From positions 186,001 to 250,000 of the forward strand of contig JANWUR010000002.1 of NCBI GenBank assembly GCA_024958655.1: 64,000 bases of DNA, written 5' to 3'. Source of the DNA: Cyanobium sp. FGCU6 (GTDB lineage: Bacteria; Cyanobacteriota; Cyanobacteriia; PCC-6307; Cyanobiaceae). This document shows, in pieces, positions 1 to 64,000 of the stretch (its first letter is position 1; every line of letters starts with the position of its first letter). The notes below the pieces were generated by a model, which worked only from the letters and a program-made list of their open reading frames with translations, was not told the origin of the DNA and did not search any database. Made by a program: the position numbers and the translations under genes.

Positions 1-1
1 G

Positions 2-835
2 GCGGCCAAGGCAATCTGGGATCTGGAGGGCATTTACACCACCTCCCGTCACATTCCAGGTGTGCGCTTTGCCGGCATCACCCACCCCGGCCTGATCGGC
101 TGCGCTCCTTCCCATGAGCTGCTGAAGGAATGGAACCGACGGGAAACAGAGCTCGTGAAAACGGCTCCCGATCGCCGCACCTATGGCGCTGGCCTGTCGG
201 GGAGCGAACCGGTTCTGGCGGCGCTGCCCAACCCCAACAGCGCCATCCTTGGCACCCTGCCCACCTCGGAGTTCGAGCGCGTGGCCAACGAGGCCGCCCG
301 CACGGTGCCTCCGCGTGAGCACGGCGGCAACTGTGACATCAAGAATCTCACCAAAGGCACTCGCATCTACTTCCCTGTGTATGTCGAAGGCGCCAAACTT
401 TCGATGGGTGACATCCACTTCTCGCAGGGTGATGGCGAGATCTCCTTCTGCGGAGCGATCGAGATGTCAGGCTACCTCGATCTGCACGTGGAGATCATCA
501 AGGGCGGCATGGAGAAGTATGGGATGGTCAATCCCATGTTCAAGACCAGCCCCGTGGAGCCGCACTTCACCGATTACCTGGTTTTCGAGGGCATCTCGGT
601 GGATGAGTTCGAGGGCAAGCAGCACTACATGGACGTCCACATCGCCTATCGCCGAGCCTGCCTCAATGCCATCGAATACCTCAAAAAGTTCGGCTACACT
701 GGAGAGCAGGCTTATCTGCTGCTCAGCTGTGCGCCGGTCGAGGGCAGGATCAGCGGAATTGTTGATATCCCCAATGCCTGTTGCACCCTTGCCATTCCCA
801 CCTCGATCTTTGATCAGGACATCCTGCCCAGCTGA
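2..835 (+). CDS. fmdA: Formamidase, 5'-truncated by window edge
   Basis: Hydrolyses formamide (and possibly short amides) to formate and ammonium in the cytoplasm (FmdA_AmdA family). The reading frame is open from base 2, so the N-terminus lies outside the window; at least 277 residues are visible of a family usually near 400. The visible part carries family-like stretches such as GITHPG near its start and PVYVEGAKLSMGD and CGAIEMSG in the middle. It is followed on the same strand by fmdB and lies next to the urea uptake and urease genes, which fits a role in scavenging organic nitrogen. Acetamidase is the main alternative; I cannot separate substrates from sequence alone. Confidence 0.9.
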   Translation, partial: AAKAIWDLEGIYTTSRHIPGVRFAGITHPGLIGCAPSHELLKEWNRRETELVKTAPDRRTYGAGLSGSEPVLAALPNPNSAILGTLPTSEFERVANEAARTVPPREHGGNCDIKNLTKGTRIYFPVYVEGAKLSMGDIHFSQGDGEISFCGAIEMSGYLDLHVEIIKGGMEKYGMVNPMFKTSPVEPHFTDYLVFEGISVDEFEGKQHYMDVHIAYRRACLNAIEYLKKFGYTGEQAYLLLSCAPVEGRISGIVDIPNACCTLAIPTSIFDQDILPS

Positions 836-891
836 TGGCGGGCATCACCTTATGCGGGGTTCATCCTTGACCCGGTAAGGTTACGAGCAGA

Positions 892-918
892 GGGGAGACC
901 TGCTGGCCATGTCTCCCC
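892..918 (+). terminator. Stem-loop between fmdA and fmdB
   Basis: A perfect 8-bp inverted repeat (892-899 pairs with 911-918, GGGGAGAC/GTCTCCCC) around an 11-nt loop. No T-run follows, so it is either a factor-dependent terminator or attenuator or an mRNA processing/stability element that could uncouple fmdA from fmdB. The fold is read directly; the function is inferred. Confidence 0.5.
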
Positions 919-964
919 CTCAATGGTTTGTTCCGAATCGCTGAAGTCTTTCCCATTCTCTGCT

Positions 965-1240
965 ATGCCCGTCTACGAGTTCAGCTGCGCCAATGGTTGC
1001 GAAAACTATGAGGTCTGGCGCCGTATCGATGAACGCAAGAGCCAAACCGACTGCCCTGCCTGCGGTGGCAATGGCATCCGCCTGTTTCAGCCGCCCATGA
1101 CGCTCACCGGCAGTCTCCGCCTGAAAAAGGAAGTGGCGGAACCAAGGCTTGTGCGTAAGGAAGTGGGCAGCACTGAAACACCCAAGGCCCGTCTGCGCGA
1201 AAGTGGCACGAGGCCCTGGATGCTCAACCGAGGCTGCTGA
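965..1240 (+). CDS. fmdB: FmdB family zinc-ribbon protein
   Basis: Small 91-residue protein beginning MPVYEF, the usual opening of FmdB/CxxC regulatory proteins. Two cysteine pairs (CANGC near residue 8 and CPAC near residue 30) make the zinc ribbon; the C-terminal half is basic and low complexity. An upstream in-frame ATG at 923 would add 14 residues, but MPVYEF matches family starts. It lies downstream of fmdA behind a stem-loop and converges with urtE. In methylotrophs FmdB was proposed to regulate formamidase; its function here is not proven. Confidence 0.8.
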   Translation: MPVYEFSCANGCENYEVWRRIDERKSQTDCPACGGNGIRLFQPPMTLTGSLRLKKEVAEPRLVRKEVGSTETPKARLRESGTRPWMLNRGC

Positions 1241-1283
1241 TCTACTGTGGGGTGATCATCAATCGGTGCCAAAGGCAACAGGT

Positions 1284-1318
1284 AAAGCCCCTCGGAACGA
1301 ATCTCCAAAGGGCTTTTT
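1284..1318. terminator. Rho-independent terminator between fmdB and urtE
   Basis: AAAGCCC (1284-1290) pairs with GGGCTTT (1310-1316), followed by further T residues to 1318, a good intrinsic terminator for the plus strand just after fmdB. Because fmdB and the urt operon converge here it may also limit read-through from urtE, although the A-tract needed for the minus direction is short. Confidence 0.65.
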
Positions 1319-1423
1319 GCAGCGAGATACTAATCATAGCAGTGGCAAAGTGGAGTTGGGCCGGCTGAAGTAGAAAAGATGCTCAGACAATGCCGAAGAG
1401 CAGCTGCGGGATCCTACAACCAC

Positions 1424-2140
1424 TCAGACAGTGAGAAATTCCTGAATGATGGCATCAGAGAGCTGCTCCGTCGGACCGCTTGAGACAATGCCACCGCGCT
1501 GCATGGCGTAGTAAAAGTTTGATTGCCTCACAAAGTGAAGGTGTTGCTCAACGAGCAGTACGCTGATCCCCGTCTCTTTCATGATGCGCTGAACAGCATG
1601 CTCGATGTCGAGAATAATAGAGGGCTGAATACCCTCGGTGGGCTCATCCAGCAGCAAAAGCTTCGGCTTGCCGAGCAGAGCACGGGCAATGGCAAGTTGT
1701 TGTTGTTGCCCTCCGCTGAGATCACCGCCGCGGCGATTGAGGAACTTTTCCAGGATCGGAAAGAGATCAAAAATCAACGGGTCGATATGGCGATTCTTGC
1801 TCAGACCTCCTGGTAGAGCCTCCATGCCCAGCAGCAGATTCTCCTTAACAGTCACCTGAGGAATGATGTCCCGGCCTTGAGAGACGTAGCCGATCCCCCC
1901 CCGCGCGCGGCGGTAGGGGGGTTCGGACGTGAGGGTTTTGTCTCCGTACTGAATCGTCCCCGACCGCTGCTGCAGCAGCCCAATGACGGTCTTCAAGAAG
2001 GTGGTCTTGCCTACACCGTTGCGGCCAATGAGGCAAACCATCTGCCCTTCAGAAATCGACAGATCCACATTGCGAAGAATGTGGCTCTCGCCGTAGTAGA
2101 CATTAAGGTCGGAAACCTGCAGAAGCGGTTGGGAACTCAT
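1424..2140 (-). CDS. urtE: Urea ABC transporter ATP-binding subunit UrtE
   Basis: One of two ATPases that energise high-affinity urea import through UrtBC (HAAT family, like LivF). Of 238 residues: Walker A GRNGVGKT near residue 38, signature LSGGQQQQ, Walker B LLLLDEPTEG, H-loop in LLVEQH. The ATG at 2140 (MSSQPLLQV) matches family starts; the frame extends upstream to 2239 without family-like sequence. It is the last gene of urtABCDE. LivF-like amino acid transport is the only alternative and is made unlikely by the neighbours. Confidence 0.94.
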   Translation of the reverse strand: MSSQPLLQVSDLNVYYGESHILRNVDLSISEGQMVCLIGRNGVGKTTFLKTVIGLLQQRSGTIQYGDKTLTSEPPYRRARGGIGYVSQGRDIIPQVTVKENLLLGMEALPGGLSKNRHIDPLIFDLFPILEKFLNRRGGDLSGGQQQQLAIARALLGKPKLLLLDEPTEGIQPSIILDIEHAVQRIMKETGISVLLVEQHLHFVRQSNFYYAMQRGGIVSSGPTEQLSDAIIQEFLTV

Positions 2141-2207
2141 GGATGGAATGTCGGTGTTGCGTGGTTGCGGAAGTTGGGATGCCGCTTGATTGCGAGGCGA
2201 TGATTGG

Positions 2208-2954
2208 TCAGTCTTCCGTTTTGCCCAGATACACCTCAATCACTCGCGGGTCAGCCTTGACCTGATCCAGGCTTCCTTCCGTAAGCACCTGACCTTGATG
2301 AAGAACCGTCACATCAAAATCAAGATCACGGATAAACTCCATGTCGTGCTCAATCACGACAACGGTATGATCCCCTGCCAGAGACTTGATCAGTTCGGCC
2401 GTGCGAACCGTCTCTTCATCAGTCAGTCCGGCAACGGGTTCATCCAGGAGCAGCACTTCCGGGGACTGGGCCACTAACATCGCAATAGCGAGCCACTGCT
2501 TCTGCCCGTGAGAGAGTGAACCGGCCTTGGCAGTGGCATGCGGAGCAAGACCCACATAGTTCATCAGTCGATGCACTTCATCCTTCGCCGAGGTGGGCAG
2601 ACGATTGGCAAGCAGACTGAAGGGATTCTTGTAGGGAGAGGCTGCAAGTTCAAGGTTACGCAACACGGTCAGATTGTCGAAGACGCGCGGCGTCTGAAAC
2701 TTACGTCCGATTCCTTCGCGTGAGATGCGCTGTTCGGAGAGCCCCACCAACGACTGTCCCTTGAACGTCACCGTTCCTTTCGTCGGTCGAACCTTACCCG
2801 TGATGACATCAAGGAAGGTGGTCTTGCCGGCCCCGTTGGGTCCGATGATTGATTTGAGCTCACCTTTGTAGAGCTTGATACTCAGATCGGTCAAGGCGTA
2901 GAAGCCGTCAAAGCTGACGCTGACGTCGTTTAATTCAAGCAGGGGTTGGGTCAT
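2208..2954 (-). CDS. urtD: Urea ABC transporter ATP-binding subunit UrtD
   Basis: LivG-type ATPase of the urea importer, 248 residues. It shows Walker A GPNGAGKTT, signature SHGQKQWL (the SHGQ variant is typical of LivG/UrtD), Walker B VLLLDEPVAGL and the H-loop VVIEHD. Start chosen at the ATG at 2954 (MTQPLLELNDVSV); the frame is open to 3098 but the extra 48 residues look like untranslated leader. Lies between urtC and urtE on the same strand with a short gap to each. Confidence 0.94.
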   Translation of the reverse strand: MTQPLLELNDVSVSFDGFYALTDLSIKLYKGELKSIIGPNGAGKTTFLDVITGKVRPTKGTVTFKGQSLVGLSEQRISREGIGRKFQTPRVFDNLTVLRNLELAASPYKNPFSLLANRLPTSAKDEVHRLMNYVGLAPHATAKAGSLSHGQKQWLAIAMLVAQSPEVLLLDEPVAGLTDEETVRTAELIKSLAGDHTVVVIEHDMEFIRDLDFDVTVLHQGQVLTEGSLDQVKADPRVIEVYLGKTED

Positions 2955-3115
2955 GGGCTCTGGCCGTGAAGGTGCGAGTGCGGAAAACTGACGGCAAGGG
3001 GAAACGAGACGAGTGCCCGATTGGTGGTGATGCGTGGAATGGAAACGGGAGCTCGACCGGAGCAGGCAGGCATTACCGGAAGTGATCGGTTGGATCATTG
3101 TCTGATGAATCGCCC

Positions 3116-4231
3116 TCAGGACACCTCATCGAGGGTGCCAATCTCCTCATCCAGCTGGGGGTAGGTACGAGCAGGCGGGGCGATACCGAATGCCGCAAGC
3201 AGAGAGCGGAAGCCGCCATTGCGGAACCATCCGTAGATCCCATCAGGCATCAAAACCACCACAAAGATGAACAGGGCTCCCTGAACAAACAACCAGGCCT
3301 CGGGCAGAGCTTCACTGACAAGACTGCGCAGGTAATTCACCACTGTGGCGCCGATGATGGGACCGACAAGAGTGCCACGACCACCAACCGCGACCCAGAT
3401 GACCATCTCGATCGAATTGGAGATCGACATGTACTGAGGAGAAACAATTCCAGACTGAACGGTGTAGAGAGCTCCAGAAATCCCGCAGAGCGCTCCAGCC
3501 ACTAGGAATACGATGGTTTTGAAGGGAACGGGATTGAAGCCTGTGAAGCGGAGCCTCTGTTCATCGTCGCGGATGGCTATCAGCACATCCCCAAAACGAC
3601 CGCTTGTGAAGTAGCGGCAGATGAGAAAGGCGATCGGCAGGCACACAACCGTGAGCCGGTACAGCCACAGCTGCATGTCCGGCGAGCCCACCAGCATGCC
3701 GAAAAGTTCACAGGTGCTTGTCTTGAGCCCGTTGGTGCCATTGATCAGTTTTTGCTGGCCATTGAAGAAGTGATAGAAGACCATCAGAGCCGCCTGGGTG
3801 ATGATCGAGAAATACACACCCTTGATGCGGTTTCTAAAAATCAGATACCCCACCAGGCCCGCCACAATGGCAGGGATCACCCACATCGCAATCAGGGTGA
3901 AGGCTGGCGACCAGAAAGGCTGCCAGAAGAACGGAAGCTGCTCAACCCCGTAGTTCTCAAAGAATTTGGGGATGCCATTGCCGCCGGCCTCACTCTTGGT
4001 ATTCAGCATCAGGTTCATGGCAACGGCATAGCCACCGAGTGCGAAAAAGATGCCCTGACCAAGACTGAGCAGACCGGTATACCCCCAGATCAAATCAATC
4101 GCTAAAGCCGTGATGGCGAGGGAGAAGTAGCGACCAAACAGGTTGAGCCTGAAATCATCCAGAACCGCAGGAAGAATGAATAAGGCGATCGCCAGCAGAA
4201 TCCAGGGGGCTAGTCGTCTGAGGATTTTCAC
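3116..4231 (-). CDS. urtC: Urea ABC transporter permease UrtC
   Basis: LivM-type inner-membrane permease, 371 residues with about ten hydrophobic segments, including the family-typical GYTGLLSLGQG near residue 50 and the VAVGGRGTLVGPIIGA segment near residue 280. Starts with GTG at 4231 (MKILRRLAPW). It forms the transmembrane channel together with UrtB. The acidic C-terminal tail (QLDEEIGTLDEVS) faces the cytoplasm by prediction. Confidence 0.93.
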   Translation of the reverse strand: MKILRRLAPWILLAIALFILPAVLDDFRLNLFGRYFSLAITALAIDLIWGYTGLLSLGQGIFFALGGYAVAMNLMLNTKSEAGGNGIPKFFENYGVEQLPFFWQPFWSPAFTLIAMWVIPAIVAGLVGYLIFRNRIKGVYFSIITQAALMVFYHFFNGQQKLINGTNGLKTSTCELFGMLVGSPDMQLWLYRLTVVCLPIAFLICRYFTSGRFGDVLIAIRDDEQRLRFTGFNPVPFKTIVFLVAGALCGISGALYTVQSGIVSPQYMSISNSIEMVIWVAVGGRGTLVGPIIGATVVNYLRSLVSEALPEAWLFVQGALFIFVVVLMPDGIYGWFRNGGFRSLLAAFGIAPPARTYPQLDEEIGTLDEVS

Positions 4232-4291
4232 GGTTGGAGGGTCAAGGTTCGGTGGGACGAGAGAATACTCCGCAGATCTGGCGCCAGGACA

Positions 4292-5449
4292 TCAGGCATC
4301 AACGGACCTGCCCTTCTGGGGAAACATTCCGTTTGGACGAAACTGAAGAAAGGCGATGATGAAGATGAAGACGAGCACCAGCGACATGCTGGTCGTAGCG
4401 AAGAACTCGACAACACCCTTGGCAGCATCAGGCAGATTGGGGAACATGATCAGCAATGACCCGGATCCAACCACCGACTGAATGACGCCGAGAATCAATG
4501 CCGCCAGGATTGTGCCGAGCAGATTACCCACGCCACCAAGAACAATGACCATGAAGCAGGAAACGATATATGCCGCTCCGAGATTGGGACCCACCGAGCC
4601 GAGAAGGGTGATGGCACAACCTGCAACACCAGCCAGTCCGGAGCCGATCCCGAAGGTGATGCTGTCCACCCTGTCGGTGGGGATGCCCAGACAGTTGCTC
4701 ATCTGACGGTTCTGGGTGACCGCTCGGATCCGCAGTCCCCACACGCTCTTGGTAAGGAACCAGACCATGGCGAGCAGAAGAATGGCCGAGAGCAGGATGA
4801 TGAAGATCCGGATACCCGGCAGCTCGATGCCACCGATCATGCCCCAACTGCCCTGCAACCATTTAGGTGCCGTGACGTCAATGTTGCGAGGACCGAACCA
4901 GGCACTCGAGAGAGGCCGAACCTTGGAGAGGAGGTCGATCAGAACAATGCCCACAATGCCGGACACGATCCACCAGAGTCCGCTCAGATAGGAAAAGAAC
5001 GGTTTCTGGGAGAAGCGGGGAAGCAGAAAACGCTTGCCCACATAGCCAAGGGCGACCGTCACAAGGATCCCGATCAGCATGGATGTGGAAATGCTGCGGA
5101 TCAACTGGATAAGGACCAGACTCACCCCCCACGTCGCCAACAGCGTTTCCAGTGGTCTGCCGTAGAGCTGACGAATCAGGGTTCGCTCCAACAGCACGCC
5201 AAAAATCGCCGTGACCAGAAAGGACAAGACAAGAGCGACTGGAAAATAGAGCTCGAAGATCACGCCGCCGATCGGCTTGAAGACCGACTGGACGACAAAC
5301 GTGACATAGGCTCCGAGCATCATGAACTCGCCATGGGCTAGATTGATCACACCCATGAGGCCAAAAACGATGGCCAGCCCGGTCGCCGCCAAAAGAAGGA
5401 CGGAGCCGATGCTGAGACCATCCAGAATCTGAGAGAAGAAGAGTTCCAA
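4292..5449 (-). CDS. urtB: Urea ABC transporter permease UrtB
   Basis: LivH-type permease partner of UrtC. The hallmark GLAIVFGLMGVINLAHGEFM stretch lies near the N-terminus, and many hydrophobic helices follow. I chose the TTG at 5449 (MELFFSQILDG), giving 385 residues like known UrtB. The frame stays open to a GTG at 5557, but that codon lies inside a strong stem-loop (5545-5570) and the extra 36 residues are not membrane-like. An AGGAG lies about 20 nt upstream of the TTG, which is not ideal spacing, so the exact start is uncertain. Confidence 0.92.
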   Translation of the reverse strand: MELFFSQILDGLSIGSVLLLAATGLAIVFGLMGVINLAHGEFMMLGAYVTFVVQSVFKPIGGVIFELYFPVALVLSFLVTAIFGVLLERTLIRQLYGRPLETLLATWGVSLVLIQLIRSISTSMLIGILVTVALGYVGKRFLLPRFSQKPFFSYLSGLWWIVSGIVGIVLIDLLSKVRPLSSAWFGPRNIDVTAPKWLQGSWGMIGGIELPGIRIFIILLSAILLLAMVWFLTKSVWGLRIRAVTQNRQMSNCLGIPTDRVDSITFGIGSGLAGVAGCAITLLGSVGPNLGAAYIVSCFMVIVLGGVGNLLGTILAALILGVIQSVVGSGSLLIMFPNLPDAAKGVVEFFATTSMSLVLVFIFIIAFLQFRPNGMFPQKGRSVDA

Positions 5450-5544
5450 CGCTGATAAGGCAATGCGAAGGTCTCCTATCCGCTGCAATCCGGGTAGCGG
5501 ACGGAAACTGACAGTGGGGGTGAGGCGGGCTTGGGTATGAGAAT

Positions 5545-5570
5545 GGGGCAAGGGCACAGGCTCTTGCCCC
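5545..5570 (-). promoter_or_regulatory. Intercistronic stem-loop between urtA and urtB
   Basis: On the transcript, GGGGCAAG (5570-5563) pairs perfectly with CTTGCCCC (5552-5545) over a 10-nt loop. It begins 45 nt after the urtA stop and there is no U-run. Such structures after the binding-protein gene of ABC operons often allow higher expression of that gene, by partial termination or by protecting the mRNA 3' end. The structure is seen; the role is inferred. Confidence 0.6.
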
Positions 5571-5614
5571 TGATGAGGGGGTGATGCACACTGAGCGCAC
5601 CACCTCCAGGCTCA

Positions 5615-6913
5615 TCACATCCTGAACTTGCCGGCGTCAGGACGATCCTGTGTCCAGTCGCAGGTGTATCCCTTGGTTTCGGGCACGAACTGGTTCCAGG
5701 GAATCGGCGGGATCGCCGTCTTGCTGTCGTACAGGATCTTGAACTGACCGGTGGGCTCCGCCTCACCGATCAGCACCCGCTCGGAGGTGTGGTGATTGGG
5801 GAACATCTTGATCTCGCCCTGAGGTGCAGCGAAAGTGATACCGATCATATTCTTGCGAACCTTGTCGAGATCCTCGAAGGTTCCAGCCTTCTCAACGGCA
5901 TTCTTCCAGAGATACACCATGTTGTAGGCAGATTCGGCCGGATCACCGGTGACCCGATCAGCCCCATACATCTTCTGGAAATCGGCGGTAAACTTCTTCG
6001 AGGCCGGGGTATCCAGGCTCATGAAGAAGTTCCAGGCAGCGTAGGTGCCAGTCGTGTACTCAGGACCGATCTGGCGGATCTCCTCCTCAGCGATGGAGAA
6101 GGACATGATCGGGTACTTGGCCGGATCGATACCTGCAGCCTTGAACTGCTTGAACAGGGCGACGTTGGAATCGCCGTTCAGCGTGTTGATGATGATGCCG
6201 CCATTGGGGAAGGCCTTCTTGATCTTGGCGATGATCGGCGCAACTTCAGTATTGCCGAGGGGGATGTAGTCCTCACCCACGGTTTCACCACCAAGAGCCT
6301 TCATCTGCTCCTTGATGATGGTGTTGGCCGTACGCGGATATACGTAGTCGGAGCCAACCAGGTAGACCTTCTTGCCTAGTTTGTCGCCGAACTTGTCCAT
6401 CAACCACTGAACCGCAGGCTCAGCCTGCTGGTTGGGGACGGCGCCGGTGTAGAAGATGTTCCTGGAACACTCCTGACCTTCGTACTGAATCGGGTAGAAC
6501 AGGATGTGGTTCTTCGATTCGAAGACCGGCAGCATGGCCTTGCGGCTGGCTGAGGTCCAGCCACCGAACACCACCGCCACCTTGTCGGAGTCGATCAGTT
6601 TCTGAGCCTTTTCAGCGAAGGTGGGCCAATCCGAAGCACCATCCTCGGAGACAGCCACGATCTTGTAGGACTTGCCGTCAACCTTGACTCCGCCGGCGTC
6701 GTTGATCTCCTTGATCGCCATCTCTTCGACCTCCTTCAGGGTCGTTTCGGAGATGGCCATCGTCCCGCTGAGCGAATGCAGGATGCCGACCTTCACTTCG
6801 CCGTCAAAACTTCCACCGGCATCGCCACCGCCGCCTCCACAGGCGGCGAGTGTGAGGGTCACGGCAGATACGGCGAGAGTCGCAGCCAGTCGGCTTGAGA
6901 GTTTCAGAACCAT
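5615..6913 (-). CDS. urtA: Urea ABC transporter substrate-binding lipoprotein UrtA
   Basis: Periplasmic urea receptor of the Urt importer, 432 residues. Begins at the ATG at 6913 with a lipoprotein signal (MVLKLSSRLAATLAV, cleavage at LAAC) followed by a glycine-rich linker, then the Leu/Ile/Val-type binding fold starting GEVKVGILHSLSGTMAISE. The open frame reaches 6997 but the extra 28 residues precede the signal peptide. First gene of urtABCDE and preceded by an NtcA-like promoter, so expression should rise under nitrogen limitation. Confidence 0.95.
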   Translation of the reverse strand: MVLKLSSRLAATLAVSAVTLTLAACGGGGGDAGGSFDGEVKVGILHSLSGTMAISETTLKEVEEMAIKEINDAGGVKVDGKSYKIVAVSEDGASDWPTFAEKAQKLIDSDKVAVVFGGWTSASRKAMLPVFESKNHILFYPIQYEGQECSRNIFYTGAVPNQQAEPAVQWLMDKFGDKLGKKVYLVGSDYVYPRTANTIIKEQMKALGGETVGEDYIPLGNTEVAPIIAKIKKAFPNGGIIINTLNGDSNVALFKQFKAAGIDPAKYPIMSFSIAEEEIRQIGPEYTTGTYAAWNFFMSLDTPASKKFTADFQKMYGADRVTGDPAESAYNMVYLWKNAVEKAGTFEDLDKVRKNMIGITFAAPQGEIKMFPNHHTSERVLIGEAEPTGQFKILYDSKTAIPPIPWNQFVPETKGYTCDWTQDRPDAGKFRM

Positions 6914-6962
6914 TGGGGCCCTATTCAAGATGAATTGACGCCGCAAAACTGTCGGCTTTCGG

Positions 6963-7004
6963 AACTTACGGACCAAGCCTGCGACCCTTTGTAGCAATCA
7001 GCAC
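6963..7004 (-). promoter_or_regulatory. NtcA-activated promoter of urtA
   Basis: Read on the minus strand: GTG-N8-TAC (7004-6991), one base from the NtcA consensus GTA-N8-TAC. After exactly 22 nt comes TAAGTT (6968-6963), which fits the TAN3T -10 box. This is the spacing of canonical class II NtcA promoters. Transcription would start near 6957, leaving a leader of roughly 45 nt before urtA. The fit of both elements at the correct distance makes chance unlikely. Confidence 0.75.
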
Positions 7005-7094
7005 AGAATGCCCCGCGATGCCGCTGCGCACCGGCTTTTGAGTGTTTTTCCCCACGGAGACCTGCTCAACGATGGGCAGACGCTGATGTTTGCT

Positions 7095-7706
7095 TCAGAT
7101 CCCAGTGTTTGGTAGCTGTCGCAGCAGAAACCCCTCGACCGTCTCCACTCCTTCACCACTGCGAAGATTGGTGAAGCACCACGGCCGTCCCGGTCTCATC
7201 CTGCGTGTGTCCTCCTCCATCACCGCCAGGCTCGCCCCCACCATCGGGGCCAGATCCGTCTTGTTGATCACCAGCAGATCGGAGCGGGTGATGCCGGGCC
7301 CCCCCTTTCGGGGAATTTTGTCGCCGGCCGCCACATCGATCACGTAGATGCACAGATCCACCAGTTCGGGGCTGAAGCTGGCGGCGAGGTTGTCACCGCC
7401 GCTCTCCACCAGCACCAGATCCAGCCCGGGGAAGGCCTCCTCCAGTTCCTGCACGGCGGCCCGGTTGATCGAGCAGTCCTCGCGGATGGCGGTGTGGGGG
7501 CAGCCCCCTGTCTCCACCCCCCGGATGCGTTCAGGCTCTAGGGCTCCGACGCGGGTGAGGAACTGGGCGTCCTCCTGGGTGTAGATGTCGTTGGTGACCA
7601 CGGCCAGCTGCAGCCGGTCCCGCAGGCGACGGCACAGCACCTCCACCAGAGCGGTCTTACCGGAACCCACCGGTCCAGCCACCCCTACCCGCAGCCTGCT
7701 GGCCAT
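7095..7706 (-). CDS. ureG: Urease accessory GTPase UreG
   Basis: Nickel-delivering GTPase for urease maturation, 203 residues from the ATG at 7706 ([11 protein letters not shown]). P-loop GPVGSGKT at residues 11-18; also visible are TNDIYT, the [13 protein letters not shown] stretch containing the conserved CPH metal motif, ESGGDNL and NKTDL for guanine recognition. Works in the UreDFG complex that activates apo-UreABC. Last of the ureE-ureF-ureG run on this strand, about 180 bp upstream of urtA. Confidence 0.96.
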
Positions 7707-7774
7707 CGCCCCGTCGACGCTGGAGCGCAGGCTAGGCAAGCGCTCACGCGGGGAGGAAGGCCTCAAAGGAGGAT

Positions 7775-8434
7775 TCAGCTGCGGAACAGGCGGGAATACA
7801 GCGCCCCCTGGCCGAGCTGAGCCAGGCCGGCACCGACACCCCCCTGCCAGCGGTCCCGCGGATCGGCGACCATCAGGTCCTCGGCCCGCTGCACGATCTG
7901 CGGCCCCAACTGCAGTTGCAGGCACTGGGCTGCTGTCGGGCCCAACGGCACCAGGCGGACGGCGGCGCTGAGCTGGTTGGCGGTCCAGCCATAGAGGTAA
8001 GCCTCCACCACATCCCCGGGCTCCAGCTCCAGGCCGCCAGCGGCGGCGGCGAAGGCGGCCGGCCAGCCCAGGCGCGGACAGGGATCAGGCAGGGACCAGC
8101 CCAGGTCGGCCAGCAGCTGCAGCAGCGATCGGCCCATCTGCCGCTGCTGCGCCCGCATCTCCGGCGCTTCGCGCTGTGCCAGCAGCCAACCGTCGAGATC
8201 GGCCACTCCCCACCAGTCCCTGGCCTCCAGCAGGGCCATCAGCCTGGGCAGCGCCGCCGCCTCGATCGCCAGCACACCACGCTCCAGCTCGGCCTCCAGC
8301 CAGGCGCGCACGGCGGCGGCATCCTTCAGGCGACCGCCCTGCACCAGCACTTCCAGTCCCTCGGCATAGCTGAAGGCCCCCACCGGCAGCGCCGGGCTCA
8401 CCAGCTGGTAGAGGCGCAAGCGGGCAAGGCTCAC
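7775..8434 (-). CDS. ureF: Urease accessory protein UreF
   Basis: All-helical 219-residue protein that bridges UreD and UreG during nickel insertion. The N-terminal [21 protein letters not shown] is characteristic. Starts with GTG at 8434 inside the end of ureE (4-nt GTGA overlap), so translation is probably coupled. The rest is alanine/leucine/tryptophan-rich helices as in the family. Confidence 0.95.
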
Positions 8435-8934
8435 GCGTGGGGGCTCCCGAAGTGATGGGCATGGTGATGAGCGCGGGGCTCGGCATGGCCGTGGCCCGAG
8501 GCGTAGGCCCCCGCCTCCGGCTGGAAGGGCTCGTGGCGCCGTTCCACCACCAGCCCCCGATGCTCCAGCAGGGAGGCCAGCACAGGATCCTCCAGCAGCC
8601 GCAGCTCTCCCTCCCGCACCTCCAGGGCCACGTGCCGGTTGCCGAGGTGATATGCCGCCCGCAACAGCTCCAGGGCATCGGCCGCCCGCACCACCAGCAG
8701 GGGCTCCGCTGCGGCCTCCACCAGTACCCGGGCCACGCCCTCGTCATCGCCCAGCAGCTCCCCGGGAGCCAGGGCCTCGCCCCGGGGCAACTGCAGCAGC
8801 AGAGACCGGCCGCAGAGGCTGTGGCGCAGGCCCCGCAGCCGGGTGCGCTCATCGGCCCCGAGAGGAAGACGGAGGGGCTCCCCGGCGCCGGATCCGGGCG
8901 AAAGACGACGGGTGAGCAGCAGGGGCTCGGTCAT
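8431..8934 (-). CDS. ureE: Urease accessory metallochaperone UreE
   Basis: Nickel-binding chaperone, 167 residues from the ATG at 8934 (MTEPLLLTRRL). Shows the N-terminal peptide-binding domain, the AYHLGNRHVALEV motif of the metal-binding domain near residue 95, and a histidine-containing C-terminus (HGH, HHHAHH, PHA) for Ni2+ storage. The same frame is open far upstream (to 10233) because of GC-rich antisense sequence opposite ureD; that extension is not real. Overlaps ureF by 4 nt and is divergent from ureD. Confidence 0.94.
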   Translation of the reverse strand: MTEPLLLTRRLSPGSGAGEPLRLPLGADERTRLRGLRHSLCGRSLLLQLPRGEALAPGELLGDDEGVARVLVEAAAEPLLVVRAADALELLRAAYHLGNRHVALEVREGELRLLEDPVLASLLEHRGLVVERRHEPFQPEAGAYASGHGHAEPRAHHHAHHFGSPHA

Positions 8935-9000
8935 GGCGGCAGCATCCCGGGCGTCTCGCCCCCAGAGTGGGCCGAACGTCATCGCCCGCACCGTACCCCG

Positions 9001-9918
9001 ATGTCGCCTGCCGCCGCCGCAACCCTCACCACGGCCTGGCACGGCACCGCCACCATGCACTTCACGGCGGGAGCCAGCGGCACGGTGCTGCAGGGGGGCG
9101 CCACGGCGCCGCTGAAGCTGCAGCGCACCTTCTCCAGGGCCGACGGTCGCTGCGAGCTGCCGCTGCTGCACACCGCCGGCGGGCTGGTGGGCGGCGACCG
9201 CCTGAGCCTGGACGTGGATCTCGGGCCAGGCAGCCGTGCCCTGATCACCAGCGTGGCGGCCCAGAAGGTGTACGGCACCATCGGCCGCTCGCGCCGATCC
9301 CCCGCCGGCGCCTGGGCCACCCAGGAGCTGAACGTGCAGCTGGCGGCGGGGGCGGATCTGGAGTGGCTGCCGCAGGAGCTGGTGCTCTACGCCGATGGCC
9401 TCTACGAGCAGACGGTGCGGGTGGACCTTGAGCCTGGGGCCAGCTGGCTGGGGGTTGAGGTGGTGCGGCTCGGCCGCACCGCCGCCGGCGAAGACCTGGG
9501 GCGGGGCCGCTGGCGCTCGGCCCTGGAGCTGCGGCGCCTCGGGGCGGACGGACCCCGCTGGGAGCTGGTGGACCGGCTCGAACTGGGGGGAGCCGCCCTG
9601 CAGGGCGAGCACGGCATGGCGGGCGCGGCTGTGTTCGGATCGCTCACCTGGGCGGCCCCGGAGCCGCTTGAGGCCGCTCGTCTGGCGGATCTGCTGGCGG
9701 ACCTGCGGGCCGACCGCGGCGATCTGGAGGGGGAGATGGCCTGCGGGGCGCTGGAACAGGGGCTGGTGGCCCGCTACCGGGGCCCGTCCACCACAGCGGC
9801 CCGCAGCTGGTTCACGCGCATCTGGGCGCGGTTGCGCCGGGAGCGGGGCCTGGCCGCCCCCGAGCGGCCGCGGGTGTGGCCGTTCCAGGAAGATCCGCTG
9901 GCCGGCCTGGCGGGCTGA
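9001..9918 (+). CDS. ureD: Urease accessory protein UreD
   Basis: Scaffold that binds apo-urease and takes nickel from UreFG; 305 residues. Family motifs include [13 protein letters not shown] near residue 55, the VAAQKVYG segment near residue 85, and [16 protein letters not shown] near residue 118. Start set at the ATG at 9001 ([15 protein letters not shown]); the upstream open frame to 8437 is antisense to ureE. First gene of ureDABC, divergent from ureEFG with only 66 bp between the starts. Confidence 0.94.
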
Positions 9919-10048
9919 CGCCCCAGCCTTCCTCCCAGGTCGCACAGCCAGCTCGCCCGGCAGGGCCGTTCCCCCTGAACCGTGCAAGCCGGCAGTCCGC
10001 TGCCAGAGTGCAGACAAACCAGGCCCTTGCCGCACCCGCCCAGGCGCC

Positions 10049-10351
10049 ATGCACCTGACCCCCCAGGAGAAGGACAAGCTCCTGATCGTCACCGCGGCCC
10101 TGCTGGCCGAACGACGGCTGAACCGTGGCCTCAAGCTCAACCACCCCGAGGCCGTGGCCTGGCTCAGCTTCCTCGTGCTGGAGGGGGCCCGCGATGGCCG
10201 CACTGTGGCCCAGCTGATGCAGGACGGCACCACCTGGCTGGGGCGCGACCAGGTGATGGAGGGGGTGCCGGAACTGATTCCCGAGGTTCAGATCGAGGCC
10301 GTCTTCCCCGACGGCACCAAACTCGTCACCCTTCACGATCCGATCCGCTGA
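10049..10351 (+). CDS. ureA: Urease gamma subunit UreA
   Basis: Small structural subunit of urease, 100 residues as in other bacteria. Begins [13 protein letters not shown] and contains [11 protein letters not shown] and [13 protein letters not shown], all hallmark sequences. Followed after 3 bp by ureB. The roughly 130 bp upstream of it contain no other gene. Confidence 0.97.
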
Positions 10352-10354
10352 GCC

Positions 10355-10672
10355 ATGCCCCCCCTGATTCCCGGCGAACTGCTCCCGGAAGCCGGCACCC
10401 TCGAACTCAATGCCGGCCGGCCCGTCACCACCCTCACGGTGGCCAACACCGGCGACCGGCCCGTGCAGGTGGGCTCCCACTACCACTTCCATGAGGCCAA
10501 CGGCGCCCTGCAGTTCGACCGCGACGCCGCCCGCGGCCTGCGCCTCGACATCCCGGCCGGCACGGCCATCCGCTTCGAGCCGGGCGACAGCCGCGAGGTG
10601 CAGCTGGTGCCCTACGTGGGTGAGCGCCGCGTGTTCGGCTTCAACGGGCTGGTGAACGGCCCCCTCGACTGA
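10355..10672 (+). CDS. ureB: Urease beta subunit UreB
   Basis: 105-residue structural subunit. Carries the near-invariant [12 protein letters not shown] motif near residue 38, [17 protein letters not shown] and GFNGLVNG. Three bases after ureA and about 37 bp before ureC, in one transcription unit. Confidence 0.97.
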
Positions 10673-10709
10673 CACCCCGTCGCCGCCGCGACCCTTCACC
10701 CGCCTTCCC

Positions 10710-12419
<1,710 letters not shown>

Positions 12420-12504
12420 GCCCCTGGGGGCCAAGTTCCGTAGCAACGGCCACCAGGAGAGGGGCTGGCACCACTGCAGGATCACCGCAGGCAACTGGTG
12501 CGGC

Positions 12505-13962
12505 ATGTTCACCGAGTACAGACCCAATGGGGGCTACGACGAATACTTCAGCGGCAACGACCAGCCTCGCCCGGCCCTGATGCCGCTGCTGTCCTCCCTG
12601 GGACGCATGGGGCTGGATCAGCTCAACCACAATCACGCCGCCGCCGGAGCCCTGCTCAAGCGCCTGGGCGCCACCTTCCGTCTGAACGATTCCGGCAGCC
12701 AGGGGGTGGAGCGCATCCTGCCCTTCGATCCGCTGCCACGGCTGATCGGCACAGGCGAATGGCAGCGCCTGGAGCGGGGCCTGATCCAGCGGCTGGAGGC
12801 GATCGATCTGTTCCTCGCCGACGTCTATGGCGAGGGCCGGATCATGGCCGACGGCGTGGTGCCCCGGGAAGACGTGGAGAGTTCCCAGGGCTGGCGCCCG
12901 CAGATGCAGGGGATCCACCCGCCGCTGGGCCGCTACTGCCACATCTCCGGTCTCGATCTGGTGCGCGACGGCAACGGAACCTGGCGGGTGCTCGAAGACA
13001 ACCTGCGCTGCCCCTCCGGCGTGGCTTACTTCCTGGAGAACCGCAGGGTGATGAAGCGGATCTTCCCCAACCTGTTCGCCGGCCGCACCGTGCAGCCGAT
13101 CGACAATTACGCCTCCCAGCTGCTGCAGACCCTGCGCGAGCTCGCCCCCTGGACCGACACTCCCATGGTGGTGCTGCTCACCCCGGGTGTGTTCAACAGC
13201 GCCTACTTCGAACACAGCTACCTCGCCCAGCAGATGGGCATCCAGCTGGTGGAGGGCCGCGATCTGGTCTGTGAGGGCGAGCGGGTGTGGATGCGCAGCA
13301 CCTCCGGGCTCGAGCCGGTCGACGTGATCTACCGCCGCATCGACGACGATTTCCTCGATCCCGCCGTGTTCCGGGCCGATTCGATGCTGGGGGTGCGCGG
13401 CCTGATGGCGGCCTACAAGGCGGGTCGGGTGGCGATCGCCAACGCTCCGGGCACCGGCGTCGCCGATGACAAGCTGATCTACGCCTACGTGCCGGAGATG
13501 ATCCGCTACTACCTGGGCGAGGAGCCGATCATCGAGAACGTTCCCACCTATCTCTGCGCGCGTGCGAAGGACCGGGCCTATGTTCTGGCGAACCTCAACG
13601 AACTGGTGGTGAAGGCCGTGGCGGAGGCCGGGGGCTACGGCATGCTGATCGGCCCCCACGCCAGCCGCGAGGAGATCGCCATCTTCGCCTCGAAGATCGA
13701 GGCGAACCCCCGCAACTACATTGCCCAGCCCACCCTGGAGCTCTCCACCGTTCCCTCCCTCAGCGAGGGTGAGCTCTACCCCTGCCACGTCGATCTGCGC
13801 CCCTACGTGCTGCGGGGCAAGGGCGGCTGGGTGACCCCCGGCGGGCTCACGCGCGTTGCCCTGCGGCGCGGTTCGCTGGTGGTGAATTCCTCCCAGGGCG
13901 GCGGCTGTAAGGACACCTGGATCGTTGATGAGATCGGCGTGGAGGGGAACGCACCATGCTGA
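12505..13962 (+). CDS. Circularly permuted ATP-grasp type 2 family protein
   Basis: 485 residues from the ATG at 12505 (MFTEYRPNGGYDEYF), a typical start for the DUF404/DUF407 circularly permuted ATP-grasp family. Conserved stretches include the DLVRDGNGTWRVLEDNLRCPSG segment and MLIGPHASREE, plus YRRIDDDFLDP, which carry ATP and metal ligands. Such proteins are predicted amide-bond (amidoligase) enzymes with unknown substrates. Overlaps the alpha-E gene by 7 bp and is followed by a transglutaminase-like protein, the classic neighbourhood. A longer frame from 12352 overlaps ureC and is not credible. Confidence 0.9.
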   Translation: MFTEYRPNGGYDEYFSGNDQPRPALMPLLSSLGRMGLDQLNHNHAAAGALLKRLGATFRLNDSGSQGVERILPFDPLPRLIGTGEWQRLERGLIQRLEAIDLFLADVYGEGRIMADGVVPREDVESSQGWRPQMQGIHPPLGRYCHISGLDLVRDGNGTWRVLEDNLRCPSGVAYFLENRRVMKRIFPNLFAGRTVQPIDNYASQLLQTLRELAPWTDTPMVVLLTPGVFNSAYFEHSYLAQQMGIQLVEGRDLVCEGERVWMRSTSGLEPVDVIYRRIDDDFLDPAVFRADSMLGVRGLMAAYKAGRVAIANAPGTGVADDKLIYAYVPEMIRYYLGEEPIIENVPTYLCARAKDRAYVLANLNELVVKAVAEAGGYGMLIGPHASREEIAIFASKIEANPRNYIAQPTLELSTVPSLSEGELYPCHVDLRPYVLRGKGGWVTPGGLTRVALRRGSLVVNSSQGGGCKDTWIVDEIGVEGNAPC

Positions 13963-14936
13963 GCCGCGTCGCCGACTCCCTCTACTGGATCAACCGCTAC
14001 GTGGAGCGGGCGGAGAACATCTCCCGCTTCGTCGAGGTGAGCGAAGCCATGGCCCTCGACTGTCCCCCGGGCAGTGCCGAGCCCTGGCTGCCGCTGATCG
14101 ACGCCAGCGGCGACCGGGAACTGTTCGACCGGCTCTGCCCGGCCGGCCGGCCGGACGACGTGGTGAACTTCCTGGTGCGCGAGACCGACAACCCGAGCAG
14201 CGTTGTGAACTGCGTCACCTTCGCCCGTGAGAACGCCCGCCAGATCCGCGAGATCATCACCACCGAGATGTGGGAACAGATCAATTCCATCTACTGGACC
14301 CTGCAGGAGGCCGATTTCTGGGAGCAACCGCCGCAGGAGCAGCTCCATGAGATCCGCCGGGCCTGTCAGCTCTTCTACGGCATCACCGACGCCACCCTCA
14401 GCCGCGACCTCTCCTGGCAGTTCAGCCGTCTCGGCCGTCTGCTCGAGCGGGCCGACAAGACCACCCGCATCCTCGACGTCAAATACTTCCTGCTGCTGCC
14501 CTCCACGGAAGACGTGGGCGGGGTGCTCGACGAGTTGCAATGGATCGCGCTGCTGCGCACCGCCGGGGCCTACCAGATGTTCCGCCAGTCGCAGCAGAAA
14601 GCGATCGCCCCGGAAGCGGTGGCCTCGTTCCTGTTGCTCGACCCGATCTTCCCCCGCTCGGTGCGCTACTGCCTCGAGCGCATCAACGAAACGCTGCGGA
14701 TCATCCGCGGCAGCTCCGTACCCGGCCCGCCCGACGAACTGGAGTGCCTGGCTGGGCTCACCCTGGCCCGCTGGAGCTTCACCCACATCCAGGAGCTGAT
14801 CGAGGGGGGCCTGCATGAAGCCATCGATGCCCTCCAGCAGGACTTCAACCGCCTGCACGACCTGATCGAGCAGCGCTACTTCATCGCACCCGTCGCCTCC
14901 ACCCCCAGCCCCGAGCCGGCATGCGCGCCCGCCTGA
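13956..14936 (+). CDS. Alpha-E domain-containing protein (DUF403)
   Basis: 326-residue helical protein starting MLSRVADSLYWINRYVERAEN, the conserved opening of the alpha-E family, with RESRP-like acidic/arginine helices later (TTEMWEQINSIYW). Found almost always beside circularly permuted ATP-grasp proteins; thought to assist or form a subunit of that predicted ligase, with no known catalytic role. Overlaps both neighbours (7 bp upstream, 16 bp downstream), so the three genes are translationally coupled. Confidence 0.9.
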   Translation: MLSRVADSLYWINRYVERAENISRFVEVSEAMALDCPPGSAEPWLPLIDASGDRELFDRLCPAGRPDDVVNFLVRETDNPSSVVNCVTFARENARQIREIITTEMWEQINSIYWTLQEADFWEQPPQEQLHEIRRACQLFYGITDATLSRDLSWQFSRLGRLLERADKTTRILDVKYFLLLPSTEDVGGVLDELQWIALLRTAGAYQMFRQSQQKAIAPEAVASFLLLDPIFPRSVRYCLERINETLRIIRGSSVPGPPDELECLAGLTLARWSFTHIQELIEGGLHEAIDALQQDFNRLHDLIEQRYFIAPVASTPSPEPACAPA

Positions 14937-15820
14937 TCCACAGTCTCGACTACAGCTACACCGAGCCCGTGCTGCTGGGGCCCCACCGCTTCTGCCTCAA
15001 GCCGAGGGGTCACGGCTTCCAGCGCCTGCTCGACTTCCGCCTTGACGTCTCACCGGAGCCCACCACCTTCTATCCGCTGGTGGCCGCCAGCGGCGACGAG
15101 ATCCTGCGAGCGCGGTTCCTGGGACCGACCGAGCGGTTTGTGGTGCGGGCGATGAGCGTGGTGGAAACCCAGATGGCCCCGCGGCTCGAAGCCTGCCTGG
15201 AAGGCGCGGAGCCGGAACTTCCCTATCCGGTGGGCCATCTCAATGGGGATCTCGCCGGTGCCCTGGCGGGGTGGCTGCCGAACGGCCAGCACGACCCCGC
15301 GGCGGTGGACCTGGCCCAGGAGGCCCTGATGGGCAGCGATCAGCGGGCCCTGCTGTTCCTCGCCCAGCTGATCGAGATCATCCAGGACCGGGTGAAGTAC
15401 ACCCAGCGGCACGTGGGCCCAGCCTGGCCCGCCGGCCGCACCCTCAAGGAGCGGGTGGGCTCCTGCCGCGACCTGGCGATGCTGATGATCGAATCGTGCC
15501 GCTGCGTGGGTCTGCCAGCCCGTTTCGTGAGCGGGTATCACCTGCTGGAGCCGAAACCCAGGCGCTATGACCTGCACGCCTGGGCCGAGGTGTACCTGCC
15601 GGGTGCCGGCTGGCGCGGGTTCGATCCCAGCGGCAAGGGGGTGATCGACGACCGCTACGTGGTGCTGGCCACCTCCTCGAGGCCACCGCTCACCGCCGCC
15701 GTCACCGGCAGCTTCTCCGGCCCGGACGAGGTGACCAGCACACTGGAGTGGAGCATCAAGGCCGAACTGCTGGAGGACAGCCACATCCCGGCAGAAGCCC
15801 CCGAGGCCCTGCGCCACTGA
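14921..15820 (+). CDS. Transglutaminase-like cysteine protease/amidase
   Basis: 299 residues: N-terminal bacterial transglutaminase-associated domain (MRARLIHSLDYSYTEPV) then a transglutaminase-like papain-fold core. Candidate triad: Cys in GSCRDLAML near residue 185, His in DLHAWAEVYL near 222, Asp in GFDPSGKG near 238. In this family the role is likely peptide cleavage or transamidation, perhaps processing the product of the adjacent ATP-grasp enzyme. Overlaps the alpha-E gene. Confidence 0.9.
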   Translation: MRARLIHSLDYSYTEPVLLGPHRFCLKPRGHGFQRLLDFRLDVSPEPTTFYPLVAASGDEILRARFLGPTERFVVRAMSVVETQMAPRLEACLEGAEPELPYPVGHLNGDLAGALAGWLPNGQHDPAAVDLAQEALMGSDQRALLFLAQLIEIIQDRVKYTQRHVGPAWPAGRTLKERVGSCRDLAMLMIESCRCVGLPARFVSGYHLLEPKPRRYDLHAWAEVYLPGAGWRGFDPSGKGVIDDRYVVLATSSRPPLTAAVTGSFSGPDEVTSTLEWSIKAELLEDSHIPAEAPEALRH

Positions 15821-15925
15821 CGGCGCTGCGGCCGGCGGGCCTGGAGAAAGGGTGAATCTGTAGCGAAGAGCGCAGCGTTGTCGCGGCGATTGCTTCAGGA
15901 AGGTTACAGATCCGGCAATCGCTTC

Positions 15926-18322
15926 ATGGCGCCCGTTCACGTCTCCGCCCAAACGGGGCATTCCCTGGCCCAGGCGATGCGTCGCCACCTGTTCTCCAGC
16001 CAGGCCAAGTCGCCGTCTCTGGCGACGCGCCACGACCACTACCTCTGCCTGGCCCTGGCGGTGCGCGACCTGCTGCTGCAGAACTGGGTCGACACCGCCG
16101 ACACCTACACCAGCCGCCACGTGCGCACGGCGGTCTACCTCTCAGCCGAGTACCTGCTCGGTCCCCACCTGGAGAACAACCTGGTCAACCTTGACCTGCG
16201 CGAGGAGGCCGAGGCCGCCTGCGCCGAGCTGGGCCTCTCGCTGGAAGAGCTGATCGCCGAAGAGCCGGAACCGGGCCTGGGCAACGGTGGCCTGGGCCGA
16301 CTGGCCGCCTGCTTCCAGGAGTCGATGGCCACGCTGGAGCTGCCGGCGATCGGCTACGGGATCCGCTACGAGTTCGGCATCTTCCGCCAGCAGATCGGTC
16401 CGCACGGCCAGATGGAGAGCACCGACCCCTGGCTCGCCTGCGGCAATCCATGGGAGGTGATCCGACCGGAGTGGAGCTATCCGGTGGTGATCGGCGGCCA
16501 CACCGTGATCGGCGTGGCCTACGACACGCCGATCCTCGGCTGCGGCGTGCGCACCGCCAACACCCTGCGCCTGTGGTCAGCCCAGGCCCCGGACGCCTTC
16601 GATTTCGCGTCCTTCAACGCCGGCGACTACACCCGGGCCGTGCTGCACAAGGTGAACTCGGAGACCCTCTCCAAGGTGCTCTATCCCAACGACGAGCTGG
16701 AGCAGGGCAAGCGGCTGCGCCTCAGCCAGCAGATCTTCTTCGTGTCCTGCTCCCTGCAGGACATGTTCCGCATCCTGCAGGGCCAGGGACTGGCCGTCAC
16801 CGACTTCCACCGCAAGTACGCCCTGCAGCTCAACGACACCCATCCGGCGATCGCCGTGGCCGAACTGATGCGGCTGCTGATCGACGAGCACGGCGTCGAC
16901 TGGGACACCGCCTGGAGCATCACCACCCAGACGATCAGCTACACCAACCACACCCTGCTCCCTGAAGCCCTCGAGAGCTGGAGCCTCGAGCTCTTCCAGC
17001 ACCTGCTGCCTCGCCAGCTGGAGATCATCTTCGAAATCAACGCCCGTTTCCTGCGCACCGTGCGGCTGCGCTATCCGGGCCAGCCGGAGATGCTCGAGCG
17101 GCTCTCGCTGATCCAGGAAGGCCCGCAGCGGAAGGTGCGCATGGCCCACCTGGCGGTGGTGGGCAGCCATCAGGTGAATGGGGTCGCCGAACTGCACAGC
17201 AGGCTGCTGCGCGAGCACCTGTTCGCCGACTTCGCCCGCCTCTGGCCGGAGCGCTTCGGCAACATCACCAACGGCGTCACCCCAAGGCGCTGGCTGGCGG
17301 TGGCCAACCCGCCGCTGGCCGCCCTGCTCGACGACACCATCGGCGAGGGCTGGCGGCGCGACCTCGATCAGCTCGGCGGGCTGGAGAGCCAGGCCAGCGA
17401 CCCGGCTTTTCTCGAACGCTGGATGGCGGTGCGCGCGCAGGCGAAGGAGCGACTGGCCGCCACGATCCGCCACGACACCGGCGTCCTGGTCGATCCCGCC
17501 TCCCTGTTCGACGTGCAGGTGAAGCGAATCCACGAGTACAAGCGCCAGCACCTCGCCGCCCTGCAGGTGGTGGAGCGCTACATCCGCCTGCGGGCCGGCG
17601 AGGACCTGCCCCCCCGCACCGTGATCTTCGGCGGCAAGGCGGCGCCTGGCTACGCGATGGCCAAGCTGATCATCCGCCTAATCGTCGGCATCGCCGACAT
17701 CGTGAACATCGATCCGGCCATGGACGGACGCCTGCGGGTGGTGTTCCTGCCCAACTTCAGCGTCAAGCTGGCCCACCGCATCTATCCGGCGGTCGACCTC
17801 TCCGAGCAGATCTCCACCGCCGGCATGGAGGCCTCCGGCACCGGCAACATGAAGATGTCGCTCAACGGTGCCCTCACCATCGGCACCCTCGACGGCGCCA
17901 ACATCGAGATTCGCGAGCGGGTGGGGTCGGACAACTTCTTCCTCTTCGGGCACACGGCCGACGAACTGGCGGTGCTCAACCGCCAGGGCTACCACCCGAT
18001 GCCCTGGCTGGAGAACGACCCCACCACCCGCGAGGCGATCGACCTGATCGGCTCCGGCCACTTCAGCGAGGGCGACCGCGACCTGTTCCATCCCCTGCTG
18101 GCCAATCTCTGCGGCCACGATCCCTTCCGGGTGATGGCCGACATCGGCGATTACCGCCGCGCTCAGAACGAGGTGGATGCCGTATGGCGGGATCCCTCTC
18201 GATGGGGCACGATGGCAGTGCTCAATACGGCCCGCTGCGGCTTCTTCAGCAGCGACCGCTCCATCCGCGAGTACGCCGAGCGGATCTGGAAGGTGGAACC
18301 GGTTTCGGTGCCGGCCGGCTGA
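15926..18322 (+). CDS. glgP: Glycogen/starch/alpha-glucan phosphorylase
   Basis: Phosphorolysis of alpha-1,4-glucan to glucose-1-phosphate, using PLP. 798 residues from the ATG at 15926 (MAPVHVSAQTG); a TTG at 15878 would add 16. Clear motifs: EPEPGLGNGGLGRLAACFQ in the N-terminal half, QLNDTHPAIA, VKRIHEYKRQ, and the PLP site GTGNMKMSLNGALT with its lysine. The typical phosphorylase motif reads NMKF, so the residue after the lysine (Met for Phe) differs slightly. It separates the transglutaminase gene from the DUF2126 gene on the same strand, although metabolically it belongs to carbon storage. Confidence 0.95.
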   Translation: MAPVHVSAQTGHSLAQAMRRHLFSSQAKSPSLATRHDHYLCLALAVRDLLLQNWVDTADTYTSRHVRTAVYLSAEYLLGPHLENNLVNLDLREEAEAACAELGLSLEELIAEEPEPGLGNGGLGRLAACFQESMATLELPAIGYGIRYEFGIFRQQIGPHGQMESTDPWLACGNPWEVIRPEWSYPVVIGGHTVIGVAYDTPILGCGVRTANTLRLWSAQAPDAFDFASFNAGDYTRAVLHKVNSETLSKVLYPNDELEQGKRLRLSQQIFFVSCSLQDMFRILQGQGLAVTDFHRKYALQLNDTHPAIAVAELMRLLIDEHGVDWDTAWSITTQTISYTNHTLLPEALESWSLELFQHLLPRQLEIIFEINARFLRTVRLRYPGQPEMLERLSLIQEGPQRKVRMAHLAVVGSHQVNGVAELHSRLLREHLFADFARLWPERFGNITNGVTPRRWLAVANPPLAALLDDTIGEGWRRDLDQLGGLESQASDPAFLERWMAVRAQAKERLAATIRHDTGVLVDPASLFDVQVKRIHEYKRQHLAALQVVERYIRLRAGEDLPPRTVIFGGKAAPGYAMAKLIIRLIVGIADIVNIDPAMDGRLRVVFLPNFSVKLAHRIYPAVDLSEQISTAGMEASGTGNMKMSLNGALTIGTLDGANIEIRERVGSDNFFLFGHTADELAVLNRQGYHPMPWLENDPTTREAIDLIGSGHFSEGDRDLFHPLLANLCGHDPFRVMADIGDYRRAQNEVDAVWRDPSRWGTMAVLNTARCGFFSSDRSIREYAERIWKVEPVSVPAG

Positions 18323-18368
18323 GCGATCCATCCGATCCCGCCACCGGCCTCCCTTCTCGAAACCCCGC

Positions 18369-20456
18369 ATGACCTGGATGGAGCCGGTGGCCCGCGAGGC
18401 CGAGCAGCGCCTGGCCACCGCCGGCATCCGCCTCACCCTCGGTGGCGAGCCCACCTACGTGCCCTTCACTCCCGAGGGCCTGGAGTGGAGCATCACCGCC
18501 GACGGCCCCACCAAGCTCGGCTTCGCCCACGCCCTGGCCCGGGAACTGCAGCGCGAAATCTGGCCTGACAGCACCCTGCTGTACTGCCCCGGCAAGCGCT
18601 ACGAGGGGGAGGTGAACCCTCGCTGGGCCCTGCGACTGATCCGAGGGGAGGGGGGCGCCCCTCCTCCCGTTCGCTGGCCGGCCCCTGGGCAGTACGGCAG
18701 CGGCGGTGAACCACCGGCCCCGGCAGAGTGTGCGGCCTGGCTGGAGCGGCTGGGGGCCCGGCTCGGCGTGGCCCTGCAGCCGGTCGAGCTGCGCGATCCC
18801 CTCGCCCCCCACCGGCACGTCTGGGCCTCCCCCCTCGATGCCCTCGATGGGGAGCCGGATACCGATCCCGAAGCACCACCCCTCTGGGAAGCCGCGGCCT
18901 GGCCGCTCGCGCCGGAACACCGGCAACTCGGCCCGGCGGCGGGCCCGGCGGGGCTGCGCCTGCCGCTGCAGCACCTGCCCGCCGGAGTGCCGGCGCGGGT
19001 GCTGACCCTGGAGGTGAGCGCCGATGGCTGGGAGCTGTTCCTGCCGCCGTTGCTGCGCCGCCCCCTGGAGGTGCTCCTGCAGGCCGTGGCCGACAGCCTG
19101 GCGGGGCTGAGGCCGCCGGGACTGAGCGGCATGCTGCCGGCGGACGCCGACGGGCACTGGCAGGTGCTGGGGCTCACCGCCGATCCGGGCGTGCTGGAGG
19201 TGAACCTGCCGGTGTGCCATGGCTGGAGCGAGTACCGCGACTGGCTCCAGCACCTTGAGTGCTGCGGCGAGCGGGTGGGCCTGCGCAGCTGGAAACGGGG
19301 ACCCGACGGACAGCCGGCCGGCACCGGCGGCGGCAACCATCTCCTCTGGGGAGGCCCGAGCCTGGCGGAGCATCCCTTCTTCCCGCGGCCGGCCTGGCTG
19401 GCGGGGATCCTGCGCTACTGGCAGCACCATCCGGCCCTGGCCTATCTGTTCAGCAGCGACGGGGTCGGACCCGCCTCCCAGGCTCCCCGGCCGGATGAGG
19501 CCGCCGGCGAGATCTTCGATCTGGAGCTGGCCTACGGCGCCCTGGAGCGTGCCGAGACCCGCTCGGAAGCCGGCAGCGACCACCGCTGGCTGATCGGCGA
19601 AACGCTGCGCCATCTGCACGCCGACCGCAGCGGCAACAACCACCGCAGCGAGATCAGCGTCGACAAATTCTGGAATCCCGGTACGCCTGCCGGCTGTCTT
19701 GGGCTTGTGGAGTTCCGGGCGCTCGAGAGCCTGCCGCGGGTGGAGTGGAGCGCCGCCGTGGCCCTGCTCTGGAGCGCCCTGGCGGCCCACCTGCTGAATC
19801 CGGCCCACCGGCCAGAGGCCCTGCGGGACTGGGGCCCCGACCTGCACGATCGGATGCTGCTGCCCAGCCAGCTCTGGGGCGACCTCACCGCGATCCTGGC
19901 GGACCTGGCGGCCGACGGCCTCGTGCTCGATCCTGCCCCATACCGGGACATCTGGGCCTGGCGCTTCCCGCTGCTGCTCACCTGGCAGCGGGGAGAGGCC
20001 CGGCTGGAACTGCGGACCGCCCTGGAACCCTGGCCCCTGATCTGCGATTTCCCGCGGGAGGGAGGCTTTACCAGCCGCTTCGTGGATGGCTCCCTGCGGC
20101 GGTTCGAGATCAGCGCCAGCCCCGCCTTCCACCAGGACTGGCAGCTCCATCTGGGCAATCGACCCCTGCGCCTCCCTGCCGGCACCGACAACGCGCCCCT
20201 GGCCGTGCGCTACCGGCTGCAGCGGCTGCATCCGTGCCTGCATCCGGCGATCGATCCCCAGCCGGCCCTGCCCCTGGTGCTCGAGGGGCCCGGAGAGCTG
20301 CTGGGATTCCGACTCGACGCCGATGGCACGGCCTTCCTGCCGGATGCGGAGGCCGTGGCCACCCTCGACCCGGGCGCCCTTCCCTGGCAGGGCCGTCGCC
20401 GGCCCAGAGATGTCACCCTCGATCTGCGGCTCGACGGCTCCGGGATGGCCGACTGA
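18369..20456 (+). CDS. DUF2126 family protein (stand-alone)
   Basis: 695 residues from the ATG at 18369. The sequence matches the DUF2126 part of large transglutaminase/DUF2126 proteins: LTLGGEPTYVPF near the N-terminus, GPTKLGFAHALAREL, a GKRYEGEVNPRWAL segment, NNHRSEISVDKFWNP and LGLVEFRALESLP near residue 430. In many proteobacteria this domain is fused behind an N-terminal transglutaminase in a protein over 1000 residues; here that part is a separate gene or absent. The middle is proline/alanine/glycine-rich. Function unknown; it co-occurs with ATP-grasp and alpha-E genes. Confidence 0.85.
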   Translation: MTWMEPVAREAEQRLATAGIRLTLGGEPTYVPFTPEGLEWSITADGPTKLGFAHALARELQREIWPDSTLLYCPGKRYEGEVNPRWALRLIRGEGGAPPPVRWPAPGQYGSGGEPPAPAECAAWLERLGARLGVALQPVELRDPLAPHRHVWASPLDALDGEPDTDPEAPPLWEAAAWPLAPEHRQLGPAAGPAGLRLPLQHLPAGVPARVLTLEVSADGWELFLPPLLRRPLEVLLQAVADSLAGLRPPGLSGMLPADADGHWQVLGLTADPGVLEVNLPVCHGWSEYRDWLQHLECCGERVGLRSWKRGPDGQPAGTGGGNHLLWGGPSLAEHPFFPRPAWLAGILRYWQHHPALAYLFSSDGVGPASQAPRPDEAAGEIFDLELAYGALERAETRSEAGSDHRWLIGETLRHLHADRSGNNHRSEISVDKFWNPGTPAGCLGLVEFRALESLPRVEWSAAVALLWSALAAHLLNPAHRPEALRDWGPDLHDRMLLPSQLWGDLTAILADLAADGLVLDPAPYRDIWAWRFPLLLTWQRGEARLELRTALEPWPLICDFPREGGFTSRFVDGSLRRFEISASPAFHQDWQLHLGNRPLRLPAGTDNAPLAVRYRLQRLHPCLHPAIDPQPALPLVLEGPGELLGFRLDADGTAFLPDAEAVATLDPGALPWQGRRRPRDVTLDLRLDGSGMAD

Positions 20457-20465
20457 GGACAGGCC

Positions 20466-21740
20466 TCAGACCACCCGCACCTGCCAGTCCGAATCCGGGG
20501 GCAGGCCCTCCAGATCCACCACCTGATTGCGGCCCCGGTCCTTGGCCACGTACAGGGCTGCGTCGGCCGCCTCCAGCAGGGGCTGAAGCTCCCAGCTGCC
20601 GATCCCGCTGGCGGAAGCCAGCCCCACCGACAGGCGGATCACCACGCTGTGGTCATGCTCGATCACCAGCGGAGCAGCCTCAAGCGCCTGGCGGGCGCGC
20701 TCCAGCAGCGCATGGGCCCGGGAACGGTCGGTGACCAGCAGCAGGGCGAACTCATCGCCGCCGAGGCGGCCCACCAGATCGCTGCGGCGCAGGGCATTAG
20801 CCAGAAACGCCGACACGTAACGGATGACCTCGTCGCCGGCGGCGTGGCCATAGCCGTCGTTGATCGACTTGAAATGATCGATGTCGAGCAGGGCCAGCAC
20901 CATCTCCTGCCGCGTGGGGACTGCCCGATCCAGCAGCGCAGCGGCCTTCTCACGGAAGGCCCGGCGGTTGTAGACACCGGAGAGCTCATCGGTATGGGCC
21001 TCGGCGATCAGCTCGGGAAGCACCTGACGCCGCACCAGCCACAGCAGGGCACCACTGGAGAGCAGCAGGGGCAGCAGTCCCGCCAGGATGAAGGTGATGG
21101 TGAGCTGGATGGCCGCGTTGCGGTACTCCTCCAGATCCTTCACGGTGAGCAGGGTGGCCTTCGGACCGAAGCTGCGGGTGCTCTCCAGCGCCAGGGGAAA
21201 CGTCCGCATCGCCACCACCTGGGCGCCGCCCACCAGGGGGATCGGCCCGACGAACCGCAGCCGCGGCTGCTCCAGGCACTGGGCGGAGGCGCCTGGCCTC
21301 AGGCAGGGTTCCAGAAGCCGGCGCAGGGGCGTCGACTCCGGCCGGCGCAGCATCCCTGGGAGGCTTTCCCCCACCAGGGCGCTGTCGCTGGCCGCGAGCA
21401 CCAGACGTCTGGCGTCGAGCACCACGGCCAGATCCGCCTCACCGGCCGAAGTGGTGAGCTGGACCCGTCGGCGCAGCTCATACAGCGGCAGGTAGCTGGT
21501 GAGGGCCACACTCAGCTGGCGCTGCAGGGTGGTGGTGGCGCGCGCCGCATCCCGGCCACTGAGCCGCAGCACCAGCAGCACCGCCAGCAGGCTCATCAGC
21601 GTCGAGGCCAGCAGGGCCACCGCGAGCACGATCAGCACCAGGCGGCGATCAAGGCGGCGCTCGAGCGTCTGGCCGCCCTGACCGTTGCCGGGCCGATCGA
21701 CCAACCCCAGGGCGCCCCCAGGCTCCGTCACCTTACCCAT
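20466..21740 (-). CDS. Membrane-bound diguanylate cyclase (GGDEF)
   Basis: 424 residues: TM helix about residues 33-58, an extracytoplasmic sensor region, a second TM helix around 210-235, then a C-terminal GGDEF domain. The active site reads RLGGDEFALL, and RRSD sits five residues before it, so both catalysis and the product-inhibition I-site look intact; it should make c-di-GMP. The start ATG at 21740 overlaps the end of the upstream binding-protein gene by 8 bp, so the sensor may respond to that periplasmic protein. Confidence 0.92.
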   Translation of the reverse strand: MGKVTEPGGALGLVDRPGNGQGGQTLERRLDRRLVLIVLAVALLASTLMSLLAVLLVLRLSGRDAARATTTLQRQLSVALTSYLPLYELRRRVQLTTSAGEADLAVVLDARRLVLAASDSALVGESLPGMLRRPESTPLRRLLEPCLRPGASAQCLEQPRLRFVGPIPLVGGAQVVAMRTFPLALESTRSFGPKATLLTVKDLEEYRNAAIQLTITFILAGLLPLLLSSGALLWLVRRQVLPELIAEAHTDELSGVYNRRAFREKAAALLDRAVPTRQEMVLALLDIDHFKSINDGYGHAAGDEVIRYVSAFLANALRRSDLVGRLGGDEFALLLVTDRSRAHALLERARQALEAAPLVIEHDHSVVIRLSVGLASASGIGSWELQPLLEAADAALYVAKDRGRNQVVDLEGLPPDSDWQVRVV

Positions 21741-22710
21741 CCCCCTCCAGCGCCTCCGTGGATAGGCGGGGAAGAGGGGCCGTGGGGGTGATGCGGCCAG
21801 CCCGCAGCATCAGGCGCGCCATCTGATTCAGGCTGGCGGCGACCGGACCCCTCGGAGCCAGGAGTCGCCCCTGATCCGCCGGCCCGGGATAGACCAGGCC
21901 CGCCTCACTGGCCTTGAAGGCGGCGGCAGAGAGTCCCTCCCGCCCCGCCATCAGCGCTACGGCCCGGCCCGGGTGCTCCCGGGCCCAGCGCCGGGCCTCC
22001 CACCAGGTGGCCACAAGGGCGCGCACCCGCTCCGGGTGACGACGCAGCACGACCGGGTCCACCGCCAGCACATCCACCACTTCTCCAGGAAGGCGCTCGG
22101 AGCCGAACAGGCGGGGGTAGCGGCCCTCCACCAGGAGGGGGGTGGCGTAGGGCACATAGGTGACGATCGCCTCCAGCCGGCCGTCCCGCAGCCCCTCCAC
22201 CAGATCCGAAGGATCTCCGGGCACGAGCCTGAGGTCGTCGAGGCCGAGGCCATGGGGCTCGAGGCCGCGGAGCAGCAAAACCTGGGCGAGCACGGTCGTC
22301 TCCACGCCCACGGACCGCCCCGCCAGATCCGCCATCGACCGCAGGCCGGGCGCCCCCAGCACCATGTCGCCACCGCGGGACTCATCGAGCACGAGCACGA
22401 GCACAGGACAGCGTGTGGGTGCGTCCTGGCAGGTGGCGATCGTCTCCGGCAGGCTGGTGGCCAGCAGGTCGACATCTCCGCGCACGTAGGCCAGCCGCTG
22501 GTCCTGGAGCGAGCCGAACTGGCGCACCTTCAGTGCCAACCCGTGGCGATGCCCGAGCTGCCGTTGCTCCGCCAGATAGAGATACTCGTAGGCCGGCCAG
22601 TTGGTGATGGCCACCTCGAAGGCCGGGGTGGACCTCCAGCAGCCCGCCAATGCCAGCGCAGGGACGACCGGGGCCAGCATCAGGCCAAGCAGAGCAAGCG
22701 CCCCTCTCAT
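21733..22710 (-). CDS. ABC-type substrate-binding lipoprotein (NMT1/SsuA-like), copy 2
   Basis: 325 residues with a lipoprotein signal (cleavage at LAGC) and an NMT1/taurine-type periplasmic binding fold (FEVAITNWPAYEYLYLAE at the mature N-terminus, VPYATPLLVEG, DVLAVDP). No permease or ATPase gene is nearby, so it probably senses rather than imports. Paralogous to the next gene upstream (shared CPVLVLVLDES-like, SVADLRGR-like and EIFDVLAI-like stretches). 4-bp overlap upstream and 8-bp overlap with the GGDEF gene. The ligand is unknown. Confidence 0.85.
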   Translation of the reverse strand: MRGALALLGLMLAPVVPALALAGCWRSTPAFEVAITNWPAYEYLYLAEQRQLGHRHGLALKVRQFGSLQDQRLAYVRGDVDLLATSLPETIATCQDAPTRCPVLVLVLDESRGGDMVLGAPGLRSMADLAGRSVGVETTVLAQVLLLRGLEPHGLGLDDLRLVPGDPSDLVEGLRDGRLEAIVTYVPYATPLLVEGRYPRLFGSERLPGEVVDVLAVDPVVLRRHPERVRALVATWWEARRWAREHPGRAVALMAGREGLSAAAFKASEAGLVYPGPADQGRLLAPRGPVAASLNQMARLMLRAGRITPTAPLPRLSTEALEGDG

Positions 22711-23708
22711 CGCGCGAGCGCCTGACGCACCGGCCCGTCCGTCACCACCGGCAGGACACCTCCGGCGGGAAGCACCCCCAGCTGCCGCTGCACCCTCTGC
22801 ACCGCAACGAGATTACGCACGATCGGTCCGCCGGGGGCCAGCAGCGGCTTCTGCTGCTCGAGGGGGAAGAAGCGCAGTCCCGCCAGGGTGGTGCGGAACT
22901 CCGCCAGGGGCAGCTCCTCCCGTTTCGCCATCACAGCATGGGAGGCGTCCGGATGCGAGACGGCATGGGTGTGGGCCTGGGCCCAGGCCCGCACCAGGGC
23001 CTCGACCTCGGCGGGGTGCTCGCGCAGCCAGGCCGGCTCGATCGCCAGAACATCGAAGATCTCCCCGGGGATCTCCCGGCTGTCGAACAGCCGCCGCAGG
23101 TTCTGCTGCCGCTCAGCCTGCATGCTGAAGGGCGGGTACAAGACCGCTGCGTCCACATCCCCCCGGGCTAGCGCGACGCCCATGGCTCCCAGGGTCATGC
23201 CCCGCAACGTGACCGCAGCGAGGGGGACACCACTGCGCTCCAGCGCCCGGGCCAGCACGAAGGGCCCGAGGGTGGAGAAGGCCACGGCCACCCGACGACC
23301 CCGGAGGTCGGCGACAGAGCGGATGGTCGGGCGGGCCAGCACCACATCGGCGCCGGTGGATTCGTCGAGCACGAGGACCACCACCGGGCAGCGCTCCGAC
23401 GCCCTGGCACAGATGTCCACCACCTCCACGGTGGTGAGCGGCGCGATCCGCACATCGCCGCGCAGATAGGCATGCACGATGTCCTGGGGATCGGGATACT
23501 CCACCGGTCGGATCCGGATGCCGGCGGTCCGATCCAACCCCTCGTGATGGGCCAGCACGAAGAACTCATAGCCGGGCCACTTGGACACAGGCACCTCCAC
23601 CACAGGCCTCCGGGTGGCGCAGGCGGTGGCGAACAGGCCCAGAACCGTGCCGAGGGCGACCAGGGTCGCGATTGCCCGGGAGGAAGCCACGGAGCACGAT
23701 CGAAGCAT
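22707..23708 (-). CDS. ABC-type substrate-binding lipoprotein (NMT1/SsuA-like), copy 1
   Basis: 333 residues from the ATG at 23708, which has a GGAAGGGG stretch just upstream; the frame is open to 23759. N-terminal hydrophobic signal ending FATAC, a weak lipobox, then VVEVPVSKWPGYEFFVLAHHEGL. Same fold as its downstream paralogue. First gene of a three-gene unit (binding protein, binding protein, GGDEF) and divergent from an EAL gene with 109 bp between. Substrate not predictable; nitrate/sulfonate/pyrimidine-type ligands are typical of the family. Confidence 0.85.
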   Translation of the reverse strand: MLRSCSVASSRAIATLVALGTVLGLFATACATRRPVVEVPVSKWPGYEFFVLAHHEGLDRTAGIRIRPVEYPDPQDIVHAYLRGDVRIAPLTTVEVVDICARASERCPVVVLVLDESTGADVVLARPTIRSVADLRGRRVAVAFSTLGPFVLARALERSGVPLAAVTLRGMTLGAMGVALARGDVDAAVLYPPFSMQAERQQNLRRLFDSREIPGEIFDVLAIEPAWLREHPAEVEALVRAWAQAHTHAVSHPDASHAVMAKREELPLAEFRTTLAGLRFFPLEQQKPLLAPGGPIVRNLVAVQRVQRQLGVLPAGGVLPVVTDGPVRQALAR

Positions 23709-23817
23709 CCCCTTCCCTGGCGAAGGCCGCAACGTAGCCGTCGCCACCTTGGCTGACACCGGTGTCGGCGGGGAGAAACCTCCCTAACGTTGAAAACCGC
23801 AGCACTTTGCAGCCAGG

Positions 23818-26007
23818 TTGGAGAACCAGTGGTTCGAACCACCGGAGGGCGCCGCCCAAGCGTCAGCCACCGGTTCCGCGCCCTCCGAAGAGGCGCAGAG
23901 CGCCCCCCTGCGGCTGGCCTCCCTCGAGGAAGGGCTGCGCGTGGCTCTCGATCTCAGCGGCACCGACCTGGTGCTCTGCGATCCACAGAGCTGGCGGTTC
24001 CTCGACTGCAACCGCTCGGCGCACGAACGGCTGGGCTACAGCCGCGAGGAATTCCTGGCCCTCGATCCGGCCTCTCTGCAGGCCGACCCTCAGCACGACG
24101 AGCGATGGGTGCAGGAGCGGATGGAGCAGATGCGGCAGCAGCCGCGAGGGTCGTTTCCCACCCGCCATCGCGGCCGCGACGGCCGCCTGCGCGATGTGGA
24201 TCTTCACTACCAGATGGTGACGTTCCAGGGCCGCCCCCTGGTGGTGATCGCCCAACGGGACAGCACCGAAAAGGAGCGGGCCCGGCGGGAGTCGGAGCGG
24301 CTGGGCTTCATGCTCAACGAGGCCGAGCGCATCAGCCATCTGGGCAGCTGGGAGCTGATCCACGCCACCGGTGAGCTGCTCTGGTCGGAGGAGACCTACC
24401 GGATCTTCGGCACAACCCCTGAGGAGACGCGACCCAGCTACGAGAACTTCCTGGGCCTGGTCCACCCCGACGACCGGGATGCCCTGGAGGCCACTTTCCG
24501 CCAGAGCGTGCTCAACGGCAGTGCTTACCGGATGCGCCACCGGCTGCTGTTGCCGGACGGCCAGGAGAAGATCGTGCTGGAGCGGGGCGAAACCCGGTAC
24601 GACGAGAAGGGCCAACCGCTCACCACCATCGGCACGGTGCACGACATCACCCACCAGCACGTGATCGAACGCCAGCTGGAGGAGGCGGCCTACCTCGACC
24701 CCCTCACCGGCCTGCCGAACAAGGCCGCCACACTCCGCCGCCTGCATGGCCTGATGCAGACCGGCGCCTACAACTGCAGCATCGCGGTGATCGGCATCGA
24801 TCTCGACGATTTCCAGTCGATCAACGACAGCTTCGGACCCGAGGTGGGCAACCAGGTGCTCACCGCCGTCGGCCAACGTCTGCGCAACCATCTCCAGTCC
24901 AGCGACTGGGTGGCGCGGCTGGGGAGTGATGAATTCGTGGTGGTTCGGCACTGTCCCAGCGGCACGATCGGCGAAGCGATCGACCTGGCCCGCCAGGTGC
25001 ATGCGGCCCTGGACGATCTGCCCCTGATCGGCACCGGCGTGGCGATGCGGCCGACGAGCTGCGTGGGGGTGGCGACCTTCCCGGAACACGGCACGGATCC
25101 CGAAAGCCTGCTGCAATGCACAAACACGGCCCTGATGGAGGCCAAGCACAGCGGCAAGCATCAGCTGCGCGCGTACTCCACGGCGATGAGCACCCTGCTG
25201 CGCGAACGGCTGGAGCTGGAGGTGCAGCTGGCCCACGCGGTGGACCGGGAGCAATTGCGGCTGGTGTATCAGCCCCAGGTGGACCGCCAGGGTCGTCCGG
25301 TGGGGGCGGAGGCCCTCCTGCGCTGGCGGTCCCAGGGAGGGGGGGAAATCCCGCCGGATCGCTTCATCCCCCTGGCCGAGCAGACGGGCCTGATCCTGCC
25401 GATCGGCTCCTGGGTGCTGGAGGAGGCCCTGCAGCAGGTGCGGCTCTGGGAACTGCGCCGTATGGATCCCCCCAGGCTGGCGATCAACATCTCCGCCCTT
25501 CAGCTCGAGCAGGAGGAACCCTCACTGGGATCCCAGCTCGCGGCGGCTCTGAGCCGGCATCATGTGAGCGCCGGGGCGTTCGAACTGGAGATCACCGAAA
25601 CGGCCCTGCTTCGCAACCCCAAACTGGCCATCGAGCAGCTTGAGAAACTGGCCGGGCTTGGCTTCAGCCTGGCGATCGACGACTTCGGCACCGGCTATTC
25701 CTCCCTCTCGATGCTGCATGCGCTGCCGATCAACAAGCTCAAGATCGACCGCTGCTTCCTCCAGAACATCGACCGCGACAACGCCAACCGCGCGATTGTG
25801 CGCGCCACTGTTTCCATGGCCCAGTCCCTCGGACTGCTCACCCTCGCCGAGGGCGTGGAAACCGAAGGCCAGTTCCAGAGTCTGCTGGAGCTCGGCTGTG
25901 ACCAGTTCCAGGGTTATCTGTTCGGCCGTCCCCAGCCCACCGACTCCTTTGAGCAGGCTCTGGCCGCTCTCGCCGGGGGCCAGGAGGCCCGTCTGCTCAC
26001 CAGCTGA
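23818..26007 (+). CDS. PAS-PAS-GGDEF-EAL c-di-GMP phosphodiesterase
   Basis: 729 residues from a TTG at 23818; no better start is in frame nearby. Two PAS modules (about 40-160 and 165-285; the second has WSEETYRIFG and GTVHDITHQ), a GGDEF-like domain whose motif is GSDEF, then an EAL domain. The EAL part retains EALLRW, the INIS asparagine, ELEITETAL, DDFGTGYSS, KIDRCF, EGVETEGQ and QGYLFG, so hydrolysis of c-di-GMP should be intact; the degenerate GSDEF probably binds GTP or is inactive. Divergent from the binding-protein/cyclase unit, hence likely its counterpart. No TM segment, so cytosolic. Confidence 0.92.
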   Translation: MENQWFEPPEGAAQASATGSAPSEEAQSAPLRLASLEEGLRVALDLSGTDLVLCDPQSWRFLDCNRSAHERLGYSREEFLALDPASLQADPQHDERWVQERMEQMRQQPRGSFPTRHRGRDGRLRDVDLHYQMVTFQGRPLVVIAQRDSTEKERARRESERLGFMLNEAERISHLGSWELIHATGELLWSEETYRIFGTTPEETRPSYENFLGLVHPDDRDALEATFRQSVLNGSAYRMRHRLLLPDGQEKIVLERGETRYDEKGQPLTTIGTVHDITHQHVIERQLEEAAYLDPLTGLPNKAATLRRLHGLMQTGAYNCSIAVIGIDLDDFQSINDSFGPEVGNQVLTAVGQRLRNHLQSSDWVARLGSDEFVVVRHCPSGTIGEAIDLARQVHAALDDLPLIGTGVAMRPTSCVGVATFPEHGTDPESLLQCTNTALMEAKHSGKHQLRAYSTAMSTLLRERLELEVQLAHAVDREQLRLVYQPQVDRQGRPVGAEALLRWRSQGGGEIPPDRFIPLAEQTGLILPIGSWVLEEALQQVRLWELRRMDPPRLAINISALQLEQEEPSLGSQLAAALSRHHVSAGAFELEITETALLRNPKLAIEQLEKLAGLGFSLAIDDFGTGYSSLSMLHALPINKLKIDRCFLQNIDRDNANRAIVRATVSMAQSLGLLTLAEGVETEGQFQSLLELGCDQFQGYLFGRPQPTDSFEQALAALAGGQEARLLTS

Positions 26008-26554
26008 CGCCGTGAAGCTTGGGCAGGGGTGCCGTGCGGGAGGTGACGGCGTAGAGGCGGGGGATCCGGTTGCTGTTGTAGACCCTGAACTCCCGCACCA
26101 CGCTGGCGCCCTCGTCGCGTACGGCCTGGTTCAACACCAGCGAGCCATCAGGATCGGAGACAGAGCGGTGGAAAGTGCCCGGGGGGATGCGCAGGATGTC
26201 ACCGCCACAATCGAGGCGGACGATGTGAAAGGGATAGTTCCAGCCCAGGTTCACCAGGTAGAAGGTGCGGCCGCCGTGCAGGGCGAGCAGATTGTCCTCC
26301 TGATGGGGGTGGAGATAGAACTGCCACGCTCCCGACTCCGGATCGTCCGGTGGACTCACCGCAGGGCCGGTGTGCACCACCAGATCGCGGGCATTGGAGC
26401 TGGGAACCGTGATGTCGAAGAAGCGGACCGCCGGGGTATCGCGGAACTTCTCGTAGGGGATCAGCTCGAACATCGGCGCCGGTCTGGGCGGGCGTTGGTG
26501 AGGCTCCTGCTGAGCCTGGACCTGGGGGTCGCGGGGGGCGGTGCGGGCGTTCAT
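25997..26554 (-). CDS. Cupin-like conserved hypothetical protein
   Basis: 185 residues with beta-rich, histidine-containing stretches (FYLHPHQEDNLLALHGG and RIPPGTFHRSVS) that resemble a cupin barrel with metal-binding histidines. The first 27 residues are low complexity; the Met at 26473 (MFELIPYEKF) could be the true start. An 11-base G/C homopolymer lies directly before the ATG at 26554. Its end overlaps the end of the convergent EAL gene by 11 bp. Possibly a sugar isomerase/dTDP-sugar epimerase-like fold, but I do not recognise the enzyme. Confidence 0.7.
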   Translation of the reverse strand: MNARTAPRDPQVQAQQEPHQRPPRPAPMFELIPYEKFRDTPAVRFFDITVPSSNARDLVVHTGPAVSPPDDPESGAWQFYLHPHQEDNLLALHGGRTFYLVNLGWNYPFHIVRLDCGGDILRIPPGTFHRSVSDPDGSLVLNQAVRDEGASVVREFRVYNSNRIPRLYAVTSRTAPLPKLHGVSW

Positions 26555-26565
26555 GGGGGGGGGGG
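26555..26565. repeat. 11-base G/C homopolymer before the cupin gene
   Basis: Eleven consecutive G on the plus strand, thus C11 in the transcript immediately before ATG 26554. Long G/C runs are prone to slippage and could alter leader length or initiation. Confidence 0.7.
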
Positions 26566-26701
26566 AGCTGGCGATGCCGCAGCCGGTGAAGAGTTTCCAG
26601 TGAACCGAAGCGCCTGGCCCCCAACCGTGGAAATGGATACGGAATTCGCTCTTCCTTGGACCAGTTCCCGCACCGGGCCCTTCCTCCGACTGCCAGGCGG
26701 C

Positions 26702-27487
26702 TCAGAACGGGATCGGCATCTCCGCCAGGGCGGGCTCGGGGGCGCAGGCCGGAACCCGCTGGGCCACCATCGCTCCCACCAGCACGATCGAGGGGGATGC
26801 CAGGCCCTGGGCCTCGGCCCGGTCCGCCAGTTCGCCGAGCACCGTCACCAGCACCCGCTGGCCCTGGACGGTGCCCTGCTGGATCACAGCCGCGGGCGTC
26901 TCGGGCCCCAGCCCGCCAGCCATCAGTTCGTCGCCGATGCGGCGCAGATTGTGCAGGCCCATGTAGATCACCAGCCCATCGCTGCTGCGGGCCAGCCCCC
27001 GCCAATCGACCGACGGTCGGGCCTTGTCGATCTCCTCGTGGCCGGTCACGAAGGTGACGCTCGAGCCCGCTGCCCGATGGGTGACAGGAATGCCGGCATA
27101 GGCCGGGGCGGCGATGCCGGCCGTGACCCCAGGCACCACCTGCACCGCCACTCCGGCCGCCACCAGGTGGGCCGCCTCCTCGCCGCCGCGACCGAACAGG
27201 AAAGGATCGCCGCCCTTGAGGCGCACCACGGAGCGATGGCGGCCGGCCAGCTCCACCAGCACGGCGTTGGTGCTGCGCTGGGGCACCGAATGGTGGCCGC
27301 GGCGTTTGCCGACGAAGTGGAGCTCGCAATGGGGAGGCACCAGCTCGAGCAGGGCCCTGGGGACCAGCGCGTCATAGACGAGGGCATCGCAGCTCTGCAG
27401 CAGCCGGTGGGCCCGCAGGGTGAGCAGCTCCGGGTCACCGGGGCCGGCCCCCACCAGGTAGACGGTGCCGGGCACCGAAGTGCTCAT
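26702..27487 (-). CDS. cobA: Uroporphyrinogen-III C-methyltransferase
   Basis: SAM-dependent methylation of uroporphyrinogen III to precorrin-2, entry to siroheme and cobalamin. 261 residues from the ATG at 27487 (MSTSVPGTVYLVGAGPGDPEL). Motifs: VGAGPGDPELLTLRA, VVRLKGGDPFLFGRGGEEA, VVPGVTAGIAAPAYAGIPVTHR, all diagnostic for SUMT. Single-domain form without CysG dehydrogenase. The long open frame upstream through the amylase gene is antisense noise. Siroheme is needed for nitrite and sulfite reductases. Confidence 0.95.
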   Translation of the reverse strand: MSTSVPGTVYLVGAGPGDPELLTLRAHRLLQSCDALVYDALVPRALLELVPPHCELHFVGKRRGHHSVPQRSTNAVLVELAGRHRSVVRLKGGDPFLFGRGGEEAAHLVAAGVAVQVVPGVTAGIAAPAYAGIPVTHRAAGSSVTFVTGHEEIDKARPSVDWRGLARSSDGLVIYMGLHNLRRIGDELMAGGLGPETPAAVIQQGTVQGQRVLVTVLGELADRAEAQGLASPSIVLVGAMVAQRVPACAPEPALAEMPIPF

Positions 27488-27594
27488 GGCAGGAGCGGAA
27501 GCAGGGCGGGGATGAACAGGGCAGGATCCGCATCTGGAGGGAACTGTATGGAGCGGGCTGCACGCTGGCCGAGCCGGAGCTGCCCGTCCGTGGC

Positions 27595-29016
27595 TCAGGG
27601 GCCGCAGGCGCTGAAGGGTTCGCGCACGAAGAACAGGGCATCGCGGGGCTCCACCGCCAGCCCACCGCGGCTCCAGCTCCCCCAGCGGGTCACGAACTTC
27701 TTCGGACCCCGGCGCTCGATCGCCACGGTGCTGCCGCTGCGCAGTTCCCGGTAGCAGCCCTCCAGATCGCTCAGGGTGAGATCGAGCACCGGCTGATCGA
27801 AGCGCTCGGCGCCCTTGTTGATCACGGCGAATCCCTCGGCTCCCCGCTGCAGCAGCAGCACGGTGCTCCTGTTGATCGGCCGCAGGATCGTTTCGTTCCC
27901 ATGGCGCCCTTCCCGGGCCCGGCCCGCAAGGATGCGGCGGAACAGGGCGCCGGCGCTCAGGTAGGGCGCCGCGGCGGCATCGCCGGCGAGCACCAGCGGG
28001 GTTCCGTGCTGCCGGGCCAGCACATAGGCGCTCGCCAGCCAGGCATCGGCGGGATCGCTCCAGGGGTTGAGGGCGTCTTCGCGTCGAACGCGGATCTCCG
28101 CCAGGTTGTCGTGGCTGCGGCCGAAGCTCACGCTGCGGGGATCCGCAAGGACCGCCGCCGGCAGGGAACGCAGATCGCCACCCCAGGAGAAGGCCCGTCG
28201 CAGCGATCCGTACAGCACGAAGTCGGTGACGGCGGCGATCCACGCGTAGTCCTGGGCCCCGGTGTCGCCGTCCTGGATCACCTCCAGGTAGTTCCAGATG
28301 CGACGTTGGCTGCGGGCATCGACGTGATCGATGTACTCCTTCAACACCTGCGGCGGCATGTGCTTGGCGGCATCGAAGCGGAAGCCGTCGATCCCCAGGC
28401 CGAGCAGCCGCTCGAGATGGGCCTTCTGAATCCGCTTCACGTTGGCCGTGAACACCAGATCCGGCAGGCTGCCGAGCCAGCAGCCGAGTTCGGAATCGCG
28501 GTTGCCGTCGTCGTAACCGCTGCGGCCTGGCACCCGGCTGTCCGTGTCCCGGCAGGGGCGGCGCAGGGTGGCCCCGGGAAGGCCGTGGAAATCGGCCCGC
28601 CCCAGGCCCGGGTAGCAGAGTGGGTTCTCCTGCTCCGGCCGGCCATCGAGATCGGCCATGTGGTTGAAGACCACATCGGCGATCACCCGCACCCCGCAGC
28701 CATGGGCCCGGCGGATCAGCCGGCGCAGATCCTGCTCCGTGCCCAGCCCGGCGATCACACCGTGATCCACGGGCTGGTAGCGCCGGGCCCAGCCCATCGG
28801 GGCCGCGAAGGGTCCGGGGTGCGACTGCTGGGCCGGCGAGATCTGCACGTGCGACCAGCCCTGCTTCCCCCAGCGGCACACCTGCTCTTCCACCTGCCGA
28901 AACGGCAGATCGAAGGCGTGCAGAATCGCGGTGGGCTGCTCGCCCGCCGAGGCTCCGGCCGGCAGGGCCAGGGCCAGAAGCAGGGCCAGCCGGCTCAGAA
29001 GGGAGCGGCAGCGCAC
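27595..29016 (-). CDS. Secreted GH13 alpha-amylase
   Basis: 473 residues with an N-terminal signal peptide (hydrophobic core LLALALPAGASA), so exported. GH13 conserved regions are in order: DVVFNH; GFRFDAAKH with the nucleophile Asp; LEVIQDG with the acid/base Glu; and the third-acid region FGRSHDN. Hydrolyses internal alpha-1,4-glucosidic bonds, presumably of external or periplasmic starch-like glucan. The gene ahead of it on the same strand is a TPR protein (gap 17 bp), which may be co-transcribed. Full-length and apparently active. Confidence 0.92.
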   Translation of the reverse strand: MRCRSLLSRLALLLALALPAGASAGEQPTAILHAFDLPFRQVEEQVCRWGKQGWSHVQISPAQQSHPGPFAAPMGWARRYQPVDHGVIAGLGTEQDLRRLIRRAHGCGVRVIADVVFNHMADLDGRPEQENPLCYPGLGRADFHGLPGATLRRPCRDTDSRVPGRSGYDDGNRDSELGCWLGSLPDLVFTANVKRIQKAHLERLLGLGIDGFRFDAAKHMPPQVLKEYIDHVDARSQRRIWNYLEVIQDGDTGAQDYAWIAAVTDFVLYGSLRRAFSWGGDLRSLPAAVLADPRSVSFGRSHDNLAEIRVRREDALNPWSDPADAWLASAYVLARQHGTPLVLAGDAAAAPYLSAGALFRRILAGRAREGRHGNETILRPINRSTVLLLQRGAEGFAVINKGAERFDQPVLDLTLSDLEGCYRELRSGSTVAIERRGPKKFVTRWGSWSRGGLAVEPRDALFFVREPFSACGP

Positions 29017-29033
29017 CGATGGGACGTGGGGGG

Positions 29034-30800
29034 TCAGGGTGGCGGGGGCAGGGTCTCGCCGAGAGCTGCCCGCACCTCCTCCATCACGTCGGCCCAGTCC
29101 CCCTGCTGCCGCTGACGGAACAGGCGCAGGGACGGATACCAGGATGTGGTGGAGGCCGAGAGTCCCCAGCGCCAGTCGGGAAGCAGGGGCAGCAACACCC
29201 AGGTGGGTGTCCCCACGGCTCCGGCCAGGTGGGCCGTGACGTTGCTGATGCTGATCACCAGATCGCAGCAGGTGATGATGGACGCCAGTCCGTCGAGGTC
29301 GCTGTAGGCATCGACCGAGGACTCCTGACGGATCTCGATGCCGTGGGCCGCTGCCACGGCATTGATGGTGTCCTGAACAGGTCCGTACTGGAGGGAAAGG
29401 AGATCAGCTCCGCTTCCGTGCACCGTCCGGGCGAGCAGGTCGAGCGGGATCGACTTGTCGGGACCGATCGCTGCGTTGGTGCTGCTCCAGGACAGGCCGA
29501 TCAGGGAACGGCCAGGCCTTCGGAGCCGTTGCCGGAGTTCTGCACAGCGCACCGGATCGGTCTGCAGAAATGCGTCGTGCGAATCGGAAGCCTCCCTTGA
29601 ATCGAAGAAATGGCGCGCCAGCGTTCCCATCGGCAGGTGGCTGTCCACCTCATCGACCCCCGGCTCATAGGACGCATCCACCACCTGAATGCCGGGGAGG
29701 GAGCGTCGAAACAGGCCAAGCAGACGCGTGTCCGTGCACACGGTCAGCTGATCGGTCATCGCCTGCAGCGAGCCAAGGAGACTGCCGAACATGAGCTGGT
29801 CGCCGATGCCCTGCTCCGGCCAGATCAAAGGCCGACGACTCCCCCGATCGGGCGTCCATTCGGGCAGATCGGTCTCCATGTAGTGGAAACCGTTGTTCTT
29901 GCCCTTCCATCGCCATTCATACTCCTGCCAGCCGCGCTCGTGCTGGCCCGTGAGCAACAGGAGAAGGGCGAGATTCCAGTGGGCCTCGACGCAGCCGGGG
30001 TCCCGCTGGATCGCCTGCTCATAGGCAGAAATCGCCTCCTTGAGTCGAGCAGCCTTGCGCAGGCTGTTGCCGAGGTGAAGATAAGGCTGAGCTTCACCGG
30101 GCCTGAGGGTGACGACCTGGGTGAGCGCAGCGATCGCCGCTTCCAGGTCGCCATTCTTCTGGAGCAGGATGCCGTAATCGCTGAGGATCTCCGCATCCTC
30201 AGGGCGAAGGGAATGTGCATGGGCATAGGCAACAATCTTTCCCGGGAGGTCGCCCATCTCCATCAACGCCAGACCACGACTGCACAGGGCCCGCACATCA
30301 TCGGGCCTCTGGGCGAGCGCCTTCTCGTAGCGATCGATCGCGCTGCGGAATTCGCCATGGCTCCGCAGGATGTCACCGATGTTGAGCAGGGCTTCCGGGA
30401 AAGCGGGGCGCAGGGAAAGGGCCCTGTTGTAGCTGTCGATGGCGGCAGCCGGCTCCCCCTTGGCATTCAGGGCGAAGCCGAGGTTGAAGTGCGACTCGGG
30501 ATGATCCGGCCGCAACATGATCGCCGTTCTGAGGTGGTCGATCGATTCGGCAATCCTGCCGATGCCCCCATAGAGCGCCGCCAGGTTGCAGTGCACCGCG
30601 GCATTGCGCGGATCTCGGCAAAGTAGCTGCTGGTAGAGGGCTTCAGCCTCCTGCGCCCGTCCCTGCTGCAGCAACTGTCGGGCCTGCTGATCGATGATCC
30701 CGGGCGAGAGCGAGCTCAGGGGCTTGCGAACCGGACCGTTCGATTCCGGCCGTCCAGGCTTGCCTCCGAAACCGGCTCGACTCCCTCTGGATCCAGGCAT
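29034..30800 (-). CDS. TPR-repeat protein with glycosyltransferase-like C-terminus
   Basis: 588 residues from the ATG at 30800 (a TTG at 30821 is possible). Residues about 25-290 are at least seven tetratricopeptide repeats with the LNIGDILRSHG/LGNSLRKAAR pattern. The C-terminal half has LIWPEQGIGDQLMFGSLL, LIGLSWSS, ISNVTAHLAGAVGTPTWVLLP and DWRWG, typical of the ADP-heptose/O-GlcNAc-transferase-like (GT9/GT41-related) fold common in cyanobacterial TPR proteins. Donor and acceptor unknown. Located directly upstream of the amylase gene. Confidence 0.85.
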   Translation of the reverse strand: MPGSRGSRAGFGGKPGRPESNGPVRKPLSSLSPGIIDQQARQLLQQGRAQEAEALYQQLLCRDPRNAAVHCNLAALYGGIGRIAESIDHLRTAIMLRPDHPESHFNLGFALNAKGEPAAAIDSYNRALSLRPAFPEALLNIGDILRSHGEFRSAIDRYEKALAQRPDDVRALCSRGLALMEMGDLPGKIVAYAHAHSLRPEDAEILSDYGILLQKNGDLEAAIAALTQVVTLRPGEAQPYLHLGNSLRKAARLKEAISAYEQAIQRDPGCVEAHWNLALLLLLTGQHERGWQEYEWRWKGKNNGFHYMETDLPEWTPDRGSRRPLIWPEQGIGDQLMFGSLLGSLQAMTDQLTVCTDTRLLGLFRRSLPGIQVVDASYEPGVDEVDSHLPMGTLARHFFDSREASDSHDAFLQTDPVRCAELRQRLRRPGRSLIGLSWSSTNAAIGPDKSIPLDLLARTVHGSGADLLSLQYGPVQDTINAVAAAHGIEIRQESSVDAYSDLDGLASIITCCDLVISISNVTAHLAGAVGTPTWVLLPLLPDWRWGLSASTTSWYPSLRLFRQRQQGDWADVMEEVRAALGETLPPPP

Positions 30801-30980
30801 CACGGAGGAGGGGGACCCCAATGGGAATGGTCAGGCCATCATCCCCGATCCAGGTGGTGCTCACGCTCGATGCATCGGCGCCCTGGAGGGCGACGATCCC
30901 GCCCTGGAGCAGCTCGTCCGCGAGGGCGACCATCAGCATCGAAACTGGGTCGCCACCGCAAGGCACGGAACACCAGCCCC

Positions 30981-31349
30981 ATGGAGCAGTTCCTCCTTGT
31001 CCTGGCGGTTCTCCCTGCTCCGCTGACGCTGGCGCTTCTGTTGCCCCCCGGCTGGATCCAGGAACGCCGGGATCGGCGCCTCGCCGCCCTGCTGCTGCTG
31101 CTCGGCGCCCTGGCGGTGATCGCGGGCTCGGCCGTCGCCCTCTGGCTGCTGCCGGGCGCCATCGCCGAGGCGGCCTGCGTGGTGGGCAGCGCGTTCCTGA
31201 TGCTCCTCAGCCTGTTCTCGATCATGCCGGTCTGTCCCCGTTCCAGCGGCCTCGAGACCGCCATGGCCGTGGCGCTCAGCGGTGTGGCGATGGCGGTGTA
31301 TGGCGGCACGCGCCTGGTGGTCCTGGCCAGCCGCAGGCGGCGGGACTGA
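30981..31349 (+). CDS. Small integral membrane protein, unknown function
   Basis: 122 residues from the ATG at 30981 (MEQFLLVLAVL) with about four hydrophobic segments and a basic C-terminus (ASRRRRD). No domain recognised. Diverges from the TPR protein gene and ends 30 bp before the remnant of a glutamine amidotransferase on the other strand. The frame is open from 30870, but that part is antisense/non-hydrophobic and unlikely to be coding. Confidence 0.6.
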   Translation: MEQFLLVLAVLPAPLTLALLLPPGWIQERRDRRLAALLLLLGALAVIAGSAVALWLLPGAIAEAACVVGSAFLMLLSLFSIMPVCPRSSGLETAMAVALSGVAMAVYGGTRLVVLASRRRRD

Positions 31350-31379
31350 TCCCTCACCACCGGGGAGGGAAGGTCGTCG

Positions 31380-31903
31380 TCAGGTCTCCCCCGCTTCCGG
31401 CTTCCGCAGTAGCCAGGCCAACACCTGCTCCATGAGGGCATGGGCCTCTGCGTAGCGCTCCGGGGTCGCGGCACGCAGCTCCGCCTCGCTCGCACAAACC
31501 GATCCGCCACCAGTTCGTCGCCGCAGTGGCGAATCAGTGCCTCAACGGCCGCCGGCGTGACTTCGAGGTGGCACTGGAGACCGATCACCCGCGGACCAAC
31601 CTGGAAGGCCCGGTGGGCAAAGGCCTCGCTGCGGGCCAGGTGCAGGCCCCCCGGCGGCAGACCGGAGCGCACGGCCTCTGCCACGCAGGCCTTCTCCTCC
31701 CGCAGCCAGGGAAGCCGCACCTCATCGTTCACGCTCATCGGCCCGCCCAGAGCGATCAGCAGGTCGATCCCCTCAAGAGGGGGTGGAGAGGCTCCGGGCT
31801 CGAACCAGCGGGTCCAGCTGATGCGGGCGCCGCGGGACTCCAGCCAGGGACCGATGCAGCCGAGGCCCTCGAACGCCACGTGCTGCAGGACGTGGACGTG
31901 CAT
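31380..31903 (-). pseudogene. Decayed class I glutamine amidotransferase (GuaA-like GATase)
   Basis: Begins normally at the ATG at 31903 (MHVHVLQHVAFEGLGCIGPWL, DLLIALGGPMSVND). It jumps directly from AEAVRSG to LPPGGLHLARSEA, so roughly 60 residues holding the catalytic cysteine elbow (usually GxCLGxQ) are absent by an in-frame deletion near 31655-31675. The catalytic His region survives (GLQCHLEVTP). Near 31488-31494 a one-base loss shifts the frame; reading on in the next frame gives SEAELRAATPERYAEAHALM and a TGA at 31380-31382, the expected family ending. Two independent lesions, so inactive as an amidotransferase. Confidence 0.8.
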
Positions 31904-31924
31904 GGCGGAGACGTCCTGCCCGCT

Positions 31925-32200
31925 TCAGCCCACAGCGCCGGCTCCGGCCAGCAGCGCATCGAGGCGGCCCTGACGCTCGAGGACGTGGAGGTCGTCGCAG
32001 CCGCCCACGTGTTGATCATCAATGAAGATCTGAGGCACCGAACTGCGACCGTCGGAGCCGCGCTCCACCATCGCGCGCCGAGCCGCGGCATCACCGTCGA
32101 TCGCGTACTCCTCGTAGCTCACACCTTTGCGATCAAGGAGCTGCTTGGCGCGGATGCAGAAGGGGCAGGCACGCCAGGTGTAGATCTCGACCCGGGCCAT
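31925..32200 (-). CDS. grxC: Glutaredoxin 3
   Basis: 91-residue thiol-disulfide oxidoreductase using glutathione. Active site CPFC at residues 12-15 in YTWRACPFCIRAK; SVPQIFIDDQHVGGCDDL is the glutathione-binding TVP/GG region. ATG at 32200 (MARVEIYT). Directly upstream of the decayed amidotransferase on the same strand (21 bp gap), with which it may once have formed an operon. Confidence 0.95.
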   Translation of the reverse strand: MARVEIYTWRACPFCIRAKQLLDRKGVSYEEYAIDGDAAARRAMVERGSDGRSSVPQIFIDDQHVGGCDDLHVLERQGRLDALLAGAGAVG

Positions 32201-32306
32201 GGGAAAGGAGAGCAATCTGCCCCAACTCTGCCGTTCCACCGGCTCCGAGTGCGAGCTCAGGACCGTCCGGGAATCCGTCCGTCGGGCCGGAGTGAGGAGC
32301 CCCGGT

Positions 32307-32621
32307 TCAGCGGCAGTCGGTGAGGGGCTGCTCCGGCAGCGGCACCCAGCCAGGGAGCAACTGGGCGCCGGCGGCCTGGAGGGTGGGCAGCGGGTCCCGC
32401 AGGAAGCCAGCCGGAGCGGCCAGGGCGGCGCCGGTGAGCAGTCCGGTGGCCAGGGCCACCACCGCAGCCTCCCGCAGCAGACGGCGCCGGGACGGGCCGG
32501 AGGCACGCACGGCCTGCGCAAGCGGGCAGCGGGCGGCCTTCCGAGGACGGAGCGACCCCAGCCCGAGGCGCCGGGTGGCCCGTGGGCGGGGGAGATGCAG
32601 GGTCCGGGGAGCGAGGGCCAT
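32307..32621 (-). CDS. Hypothetical small exported protein with Tat-like signal
   Basis: About 104 residues if started at the ATG at 32621 (MALAPRTLHL); the frame is open to 32759. Contains SRRRLLREAAVVALATGLL, a twin-arginine-like motif followed by a hydrophobic stretch and an AAP cleavage-like site, leaving about 35 mature residues ending in Cys-Arg. Divergent from the APC permease. No family recognised; it could be a chance open frame in GC-rich DNA. Confidence 0.45.
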   Translation of the reverse strand: MALAPRTLHLPRPRATRRLGLGSLRPRKAARCPLAQAVRASGPSRRRLLREAAVVALATGLLTGAALAAPAGFLRDPLPTLQAAGAQLLPGWVPLPEQPLTDCR

Positions 32622-32656
32622 GGGCGGCAACGCAGCGCAATCCACACAGTTATGGC

Positions 32657-34132
32657 ATGAATTCGCCGCAAGGAGCCCCTTCCCCAGCCCGCCTAGCCTC
32701 TTCTCAGACGCCGCGTGGGTCGTTGCCAGCCGTTTCCCCCGACCCCGACGGCGCTCCACCCCCCTCCGCCTCGGCGGCCCCCGGCGGGCTGCTGCGCGTC
32801 CTGGGGGTGGGCTTCGGGCTGGCGGGAGCGGTGGGGGGCACCATCGGCGCCGGCATCCTGCGCACGCCAGGGCTGGTGGCGGCGGCCCTGGGCACGGCCC
32901 CCCTGGTGCTGGGGGCCTGGCTTCTGGGCGGTCTGTACGCCCTGCTGGGAGCGGTGTGCGTGGCCGAAATGGCGGCGGCCCTGCCGGAAGCCGGCGGCTG
33001 GACGGTCTATGCCCGGCGGGCCTTCGGCCCTCTGGCGGGGTTCACCGTGGGCTGGATCGACTGGATCGGCCACTGCGTGGGGCTGGCCTGGGTCGCGATC
33101 ACGCTGGGGGAGTACGGACTCGCCCTGTTGCCGGCATCCCTCACAGCCGGCTGCCCCCTGGTGGCGGTGCGGGCGATCGCCATCGGTGCCCTGGCCCTGT
33201 TCGCCCTTATCCAGCTGGTGGGGGTGCGGGCCGGCGGCGCCAGCCTGCAACTGCTGAGCCTGGCAAAGGCGGTTGCCTTCCTGGCCCTGGTGGCCGCCTG
33301 CTTCCTGATCGGCGTGCCCGCGGGCACCGAGGCGGGTGCCGCCACCGCAACCGTGCCAGCACCTGTCGCCCCCGCGGGGATGGCCGCCCTGGCTCTGGCG
33401 GCTGTGCCGGCCCTGCAGGCCGTGATCACCACCTACGACGGTTGGCACAGCCCGATCTACTTCGCCGAGGAGTTCGAGGATGCTCCGGCCGACCTGCCCC
33501 GTTCCCTGATCGGCGGGCTGCTCGCGGTGCTGGCGATCTACCTGCTGGTGAACCTGGCGCTTCTGCACGTGCTGCCGCCGGCGACCCTGGCCTCCTCCTC
33601 CCTGCCCGCAGCCGATGCCGCCCGGCTGCTGGCCGGGAGTGCCGGAGCTCGCGCTATCACCGGCCTGGCGCTGCTCTCGCTGCTGGGGCTGATCGGCGCC
33701 ACCACCATGGGTGCCCCGCGGATCCTCTACGGCCTGGCCGAAGCCGGCCTCACGCTGCCCGCCCTGGCGACGGTGAACGCCGGCGGCACCCCCACCGTGG
33801 CCGTGCTGCTCACGGCCGCCGCCGGGGCCGTCCTGGTGATGGCGGGCGATTTCAGCCGGCTGCTGGGCATCGCGGCGGTGATCTACGTGGCCCTCTACGC
33901 CACCGGCATCGTCTGCCTGATCGTGCTGCGGCGCCTGGAACCGGAGCTGCCGCGGCCGTTCCGGGCCTGGGGCTGGCCCTGGAGCGCCGGCGTCATGCTG
34001 GCGGGATCGCTGGCCTTCCTGGTGGGTGCCGTGCTCGAGTCTCCCGGCTCCAGTGCCGTGGCCATGGCGCTGATGGCCGTCGGGGTGCCGATCCACCTGA
34101 TCACCCGACCCGACGCCTCAGGCGGGGCGTGA
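32657..34132 (+). CDS. APC-superfamily amino acid permease
   Basis: 491 residues from the ATG at 32657. After a 45-residue polar N-terminus come about twelve hydrophobic segments; TM1 contains GTIGAGILRTPG, the substrate/sodium-binding break typical of APC transporters, and TM3/6 regions resemble the family (PEAGGWTVYARRAFG). Amino acid uptake or exchange is likely, with specificity unknown. Its 3' end overlaps the convergent universal stress gene by 15 bp. Confidence 0.88.
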   Translation: MNSPQGAPSPARLASSQTPRGSLPAVSPDPDGAPPPSASAAPGGLLRVLGVGFGLAGAVGGTIGAGILRTPGLVAAALGTAPLVLGAWLLGGLYALLGAVCVAEMAAALPEAGGWTVYARRAFGPLAGFTVGWIDWIGHCVGLAWVAITLGEYGLALLPASLTAGCPLVAVRAIAIGALALFALIQLVGVRAGGASLQLLSLAKAVAFLALVAACFLIGVPAGTEAGAATATVPAPVAPAGMAALALAAVPALQAVITTYDGWHSPIYFAEEFEDAPADLPRSLIGGLLAVLAIYLLVNLALLHVLPPATLASSSLPAADAARLLAGSAGARAITGLALLSLLGLIGATTMGAPRILYGLAEAGLTLPALATVNAGGTPTVAVLLTAAAGAVLVMAGDFSRLLGIAAVIYVALYATGIVCLIVLRRLEPELPRPFRAWGWPWSAGVMLAGSLAFLVGAVLESPGSSAVAMALMAVGVPIHLITRPDASGGA

Positions 34133-34594
34133 TTCGGGCTTGCGGAACACCAGGACCGGCAGTTCCGAGTGGGTGAGCACCCGCTGGGTCTCGCTGCCGA
34201 GCAGCAGCCCCGCCAGGCCGCGACGTCCGTGGGAGGCCATGAAGATCAGGTCGCAGCCCTGCTCGCGGGCCGCCTCGATGATCGCCTCATAGATCACCGG
34301 GTTGTCGCTGGACACCGTGGCGCACTCCACCCCGCCCTCCACCGCCAGGGCCCGGGCCCGCTCCAGCACCGAACCGGTGTAGTCGTCCTCGGCGCGGGCG
34401 AACTGGTCGGCCATGGTGGGATCGAGCACCATCGGCTCGCCGTAGAGGGCCCCGTCGATGTGGGTGAGGAAGCTCTCCTTGGCATGGAAGAAGGTGATGC
34501 GGGCACCGGCATCGCTGGCGAAGCTCACGGCCCGCTGAATCGTGCCGTCGGAGAGATCGGAACCGTCGGTGGGAACGAGGAGATGGCGAAACAT
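34118..34594 (-). CDS. Universal stress protein (UspA family)
   Basis: 158 residues from the ATG at 34594 (MFRHLLVPTDGSDLSDG). The C-terminal motif ASHGRRGLAGLLLGSETQRV matches the ATP-binding loop of ATP-binding Usp proteins. Cytosolic, usually induced by starvation or stress. Convergent and overlapping with the APC permease end. The open frame upstream to 34711 lacks family similarity. Confidence 0.92.
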   Translation of the reverse strand: MFRHLLVPTDGSDLSDGTIQRAVSFASDAGARITFFHAKESFLTHIDGALYGEPMVLDPTMADQFARAEDDYTGSVLERARALAVEGGVECATVSSDNPVIYEAIIEAAREQGCDLIFMASHGRRGLAGLLLGSETQRVLTHSELPVLVFRKPESRPA

Positions 34595-34685
34595 GGGAAT
34601 CCCCCGGAGGAGAGAACGACGGTCCGCTCGCCATGATGCCTGCGCCAGCCGCCACTGAGGACATGACCGCGGCTGGGAAGCAGCC

Positions 34686-35780
34686 ATGAGCGCGCCACCC
34701 ACCGATCCCACCGGCCCGGACGACGCTCAAGCGATCCGCCGGGCCGATCCCGCCTGGCTCTCCAAGGTGCTTGGCGTCCGGGTGGAAGGATTCGAGGCGC
34801 AGGTGATCGGCGCTGAGCGCGGCTTTGTCTCCACCACAACCCGGCTGCGGCTGCGCACCGATCCCCCGGGCTGCGGCCCCGCGGCGGTGGTGCTCAAGAG
34901 CGAGAGCGCCAACCCGGTGTTCCAGGGGCTCTCGCGCCAGCTGCGGGCCTTCGAGCGCGAGGTGCGCTTTTATCGCGAACTGGCGCCGGCCCTGGCCGAC
35001 CAGCTGCCGCGGGTGCACGGCTGCAGCGATGGCGATGACGACCACTGGCTGCTGATGGACGACCTGTCGGCGCTGCGCCCCGGCGACCAGGTCCGGGGCC
35101 TGAGCCAGGAGGAAGTCGGTGCCGTGCTGCGCCGCATCGCCAGGGTGCACGCCCGTTACTGGCGGGATCCCTGTCTCGAAGCCCGCCCGTGGCTGCCCTC
35201 GCACAGCTTCTGGTTCACGGGCGACTTCGCCGCCGTGCTGCAGGCCTTCGAGCGCGACTACGCCCTGCGGCTGGGGGACACGGCGATGGACCTCATCCGG
35301 GAGGCCGTCGCCCACAACGACGCCATCGAAGAGGCGCTGCGCCAGCGCCCCTGGACCCTGGTCCACGGTGACCTGCGGGCAGACAACCTGCTGTTCGGCG
35401 GTCCGGCCGACGATCCGGTGGCCACAATCCTGGACTGGCAGACGGTGACCCGGAGCCTGGCGGCGATCGATGTGGTGTTCCTGATCGGCGGCAGCGAACC
35501 GGTGGCTGAACGCCAGGGGCACGTGGAGGAGCTGCTGGATCTCTGGCACCGGGAGCTGGTGGCGGCCGGGGTGAACGATTACGGGCACGAGGAGGCGCGA
35601 CGCGATCTGCAGCTGGCGGCCCTGCGCTGCCTCAACGTGTGTCTGCGGGTCTACGGGTTCCTGCAGGATCCGGCGGTGCCGCCACGGGTGGCCCTGCTGA
35701 ACGACACCGAACTGCAGCGCCATGCGGCCGCGGCCCTGGAGCTGCAGGCGCAGGAGGCCCTCACCGCCCTGCCGGGCTGA
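34686..35780 (+). CDS. Aminoglycoside-phosphotransferase-like kinase (APH/EcKL fold)
   Basis: 364 residues. The kinase-like motifs are LVHGDLRADNLLFG (catalytic loop, Asp and Asn) near residue 225 and ILDWQTV (metal-binding Asp) near 248; the N-lobe has VVLKSESAN with a candidate ATP-lysine. Family members phosphorylate small hydroxylated molecules; ecdysteroid-kinase-like members are common in bacteria. No resistance function can be inferred. Divergent from the Usp gene, 91 bp apart. Confidence 0.82.
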   Translation: MSAPPTDPTGPDDAQAIRRADPAWLSKVLGVRVEGFEAQVIGAERGFVSTTTRLRLRTDPPGCGPAAVVLKSESANPVFQGLSRQLRAFEREVRFYRELAPALADQLPRVHGCSDGDDDHWLLMDDLSALRPGDQVRGLSQEEVGAVLRRIARVHARYWRDPCLEARPWLPSHSFWFTGDFAAVLQAFERDYALRLGDTAMDLIREAVAHNDAIEEALRQRPWTLVHGDLRADNLLFGGPADDPVATILDWQTVTRSLAAIDVVFLIGGSEPVAERQGHVEELLDLWHRELVAAGVNDYGHEEARRDLQLAALRCLNVCLRVYGFLQDPAVPPRVALLNDTELQRHAAAALELQAQEALTALPG

Positions 35781-35839
35781 GGGAGGGATGCGCGCGGGGT
35801 CCGCAACCGACATCATCGGGGCGACTCCGCGGCAAGCCC

Positions 35840-36148
35840 GTGATCAGCGAAGCCCTGTGCGCACGGCCTACCGCCGCCGGCGCGACCGTGGACCACAGCG
35901 TAGTAGCGGCCCTGCTCACCCAGACCGATCTGGTGCAGGACATCGCCGCCCTCACCTGTGAGGCGCTGCGGCGGACAACCCCTCCTGGCGGCGAGGCCCC
36001 GTCGGCCGCCCTGGTGAAGGGGATAGCCGCCAGGGTGGCCGCGGGCCTGGCGGTGGGCCTGATGGAATCGGATCTGGTGCTGCGCATCGAGCGCTGCCTC
36101 GAAGCCAGTACCCCCTTCGCCGACAGCTGGCAGTCGTGCCCGGAGTGA
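35840..36148 (+). CDS. Hypothetical protein
   Basis: 102 residues if started with GTG at 35840 (VISEALCARPT); the frame is open from 35639 within the upstream kinase gene. Alpha-helical by composition, with ALVKGIAARVAAGLAVGLMES and cysteine near the end. No domain recognised. Sits between the APH-like gene (same strand) and the convergent LssY_C gene, 9 bp away. Confidence 0.5.
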   Translation: MISEALCARPTAAGATVDHSVVAALLTQTDLVQDIAALTCEALRRTTPPGGEAPSAALVKGIAARVAAGLAVGLMESDLVLRIERCLEASTPFADSWQSCPE

Positions 36149-36157
36149 AGGGGCCCT

Positions 36158-37474
36158 TCACCGGGCCGCGCCAACCGGCTGCCCGGCCTGCATGGGCGAG
36201 GAGGCGCCGGGCACCAGCCAACGGGTGGTGATGCTGCGGGTGCCGATCGGGGTGGGCGTGAGCCAGAACACCCCCCGGAACCCATCGGTGAAATAGGGAT
36301 CGCCGGTGTAGTTGGTGCGGGGTTGCTCCAGGGTCGCCGCCCCCACACCACCCACCAGTCCGAAACGCTCCAGCGATTCGGAGAAGAACAGGTCCTGGAG
36401 CAGATACCAGCGGGTCTCATCCACCGCCGGGTCGATCTTGTGGGTGGTGATCGTGCGGGGGGTGAGGCGCACACCGATATCGCGGCTGATCTGGCCTACC
36501 CAGACAGGCTTGCGGTTCACCGTCACCGGCGCGAGCCACAGCCGCATGTGGTTGCGCTGGTTCACATCCTCGCGACCCTTCTGCAGCGCGATGTCCTGAC
36601 GGCGTCCGAACACATAGAGGGAGGAGACCGGCGCATAGCGATAGCGGTGGCCGAACAGGGAGGAGCGCGCCGTCTCCCAGGCGGAGGTCACCGTGAGGGC
36701 CTGGGTCACGTGCCAGCCGCGGCGGGCCAACGGCGGGAACACGGTGTCCCGGTCGCCCACCAGCACCACGTTGAGCGGGTCGGCCGGCGTACGGCGATCG
36801 CCGCCGAGGGTGCAGCAGGGAAGGCGCTCGAGCCAGCTCCGGAACTGCTCATCCGTGAGATTCCGGCGGCGGGCGTGTGACATCAGCCGCGGCCAGTCGA
36901 CCTTCTGAAAATCGGTCCGCAGGCCCGGAACCGGAGCCAGGAAGGAAAAGCGGCGCACCTGGCCGTGGCCGGCCCCCACCAGTTCGATGCTGGTGTACTT
37001 CGCCCCCTCATCGCGGTGGGTGAAAATGAAGCCCGATCGGGTCTGACCCGGCTCCACCGTCATCGGCAGCCCCAGATCGTGCAGGTGGCGATCGATCTGG
37101 CGGTTGATCCCCGGGGTCAGCCAGCGGTGCCCCAGCCAGGCCACCTCCAGGGGGGAGTAGTACTCGCTGTCCACGGTGATCGGCGGCAGGTACCAGCGCA
37201 CATCGGCCCGGTTCACCACCTGCACCCACACCGGCTGGATGCGATCGTCGGGGATGGCGAAGCCGATCAGATCCCGGCTCTCAGCGGGTGTGAGGGCCGT
37301 CACCCGCACCTTCACGCCGTCGTGGCTGCGCAGCAGGGACCGCCGGTGCACGGGCAGTTCCTCGAACGGTTTCGGCCGGAAGCGCACGTGCCCCTCCACC
37401 ACCATCGCTCCGACCAACAGAGCCCCCAGCGGCAGCCCGTAGCGGGAGAGAGCAGGCGGCACCGGCAGCCCCAT
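36158..37474 (-). CDS. LssY_C domain-containing protein
   Basis: 438 residues with one N-terminal hydrophobic segment (LGALLVGAMVV). The C-terminal half has PLNVVLVGDRDTVFPPLARRGW and VWVGQISRDIGVRLTP, typical of the LssY C-terminal domain (PF14067), a family of envelope proteins of unknown function first seen beside type I secretion genes in Legionella. Middle region beta-rich with EYYSPLEVAWLGHRWLTPG. Ends next to uvrB on the same strand (9 bp gap). Confidence 0.78.
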   Translation of the reverse strand: MGLPVPPALSRYGLPLGALLVGAMVVEGHVRFRPKPFEELPVHRRSLLRSHDGVKVRVTALTPAESRDLIGFAIPDDRIQPVWVQVVNRADVRWYLPPITVDSEYYSPLEVAWLGHRWLTPGINRQIDRHLHDLGLPMTVEPGQTRSGFIFTHRDEGAKYTSIELVGAGHGQVRRFSFLAPVPGLRTDFQKVDWPRLMSHARRRNLTDEQFRSWLERLPCCTLGGDRRTPADPLNVVLVGDRDTVFPPLARRGWHVTQALTVTSAWETARSSLFGHRYRYAPVSSLYVFGRRQDIALQKGREDVNQRNHMRLWLAPVTVNRKPVWVGQISRDIGVRLTPRTITTHKIDPAVDETRWYLLQDLFFSESLERFGLVGGVGAATLEQPRTNYTGDPYFTDGFRGVFWLTPTPIGTRSITTRWLVPGASSPMQAGQPVGAAR

Positions 37475-37483
37475 TCCCCTCCC

Positions 37484-39487
37484 TCAGGCCCTGCCCACCA
37501 GCTTCTGGCGCAGGCCCTTGATCCGGTCGCGCAGGTTGGCGGCCTCCTCGAACTCAAGGTTCTTGGCGGCGGCTTTCATCCTGTCCTCCAGCTGCTGAAT
37601 CAGCTCGGGCAGGGCGTCCAGGGGCACGTCGTTGTGCTCGGCCTGCTCGGTCGCCTGCTCCAACTGATCGTCGCTCAGACGCCGCGATACCTCAAGGAAA
37701 GCAAGGATGGAATTTCCGGCCCGCTTGCCAGCGGGGGTTGGGGTGATGCCGTGTTTCTCGTTGTAGGCCTGCTGGATGTCGCGGCGACGCTCGGTTTCGC
37801 TGATCGCCTTCGCCATCGAATCGGTGAGATTGTCGGCGTAGAGCAGGGCCACTCCCTCCACGTGACGAGCGGCTCGGCCGATCGTCTGGATCAAGGAGCG
37901 CTCAGCCCGCAGAAAGCCCTCCTTATCAGCATCGAGGATCGCCACCAGCGACACTTCCGGCAGGTCAAGGCCCTCCCGCAGCAGGTTCACACCCACCAGC
38001 ACGTCGTACTCGCCGTTTCGGAGATCCTGGATGATCTCGATCCGCTCGATCGAATGGATCTCGGAGTGGAGATAGCGCACCCGCACGCCATTCTCGGCCA
38101 GGTAGTCGGTGAGATCCTCCGCCATCCGTTTGGTGAGGGTGGTTACCAGCACCCGCTCCTGCTTGTCGGCACGCACCCGGATCTCACCCAGCAGGTCGTC
38201 CACCTGGCCGTCGGTGGGACGCACCTCCACGATCGGATCGAGCACGCCGGTGGGGCGGATCACCTGCTCCACCACCTGCCCCTGGCTCTGGGCCAGCTCC
38301 CAGCTGCCGGGGGTGGCGGAGACGAAGATCGACTGCCGCGCCTTCTGCCAGAACTCCTCGCCCTTCAGGGGCCGGTTGTCGGCGGCGGAGGGCAGGCGAA
38401 ACCCATGCTCGATCAGCACCTGCTTACGGCTCTGGTCGCCGTTGTACATCGCCTGCAGCTGGCTGCAGGTGACGTGGCTTTCATCCACCACCAACAGCCA
38501 GTCGTCGGGGAAATAGTCGATCAGGCACTCAGGCGGAGTACCTGCTTCGCGGCCGGCCAGATGGCGGGCGTAGTTCTCCACTCCGTTGCAGTAGCCCACC
38601 TGCTCCAGCATCTCCAGGTCGTAGATGGTGCGCTGCTCCAGTCGCTGGGCCTCCAGCAGCCGCCCCTGGCTGTTGAGTACCTCCAGCCGCTCCCGCAGTT
38701 CGGCGCGGATCGCCTTGATCGCCTCCTCCAGCCGCTCCTTCGGGGTCACGAAGTGCTTGGCCGGATAGATGTTGATCGCCTCCAGGCTCTGCAGAATCTC
38801 TCCGGTGGTGGGATCCACGTAGCGGATCGCCTCCACCTCATCGCCGAACAGCTCCACCCGCACCAGCCGGTCCTCGTACGCGGGGCCGATCTCCAGCACG
38901 TCGCCGCGCACGCGGAAGCGACCGCGCGAGATCTCCAGATCGTTGCGTGAATACTGGTTGTTCACGAGCTCCCGCAGAGAACCGCGCAGGTCGAGGCTTT
39001 CGCCCACCCGGAACTTCACAGCCGCCTTGAGGTACTCCGAGGGAATCCCCAGGCCGTAAATGCAGCTGATTGACGCCACCACAATCACATCCCGGCGCTC
39101 GAACAGCGAACGGGTGGCGGAGTGGCGCAGCATATCGATCTCTTCATTGATGGATGCGGTTTTGGCGATGTAGGTATCAGAGACCGGCACATAGGCCTCC
39201 GGCTGATAATAGTCGTAGTAGGAGATAAAGTACTCCACCGCGTTGTGCGGAAAGAACTCGCGCAGTTCGTTGCAGAGCTGGGCCGCCAGGGTCTTGTTGT
39301 GGGCCAGCACCAACGTCGGTCGGTCGGTGCGGGCGATCACGTTGGCGATCGTGAACGTCTTGCCAGTGCCGGTGGCACCGAGGAGGGTCTGAAAGCCGCG
39401 CCCGCCATCGACACCCTTCACCAGGGCGTCGATGGCGGCCGGTTGGTCACCCTTCGGTTCGTAGGGAGCGTGAAGCTGAAAAGCCAT
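37484..39487 (-). CDS. uvrB: Excinuclease ABC subunit UvrB
   Basis: Damage-verifying helicase of nucleotide excision repair; 667 residues from the ATG at 39487 ([16 protein letters not shown]). Walker [11 protein letters not shown] near residue 38, beta-hairpin region [11 protein letters not shown], helicase motif VDESH, then QTIGRAARH and a C-terminal UVR domain ([26 protein letters not shown]) that binds UvrC/UvrA. All motifs intact. The frame extends 7 codons upstream (GTG/ATG options), but MAFQL fits the family. Confidence 0.97.
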
Positions 39488-39540
39488 GACGCCCATTCTG
39501 GGCCCCATGGTGGGAGAAGCGCTGCCCTCAGCCGGGCGGG

Positions 39541-39558
39541 GAAGCCGACCCCGGCTTC
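39541..39558 (-). terminator. Stem-loop at the 3' end of the holin-like gene
   Basis: GAAGCCG (39541-39547) pairs with CGGCTTC (39552-39558) over ACCC, starting at the stop of the small membrane protein gene. No U-run follows on the minus strand, so termination would be inefficient or factor-dependent. Confidence 0.4.
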
Positions 39559-39988
39559 AGCCGATCGGACCGGTGAACAGAGCCGCCGCTCCAGTGAGCT
39601 TCACGTTCAGGCCGGGGATGGCGTTGAGGATGAAGTAGCAGAGCACGCTGTACACCAGGGCCCCGAGGGCGGCGCTGGTGAGGCCGTTGCGCAGGCGGAA
39701 CCCCTGAATCAGCCAGGCCGCCAGACCGAACAGGATGATCGTGATCACCCAGTCGAACAGCCAACCGATCGGGATGAGCCCGCCGAGGGTGGTGATCGCC
39801 CACGCCGGACCGAGGATGAACTTCAGGGGCCAGGTGAGGATCACGCCGAGAAGGCCGATCACCACGGCGGAGACGAGGGCGATGGGGAAACTCGCCATCT
39901 CCACGCCCAGGAAGGGGACCTGGGAGATCAGGAGAAGAATGATCGCCCGGATCGGCCACTGGAGCAGGGAGACCAGCAAACCAGACAT
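39557..39988 (-). CDS. Phage holin family 4_2-like membrane protein
   Basis: 143 residues with four hydrophobic segments (RAIILLLISQVPFLGVEM, VVIGLLGVILTWPL, FDWVITIILFGLAAWLI, ALVYSVLCYFIL). The size and pattern match the YvlD/PF04020 membrane family, called phage holin family only by homology; in cyanobacteria it is chromosomal and of unknown function. Lies between uvrB and ycf23 on the same strand. Confidence 0.75.
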   Translation of the reverse strand: MSGLLVSLLQWPIRAIILLLISQVPFLGVEMASFPIALVSAVVIGLLGVILTWPLKFILGPAWAITTLGGLIPIGWLFDWVITIILFGLAAWLIQGFRLRNGLTSAALGALVYSVLCYFILNAIPGLNVKLTGAAALFTGPIG

Positions 39989-40039
39989 GGCAGGGAGTGC
40001 GCGGGAGGGAAGACAATCCCAACCAGGCTAGTCAGGGCC

Positions 40040-40798
40040 TTAGACGCGCACAACGGCCCGTTGATCGATCGCCTCCCGCAGCCCCCTCACCACCGCTACC
40101 ATCGCCAGTTCGTCGTTGAGGCGATTGACAGCCGAGCCGACGCCCACGCCGGCAGCGCCGCAGGCCAGCGCCATGGGCACGGTGACGGCCGACAGGCCCG
40201 AGGCGCACAGCACCGGCAGTTCGATCGCCCGGCTGAGGGCATGGGCGGCGGCCAGGGTGGGCGCGGCCTTCTCGATCATCCCCAGGGAACCGGCACTGAA
40301 GGGCCGGGCGCTGGTGCCGCCCTCGGTCTGGATGAGATCGGCCCCGGCGGCCGCCAGATCCACCGCCAGCTGCTCCTGCTGATCGAGGGGCAGCACGTGG
40401 GGAACGGTCACCGACAGCACCACCTCGGGAAGCAGGGCCCGCGTCAGGCGGGTGAGCTCCAGCACCTCGGCGACGCCGAAGACAATGCCCTGGGGATAGA
40501 AGCTGTCGAAGTTGCCGATCTCCACCATCGTGGCGCCGGCGGCCACGGCGGGCGGGAACAGATCCGGATCCACCGCCGACACGCAGATCGGCAGGTCCGG
40601 TGCCGTGGCGGCCACCGCCTTCACAAGAGCCGGATCACAGGCGATGTCCAGCAGATCGGCGCCGCCAGCGGCGGCGGCCCGGGCGATCTGCTCCACCGAA
40701 GCGGCGTCGAAGTTGGCCAGGCCGGCGATCACCTTCAGCAGGCGCCGCTCGGTGATGGCGGACTGCAGGGAAGCGGGCAGGCTGGAGAGACGCGACAT
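40040..40798 (-). CDS. Ycf23 / DUF561 family TIM-barrel protein
   Basis: 252 residues beginning MSRLSSLPASLQSAI; KVIAGLANFDAASV, the GNFDSFYPQG motif, LIQTEGGTSARPF and PVLCASGLSAVTVPMAL are characteristic of the cyanobacterial/plastid Ycf23 family (DUF561), with a phosphate-binding TIM-barrel end. Function is unknown although it is strongly conserved in oxygenic phototrophs. Divergent from tilS, 23 bp between the starts. Confidence 0.9.
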   Translation of the reverse strand: MSRLSSLPASLQSAITERRLLKVIAGLANFDAASVEQIARAAAAGGADLLDIACDPALVKAVAATAPDLPICVSAVDPDLFPPAVAAGATMVEIGNFDSFYPQGIVFGVAEVLELTRLTRALLPEVVLSVTVPHVLPLDQQEQLAVDLAAAGADLIQTEGGTSARPFSAGSLGMIEKAAPTLAAAHALSRAIELPVLCASGLSAVTVPMALACGAAGVGVGSAVNRLNDELAMVAVVRGLREAIDQRAVVRV

Positions 40799-40821
40799 CG
40801 GCGAGCCGGAACGGACTTACC

Positions 40822-41883
40822 TTGATTCTCCCATCCGAGCCCACGGCGACTGGCTCCAGGCCGCAGGAACCCGGTCGGGGCTGGAGTGCCGACCACCTGC
40901 GGCTGCATCGCCATCTGCGGGCCCATCCCAACCTGCTGCCGCTCGGCGCGCCACTGTTGGTGGCCGTCTCGGGGGGCCAGGACTCGATGGCGCTGATCGG
41001 ACTGCTTCATGACCTGCGGCGGCGGCATGAGTGGTCGCTTCACCTCTGGCACGGCGACCATGGCTGGCGACCGGAGGCCACGGCCCAGGCCGCCGCCCTC
41101 GCCCTCTGGGCCGCCGGGCGCGGCCTGCCGCTGCTGGGGGAGCGGGCCGATCCGCCACCCCAGGGGGAGGACGCCGCCCGCCGCTGGCGCTACGGGCGGC
41201 TGGCGGATGCGGCGCGGTCCCTGGGATGCACTCACGTGGTCACGGGCCATACCGCCGATGACCGGGCCGAGACGGTGCTGCTGCATCTGGCCCGCGGCAG
41301 CCACCGGCGTGGTCCGTCGAGCCTCCGGGCCAGCCGGCCGCTGGCGGAGAGTCCCGGCGCTCCGCGCCTCTGCCGCCCCCTGCTGCCGTTCAGCCGCGGT
41401 GACACCCTGCGGATCTGCCGGCAGCAGCACCTGCCGATCTGGGAAGATGCCAGCAACGGCGACCCCCGCTTCAGCCGCAACCGCGTGCGGACGGAGGTGC
41501 TGCCGGTGCTGGAGTCGCTGCATCCCGGTGCCGCCCGCCGGATCGCCGCCCAGGCCGAGCGGCTGGCTGAAGAGGAGGACGCCCTGGACGAACTGATCCA
41601 GCTCGCAGTGGCTGCCCTGGCACTGAGCCCTGCCTCCGATGGAAGGGAACAGCTCAATCGTGCCTCCCTCGCGGCCCTGAACAGGGCGAACCGACGGCGC
41701 CTGCTGCACAGCTGGCTGAGAAGGCGGCTCGGACGACCGTTGAACGCCACGGTGCTGGACGACCTGGTCGCACGGCTGGAAGCGGGTGGGTCTCCGGGGA
41801 GGCTGGCGCTGCCTGGCGGCTGGCGTTTGGAATGGAACCGAGGCACAATGGTTCTCATGGGCCCCGACCACACCGATGGCTGA
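40822..41883 (+). CDS. tilS: tRNA(Ile)-lysidine synthetase
   Basis: Converts C34 of the tRNA-Ile CAU anticodon to lysidine so AUA is read as Ile. 353 residues from a TTG at 40822. PP-loop SGGQDSMALIG near residue 50, HGDHGWRPE, GHTADDRAETVLL and RNRVRTEVLPVL are diagnostic. Its 3' end overlaps the next gene by 8 bp, indicating co-translation. Confidence 0.93.
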   Translation: MILPSEPTATGSRPQEPGRGWSADHLRLHRHLRAHPNLLPLGAPLLVAVSGGQDSMALIGLLHDLRRRHEWSLHLWHGDHGWRPEATAQAAALALWAAGRGLPLLGERADPPPQGEDAARRWRYGRLADAARSLGCTHVVTGHTADDRAETVLLHLARGSHRRGPSSLRASRPLAESPGAPRLCRPLLPFSRGDTLRICRQQHLPIWEDASNGDPRFSRNRVRTEVLPVLESLHPGAARRIAAQAERLAEEEDALDELIQLAVAALALSPASDGREQLNRASLAALNRANRRRLLHSWLRRRLGRPLNATVLDDLVARLEAGGSPGRLALPGGWRLEWNRGTMVLMGPDHTDG

Positions 41884-42814
41884 GCCGCACGAGCAATCGG
41901 CCGCCGCCGATCGGTATGCCGCTGTCGAAGCGGCGTACTGCGACGACCGCTGGCAGGACGTGCTCGATCAGGGGGAGCGGCTGCTTGGCGATCTCGACCC
42001 GCTGGATGACGCCCTGGCCACGGCCCTTCGCCAGCGGCTGCAGTTACTGATGGCCCACTCCCATCTCCACGGCTTCGGCGACAGGGACGCGGCCGAGGAT
42101 CTCTACCGCCAGGTCCTGAACACGGCGAACGCCGAACCGGCCCTGCGTCGCAGTGCCGAAGAGGGTCTGCAGCAATGCAACCGGCCCATCGTCCGCGCCG
42201 CGGTGGACATCGTGGAGCCACCTGCCCTGGCGGCCCCCGCATCGGAACGACCGCTGCCGGAGCCGGTGGCTCCACCCCTCACGGTGGATCCAGCCGTCCC
42301 CTTTGCCGCTGGCACCGCGTCCGCCACCGCCAGCCTCATCCAGGCAGCGGCCACCCCCTGGCTGGCCGCGAACCCACAAATCCCCGCTGCGGTTGTTCGC
42401 GACGCGGAGGAGGGGCCCGGCGATCCCAGCCCTGCATCGACCCCGGCACCGAGGCTGATGGCGGACGTGGTGGAGGAGCCGGAGCTGCTCGAGGTTCACA
42501 GGGTCGATCCTCTGCTGGCCGAGGAGATCGAACTCGCCCTGCAGGAACCGGCCGCATCCGCAGCCCCGGCCCAGGTGAAGGCATCGCCCGGTGATGGGCC
42601 CGCAAAACAGGCTCCGGAACGTTCACCGGAGCTGCAGAACGAGACCCCCCCGGCTGAAGCCAGCCCCGCCGTGCTCGAAGGTTTGCCCTTGCAGCCACCT
42701 CCAAGCGGTCTGGCAACCGTCGCGGAAGCTCCCTCCTTACTGGAAGAGGAGCTGTTCGAAGACGACGAAGACTCGGATCTGCTGGAGGGGCTGCTGCAGG
42801 TGGCCCTGGGCTGA
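41876..42814 (+). CDS. Hypothetical protein with acidic C-terminus
   Basis: 312 residues from the ATG at 41876 (MAEPHEQSAAADRY). The first 100 residues are helical and TPR-like (YCDDRWQDVLDQGERLL, ALRRSAEEGLQ); residues 110-280 are proline/alanine-rich and probably disordered; the end is strongly acidic (EEELFEDDEDSDLLEGLL). No recognised function. Coupled to tilS by overlap and convergent with rnj (20 bp). Confidence 0.7.
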   Translation: MAEPHEQSAAADRYAAVEAAYCDDRWQDVLDQGERLLGDLDPLDDALATALRQRLQLLMAHSHLHGFGDRDAAEDLYRQVLNTANAEPALRRSAEEGLQQCNRPIVRAAVDIVEPPALAAPASERPLPEPVAPPLTVDPAVPFAAGTASATASLIQAAATPWLAANPQIPAAVVRDAEEGPGDPSPASTPAPRLMADVVEEPELLEVHRVDPLLAEEIELALQEPAASAAPAQVKASPGDGPAKQAPERSPELQNETPPAEASPAVLEGLPLQPPPSGLATVAEAPSLLEEELFEDDEDSDLLEGLLQVALG

Positions 42815-42834
42815 GCCTGGGCCACCGGTGGGGA

Positions 42835-44814
42835 TCAGCCGGCCACGGCGGCGGAGCGACGCCGGCGGGTACGGCCGGCGGGCTCGGGCTCTTCAGCACT
42901 GCGGCGGGCGGCGGCAGGAGCGGGAGCGGGGCTGGCGGAGGGGGCAGGCGCAGCTGCCGAAGCCGCCACCGGGGCGGGAGCTGCGGAACGCAGCGGAGCG
43001 CCCGGGCGGCCACCGTCACGGCGACCTCGGGGGGCCGGACGGGTGTCAGGCTCGGCGTCAGCACGACCCTTATAAGCCGGTGTTCCGGCGGGGGCAGGCT
43101 GCACCAGGCAGATGATCAGGGGGTCGACCTGGAGTTCGCGGCGCAGGCGCCGCTGCAGACCCACCTCGATCTCGCGCTGGACACCGACCCAATCCACGTC
43201 GGGTGCCTTGCCGCCGCTGTTGCGCGCGAGCTGGTTCCAGCGGTTCTCGAGCACCCAGGTGATCTCCCGTTCCGCCCAGACCGAGAGCTTGCGGGCATCG
43301 GCTGCGGTGACCACACCACGCAGATTGACCCGGGGCGGCGCCGCCATCACCCCGTCGGTGGTGATCACCGCCAGCAGGGTGATGACCCCGTCCTCAGCCA
43401 GCTGCTGGCGTTCCTTGAGCACCCTGGCATCGACGATGCCATTGCGGGAGGCATCGAGCAGTTCGATCCCTGCCTTGACCGGCTCGCCCTTGTGGATGGT
43501 GTCCGGGGTGAGTTCCACCACATCGCCGTTGTCGACGATCAGGATGTTGTCAGCTGGCACCCCCATCGACTGAGCCGTCTTGGAATGGCAGACAAGCATG
43601 CGGTGCTCGCCGTGCACGGGCACGAAAAACTTCGGCTTGGCCAGGGCCAGCATCAGTTTGTGGTCCTCCTGGCAGCCGTGTCCGGAGACGTGAATGCCCT
43701 CGCCTTTGCCGTAGACCACCTTGGCGCCCATCATCATCAGGCGATCGATGGTGTTCACGACCGAGATGGTGTTACCAGGGATAGGGCTGGCCGAAAAGAT
43801 GATGGTGTCGCTTGACTTCACCTGGACCTGGGGATGCTCGCCCCGGGAGATGCGGCTGAGGGCGGCCAGAGGCTCGCCCTGGCTCCCGGTCATCAGCAGC
43901 AGGGTTTCGCGGTCGGGAAGATCACGGATCTGCTTGATCGGCACGAACAGGTCATCAGGGGCACGCATGTAGCCGAGCTCCCTGGCCTTGGCGATCACGT
44001 TGAGCATCGAGCGTCCGAGAAGCCCAACCTTGCGCCCGTTTTTCATCGCCAGCTCCAGAATCATCGACACACGATGAATCGAGCTTGCGAAGGTGGTGAT
44101 GATCACCCGGCCGTCTGCCTGGCTGATGTGGCGATCAAGATTCGGGAAGACGGATCGCTCCGGAGGAGTGAAGCCGGGGATCTCTGCGTTGGTGGAATCG
44201 CTGAAGAGGCAGAGCACACCCTGCTCGCCATAATGGGCCAGGCGTTGGATGTCGAATGTTTCTCCATCCACTGGGGTGTGGTCAAACTTGAAATCACCGG
44301 TGAAGATGATCACACCAACGGGCGTGGTGATGGCCAGCGTGAAGCTGTCGGCCATCGAGTGGGTGTTACGGATGAATTCGACCTTGAAGTGCTGGCCGAC
44401 ATGCACCACATCCCGTGGACCAACCGTCTGGATGGTGGTGCGATCGGTGACGCCCGCTTCCTCCATCTTCCCCTGCAGCATCGACATCGCCAGACGAGGG
44501 CCGTAGATGACCGGGATATTGAAGTTCTTGAGGTGGTGGGGAATACCGCCGATGTGATCTTCATGGCCATGGGTGACCACCATGCCCCGGATGCGCTTCT
44601 GGTTTTCGCGCAGATAACTGGTATCGGGCATCACCACGTTCACGCCGTGCATGCCATCACTGGGGAAGGCCAGGCCGGCATCCACCAGCATGAGCTCATC
44701 GCCGTATTCGAAGACGCAGGTGTTCTTGCCGATCTCGTGGAGGCCTCCGAGGGGGATGACACGCAGAGCCGGCTGTTTGCCGCTGGAACCGTTGTGGCCG
44801 TTGGGACTGGTCAT
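42835..44814 (-). CDS. rnj: Ribonuclease J
   Basis: Metallo-beta-lactamase/beta-CASP RNase with 5'-3' exo- and endonuclease activity, 659 residues. THGHEDHIGG near residue 82 holds the zinc ligands; FTGDFKFDHTP, SDSTNAEIPG and VHGEHRMLVCH follow. Core about 1-560; the last 90 residues are a proline/alanine tail ending in an arginine cluster (GRTRRRRSAAVAG), probably a disordered RNA- or protein-contact tail as in cyanobacterial RNases. Upstream of dapA on the other side of a 78-bp gap, same strand. Confidence 0.95.
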   Translation of the reverse strand: MTSPNGHNGSSGKQPALRVIPLGGLHEIGKNTCVFEYGDELMLVDAGLAFPSDGMHGVNVVMPDTSYLRENQKRIRGMVVTHGHEDHIGGIPHHLKNFNIPVIYGPRLAMSMLQGKMEEAGVTDRTTIQTVGPRDVVHVGQHFKVEFIRNTHSMADSFTLAITTPVGVIIFTGDFKFDHTPVDGETFDIQRLAHYGEQGVLCLFSDSTNAEIPGFTPPERSVFPNLDRHISQADGRVIITTFASSIHRVSMILELAMKNGRKVGLLGRSMLNVIAKARELGYMRAPDDLFVPIKQIRDLPDRETLLLMTGSQGEPLAALSRISRGEHPQVQVKSSDTIIFSASPIPGNTISVVNTIDRLMMMGAKVVYGKGEGIHVSGHGCQEDHKLMLALAKPKFFVPVHGEHRMLVCHSKTAQSMGVPADNILIVDNGDVVELTPDTIHKGEPVKAGIELLDASRNGIVDARVLKERQQLAEDGVITLLAVITTDGVMAAPPRVNLRGVVTAADARKLSVWAEREITWVLENRWNQLARNSGGKAPDVDWVGVQREIEVGLQRRLRRELQVDPLIICLVQPAPAGTPAYKGRADAEPDTRPAPRGRRDGGRPGAPLRSAAPAPVAASAAAPAPSASPAPAPAAARRSAEEPEPAGRTRRRRSAAVAG

Positions 44815-44892
44815 GAAGAGAGAAAAGCAGAAAGAAGGAGAAGCTGGATCGGAAGCTCGCTCGCGAGCGGATCGAGGAAGCGGGCCTTGGCG

Positions 44893-45798
44893 TCAGGTGG
44901 GACGCAGGGCGGCAAGGATCGAGGAAAGTCGCTGGCGCACGTCGCTGTCGGCGGGAAGGAGGGGAAGACGGGGAGAGCCCACGGGCCAGCCGCTCAGCTC
45001 CAGCGCGGCCTTCACGGGGATCGGGTTGGTGGTGCAGAACAGGGCCTTGCCGAGGGGAAGCAACGCCTCGTGCCAGGCGAGGGCGGCGGCATGGTCGCCG
45101 CCAAGGAAGGCAGAGACCATGGCGCTGATCTGTGGTCCGGCGAGGTGGCTGGCCACGCTCACCACCCCCACGGCGCCCACCGCCATCATCGGCAGGGTGA
45201 GGGCATCATCACCGCTGTAGATGGCGAGGCGTTCGCCGCAGAGGGCCCGCAGCTGGCTCACCTCCTCGGTGGTGCCGCTGGCCGCCTTGAAACTCACCAC
45301 GTTGGGGCAGTTGAGCAGGCGAACCACCGTTTCGGGCGCCACGCTGCAGCCGGTGCGACCAGGGATGTTGTAGAGCATGAGTGGAAGATCCGGTGCCGCT
45401 GCGGCAACGGCCCGGAAATGGGCCTCGAGGCCCGCCTGGGGAGGCCGGTTGTAGTAGGGCACCACCACGAGGGCCCCATCGGCGCCGAGGGCGGCCGCCT
45501 CCCGGGTGGCCTCCACGGCCTCGGCGGTGCAGTTGCTGCCGCTGCCAGCCAGCACCGGCCCCCGGCCGGCGACCGCCTCCTTCACAGCCGCCAGCAGACG
45601 GTGCTGCTCCTCCCAGCTGAGGGTGGGCGATTCACCGGTGGTGCCACAGACCACCAGCCCGTCTGAGCCCTGGTTGATCAGGTGATCCGCCAGGCGCGCC
45701 GCCAGCTCGACATCCACCGATCCATCATCCGCAAAGGGGGTGACCAGGGCGGTGAGCACCCGACCGAAGGGAGCGGCGCTGCAAGGGGCCGTGCTCAA
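44893..45798 (-). CDS. dapA: 4-hydroxy-tetrahydrodipicolinate synthase
   Basis: Condenses pyruvate with aspartate semialdehyde toward diaminopimelate/lysine. 301 residues from a TTG at 45798 that overlaps the asd stop by 4 nt (TTGA). [10 protein letters not shown] near residue 45, the YNIPGRTG tyrosine, and the Schiff-base lysine in VVSFKAASG (more often VKEASG, so a Glu is replaced by Ala after the Lys). Downstream of asd, which makes its substrate; the TTGA overlap implies coupled translation. Confidence 0.95.
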
Positions 45799-46919
45799 GC
45801 GCCACCTCCTGAGACGGTGGCCGCCGGCTGGCATAGCAGTTCGGCGATCTGGATGGCGTTGAGGGCGGCACCTTTGCGGATCTGGTCGCCGCAGAGCCAG
45901 AGCTCCAGGGCATTCGGATCACTGAGGTCCTGGCGGAGGCGGCCCACCGCCACCGGATCCCGGCCGGTCACATCGGTGGGCATGGGGAAGCGGTTGGCCT
46001 CGAAGTCCTCGATCAGCTCCACCCCCGGCGCCTTTGCCAGGAGGGCGCGGGCTTCGGCCACCGGGAACGGCTCGCTGAACTCGATGTTCACCGCCTCAGA
46101 ATGGGCTCGCAGCACCGGAACGCGAACGCAGGTGGCGGTGAGCCGCAGATCGGGAATCCCCATGATCTTGCGGGTCTCGTTGACCATCTTCAGCTCCTCC
46201 TCGCAGTAGCCGTTGGCCTGCAGAGGGGAGTTGTGGAGGAACAGGTTGAAGGCCAGGGAGTGGGGCAGCACCGTGCTCACCGGCTCGCCGCCGTCGAGCA
46301 CGGTGCGGCTGAGTCTGCGCAACTCCTCCATGGCCCGGGCGCCCGCGCCGCTGGCCGACTGGTAGGTGCTCACCACCACCCGGCGGAGCGGCCGCCGTGC
46401 CGCCAGCGGCGCGAGGGCCACCGTGAGCAGGATCGTGGTGCAGTTGGGGTTGGCGATGATGCCGGCATGGCCGAAGGCGGCCTCGGGGTTCACCTCGGGC
46501 ACCACCAGGGGCACGGCCGGATCGAGGCGGAAGGCGCTGGAGTTGTCGATCACCACGGCTCCGGCCTGCACCGCCACTGGCGCCCACTGCTTCGAAGCGC
46601 TGCCACCGGCCGAGGCCAGCACCAGATCCACGCCCTCGAAGGCCGCCTCGCTCGCCTCGCGGATGGTGTGATCCCGCCCCTCCCAGGCGAGGCTGCAGCC
46701 GGCGGAGCGCGGGGAGGCGAGGGGAATCAGTTCCGCCACGGGGAACGAGCGCTCAGCCAGGAGCTGGAGCAACTCCTGACCCACCGCACCGGTGGCGCCA
46801 AGGATGGCGACCCGCAGGGGACGACGAGGGAGGGTGGAGGAGGGGGTGGGTGCAGTCGCGGTGAAGGTCAACGGAGCGGAGGGGACGGGATCGGCGGAAC
46901 AGCGGGGCGAGGAGAACAT
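45795..46919 (-). CDS. asd: Aspartate-semialdehyde dehydrogenase
   Basis: NADPH-dependent reduction of aspartyl phosphate to aspartate semialdehyde; 374 residues. The first 35 form a low-complexity extension (an internal start is possible), then [19 protein letters not shown] (NADP-binding) begins. The active-site cysteine lies in [10 protein letters not shown], also [10 protein letters not shown] and the HSEAVNIEF histidine. Operon with dapA; divergent from tig across a 233-bp gap. Confidence 0.95.
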
Positions 46920-47152
46920 CCGGACGGGCCTCCGGAGACCGGGACCGTGCCGGCACCGCCGCCTTGAGAACCGGATGTTCAGCCGAAGCGAACCTGCCGA
47001 CCTTCAGCGACCTCCGGTGGGAACACCGGGGACGTGCGGGGTGGTGGATTGGGGATATGCAGCGCCCTGTGCGTCGCAGAAACAATACGCGGCCGGGGCC
47101 CGGTTCGACCACTTTTCTAGGATCGGTCGTTGCCCAGCCGTAGGCCCGTTCC
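46920..47152. promoter_or_regulatory. Divergent intergenic region asd/tig with GNRA hairpin
   Basis: This 233-bp gap must hold promoters for asd (minus) and tig (plus). It contains a perfect 6-bp hairpin CCGGTG-GGAA-CACCGG (47014-47029) with a GNRA-class loop, and a TAGGAT -10-like box at 47118-47123 about 30 bp before tig. No tRNA or known RNA fold recognised. Promoter calls are inference. Confidence 0.4.
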
Positions 47153-48655
47153 ATGAGTCCAGCCGCCAGCACCACCGCTGCCGCCCCCGAAGACAGCCAG
47201 ACAACGGGGAGCGGGTCGGCTCCGGAGACCGGCCTCAGGGTGAGCACCGCCCCCCGGCCGGGCAGCCGGGTCGCCGTGGAGGTGAGGGTGCCCGGCGGAC
47301 GCTGCCAGGCCAGCTACGACGCGGCAATGGCGAAGCTGAGCCGCAGCGTGCGGCTGCCCGGATTCCGCAAGGGCAAGGTGCCGCGGCCGGTGCTGCTGCA
47401 GCAGATCGGCCCCCTGCGCATCCGCGCCACCGCCCTTGAGGATCTGGTGGACAGCGTCATGCGCGAGGCCCTGAGCCAGGAGAGGATCGAAGCTCTGGGC
47501 CGGCCCGAGCTGAGCGAAGGCTTCGAGACCGTGCTGGAGCGATTCAATCCCGGCAGCGAGCTGGTGCTCACCCTGGAGATGGACGTGGAGCCCACCCCGC
47601 GGCTCCGCTCCACCAAAGGGCTGAAGGCCGAGGCCGAGGCCGTGAGCTACGACCCGGCCCGGGTGGATGAGCTGATCGAGCAGTCCCGCCGCCAGATGGC
47701 CACCCTCGTCCCGGTCGAGGACCGGGCGGCCGCAACCGGCGACGTTGTCCGCGTGGCCTTCTCCGGCACCTTCACTGACACCGGCGAGGCGATCGAGCGT
47801 GGCAGCAGCGACGGCATGGAAGTGGAGCTGGAGGAGGGGCGGATGATCCCCGGCTTCGTGGAAGGGATCGTGGGCATGCAGGTCGGAGAGACGCGCACGG
47901 TGGCCTGCACATTTCCCGACTCCTATCCCCAGGAGGAGGCTGCCGGGCGTGAGGCGTGCTTCGCGATCACGCTGCAGGAGCTCAAGACCCGCGAACTGCC
48001 TGACCTCGACGACGCCTTCGCCCAGCAGGCCAGCGACAAACAGACCCTCGCCGAACTCCGCGCCGACCTGGAGACCCGCCTGAAGGAGGACGCCGAGCGA
48101 CGCCATCGCACCAACCGCCACGACGCCCTGGTGGCCGCCCTGGTGGAGGAGCTGGAGGTGGAACTGCCGGAAACCCTCATCCGCCAGGAGGTACAGAACC
48201 TGATCGAGCAGACGGCCGGCCAGATCGCCCAGCAGGGCATGGACGTGAAGAAGCTGTTCACCCCGGATCTGATCCGCAGCCTGATGGACACCTCCCGGCC
48301 GGAAGCCGAGCAGCGGCTGCGCCGCAGCCTGGCACTCAAGGCCCTGGCCGCCGCCGAGGCGATCGAGGTGGCTGCGAAGGACATCGACGCCAAGGTGAAG
48401 GAGGTCAACCGCGGCCTGAGCGACACGAGTTCGATCGATCCGGGCCGCCTGCGCCAGGCGGTGGCCGACGATCTCCTCCAGGAGGCCTTGCTGGCCTGGC
48501 TGGAGGAGAATGGCACCGTCACCGAAAAGACCGCTCCTGCAGCGGAGCCAGACGCTGAAGGAGCATCCGAATCGGCAGCGGAGGGTGAAGCCAGGGCGAA
48601 GAAGGAAAGCGCGGCCAAGCCCAGGGCCCGCAAGGCCGCCAAGGCAGAGGGCTGA
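47153..48655 (+). CDS. tig: Trigger factor
   Basis: Ribosome-bound chaperone and peptidyl-prolyl isomerase; 500 residues. A 30-residue low-complexity N-terminus precedes the ribosome-binding domain with the signature [13 protein letters not shown]; then FKBP domain (about 190-280, [20 protein letters not shown]) and helical C-domain. The C-terminal 45 residues are an Ala/Lys/Glu tail ([14 protein letters not shown]). First gene of the tig-clpP-clpX order common in bacteria. Confidence 0.95.
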
Positions 48656-48658
48656 AGC

Positions 48659-48692
48659 GGGCAACCGTCCACGGGGGCGGGGGCAGTTGCCC
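48659..48692 (+). promoter_or_regulatory. Stem-loop between tig and clpP
   Basis: GGGCAAC (48659-48665) pairs with GTTGCCC (48686-48692) over a G-rich 20-nt loop, starting 4 bases after the tig stop and ending 5 bases before the clpP ATG at 48698. Positioned to occlude initiation at that ATG or to act as an attenuator; no T-run. Confidence 0.45.
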
Positions 48693-48697
48693 ATAGC

Positions 48698-49456
48698 ATG
48701 GGCTCCACCCCCCTCCCCCGAGCCGACCCCCGCGTGATCGACGCTTCCAGCCCCGACGGGATTCGCCCCCACCCCATCCACAACGCCTGGTCGGGCCCGC
48801 GTCCCTGGGCCGCGCTCGCCGGGCAGGCCCCCAGCGCCGCCCCGGGCGTGCTCCCCACGGTGGTTGAGCAGTCGGGCCGGGGCGAGCGGGCGTTCGACAT
48901 CTATTCCCGCCTGCTGCGGGAGCGGATCATCTTCCTCGGCTCCGGCATCGATGACCAGGTGGCGGATGCCCTGGTGGCCCAGCTGCTGTTCCTCGAAGCT
49001 GAGGATCCCGAGAAGGACATCCAGATCTACATCAACTCCCCCGGGGGATCGGTCACCGCCGGCCTGGCGATCTACGACACCATGCAGCAGGTGAGCCCGG
49101 ACGTCGTCACCATCTGCTATGGCCTGGCCGCCTCCATGGGGGCCTTCCTGCTCTCGGGTGGAACGAAAGGCAAACGGCTCGCTCTTCCCAACGCACGGAT
49201 CATGATCCACCAGCCCCTCGGAGGCGCCCAGGGCCAGGCAGTGGACATCGAGATCCAGGCCCGGGAGATCCTCTACCTGAAGGAAACCCTCAACGGCCTG
49301 CTCGCCGAGCACACCGGCCAACCGCTGGAAAAGATCGCTGAAGATACCGACCGCGACTACTTCCTTTCGCCGGCAGAGGCGGTTCAATACGGACTGATCG
49401 ACCGGGTGGTCGACGACTCCGGTGCGTTGGCGCCCAGCGCTGGCGTCCCGGTTTGA
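48698..49456 (+). CDS. clpP: ATP-dependent Clp protease proteolytic subunit
   Basis: Serine peptidase subunit; 252 residues from the ATG at 48698 or about 240 from the GTG at 48734 (VIDASSPDG), the latter free of the preceding stem-loop. Active-site Ser in [11 protein letters not shown] and His in [10 protein letters not shown]; the [11 protein letters not shown] oxyanion stretch is intact. The first ~55 residues are a variable, longer-than-usual N-terminus typical of cyanobacterial ClpP2. Partner ClpX is the next gene. Confidence 0.94.
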
Positions 49457-49583
49457 TCCTTAAGGAAGGCTGACGAACCCCACGTTCGCGTCGATCCTGG
49501 GATCGCGTTCGGGGGGTCCGCTCCCCGGGTCGATCCCTCCACCAGCCGGATGCCCCTCGCCGTCCCCTCCCGCCCGACGCTGC

Positions 49584-50942
<1,359 letters not shown>

Positions 50943-51046
50943 GAAGGAGCGCCAGCGGCCTCTGGTCGGGCAATCCCCACCCTGGCCTCCATGCCCGCAG
51001 AGACCGGCCGACGCGAGGCTGGAGATCCACCGCCACCACCCCGTCC

Positions 51047-51802
51047 TTGGCTGCCGCCGACCATCTGCAGGCCCCTCGCCAGCACGGGCTGTTCATGCAC
51101 CATGGCATCGACCTGGGCGACGGCACCGTGGCCCACTACCTGGAGGGGCGCGCAATCCTTCGCAGTGAGCTTGAGGACTTCAGCCGCGGCCAGCCGATCA
51201 CCACCGTGGACTACCCCCAGGAGGATTGTTCACCCACGGGTGTCGTGCTGCGACGGGCGATGGGACGGCTTGGGGAGCAGAACTACAACCTGCTGTTCAA
51301 CAACTGCGAGCACTTCGCCCACTGGTGCAAGACCGGCCGGCACCGCAGCTCCCAGGTGGAGGACTGGCTGCACACCGGCAGCATCGGGGCGCTGGCCTTC
51401 GGCCAGTTCGTGCCTGCCGCCCTGCTCACCGGCGTGCGCATGCTGCTACGCCACGGGATCACGATTGATCCCGCGCATGTCGAGAAAGGTCGCGATCTGG
51501 CGCTGAAGAGCCTGGAGCAGCTTGATGGCCTGCGCCAGGGCCTGCAGAGCCGCCTTGAGCAGGAGCTCGCCAAGGCCGAAAGCCGCTGGGGCAGCAACGA
51601 ACAACCCAGCGACCAGTTCGTGCGCCTCCGCCTCGCAGCCCAGAAACTGGCGGATCAGCTCAGCGAGGTGGAGGAGATGAAGGCGCGGCTGGAGGGGATG
51701 ATCAGCGAGAAGGAGCCAAACAACACCATTAAGGAACCTCTGGGCAACAAGGCTGCTGAAGAGCCTTGGGGTCTTCCAAATAATCGGGAATGGCATTCTT
51801 GA
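51047..51802 (+). CDS. LRAT-domain protein with IS-altered C-terminus
   Basis: 251 residues from a TTG at 51047 (no ATG/GTG in frame upstream). Lecithin:retinol acyltransferase-like NlpC/P60 fold: HHGIDLGDGTVAHY supplies the His, NNCEHFAHWCKTG the catalytic Cys. A hydrophobic stretch (GALAFGQFVPAALLTG) and coiled-coil helices follow. The last ~23 codons lie inside the IS5 element starting at about 51733; joining across the IS restores an ending SKGHKPSNLNS and TAG at 52989-52991, so the protein end was replaced. Probable acyltransferase/thiol hydrolase on lipids; substrate unknown. Confidence 0.82.
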   Translation: MAAADHLQAPRQHGLFMHHGIDLGDGTVAHYLEGRAILRSELEDFSRGQPITTVDYPQEDCSPTGVVLRRAMGRLGEQNYNLLFNNCEHFAHWCKTGRHRSSQVEDWLHTGSIGALAFGQFVPAALLTGVRMLLRHGITIDPAHVEKGRDLALKSLEQLDGLRQGLQSRLEQELAKAESRWGSNEQPSDQFVRLRLAAQKLADQLSEVEEMKARLEGMISEKEPNNTIKEPLGNKAAEEPWGLPNNREWHS

Positions 51803-52953
51803 TGAATGTGAGCTACGATTAGCTCTGTTTTCATCGCTTTTGGGCCATTTCTTCCTGCTTTCAGTGCCCAGTCTTGTCCGCAAAGAGCACACTACTTCCG
51901 CATTCATGTCCCCATGGCAACTGACGCCTTGCCAGGAAGAGATTTGTCAGTGCGGCAAGCTCATTGATCTTGAAACGGTTGTTGGTCATGCCCCGCAGCC
52001 GGGTCTTCTGAAAGCCGAACTGCTGCTTTATCATCCGGAAGGGATGCTCCACCCTTGCCCGGATATGAGCCTTGGCAATCTCCACCAAATTCTCCAGCCG
52101 GTCTTCAGGCGTATCCGGAAGGGCCCGACGCTCGCCGGGGCACATGGCGACCCGGAACTTGACAGCCTTGCCCTCCATCTCCTCTCGTTGCTCAATTCCT
52201 TGGTAGCCAGCATCCGCGTAGACCACCTCCTCCTCGCCGTGCAGTAAGTCTGCAGCTGGGGTGAGGTCGTGCACATTGGCGGCGGAGGTCTCCACCTAGT
52301 GGATGAGGCCTGTGTCCTTGTCCACGACAATGTGGACTTTCATCCCGAAGTGCCACTGCTTGCCCTTGCAGGTCTAGTGCATCTCCGGATCCCGCTCTCC
52401 AGCTTTGTTTTTGGCGGAGCTAGGGACAGCGATCAACGTGGCATCGATGATCGTCCCTTGCTTCATCGCCATCCCCCGTGCCTTGAGATGGGCTTTGACC
52501 GTCTGGAAAATCTGCTCGCCTTGGTTGTGCTTCTCCAGCAGGTGCCGGAACGCCAGAATCGTCGTCTCGTCCGGAATCCTGTCGCTGATCAGGTCGATCC
52601 CGGCGAAACGACTCATGGTGGGCACCTCGATCAGAGCCTCTCCCATGCCTGGGTCGCTGAGCGAATACCACTGCTGCATCAGGTGGATCGCAGCATCGTG
52701 GCTAGCGGGTAGGGAGGCCGGCCGCCTTTCGTGCTGGTCATAGGGTAGTGAGGCTCAATCAGATCAACGAGTGCCTTCCATGGCACCACCTTCTCCATCT
52801 CAGCCAGAAACTTCTCACGCTTGGTGCGCTTCTTGGCCGTAGTCTGCTCGTAATCGCCGAACCCGAGCTGCTTACTGCCCATGGACTTGGTCCTGGCCTG
52901 CGGTCACAGGAGCATTATTGTTCAGTGGTTCACCTGGGTTTTCCAAGGTCTCC
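51733..52953 (-). mobile_element. IS5-family insertion sequence, decayed
   Basis: About 1.2 kb, the size of IS5. Imperfect terminal inverted repeats: 51731-51748 and the complement of 52938-52955 agree at 13 of 18 positions. Flanks show YTAR-type target sequence, TTAA at 51729-51732 and TTAG at 52954-52957, the preference of the IS5 subgroup. It carries one transposase gene on the minus strand, broken by stops and a frameshift, so it cannot move by itself. Confidence 0.75.
51861..52882 (-). pseudogene. IS5-family transposase, frameshifted with two stops
   Basis: Starts at the ATG at 52882 (MGSKQLGFGDYEQTTAKK). A one-base deletion near 52688 shifts the frame after LATMLR; the next frame resumes HLMQQWYSLSDPGM-like sequence. 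In-frame TAG codons stand at 52374-52376 (after DPEMH, expected Gln) and 52296-52298 (after GLIH, expected Ser). DDE remnants: IIDATLIA, VYADAGYQGIE and RARVEHPFRMIKQQF. Inactive. Confidence 0.9.
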
Positions 52954-52957
52954 TTAG

Positions 52958-53076
52958 CAAGGGACACAAGCCATCCAATCTCAATTCATAGGTTTTCGCA
53001 TCGTAATCAAGCAAGCCGATTCATTCAAGCCCGTCAACCCTGCACCAAGAGCGAAACCGAATCACCGATACCTCGA
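52958..53076. other. Short AT-richer spacer after the IS
   Basis: Holds the displaced 3' end of the LRAT gene (through the TAG at 52989-52991) and no other recognisable gene. Together with the neighbouring fragments this opens the AT-richer island that runs to about 55.0 kb. Confidence 0.5.
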
Positions 53077-53224
53077 TCAACCAAAATATCTTTGATTCCG
53101 GAAAGTAACATCGTAATAGGCCCTCATCTTACTGCTGGCAACGCTGGCCCTCTTGGAGACAAGGCGAAATCCGTTGGATCGCATAAATTCAGTGAACTCA
53201 CCCAGCAAAGGGCAGCCTTCATAG
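53077..53224 (-). pseudogene. C-terminal fragment of FkbM-like methyltransferase
   Basis: On the minus strand an open frame reads YEGCPLLGEFTEFMRSNGFRL and, further on, YYDVTFRNQRYFG before a TGA at 53077-53079. This resembles the end of FkbM-family SAM methyltransferases (YEG-PL..EV..-L-..GF-L pattern). The rest of the gene is absent: the upstream end runs into the oppositely oriented GT2 fragment. Assignment rests on a short stretch and is tentative. Confidence 0.45.
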
Positions 53225-54129
53225 GCTTCGGACGATTCTGTTGAGATCATCAAGACAATCTTGGCTGGACGCCCTCACAAACTGATTGTTAACAACACAA
53301 ATTCGGGCTCCACCTTTATGCAATGGGATCGTGGGATCCAGGAATCAAGTGGTGAGTACATCTGGATCGCCGAATCAGATGACGTGGCTGCCCCAACCTT
53401 CCTGGAATCGATGATTGCAAAGCTTGAGCAGGAAGCAGTAGCCATGGCTTATTGCCAATCCATGGCAATCAATGAACAGTCTGAGCTCACTGGGTGCCTC
53501 AAGGGATGGACTGATTTCATCAGCCACCAATTATGGTCGCGGGACTTCTGCATGGCTGGCACCTATTTCGCAATCCACTTCATGGCTCTGAAAAATGTCA
53601 TTCCTAATGCAAGTGCGGTCGTCTTCAAAAAAGGCTGTATGTGAGTCCATATCAGCTCAAGCCTGATCACAAGCTCGGTGGAGATATGTTGCTTTGGGTC
53701 AGCATAATGCATAAGCGCTCGATTGCCTGTGTAGCTCTACCTCTGAATTACTACCGTTTTCACTCAGCCACAGTTCGCAAATCAAGGCGATACCAATATC
53801 TCAATGAATGCCAATCGATAACCACATGGATTCTGGATTACACGCAAGCATGGAGTTATCCACAGGAACTCACGACGCTTCGTGAAAACCTGGCAGAACT
53901 ATGGTTTTCGATTGGCCTCGAGCCTGCCTCTCTTAGGAACTGGTATCAATATCGGAAAGCATATCAACTCCTTTGGCAACTACACAGGCTGAGACTGCCA
54001 ATGATTCTGTTGCGCCGGATTCCCAAGAGTGCCTGGCGGATCACGCTTCCCTACCGACTTTGGTGGCAACTGGGAACACGGTCACTGCTGCTGAAGGTTA
54101 CAAGGAAGTTGCGATCCGGCAAAAGCTAA
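53225..54129 (+). pseudogene. GT2 glycosyltransferase, N-truncated and frameshifted
   Basis: From 53225 the frame reads SDDSVEIIKTILAGRPHKL, matching GT2 enzymes just after the DDxSxD motif, then GSTFMQWDRGIQESSGEYIW and the DxD-like ESDDVAAPTF. The first ~35 residues of the fold are missing. At 53627-53632 an A6 run has lost one A (or gained two): the frame ends at a TGA after FKKGCM, and the next frame (53641-54129) continues SPYQLKPDHKLGGDMLLW with basic C-terminal helices. Restoring one A would fuse both parts. Confidence 0.75.
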
Positions 54130-54140
54130 TTCACGCAAAT

Positions 54141-54977
54141 TTACCTGACGGTCATCAGACGCAAGCGTCGCCAGAGTTTGTAAACCAAACGATTAGCCAT
54201 CAGCCCACAGCGATTGAAAAATGTTGGCCTGTGAGCGACACTTCGAGACAGCCAATCAGGCGTGAACAGGAAAAAGCTTCTCCAGCCAAAATATGTCATG
54301 ATCTGCTGATAACGCTCCTGCTCGAATTTATAGTCCACACGGGTTGAGGACAACCCCTCGCATGAGAATCTGCAGATCAGCAAGGGGATGTGCTGAAAGC
54401 GTGAACAGGAATAAAGCTTGAGATTGTAATCCCAGTCGGCAAGCAGCGGATAATCTTCATTGTAGGTCAAAGCCAACTCATTAATGCGGCTCGCTCGATA
54501 AAAAATTGACTGATGACAGATGTTCAAAGCAGCTAACCTGCTGGGCCAGAAAGGGCCGCCATAAAGAAAGCCCTCGCCCGCCTCAAACCAGGCATCGCCA
54601 TAAATGACATCCGCCCTAGAGGACACGAGAACTGGTTGGATTCGCTCAATTATCTCGGCCGAGTAGAGGCAGTCATCAGAACCAAGGACGTAGTACCATC
54701 GTCCTCTTGCGAGACGAATAGCATGGTTCAGAGCAGCGTAAATCGAAGATCCAATGGCTATAATGCTCAGAGCTTCAATGCCATGAGCGGAAAGTATTTG
54801 CATCGCATAATCGATCGTACCATCCGTGGACCCACCATCTGAGAACACGACTTCAAAACGGCGCGATCGCTGTGCGATCAGAGAGTTTAGAGCGGCATCA
54901 ATCTTCCTTCGGCTGTTGAGCACTGGCATGATCACCGAAATCAGGGGTTGCGATTCCGTCTTCAACTTCTGAGTCAT
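54141..54977 (-). CDS. Glycosyltransferase family 2
   Basis: 278 residues, intact, ATG at 54977. ISVIMPVLNSRRKIDAALNSL at the N-terminus, FSDGGSTDGT, and YYVLGSDDCLYS carrying the DxD-like nucleotide-sugar/metal motif. Likely transfers a sugar in polysaccharide or O-antigen synthesis. Lower GC and different codon use than the flanking housekeeping genes indicate horizontal acquisition. Sits opposite dnaX with 148 bp between their starts. Confidence 0.88.
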   Translation of the reverse strand: MTQKLKTESQPLISVIMPVLNSRRKIDAALNSLIAQRSRRFEVVFSDGGSTDGTIDYAMQILSAHGIEALSIIAIGSSIYAALNHAIRLARGRWYYVLGSDDCLYSAEIIERIQPVLVSSRADVIYGDAWFEAGEGFLYGGPFWPSRLAALNICHQSIFYRASRINELALTYNEDYPLLADWDYNLKLYSCSRFQHIPLLICRFSCEGLSSTRVDYKFEQERYQQIMTYFGWRSFFLFTPDWLSRSVAHRPTFFNRCGLMANRLVYKLWRRLRLMTVR

Positions 54978-55100
54978 GGCACACTCATGGAGATTGATGG
55001 AGCTGGGTTCGTCATCGTTTGAATTTTCTCACGCTGAGATCAGGGCCACAAACAGCAGCGCCACGCGTAGACAGGCTGGAGGCCCTGGTCCATCGGGTAG

Positions 55101-55111
55101 CCCCCCCCCCC
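55101..55111. repeat. 11-base C homopolymer upstream of dnaX
   Basis: C11 on the plus strand, 14 bp before the dnaX ATG at 55126. Candidate slippage tract in the dnaX leader; same length as the tract before the cupin gene. Confidence 0.7.
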
Positions 55112-55125
55112 TTCACAATGGCGCC

Positions 55126-56949
55126 ATGACCCAGGCCTACCAGCCGCTCCACCACAAGTACCGGCCCCAGCGCTTCGACCAGCTGGTGGGTCAGGAGGCG
55201 ATCGCCACCACCCTGGGCAACGCCCTGCTCACGGGCCGGATCGCCCCGGCCTACCTGTTCAGCGGCCCCCGCGGCACCGGCAAGACGTCCAGCGCCCGCA
55301 TCCTGGCGCGGTCCCTGAACTGCGTGGGCGCCGACGGCCCCACCCCCGAGCCCTGTGGCACCTGCGAGCTGTGCGCTTCGATCACCGCTGGCAACGCCCT
55401 CGATGTGATCGAGATCGATGCGGCCTCCAACACCGGCGTGGACAACATCCGTGAGCTGATCGAGCGCTCGCGCTTCGCACCGGTGCAGGCCCGCTGGAAG
55501 GTGTACGTGGTGGATGAATGCCACATGCTCTCCACGGCAGCCTTCAACGCCCTGCTCAAGACCCTGGAGGAGCCCCCGCCGCGTGTGGTGTTCGTGCTCG
55601 CCACCACCGATCCCCAGCGGGTCCTGCCCACGATCCTGAGCCGCTGCCAGCGCTTCGACTTCCGTCGCATCCCCCTGGAGGCCCTGGAACGCCACCTGGG
55701 TTGGATCGCCGCCCAGGAAGCGATCGGCATCACGCCGGAGGCCGTGCACGTCGTGGCCCAGCGGTCGCAGGGGGGGCTCCGTGACGCGGAAAGCCTTCTC
55801 GATCAGCTCAGCCTGCTGCCTCCACCGATCGAGGCCTCGGCCGTGTGGGAACTGCTGGGGGTGGTGCCGGAGCAGGAGCTGTTGGAGCTGGCCGAAGCGA
55901 TGGCCGCAGGGGAACCCCTGGGGGTCGTGGAGGGAATCGGCCAGCTGCTGGAGCGAGGCCGCGATCCGGCGGCCGTGCTGCAGGGGCTGGCGGGGCTGCT
56001 GCGGGATCTGCTGCTGGCCGGCACGGCTCCGGATCGGCTGGAGCTGACGGGGGTCTCGCCGGCCCTGCGCCCGCGGTTGCCCGACGTGGCCCGGCGCCTC
56101 GGCAAGGCTCGCCTGCTGCGGTGGCAGGCCCAGCTGCGCGGCAGCGAGCAGCAGCTGCGGCTGAGCGTGCAGCCCCGCCTCTGGCTGGAGGTGCTGGTGC
56201 TGGGACTGCTGGCCGAACCAATGGCGCCGGCGCCTTCAGCGCCACCCCCGGCGGCCACCCCGCCCGCGGCGCCGCGGGCGCCTGTGACCCATGCGAACGC
56301 CGCACCTCCCACCCCGGAGCCACCCCCGCCGGCACTGAAGCAACCCGTGGCCGCCGCTCCTGCGTCGACCGCGCCGGAGGCAGCGCCCAAGGATCTGGCG
56401 GAGCTGTGGCAGCAGATCCTGGCGCGGCTCGAGCTGCCCTCCACCCGCATGCTGCTCAACCAGCAGGCCCGGCTCGTGCGCCTCGACGACCACCAGGCCC
56501 TGATCGAAGTGGCCGGCACCTGGATGGCCATGGTGCAGAGCCGTCTGCCGTTGCTCGAGCGTTCGGTGGAGGCGGCCCTGGGGAGCCCCCGCAAGCTGTC
56601 CCTAGTGGCCGGGGGGGTAGGGACGACAGCCTCCCGCCCTCCGGCAGCGGCCACGACTGCTCCGCCGATCCGCCCCGCTCCGGTCCCGCTGTCCCCTCCG
56701 GTCCCTGATCCTCCCCCGGCTCAGGAGCCGGCCCTCACACCGGTCGGGGTCTCACCGGTCGCCGAACCAGCCGCGGCCCCTCCCGCCATGGCGACGGCCG
56801 TGGTCACGGCGGCTGCCACCCCCCCCATTGAGGCCCCTGCTCCGACCGACACCAACAGGGCAGGAACGGTCGTTCAGGACTCGGCCCGGCGACTGGCGGA
56901 GTTCTTCAACGGCGAGGTGATCACCGAAGCCGACGACCCCGACGACTGA
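55126..56949 (+). CDS. dnaX: DNA polymerase III subunits gamma/tau
   Basis: Clamp-loader ATPase; 607 residues from the ATG at 55126 (MTQAYQPLHHKYRPQRF). Walker A GPRGTGKTSSAR, four-cysteine zinc module around CGTCELC, Walker B VYVVDECHML, sensor 1 LATTD and the SRC arginine finger (ILSRCQRFDF). The C-terminal 220 residues are proline/alanine-rich with an acidic end, the tau-like extension. No intein and no A6G slippage site noticed. An upstream in-frame start at 54976 is not credible. Confidence 0.95.
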   Translation: MTQAYQPLHHKYRPQRFDQLVGQEAIATTLGNALLTGRIAPAYLFSGPRGTGKTSSARILARSLNCVGADGPTPEPCGTCELCASITAGNALDVIEIDAASNTGVDNIRELIERSRFAPVQARWKVYVVDECHMLSTAAFNALLKTLEEPPPRVVFVLATTDPQRVLPTILSRCQRFDFRRIPLEALERHLGWIAAQEAIGITPEAVHVVAQRSQGGLRDAESLLDQLSLLPPPIEASAVWELLGVVPEQELLELAEAMAAGEPLGVVEGIGQLLERGRDPAAVLQGLAGLLRDLLLAGTAPDRLELTGVSPALRPRLPDVARRLGKARLLRWQAQLRGSEQQLRLSVQPRLWLEVLVLGLLAEPMAPAPSAPPPAATPPAAPRAPVTHANAAPPTPEPPPPALKQPVAAAPASTAPEAAPKDLAELWQQILARLELPSTRMLLNQQARLVRLDDHQALIEVAGTWMAMVQSRLPLLERSVEAALGSPRKLSLVAGGVGTTASRPPAAATTAPPIRPAPVPLSPPVPDPPPAQEPALTPVGVSPVAEPAAAPPAMATAVVTAAATPPIEAPAPTDTNRAGTVVQDSARRLAEFFNGEVITEADDPDD

Positions 56950-56974
56950 ACCGCAAGCCCACGGCCGGCCGGGA

Positions 56975-58378
56975 TCAGAGCGACCCGCCCTCCGTGGCCA
57001 GTTCTCCCTCGGCGTCGCCCGGGTCTTCGTCCTCCGGCGCGTCGTCGTGCTGACCCAGGTGCAGGGTCTTGGCCCACACCAGACGCTTGGGCCGCAAGGT
57101 CATCCGCAGGGTGACCCAGGGGATCACCACGAACCAGTGCACCAGGTAGACGATCACCAGGGCCAAGGCCGGCAGGTTCATCGCCGGCAGAGCCGGTCCT
57201 TCGCTCGGCCGCCGGCAGCCCCGCAACACCGCCAGGCCGGAGAGGGAGAGGGCCAGGATCGAGAACGGCCATACCGTGGGCGGGGTGCGGGTGACGAGGG
57301 CGGCCAGCAGATCCGCGGCCGAGAGCACCGGCAGCACGTACTGGAGCAGGAAGAAGCAGGCCAGATCAAGCTTCTGCCTACCGTTGAGCCGCTCCGACAA
57401 AAGACCGGGCGCATAGTCGAGGAACCGCTGGAGGCCGCCCTCGGCCCAGCGCTGGCGCTGGCGCCACAGGGCGGGCAGGGTGAGCACGGCTTCCTCCTGC
57501 ACCGGCGGATTCCAGAGCAGCCCGATGGGCAGCCCTGCCAGCAGGAACCGGAAGCTCAGGTCGAGGTCGTCGGTGACGGTGGCCTCGTTGAACCCCCCCA
57601 CCGCCAGCACGGCATCGCGCCGCAGCAGCTGGCCGTTGCCGCGCAGTTCGGTGATCCCCCCGTTCGCCAGACGACCCTCCTGGATCTCGGCATCGAGGGC
57701 CATCTCCATCGCCTGGGCCCGGGTGAGCAGATTGACGTCGGCATTGACAACCGCCTTGCGCAGCTGAACAGCCGCCCAACCACCCGTCTCAGCGAAGGGC
57801 ACCAGCCGGTGCAGCACATCGGGCTGCAGATCGGCATCGGCGTCAAGCACCAGCAGCCAGCGGCCCTGCAACTGGGACAGCACCAGGTTCAGAGCCCCGG
57901 ACTTGCCCCCGCCCGCATCCCGGGGCCGGCGCAGCACCCGCAGCTGCGGGTGCTGCTGCTGCAGCTCCAGCAGCCGCTCGGGGGTGCGGTCGACGCTGCC
58001 GTCATCGATCACCCAGAGGTTCAGCCGATCGGCAGACCACTGCAGCCGCATCACGCGCTCCACCAGCCGGCCGATCACCGCCTGCTCGTCGCGGGCGGCC
58101 ACCACCACGTCGACCGAGGGACCGTCCTGCAGGGACGGGCTGTCGGCAGGTGGAGAAGCGGGGGCATCCGGCCGCAGGAACACGGTGCGGATGCTGTAGG
58201 CGCCAAGCAGCAGGGCCAGGGTGAGCGCCGGAAGCAAGCCGCGGAGCGGGTCGAGGGCGTGGGGGGCGAAGCCCGCAGCGGTGCAGGCGAGCAGGAACAG
58301 CCCGGCCTTGGCACGGCGCTGTCCGGGATGGGAAGGAACGCCCTGCTCGCTCGGATTGTCCGTGCCGCCGGCCGTCAT
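56975..58378 (-). CDS. Membrane glycosyltransferase family 2 (processive type)
   Basis: 467 residues from the ATG at 58378. Two or three TM helices at the N-terminus, GT2 domain (VDVVVAARDEQAVIGRLVE, DDGSVDRTPE, DADADLQPD, EATVTDDLDLSFR, and the QRQRWAEGG product-binding QxxRW), then about three more TM helices and an acidic tail. Resembles cellulose-synthase-like or beta-glycosyl lipid synthases such as those making mono- or poly-hexosyl lipids. Convergent with dnaX, 25 bp apart. Confidence 0.88.
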   Translation of the reverse strand: MTAGGTDNPSEQGVPSHPGQRRAKAGLFLLACTAAGFAPHALDPLRGLLPALTLALLLGAYSIRTVFLRPDAPASPPADSPSLQDGPSVDVVVAARDEQAVIGRLVERVMRLQWSADRLNLWVIDDGSVDRTPERLLELQQQHPQLRVLRRPRDAGGGKSGALNLVLSQLQGRWLLVLDADADLQPDVLHRLVPFAETGGWAAVQLRKAVVNADVNLLTRAQAMEMALDAEIQEGRLANGGITELRGNGQLLRRDAVLAVGGFNEATVTDDLDLSFRFLLAGLPIGLLWNPPVQEEAVLTLPALWRQRQRWAEGGLQRFLDYAPGLLSERLNGRQKLDLACFFLLQYVLPVLSAADLLAALVTRTPPTVWPFSILALSLSGLAVLRGCRRPSEGPALPAMNLPALALVIVYLVHWFVVIPWVTLRMTLRPKRLVWAKTLHLGQHDDAPEDEDPGDAEGELATEGGSL

Positions 58379-58403
58379 GCCTATCCCCGGGGTGGCCGGA
58401 ACT

Positions 58404-59984
58404 CTAAGGGGCGTCCCCCAGCTCCCCGACGGTCTGCAGGCGGGTGCCCGGGTAGTAATGACCGAGGATCCGCTCACTGCTCCAGCCCCGACGGGCCAGA
58501 TCGATGGCCCCAGCCTGGGAGAGACCGGCGCCATGGCCGAAGCCGCCGCCCTGCACCAACCACACGCCCTGACCCTCCGGAACCAGGGTGAACAGGGTGC
58601 TCGGAAGGGTGCGCAGCGTGCGGCGGATCGCATCGAGCCGCAGCTGCCGCTCCCCGGCGGAACCCCGGATCGCCAGGGTGAGCACCCGGCCGCTCGGCCC
58701 CCGCTCGCGCACCTCCACGGCCTGGATCGTCCCCACACCGCCGGCACTGCCCAGAGCCTGGGCGATCCCGTCAGCGGTGAGGCGCCGCTGCCAGCGGAAG
58801 CGGGGATGGTCGGACCCGTAGGCCTCCTTCCCTCCCACAAGGAGCGCGGGTAGCGAGGAGGGGGTCAGGGGCACGGGGAAGCGGTTGGCGAAGGCGGCCG
58901 GTCCATCCGGACTGGCCTTCAGATAGGGGAGGGCAGCTCCGTTCCACGCTTCCGGGAAGCCGGCCGCCACGCCGCCGTTGCTGGCGTGATACACCGCATG
59001 GATCGGCCTGTTCTCCCAGGTGAGCACGCGATGGCGGGTGGTCGATATCGCTGCCAGCACGGTGGATCCGGCCTGCCGCGGATCGCTGTAGACCTGGCAC
59101 TGGGTATCGGCGCAGAGGTGGTAGCCGTCCACCGCGAAGCGATGGCTGTTTCGCAGCGCCCAGGTGCGGGCGAGCACCGCCTGAGCGGCCAGGGCCGCGG
59201 CGGGCGAGCCCGCGCCGATCTCTTGGGGCACCACACCGGCCAGGTAGCGCTCCAGCGGCACCTGCTCCACCAGCGTCCAGCCGCCGTGGGCATCGGCCAG
59301 CAGACGAAACGGGCCGGCATACACCCCGGCCCCCCAGGCCAGACCCCTCTCCGCCTCGATCCGCAGGGGCCCCCGCAGGGTCACCGCCCCATCAGGGCGC
59401 CGCAGCTGCAGCTCCAGTGCGCTGGTCTGCCGGCCGGTCACAGCCCGGGCGGGCACCTCCGCGACCGCCGGTGCGTTCTCCGGGGCCCACACCTCCCAGT
59501 CGCGGGGATGGGCGATCAGCAGGCCCTCGGCACCACCGGCCCGCCAGAGCTCGGCGGCGCGCTCGGCGCTCTCGAAGCTGGCGAAGGGCCCCGCCACCTG
59601 TCGACGCCACAGCAGCGGTTTCGGAAGCGGAACCCGCTGCCAGTGCAGCACAAGCTCCGGTGCCATGAACCGCCGTCCTTCCGCATCGATCAGCCGCACC
59701 ATGCCGCTGGCGGCCCGCAGCCGCAGCGGCGCCGCAGCGGCGGATTCGGCGGATTCGGCGGGCCCCAGGCGCGCCGCCAGGGCAACGTGAAGCACGGGAT
59801 CGGCGCTGGCCACAGCAGGCGCCGGCGACACCGGCGGATGGAGGGGGGCGGCGACGGCCAGGGGAGGAGGAGGAGGAGGGAGCGGGCCGGGGCCCCCAGC
59901 GGCCTGGCAACCCGCTGGCAGCAGCAGCGCCAAGGGAAGAAGCAGCCGGGACAGGACGGCAGCAGAACGCTCTGGGAGGGGCAT
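58404..59984 (-). CDS. SpoIID/LytB domain lipoprotein
   Basis: 526 residues; lipoprotein signal (cleavage at PAGC), then a proline-rich linker. The C-terminal SpoIID fold shows [56 protein letters not shown] and [15 protein letters not shown]. SpoIID cleaves denuded glycan strands (lytic transglycosylase); in non-sporulating cyanobacteria the role is presumably in peptidoglycan remodelling. The catalytic Glu candidate is in PQEIG. Follows the GT2 gene upstream on the same strand. Confidence 0.9.
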
Positions 59985-60080
59985 CGGCAGGCAGCGGGCG
60001 CGGAAGCGGCGGGGCGGGTTGGAGTTGGGTGGGGGATCCCCGGCGTCGTACTCTGCTCGTTTGTGCGCGCGCTAAGCCCG

Positions 60081-60278
60081 ATGCCGAAGCTCAAGACCCG
60101 CAAAGCAGCCGCCAAGCGGTTCAAGGTGACCGGCAGCGGCAAGTTTCTGCGTCGCCGCGCCTTCCGCAATCACCTGCTCGATCACAAGAGCCCCAAGCGG
60201 AAGCGCTACCTGGGCACCATGGCCGTCGTCGACGAACGCGACGCGGAGAACGTGTCCCGGATGCTTCCTTACGCCTGA
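60081..60278 (+). CDS. rpmI: 50S ribosomal protein L35
   Basis: 65 residues, [21 protein letters not shown] at the start and [10 protein letters not shown]; an exact family match in length and sequence. Precedes rplT by 50 bp as in most bacteria. Divergent from the SpoIID lipoprotein gene across a 96-bp gap that should hold its promoter. Confidence 0.98.
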
Positions 60279-60328
60279 GTCCGGGCCCGCACCACCACAA
60301 CCTGACCACCACCCCCATCACCTGATCC

Positions 60329-60676
60329 ATGGCCCGCGTCAAGAGGGGCAACGTCGCCCGCAAACGCCGCAACAAGATCCTTCGTCTCGCCCGGGGCTTC
60401 CAGGGCAGCAACGGCAGCCTCTTCCGCACCGCTAACCAGCGGGTGATGAAGGCGCTGTGCAACGCCTACCGCGATCGTCGCCGGCGCAAGCGCGATTTCC
60501 GTCGTCTCTGGATTGCCCGCATCAACGCTGCGGCCCGCATCAATGGCACCAGCTACAGCCGGCTCATCGGCGGTCTGAAGAAGGCTGACGTACGCCTGAA
60601 CCGCAAGATGCTCGCCCAGTTGGCCATCCACGATCCGGCCGGATTCACCGCCGTGGTCACCACCGCTGCCGGCTGA
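60329..60676 (+). CDS. rplT: 50S ribosomal protein L20
   Basis: 115 residues beginning [39 protein letters not shown] and [14 protein letters not shown] are diagnostic. Assembly protein of the large subunit. Cotranscribed with rpmI; infC is not adjacent. Confidence 0.98.
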
Positions 60677-60689
60677 CCTCCGGGTCGCG

Positions 60690-61244
60690 ATGCAGGAGCT
60701 GCTTCCCCAGGCCTATCTGATCGGGCTGATTGTTCTGCTGGGCGCCGCCGCCGCTGTGGTGGGGCGCCAGATTCTGAGAGTGCGGCGTGATGAGCTCGCC
60801 CTGGCCCGGCTTGGCGGCAATGCCGGCAGGGATGGCGACCGTCCCGGGGATGCCTCCGGCCTGTATGAACTGGCCTCCGTGCAACTCCGCAAGCGGCTGT
60901 ACGGCCAGGCCGCCGACAACCTCAAGCTTGCCCTCAAGCGGGCCGATGCCGAGCAGGCGCCGAACGAGGCCCGTGCCCTGATCGAGAACGCGCTCGGCTT
61001 CGCCCTGGCGGCCCAGAACAAGTATCCTGTCGCCGTTCGTCACTACCGGGCCGCCCTCCGGGCCAAGGCCGATTACCCGGTTGCCCTGAACAATCTGGCC
61101 TTCGCGCTCGAGAAACAGCAGAAGGCCGAAGAAGCTGAAGAGCTTTACCGGCAGGTCCTCGCTCTCGATGCCGGCAACCGCACCGCCAGTAAGCGGCTCA
61201 AGCGCCTGGAGCGGCGGCGAGGACAGGACAACCGGGCAGCCTGA
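60690..61244 (+). CDS. Ycf37-like TPR membrane protein
   Basis: 184 residues: N-terminal TM helix (AYLIGLIVLLGAAAAVVG), then TPR-like helices (YELASVQLRKRLYGQAADNL, ALGFALAAQNKYPVAVRHY, ALNNLAFALEKQQKAEEAEELY). The architecture matches Ycf37, a thylakoid protein helping photosystem I assembly. 13 bp after rplT on the same strand. The Ycf37 identity is inferred. Confidence 0.75.
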   Translation: MQELLPQAYLIGLIVLLGAAAAVVGRQILRVRRDELALARLGGNAGRDGDRPGDASGLYELASVQLRKRLYGQAADNLKLALKRADAEQAPNEARALIENALGFALAAQNKYPVAVRHYRAALRAKADYPVALNNLAFALEKQQKAEEAEELYRQVLALDAGNRTASKRLKRLERRRGQDNRAA

Positions 61245-61278
61245 GCCCTGGTGGCGACAGTCAATCTGTACGAGCCGC

Positions 61279-61809
61279 TCACCAGAGTCCACGCACCGCC
61301 GAACCGTCCGCGGCCCTGGGGGCACTCGTGGGAACAGGAGAGAGCTGGAGGCGCCCACCGAGATCGGTGAGGCGAGGTGCGATCCACCCACCCAGGGACA
61401 GGCCCTGAAGACCGAGGAACTGACCACCGGGCTCGAAGCCAGGCGCGAGGGTGTCGCCGAGGAGCAGCAGATCGAGCTGATCCGACTTGGCATTGAGATT
61501 GCCCTGCACCGGTGAGGTCACTCCGGCGATGGTGACCTGGCCGCGCAGATCCACCATCTGGCCGATGGCGCTGACTGACTCGAGCGTCAGCTCCACAGGC
61601 TGGCCTCCGCCCCCCTGGAACGGGCGGTAGCTGCCGACCCAGCGGCGGGGGATCTGTTCGGCGATCAACCGGGCCCGGCCGATCGGGTCGAAGGTGTTGA
61701 CCTCCCCGACGGTCATGGCGCCCCCGGGTGGCACGTAGGGCACGAACAGGTCGCTCGGCACCGGCGAGGCGGCGATCAGAAGGGGCGCAGCGACCAGCGG
61801 CAGGGGCAT
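61279..61809 (-). CDS. Hypothetical exported protein
   Basis: 176 residues with an N-terminal signal-like stretch ([20 protein letters not shown]) and a beta-rich mature part ([21 protein letters not shown]). No domain recognised. Convergent with the TPR gene; its start overlaps the extended frame upstream of thiG. Confidence 0.6.
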
Positions 61810-61879
61810 GGGTAAAGCGACAGCTCCAGGTCGCAGACTAGGGGTGAAGCGACCCAGCCCGCACCCGGCCGTGAGCCCG

Positions 61880-62725
61880 ATGTCCCCCTACGCCGATGTC
61901 CCCGCCAGCGCCGCCCATGCCGATGCCCTGCCGGATGATGGGCTGGTGATCGGCGGGCGCCGTTTCCGCAGCCGGCTGATGACAGGGACCGGCAAGTACC
62001 CCAGCCTGGCGGCGATGCAGGCCAGCCTGGAGGCCAGTGGCTGCGAGATCGTCACGGTGGCGGTCCGTCGCGTGCAGTCGGCAGCGGCGGGTCATGAGGG
62101 GCTGATCGAGGCGATCGACTGGAGCCGGATCTGGATGCTGCCCAACACCGCCGGCTGCGCCACGGCCGAGGAGGCGGTGCGGGTGGCACGGCTGGGCCGC
62201 GAACTGGCGAAGCTGGCCGGCCAGGAGGACAACACCTTCGTGAAGCTGGAGGTGATCCCCGATGCCCGCCACCTGCTGCCCGATCCGATCGGCACCCTGG
62301 CCGCAGCCGAGCAGCTGGTGAAGGAAGGCTTCACGGTGCTGCCCTACATCCATGCCGATCCGGTGCTGGCGCAGCGCCTCGAGCAGGTGGGCTGCGCCAC
62401 GGTGATGCCACTGGGCTCGCCGATCGGCTCGGGGCAGGGGATCCGCAACGCCGCCAGCATCGCCCTGATCATCGAGAACGCCGGGGTGCCTGTGGTGGTG
62501 GACGCGGGGATCGGCGTGCCCAGCGAGGCGGCCCAGGCCATGGAGATGGGGGCCGACGCCCTGCTGATCAACAGCGCCATCGCCCTGGCCGGCGATCCGC
62601 CAGCGATGGCGCGAGCCATGGCCCTGGCCTGCGAGGCCGGTCGGGCGGCGCTGCTCGCGGGTCGGCTGCCGGTGCGGGCCGAAGCTTCCCCCAGTTCGCC
62701 CCAGTGCGGCCGCGTCGGCACGTGA
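61880..62725 (+). CDS. thiG: Thiazole synthase ThiG
   Basis: Forms the thiazole phosphate of thiamine from DXP, dehydroglycine and ThiS thiocarboxylate. 281 residues; [18 protein letters not shown] near the N-terminus, [33 protein letters not shown] with the Schiff-base lysine just before (FVKLEV), and [25 protein letters not shown]. The ATG at 61880 was chosen; GTG 61871 and ATG 61808 are also in frame. Confidence 0.95.
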
Positions 62726-62818
62726 GGCGCTGATCACGGGGACTGTGACGATCCATGCCGGTTGCCCGGAGCCCACAGATGGGGTCCATAGGGTTTTCCG
62801 ACCCTTCCTCCCCCTCCG

Positions 62819-62986
62819 ATGCAAGTCACCGAAGAAGATGGCGGCAAGCTGAACGCCTTCGCCAAGGAGCCGCGCATGGTGATCGTGGAGGAGGGAGAGG
62901 AAAGCCCCCGCAGCACCCGCTGGCTGCTGATCGGCGGCCTGGTGCTGGTGGCCGTGATGGTGGCCGTGGCCGCCGGGATCAGCTGA
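62819..62986 (+). CDS. Small single-TM protein, unknown
   Basis: 55 residues, ATG at 62819 (MQVTEEDGGKLNAFAKEPRM). A polar, acidic N-terminal half followed by one TM helix (RWLLIGGLVLVAVMVAVAAG). The size and LNAFAKEP stretch suggest one of the conserved small membrane proteins of cyanobacteria, possibly thylakoid-associated. It is too short for general ORF finding. Between thiG and sqdB, same strand. Confidence 0.65.
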   Translation: MQVTEEDGGKLNAFAKEPRMVIVEEGEESPRSTRWLLIGGLVLVAVMVAVAAGIS

Positions 62987-63062
62987 GTTCGCCCCGTCTC
63001 TCCCCGGCGCCAGGGGCGATCGAACGCCTGTAGTAGCTTGCCCCGTGAGCAACCGCCCGTTC

Positions 63063-63067
63063 AGGAG
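63063..63067 (+). promoter_or_regulatory. Ribosome binding site of sqdB
   Basis: AGGAG six bases before the GTG at 63074; it fixes the non-ATG start of sqdB. Confidence 0.7.
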
Positions 63068-63073
63068 TCAGGG

Positions 63074-64000
63074 GTGAAGGTTTTCGTTCTCGGCGGTGAC
63101 GGCTTCTGCGGCTGGCCGTGCGCGGTCAACCTGTCGGATGCGGGCCACGACGTGGTGATCGTCGACAACCTCAGCCGCCGCAAGATCGACGTCGACCTCG
63201 AGGTCGACTCGCTCACGCCCATCGCCACGATCTCCGAGCGCCTGAGGGCCTGGGAGCAGGTGGGTGGGCGTGCGATGCGCTTCGTGCACCTCGACATCGC
63301 CCGTGAGTACGACCGTCTGCTGGATCTGCTGCGCACGGAACGCCCAGAGGCGGTGGTTCATTTCGCCGAACAGCGGGCTGCTCCCTACTCGATGAAGAGC
63401 AGCGCCAACAAGCGCTACACGGTCGACAACAACGTCAACGGCACCCACAACCTGCTGGCCGCGATCGTGGAGAGCGGCCTTGACATCCACATCGTGCACC
63501 TGGGCACGATGGGGGTCTACGGCTATGGCTCGCACAGGGGCGCCACCATCCCCGAGGGTTATCTCACGGTGGAAGTGCCGCAGCCCGATGGCAGCCGCTT
63601 CACCGAGAAGATCCTGCACCCAGCGGATCCCGGCAGCGTTTATCACATGACGAAAACGCTCGATCAGCTGCTGTTCTTCTACTACAACAAGAACGACAGC
63701 ATCCGCGTCACCGATCTTCACCAGGGCATCGTCTGGGGCACCAACACCGACCTCACCGATCGCGATCCGCGGCTCACCAACCGTTTCGACTACGACGGTG
63801 ACTACGGCACGGTGCTGAACCGCTTCCTGATGCAGGCCGCCATCGGTTATCCCCTCACCGTGCATGGCACCGGCGGCCAGACCCGCGCGTTCATCCACAT
63901 CCGCGACTCGGTGAAGTGCGTACAGCTGGCGCTTGAACATCCGCCTACGAGCGGCGAGAAGGTCAAGATCTTCAACCAGATGACGGAAAGTCACCAGGTG
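63074..64000 (+). CDS. sqdB: UDP-sulfoquinovose synthase SqdB, 3'-truncated by window edge
   Basis: Converts UDP-glucose and sulfite to UDP-sulfoquinovose, the head-group donor for the thylakoid sulfolipid SQDG. At least 309 residues are visible, continuing past the window. Starts GTG (VKVFVLGGDGFCGWPCA, NAD-binding GGDGFCG), then FAEQRAAPYSM, LGTMGVYGYG with the catalytic Thr, the YxxxK pair in SVYHMTKTLDQ, and the GTGGQTRAFIHIRD segment. Extended SDR family. GTG start supported by AGGAG. Confidence 0.95.
   Translation, partial: MKVFVLGGDGFCGWPCAVNLSDAGHDVVIVDNLSRRKIDVDLEVDSLTPIATISERLRAWEQVGGRAMRFVHLDIAREYDRLLDLLRTERPEAVVHFAEQRAAPYSMKSSANKRYTVDNNVNGTHNLLAAIVESGLDIHIVHLGTMGVYGYGSHRGATIPEGYLTVEVPQPDGSRFTEKILHPADPGSVYHMTKTLDQLLFFYYNKNDSIRVTDLHQGIVWGTNTDLTDRDPRLTNRFDYDGDYGTVLNRFLMQAAIGYPLTVHGTGGQTRAFIHIRDSVKCVQLALEHPPTSGEKVKIFNQMTESHQV

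Follow-up and report, generated by a model that had tools for sequence, protein, structure and literature searches.

Two NMT1-type binding lipoproteins and a putative diguanylate cyclase encoded as a candidate two-input receptor in Cyanobium sp. FGCU6

Three overlapping genes on the reverse strand (positions 20466-23759) of the window, the whole 64,000-nucleotide stretch of Cyanobium sp. FGCU6 DNA that was analyzed, encode two paralogous solute-binding lipoproteins (SBP1 and SBP2) and a putative diguanylate cyclase with an intact GGDEF motif. On comparison of sequences and gene order, the three products are read as one two-input receptor, in which SBPs independent of any importer would dock on the Cache domain of the cyclase and change its GGDEF activity, and a divergently encoded PAS-PAS-GGDEF-EAL protein would lower c-di-GMP on a separate cytosolic cue; we place the probability of this reading at roughly 0.7. 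In the proposed series of steps, the membrane-tethered SBP1 and SBP2 would bind small ligands in the periplasm and close, the closed proteins would attach to the cyclase dimer at its single Cache domain, and docking would alter GGDEF activity inside the cell. We infer ligand binding, docking, the direction in which control runs and the opposition of the EAL protein. The features of the locus are as follows.

20466..21740, (-): putative diguanylate cyclase, ordered TM, periplasmic domain, TM, GGDEF (ORF, Pfam, hydrophobicity)
20523..20999, (-): GGDEF domain of the cyclase, residues 248-406 (Pfam)
21105..21563, (-): periplasmic sensor region of the cyclase, residues 60-212 (predicted single Cache fold)
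21733..22710, (-): SBP2, paralogous NMT1-type lipoprotein, 325 aa (ORF, Pfam)
22707..23759, (-): SBP1, NMT1/SsuA-type binding lipoprotein, 350 aa counted from GTG (ORF, Pfam, AF2 model)
23760..23817, no strand: 58-bp gap between the two divergent units, presumably a shared regulatory region
23818..26007, (+): divergent PAS-PAS-GGDEF(GSDEF)-EAL protein, 729 aa, TTG start (ORF, Pfam)
25225..25932, (+): EAL domain of the divergent protein, residues 470-705 (Pfam)

Read directly from the sequence, the SBP1 and SBP2 genes overlap by 4 bp (ATGA, 22707-22710) and the SBP2 and cyclase genes by 8 bp (21733-21740), which bears out the overlaps claimed in an earlier sequence-only reading of this DNA. Its description of two paralogous NMT1/SsuA-type lipoproteins also held: matches to Pfam NMT1 and NMT1_2 exceeded the curated cut-off in both proteins, which were 38% identical over 283 aligned residues, and no polyamine-SBP family was listed by Pfam for either up to an E value of 1. 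The lipobox cysteine of SBP1 is C47, with further conserved cysteines at C117 and C124, and its true start may be the in-frame ATG at residue 18 instead of the GTG. SBP2 carries the lipobox LAGC (C24). Across the 19 loci with SBP2, the lipobox cysteine was found in 7 and an N-terminal hydrophobic stretch without it in the other 12, a membrane tether being kept across loci via lipid or hydrophobic segment; a count of the SBP2 lipobox in 1 of 18 alignment rows was discarded as misleading, its cause being N-terminal misalignment. A C-x6-C motif was present in all 51 compared rows of SBP1, SBP2 and a third paralogue, SBP3, and in 0 of 10 other rows. The AF2 model of SBP1 (mean pLDDT 88) has a two-lobe SBP fold resembling TauA and SsuA (TauA 6ssy_A, E 8.5e-21). 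SBP1 was aligned to TauA and compared with the contacts to the ligand amine and sulfonate given in a published study (PMC6906117); conserved acidic residues D138 and D236 seem to fall where TauA holds the amine, and the residues seem to differ where TauA holds the sulfonate. A ligand assignment from this alignment was rejected as too weak, the positions being counted by hand and the residues partly shared with other SBPs.

The cyclase has hydrophobic segments at residues 30 and 208 and a GGDEF domain (Pfam E 2.8e-40), in agreement with the two-TM cyclase described earlier, and no EAL match was found in it. The GGDEF motif is intact and preceded by an RxxD site (RRSD), which we take to be the I-site. 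Within a first compared list, the motif was intact in the window cyclase and in 10 of 11 others and degenerate in L081. The predicted structure of the sensor region is a single Cache fold (VIA-align Z 10.9 to WalK 4ywz_A, rmsd 3.3 over 130 residues), with cysteines C146 and C155 invariant among 12 sequences; four of 12 sensor members matched Pfam sCache_3_2 (best E 0.003), the match of the window protein lying below the curated cut-off. A search for sensor relatives in viral contigs found none. Sensor profiles compared with one another gave 90.3% (A8/A9) and 87.7% (A8/A7), or 96.5 and 95.4% with TM parts included, against controls of 0.3% (PDE3 sensor) and 14.5% (A9 versus the PDE3-sensor control). 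A specific kinship of the cyclase sensor with kinase sensors of other phyla was set aside as suggestive only, because single members gave 15.6, 16.9, 1.0 and 3.2%, in comparison with values for two further cyclase sensors from G000 of 1.4 and 3.2%.

The sensor domain was searched for in 400 genomes of the family and found in 26 of them, in 27 genes (two split genes each counted once). An SBP of the same family lay directly upstream on the same strand at 23 of the 27 cyclase genes, these 23 loci being 21 from the neighborhood survey, the window and one further genome (G020). The SBP and cyclase genes overlapped at 16 of the 23, 15 of them by 4 bp counted from the nearest start codon (an alternative start would give 1 bp in L180 and L184) and the window by 8 bp; gaps at the remaining seven were 7-219 bp. 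Since 23 of the 27 related cyclase genes show this order, 16 of them with an overlap, the arrangement is not attributed to chance, and its retention in relatives suggests that the SBPs are external sensors of the cyclase and not importer parts. SBP2 was present at 19 of the 23 loci and adjoined the cyclase wherever SBP1 and SBP2 occurred together. In the tree, SBP2 formed a clade of 18 rows (support 100/99), and a separate clade of 26 rows (100/100) comprised SBP1 and its kin of the single-SBP, orphan and convergent-GGDEF kinds; judged from these sequences, SBP1 and SBP2 are old separate clades kept side by side.

Points against a two-input receptor were also collected. Four of the 27 cyclases lack an adjoining SBP (G584, G418, G529 and G479, three of which are distant relatives), and no SBP of the family was found anywhere in the 78% complete G584 genome at E <= 1e-5. 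SBP1-type orphans without a signaling neighbor occur (L054/L085, L055/L086, L079, L084), SBP1 is broken or cut in L180, L184 and L186, and the sister loci L192, which shares a contig with L081, and L194 have a degenerate motif (AGDQF or SGDQF) in the paired cyclase. To these are added the importer SBPs that branch among signaling SBPs and the c-di-GMP genes of far flanks, both described below. No cyclase sensor was found in G031, G033 or G724 at E <= 1e-5. Candidate SBP-receptor fusion genes in G033 and G014 (G031 being a near copy of G033) were rejected: long open frames surround the SBPs, yet the extra stretch held no recognizable protein.

The divergent protein had been described earlier as a cytosolic PAS-PAS-EAL enzyme. 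No hydrophobic segment was detected in it, and PAS, PAS and EAL (E 9.4e-73) domains were all present; a GGDEF domain preceding the EAL domain (E 1.9e-32, motif GSDEF) had been overlooked. The translation contains EALLRW and DDFGTG, presumably the EAL-domain motifs. Of the 22 other SBP-cyclase loci, 8 have a divergent PAS-GGDEF-EAL gene in the corresponding position, and this recurrence and the intact EAL motif are in favor of the earlier proposal that the EAL protein resets the signal. Its input domains are cytosolic PAS domains, and for that reason it probably answers a cue other than that of the SBP-cyclase unit.

SBP3, encoded in the genome of the window (G000), is divergent from a PAS-GGDEF-EAL protein; the genus set contains 12 loci with this pair, and 12 of 54 named contigs carry it (overlapping sets). 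A membrane location of PDE3 of G000 is doubtful, as no segment passed the hydrophobicity cut and its CHASE match was weak (E 0.029). A GGDEF, EAL or histidine kinase domain lay within 4 kb at 45 of the 54 loci found by binding-protein sequence. In a distance control of 30 loci with 10 kb on each side, 28 had such a domain within the near 7 kb and 11 had one in the far 7 kb, the latter indicating that c-di-GMP genes cluster in these regions generally. In other phyla the SBP gene is likewise followed by a receptor gene, with kinase or EAL domains in 15 of 15 scanned; all 15 receptors have two hydrophobic segments about 150-190 residues apart, like the window cyclase, and the receptor gene overlaps the SBP gene in 7. 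Tentatively, at slightly under even odds, these loci may represent a module of at least four phyla, in which a tethered NMT1-type SBP is co-encoded with a two-TM receptor of interchangeable output (histidine kinase, hybrid kinase, GGDEF-EAL or GGDEF), and from which one cyanobacterial family would have made a two-ligand sensor by retaining two ancient paralogues before one cyclase, and a third paralogue would control an opposing receptor of the phosphodiesterase type.

Most NMT1 proteins are subunits of importers, and both lipoproteins might work with an ABC permease whose gene lies at another site, the cyclase being merely co-transcribed. TauA and SsuA are the nearest matches to the SBP fold, seven permease hits of this class occur in G000, and in the tree importer SBPs branch among kinase- and EAL-linked SBPs, the signaling SBPs not forming one clade apart. 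Against this, the six of the seven hits whose neighbors were inspected all adjoin an SBP-like gene of their own (C21; two on C41 flanking one NMT1 gene; C33, SBP match E 4e-6; C3 and C56, judged by eye); the seventh hit (C61) is weak (E 3.7e-4). For those six, the pairing of the window SBPs with a distant permease, which the sequence-only reading had named as evidence that would tell against it, was not seen. Its statement that the locus lacks transporter genes agrees with a survey for permeases, in which none was found within 4 kb at any of the 54 loci (some flanks being short at contig ends); nor was there a permease match at 25 sensor-cyclase loci of the neighborhood survey. The four verified permease-linked SBPs also form a clade of their own (100/100), L172 having been dropped from these rows because no permease was found there. 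An importer role is accordingly considered highly unlikely.

Cache domains commonly bind ligands directly, and the SBPs and cyclase could be a co-expressed response operon without contact, the cyclase sensing its own ligand; distant sensor relatives without SBPs (L179, L198, L199) and a similar two-cysteine motif in another G000 cyclase (L013) are in its favor. This is quite improbable, given that 16 of the 23 loci retain the overlap and that in other phyla SBPs are paired in like manner with kinases and EAL receptors. It is also unlikely that SBP1 is the sole working co-receptor and SBP2 a redundant or decaying duplicate: in four systems (L178, L192, L194, L195) the cyclase does have just one SBP beside it, of the SBP1 type, but SBP2 is an old clade present at most loci, is the one adjoining the cyclase when both occur, and persists where SBP1 is broken, cut or displaced (L053, L180, L184, L186). 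The earlier interpretation is supported in part: its proposal that the SBPs signal through the membrane to the cyclase, independently of uptake, is favored by comparison, through the conserved order and overlaps, the lack of a nearby permease, the SBP/PAS-GGDEF-EAL pair and the SBP-receptor pairs of other phyla. Given the conserved SBP-cyclase pairing, the lack of permeases near 54 loci and the SBP-receptor pairs of other phyla, the SBPs are most likely ligand-sensing co-receptors of the cyclase, which would work like NspS-MbaA of Vibrio but be composed of other protein families.

That SBPs loaded with ligand bind to the sensor domains of receptors, among them chemoreceptors, kinases and c-di-GMP enzymes, is accepted as a mechanism, and the accessible part of the survey describing it names no pair of an NMT1 protein and a diguanylate cyclase (PMC9602780). 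According to the portion available of a review, SBP_bac_3 alone of 27 PBP-clan families has been studied in c-di-GMP networks; the same portion reports that the arginine response of STM1987 requires the periplasmic Cache-type domain of this c-di-GMP enzyme and the putative periplasmic binding protein ArtI (PMC8846402). Unlike that system, described there with dCACHE_1 and an arginine-binding protein, the window has a single Cache domain and NMT1 proteins. An NMT1 protein controlling a diguanylate cyclase was not found in the literature searched, of which coverage was partial. SBP-gated c-di-GMP control has been worked out in few cases, and with a compact, overlapping three-gene unit from a small cyanobacterium the ligand, the docking and the output could be tested directly. 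If the two-input reading is true, these cyanobacteria would link a c-di-GMP decision to external solutes that they do not import by this route, and a function would be provided for many NMT1 proteins that resemble importer subunits in sequence.

With the alkanesulfonate and taurine binding proteins SsuA and TauA, the window SBPs share Pfam NMT1 and fold, and they differ in having no nearby permease and in carrying C-x6-C. The predicted fold of the cyclase sensor is like that of the single Cache sensors WalK and CitA, from which it differs in its sub-cut-off sCache_3_2 match and two conserved cysteines. NspS is a polyamine-binding protein of the PotD type, whereas SBP1 and SBP2 are of the NMT1 type. 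In the NspS-MbaA system of Vibrio cholerae, a c-di-GMP enzyme of the inner membrane is under the control of a periplasmic binding protein, and import is left to the separate PotABCD1 (PMC8967002). The window unit resembles it in that an SBP gene overlaps or adjoins one for a membrane-bound c-di-GMP enzyme and no permease gene was found nearby, and differs from it in having two SBPs instead of one and, where MbaA is a bifunctional GGDEF-EAL protein, a cyclase with GGDEF only and a separate EAL protein.

The two binding-protein genes of the window, SBP1 and SBP2, and the adjoining cyclase gene probably constitute a real and conserved SBP-gated cyclase that is also probably independent of an importer. 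The 4.07 Mb genome (69 contigs) has its closest relatives in the named collection among Cyanobium, Vulcanococcus and Synechococcus records. The genes concerned, with their Pfam domains, are:

20466-21740, minus strand: cyclase; GGDEF domain
21733-22710, minus strand: SBP2; NMT1-type binding domain, gene overlapping that of the cyclase by 8 bp
22707-23759, minus strand: SBP1; NMT1-type binding domain, gene overlapping that of SBP2 by 4 bp
start at 23818, plus strand: divergent protein, 729 aa; PAS, PAS, GGDEF and EAL domains

Both overlaps agree with the sequence-only reading. That reading had described the divergent protein, encoded 58 bp from the minus-strand unit, as PAS-PAS-EAL; the two PAS domains and the intact EAL domain stand, and a GGDEF domain with the motif GSDEF had been overlooked. 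A search for a hydrophobic segment in this protein found none. The cyclase has an intact GGDEF domain, an RxxD site and hydrophobic segments beginning at residues 30 and 208. Nearby on the minus strand, 25997-26554 encodes a 185-aa protein that had no match in Pfam or NCBIfam; several loci of the family have it close to the SBP-cyclase unit, at 82-88% identity. An alpha-amylase-like protein (27595-29016, also minus strand) matches Pfam only in part (residues 89-220, E 9.4e-10).

The cyclase sensor, the periplasmic region between TM1 and TM2, was present in 7/388 genomes of the class, all 7 in the window's family, and in 26/400 genomes of the family, where 29 rows represent 27 genes (two of the genes each appear as a pair of rows and were counted once). 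An SBP of this family lies directly upstream on the same strand at 23 of these 27 genes (21 of 25 loci examined, the window, and L053 in genome G020). Tandem SBP pairs occur at 18 of the 23 loci, with SBP1 partial or broken at some, and a single SBP1-type gene at four; in G020, SBP2 is upstream of the cyclase and SBP1 downstream. With overlap measured from the closest start codon, the cyclase gene runs into that of the SBP by 4 bp at 15/23 loci (an alternative start codon gives 1 bp at L180 and L184) and by 8 bp in the window; at 7/23 a gap of 7-219 bp separates the two. The divergent PAS-GGDEF-EAL gene is found in the window and at 8/22 other SBP-cyclase loci, and a different GGDEF gene holds the divergent position at several others.

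SBP1 and SBP2 are 38% identical over 283 residues. In a tree of 88 SBPs, SBP2 forms one clade (18 rows, support 100/99) and SBP1 another (26 rows, 100/100), the latter also containing the SBPs of four systems that have only one, together with four orphans and two genes that are followed by a convergent GGDEF gene. Because the clades are separate, the pair is, as read from the tree, an old duplication with both copies retained side by side. SBP3, a third paralogue in the same genome, forms a third clade with one orphan (14 rows, 100/99). A C-x6-C motif is common to SBP1, SBP2 and SBP3 (51/51 rows compared; 0/10 other rows). The lipobox cysteine is retained in 20/20 SBP1 and single SBPs; SBP2 has it at 7/19 loci and an N-terminal hydrophobic stretch lacking the cysteine at 12/19, so the predicted tether is retained and its chemistry varies. 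An SBP1-type gene followed by a convergent GGDEF gene was seen at L078, L080 and L200.

The SBP3 gene is divergent from one encoding a 912-aa PAS-GGDEF-EAL protein (contig C4, locus L010, 6594-10457), beside clpC and conserved in the genus. In the genus set, 12 loci carry the divergent pair, namely L056-L066 plus L072, which has an interruption in each of the two genes; the pair also occurs on 12/54 named contigs, and the two sets overlap.

The sequence-only reading suggested a switch that is not tied to uptake. No SsuC-like permease was detected within 4 kb of any of 54 loci from named genomes (tblastn, two queries, E 1e-4; contig ends shorten some flanks). A search of the window's genome gave seven hits to permeases of this class, the seventh being a weak one on C61 (E 3.7e-4), and no free permease for the window's SBPs was seen among the six inspected: on C21 a permease adjoins its own SBP, 29% identical to SBP1; on C41 a single NMT1 gene has a hit on either side, along with genes for ATPases and a luciferase-like monooxygenase; the C33 hit adjoins an SBP match (E 4e-6); and, judged by eye, the hits on C3 and C56 each have a long gene resembling an SBP as neighbour. 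Four verified importer SBPs form a separate clade in the tree, on a long branch placed among SBPs that other bacteria encode with kinases or EAL proteins; a fifth row, L172, is labelled permease-linked, yet no permease was found there. L172 (contig C69) and L173 (C48) are two further distant NMT1-like matches in the genome, and the stretch around each held no permease or signalling match.

A sensor model built on a 12-sequence alignment (mean pLDDT 82) resembles Cache sensors, including WalK, TlpQ and CitA, by Foldseek and VIA-align (for WalK, the crystal structure 4ywz_A aligns over 130 residues with Z 10.9 and rmsd 3.3, and an integrative model scores Z 14.2); Pfam sCache_3_2 matched below cut-off only. 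Two cysteines are invariant across the alignment. Another TM-sensor-GGDEF protein of this genome (L013, C21, ~34335) has a similar two-cysteine motif, and the closest SBP match on its contig is ~28 kb off.

Among the 54 loci, some near-redundant or from one genome, 45 have a GGDEF, EAL or kinase domain within 4 kb. Nine loci remain. L077 has the cyclase sensor at the end of its contig, L106 stops 8 bases past the match, and L088 and L119 are either partial or at an edge; at L079, L084, L085, L086 and L107 no such neighbour was found within 4 kb. A large receptor gene directly follows the SBP gene in Verrucomicrobiota, Planctomycetota, Pseudomonadota and other Cyanobacteriota. Fifteen receptors scanned with Pfam carried kinase (10) or EAL (5) domains, with GGDEF above cut-off in three of the latter; each of the 15 has a pair of hydrophobic segments near its N-terminus, ~150-190 residues apart as in the window's cyclase, and receptor and SBP genes overlap by 4 bp in six and 8 bp in one. 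Evidence for kinship of the sensors across phyla is no more than suggestive.

Ligand-loaded SBPs would dock on the Cache domain of a cyclase dimer and alter its activity, the two SBPs may serve as two inputs, and the divergent EAL protein may oppose the cyclase. Against SBP gating stands the occurrence of SBP1-type orphans and of sensor relatives free of an SBP. The orphans at L054, L055, L079 and L084 have no signalling neighbour (L084 is flanked by malate:quinone oxidoreductase, M50 peptidase and seryl-tRNA synthetase genes). The four of 27 sensor genes with no adjacent SBP are those of G584 (78% complete), where no SBP of this family was found at E <= 1e-5, and three distant sensors (G418, G479 and G529, the last having an SBP1-type gene elsewhere followed by a convergent GGDEF gene). 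Also counting against gating, two sister loci, L192 (the contig of L081) and L194, pair a single SBP1-type gene with a degenerate cyclase (AGDQF or SGDQF), and c-di-GMP genes cluster around these loci generally.

An SBP-gated cyclase in the window probably works like NspS-MbaA, since in that system NspS with its ligand bound stimulates cyclase activity and the two genes overlap (PMC8967002). The window unit is not a member of that system, because its SBP family and receptor domain set differ. STM1987 with ArtI is a further known case, in which a Cache-bearing c-di-GMP enzyme requires a binding protein (PMC8846402).
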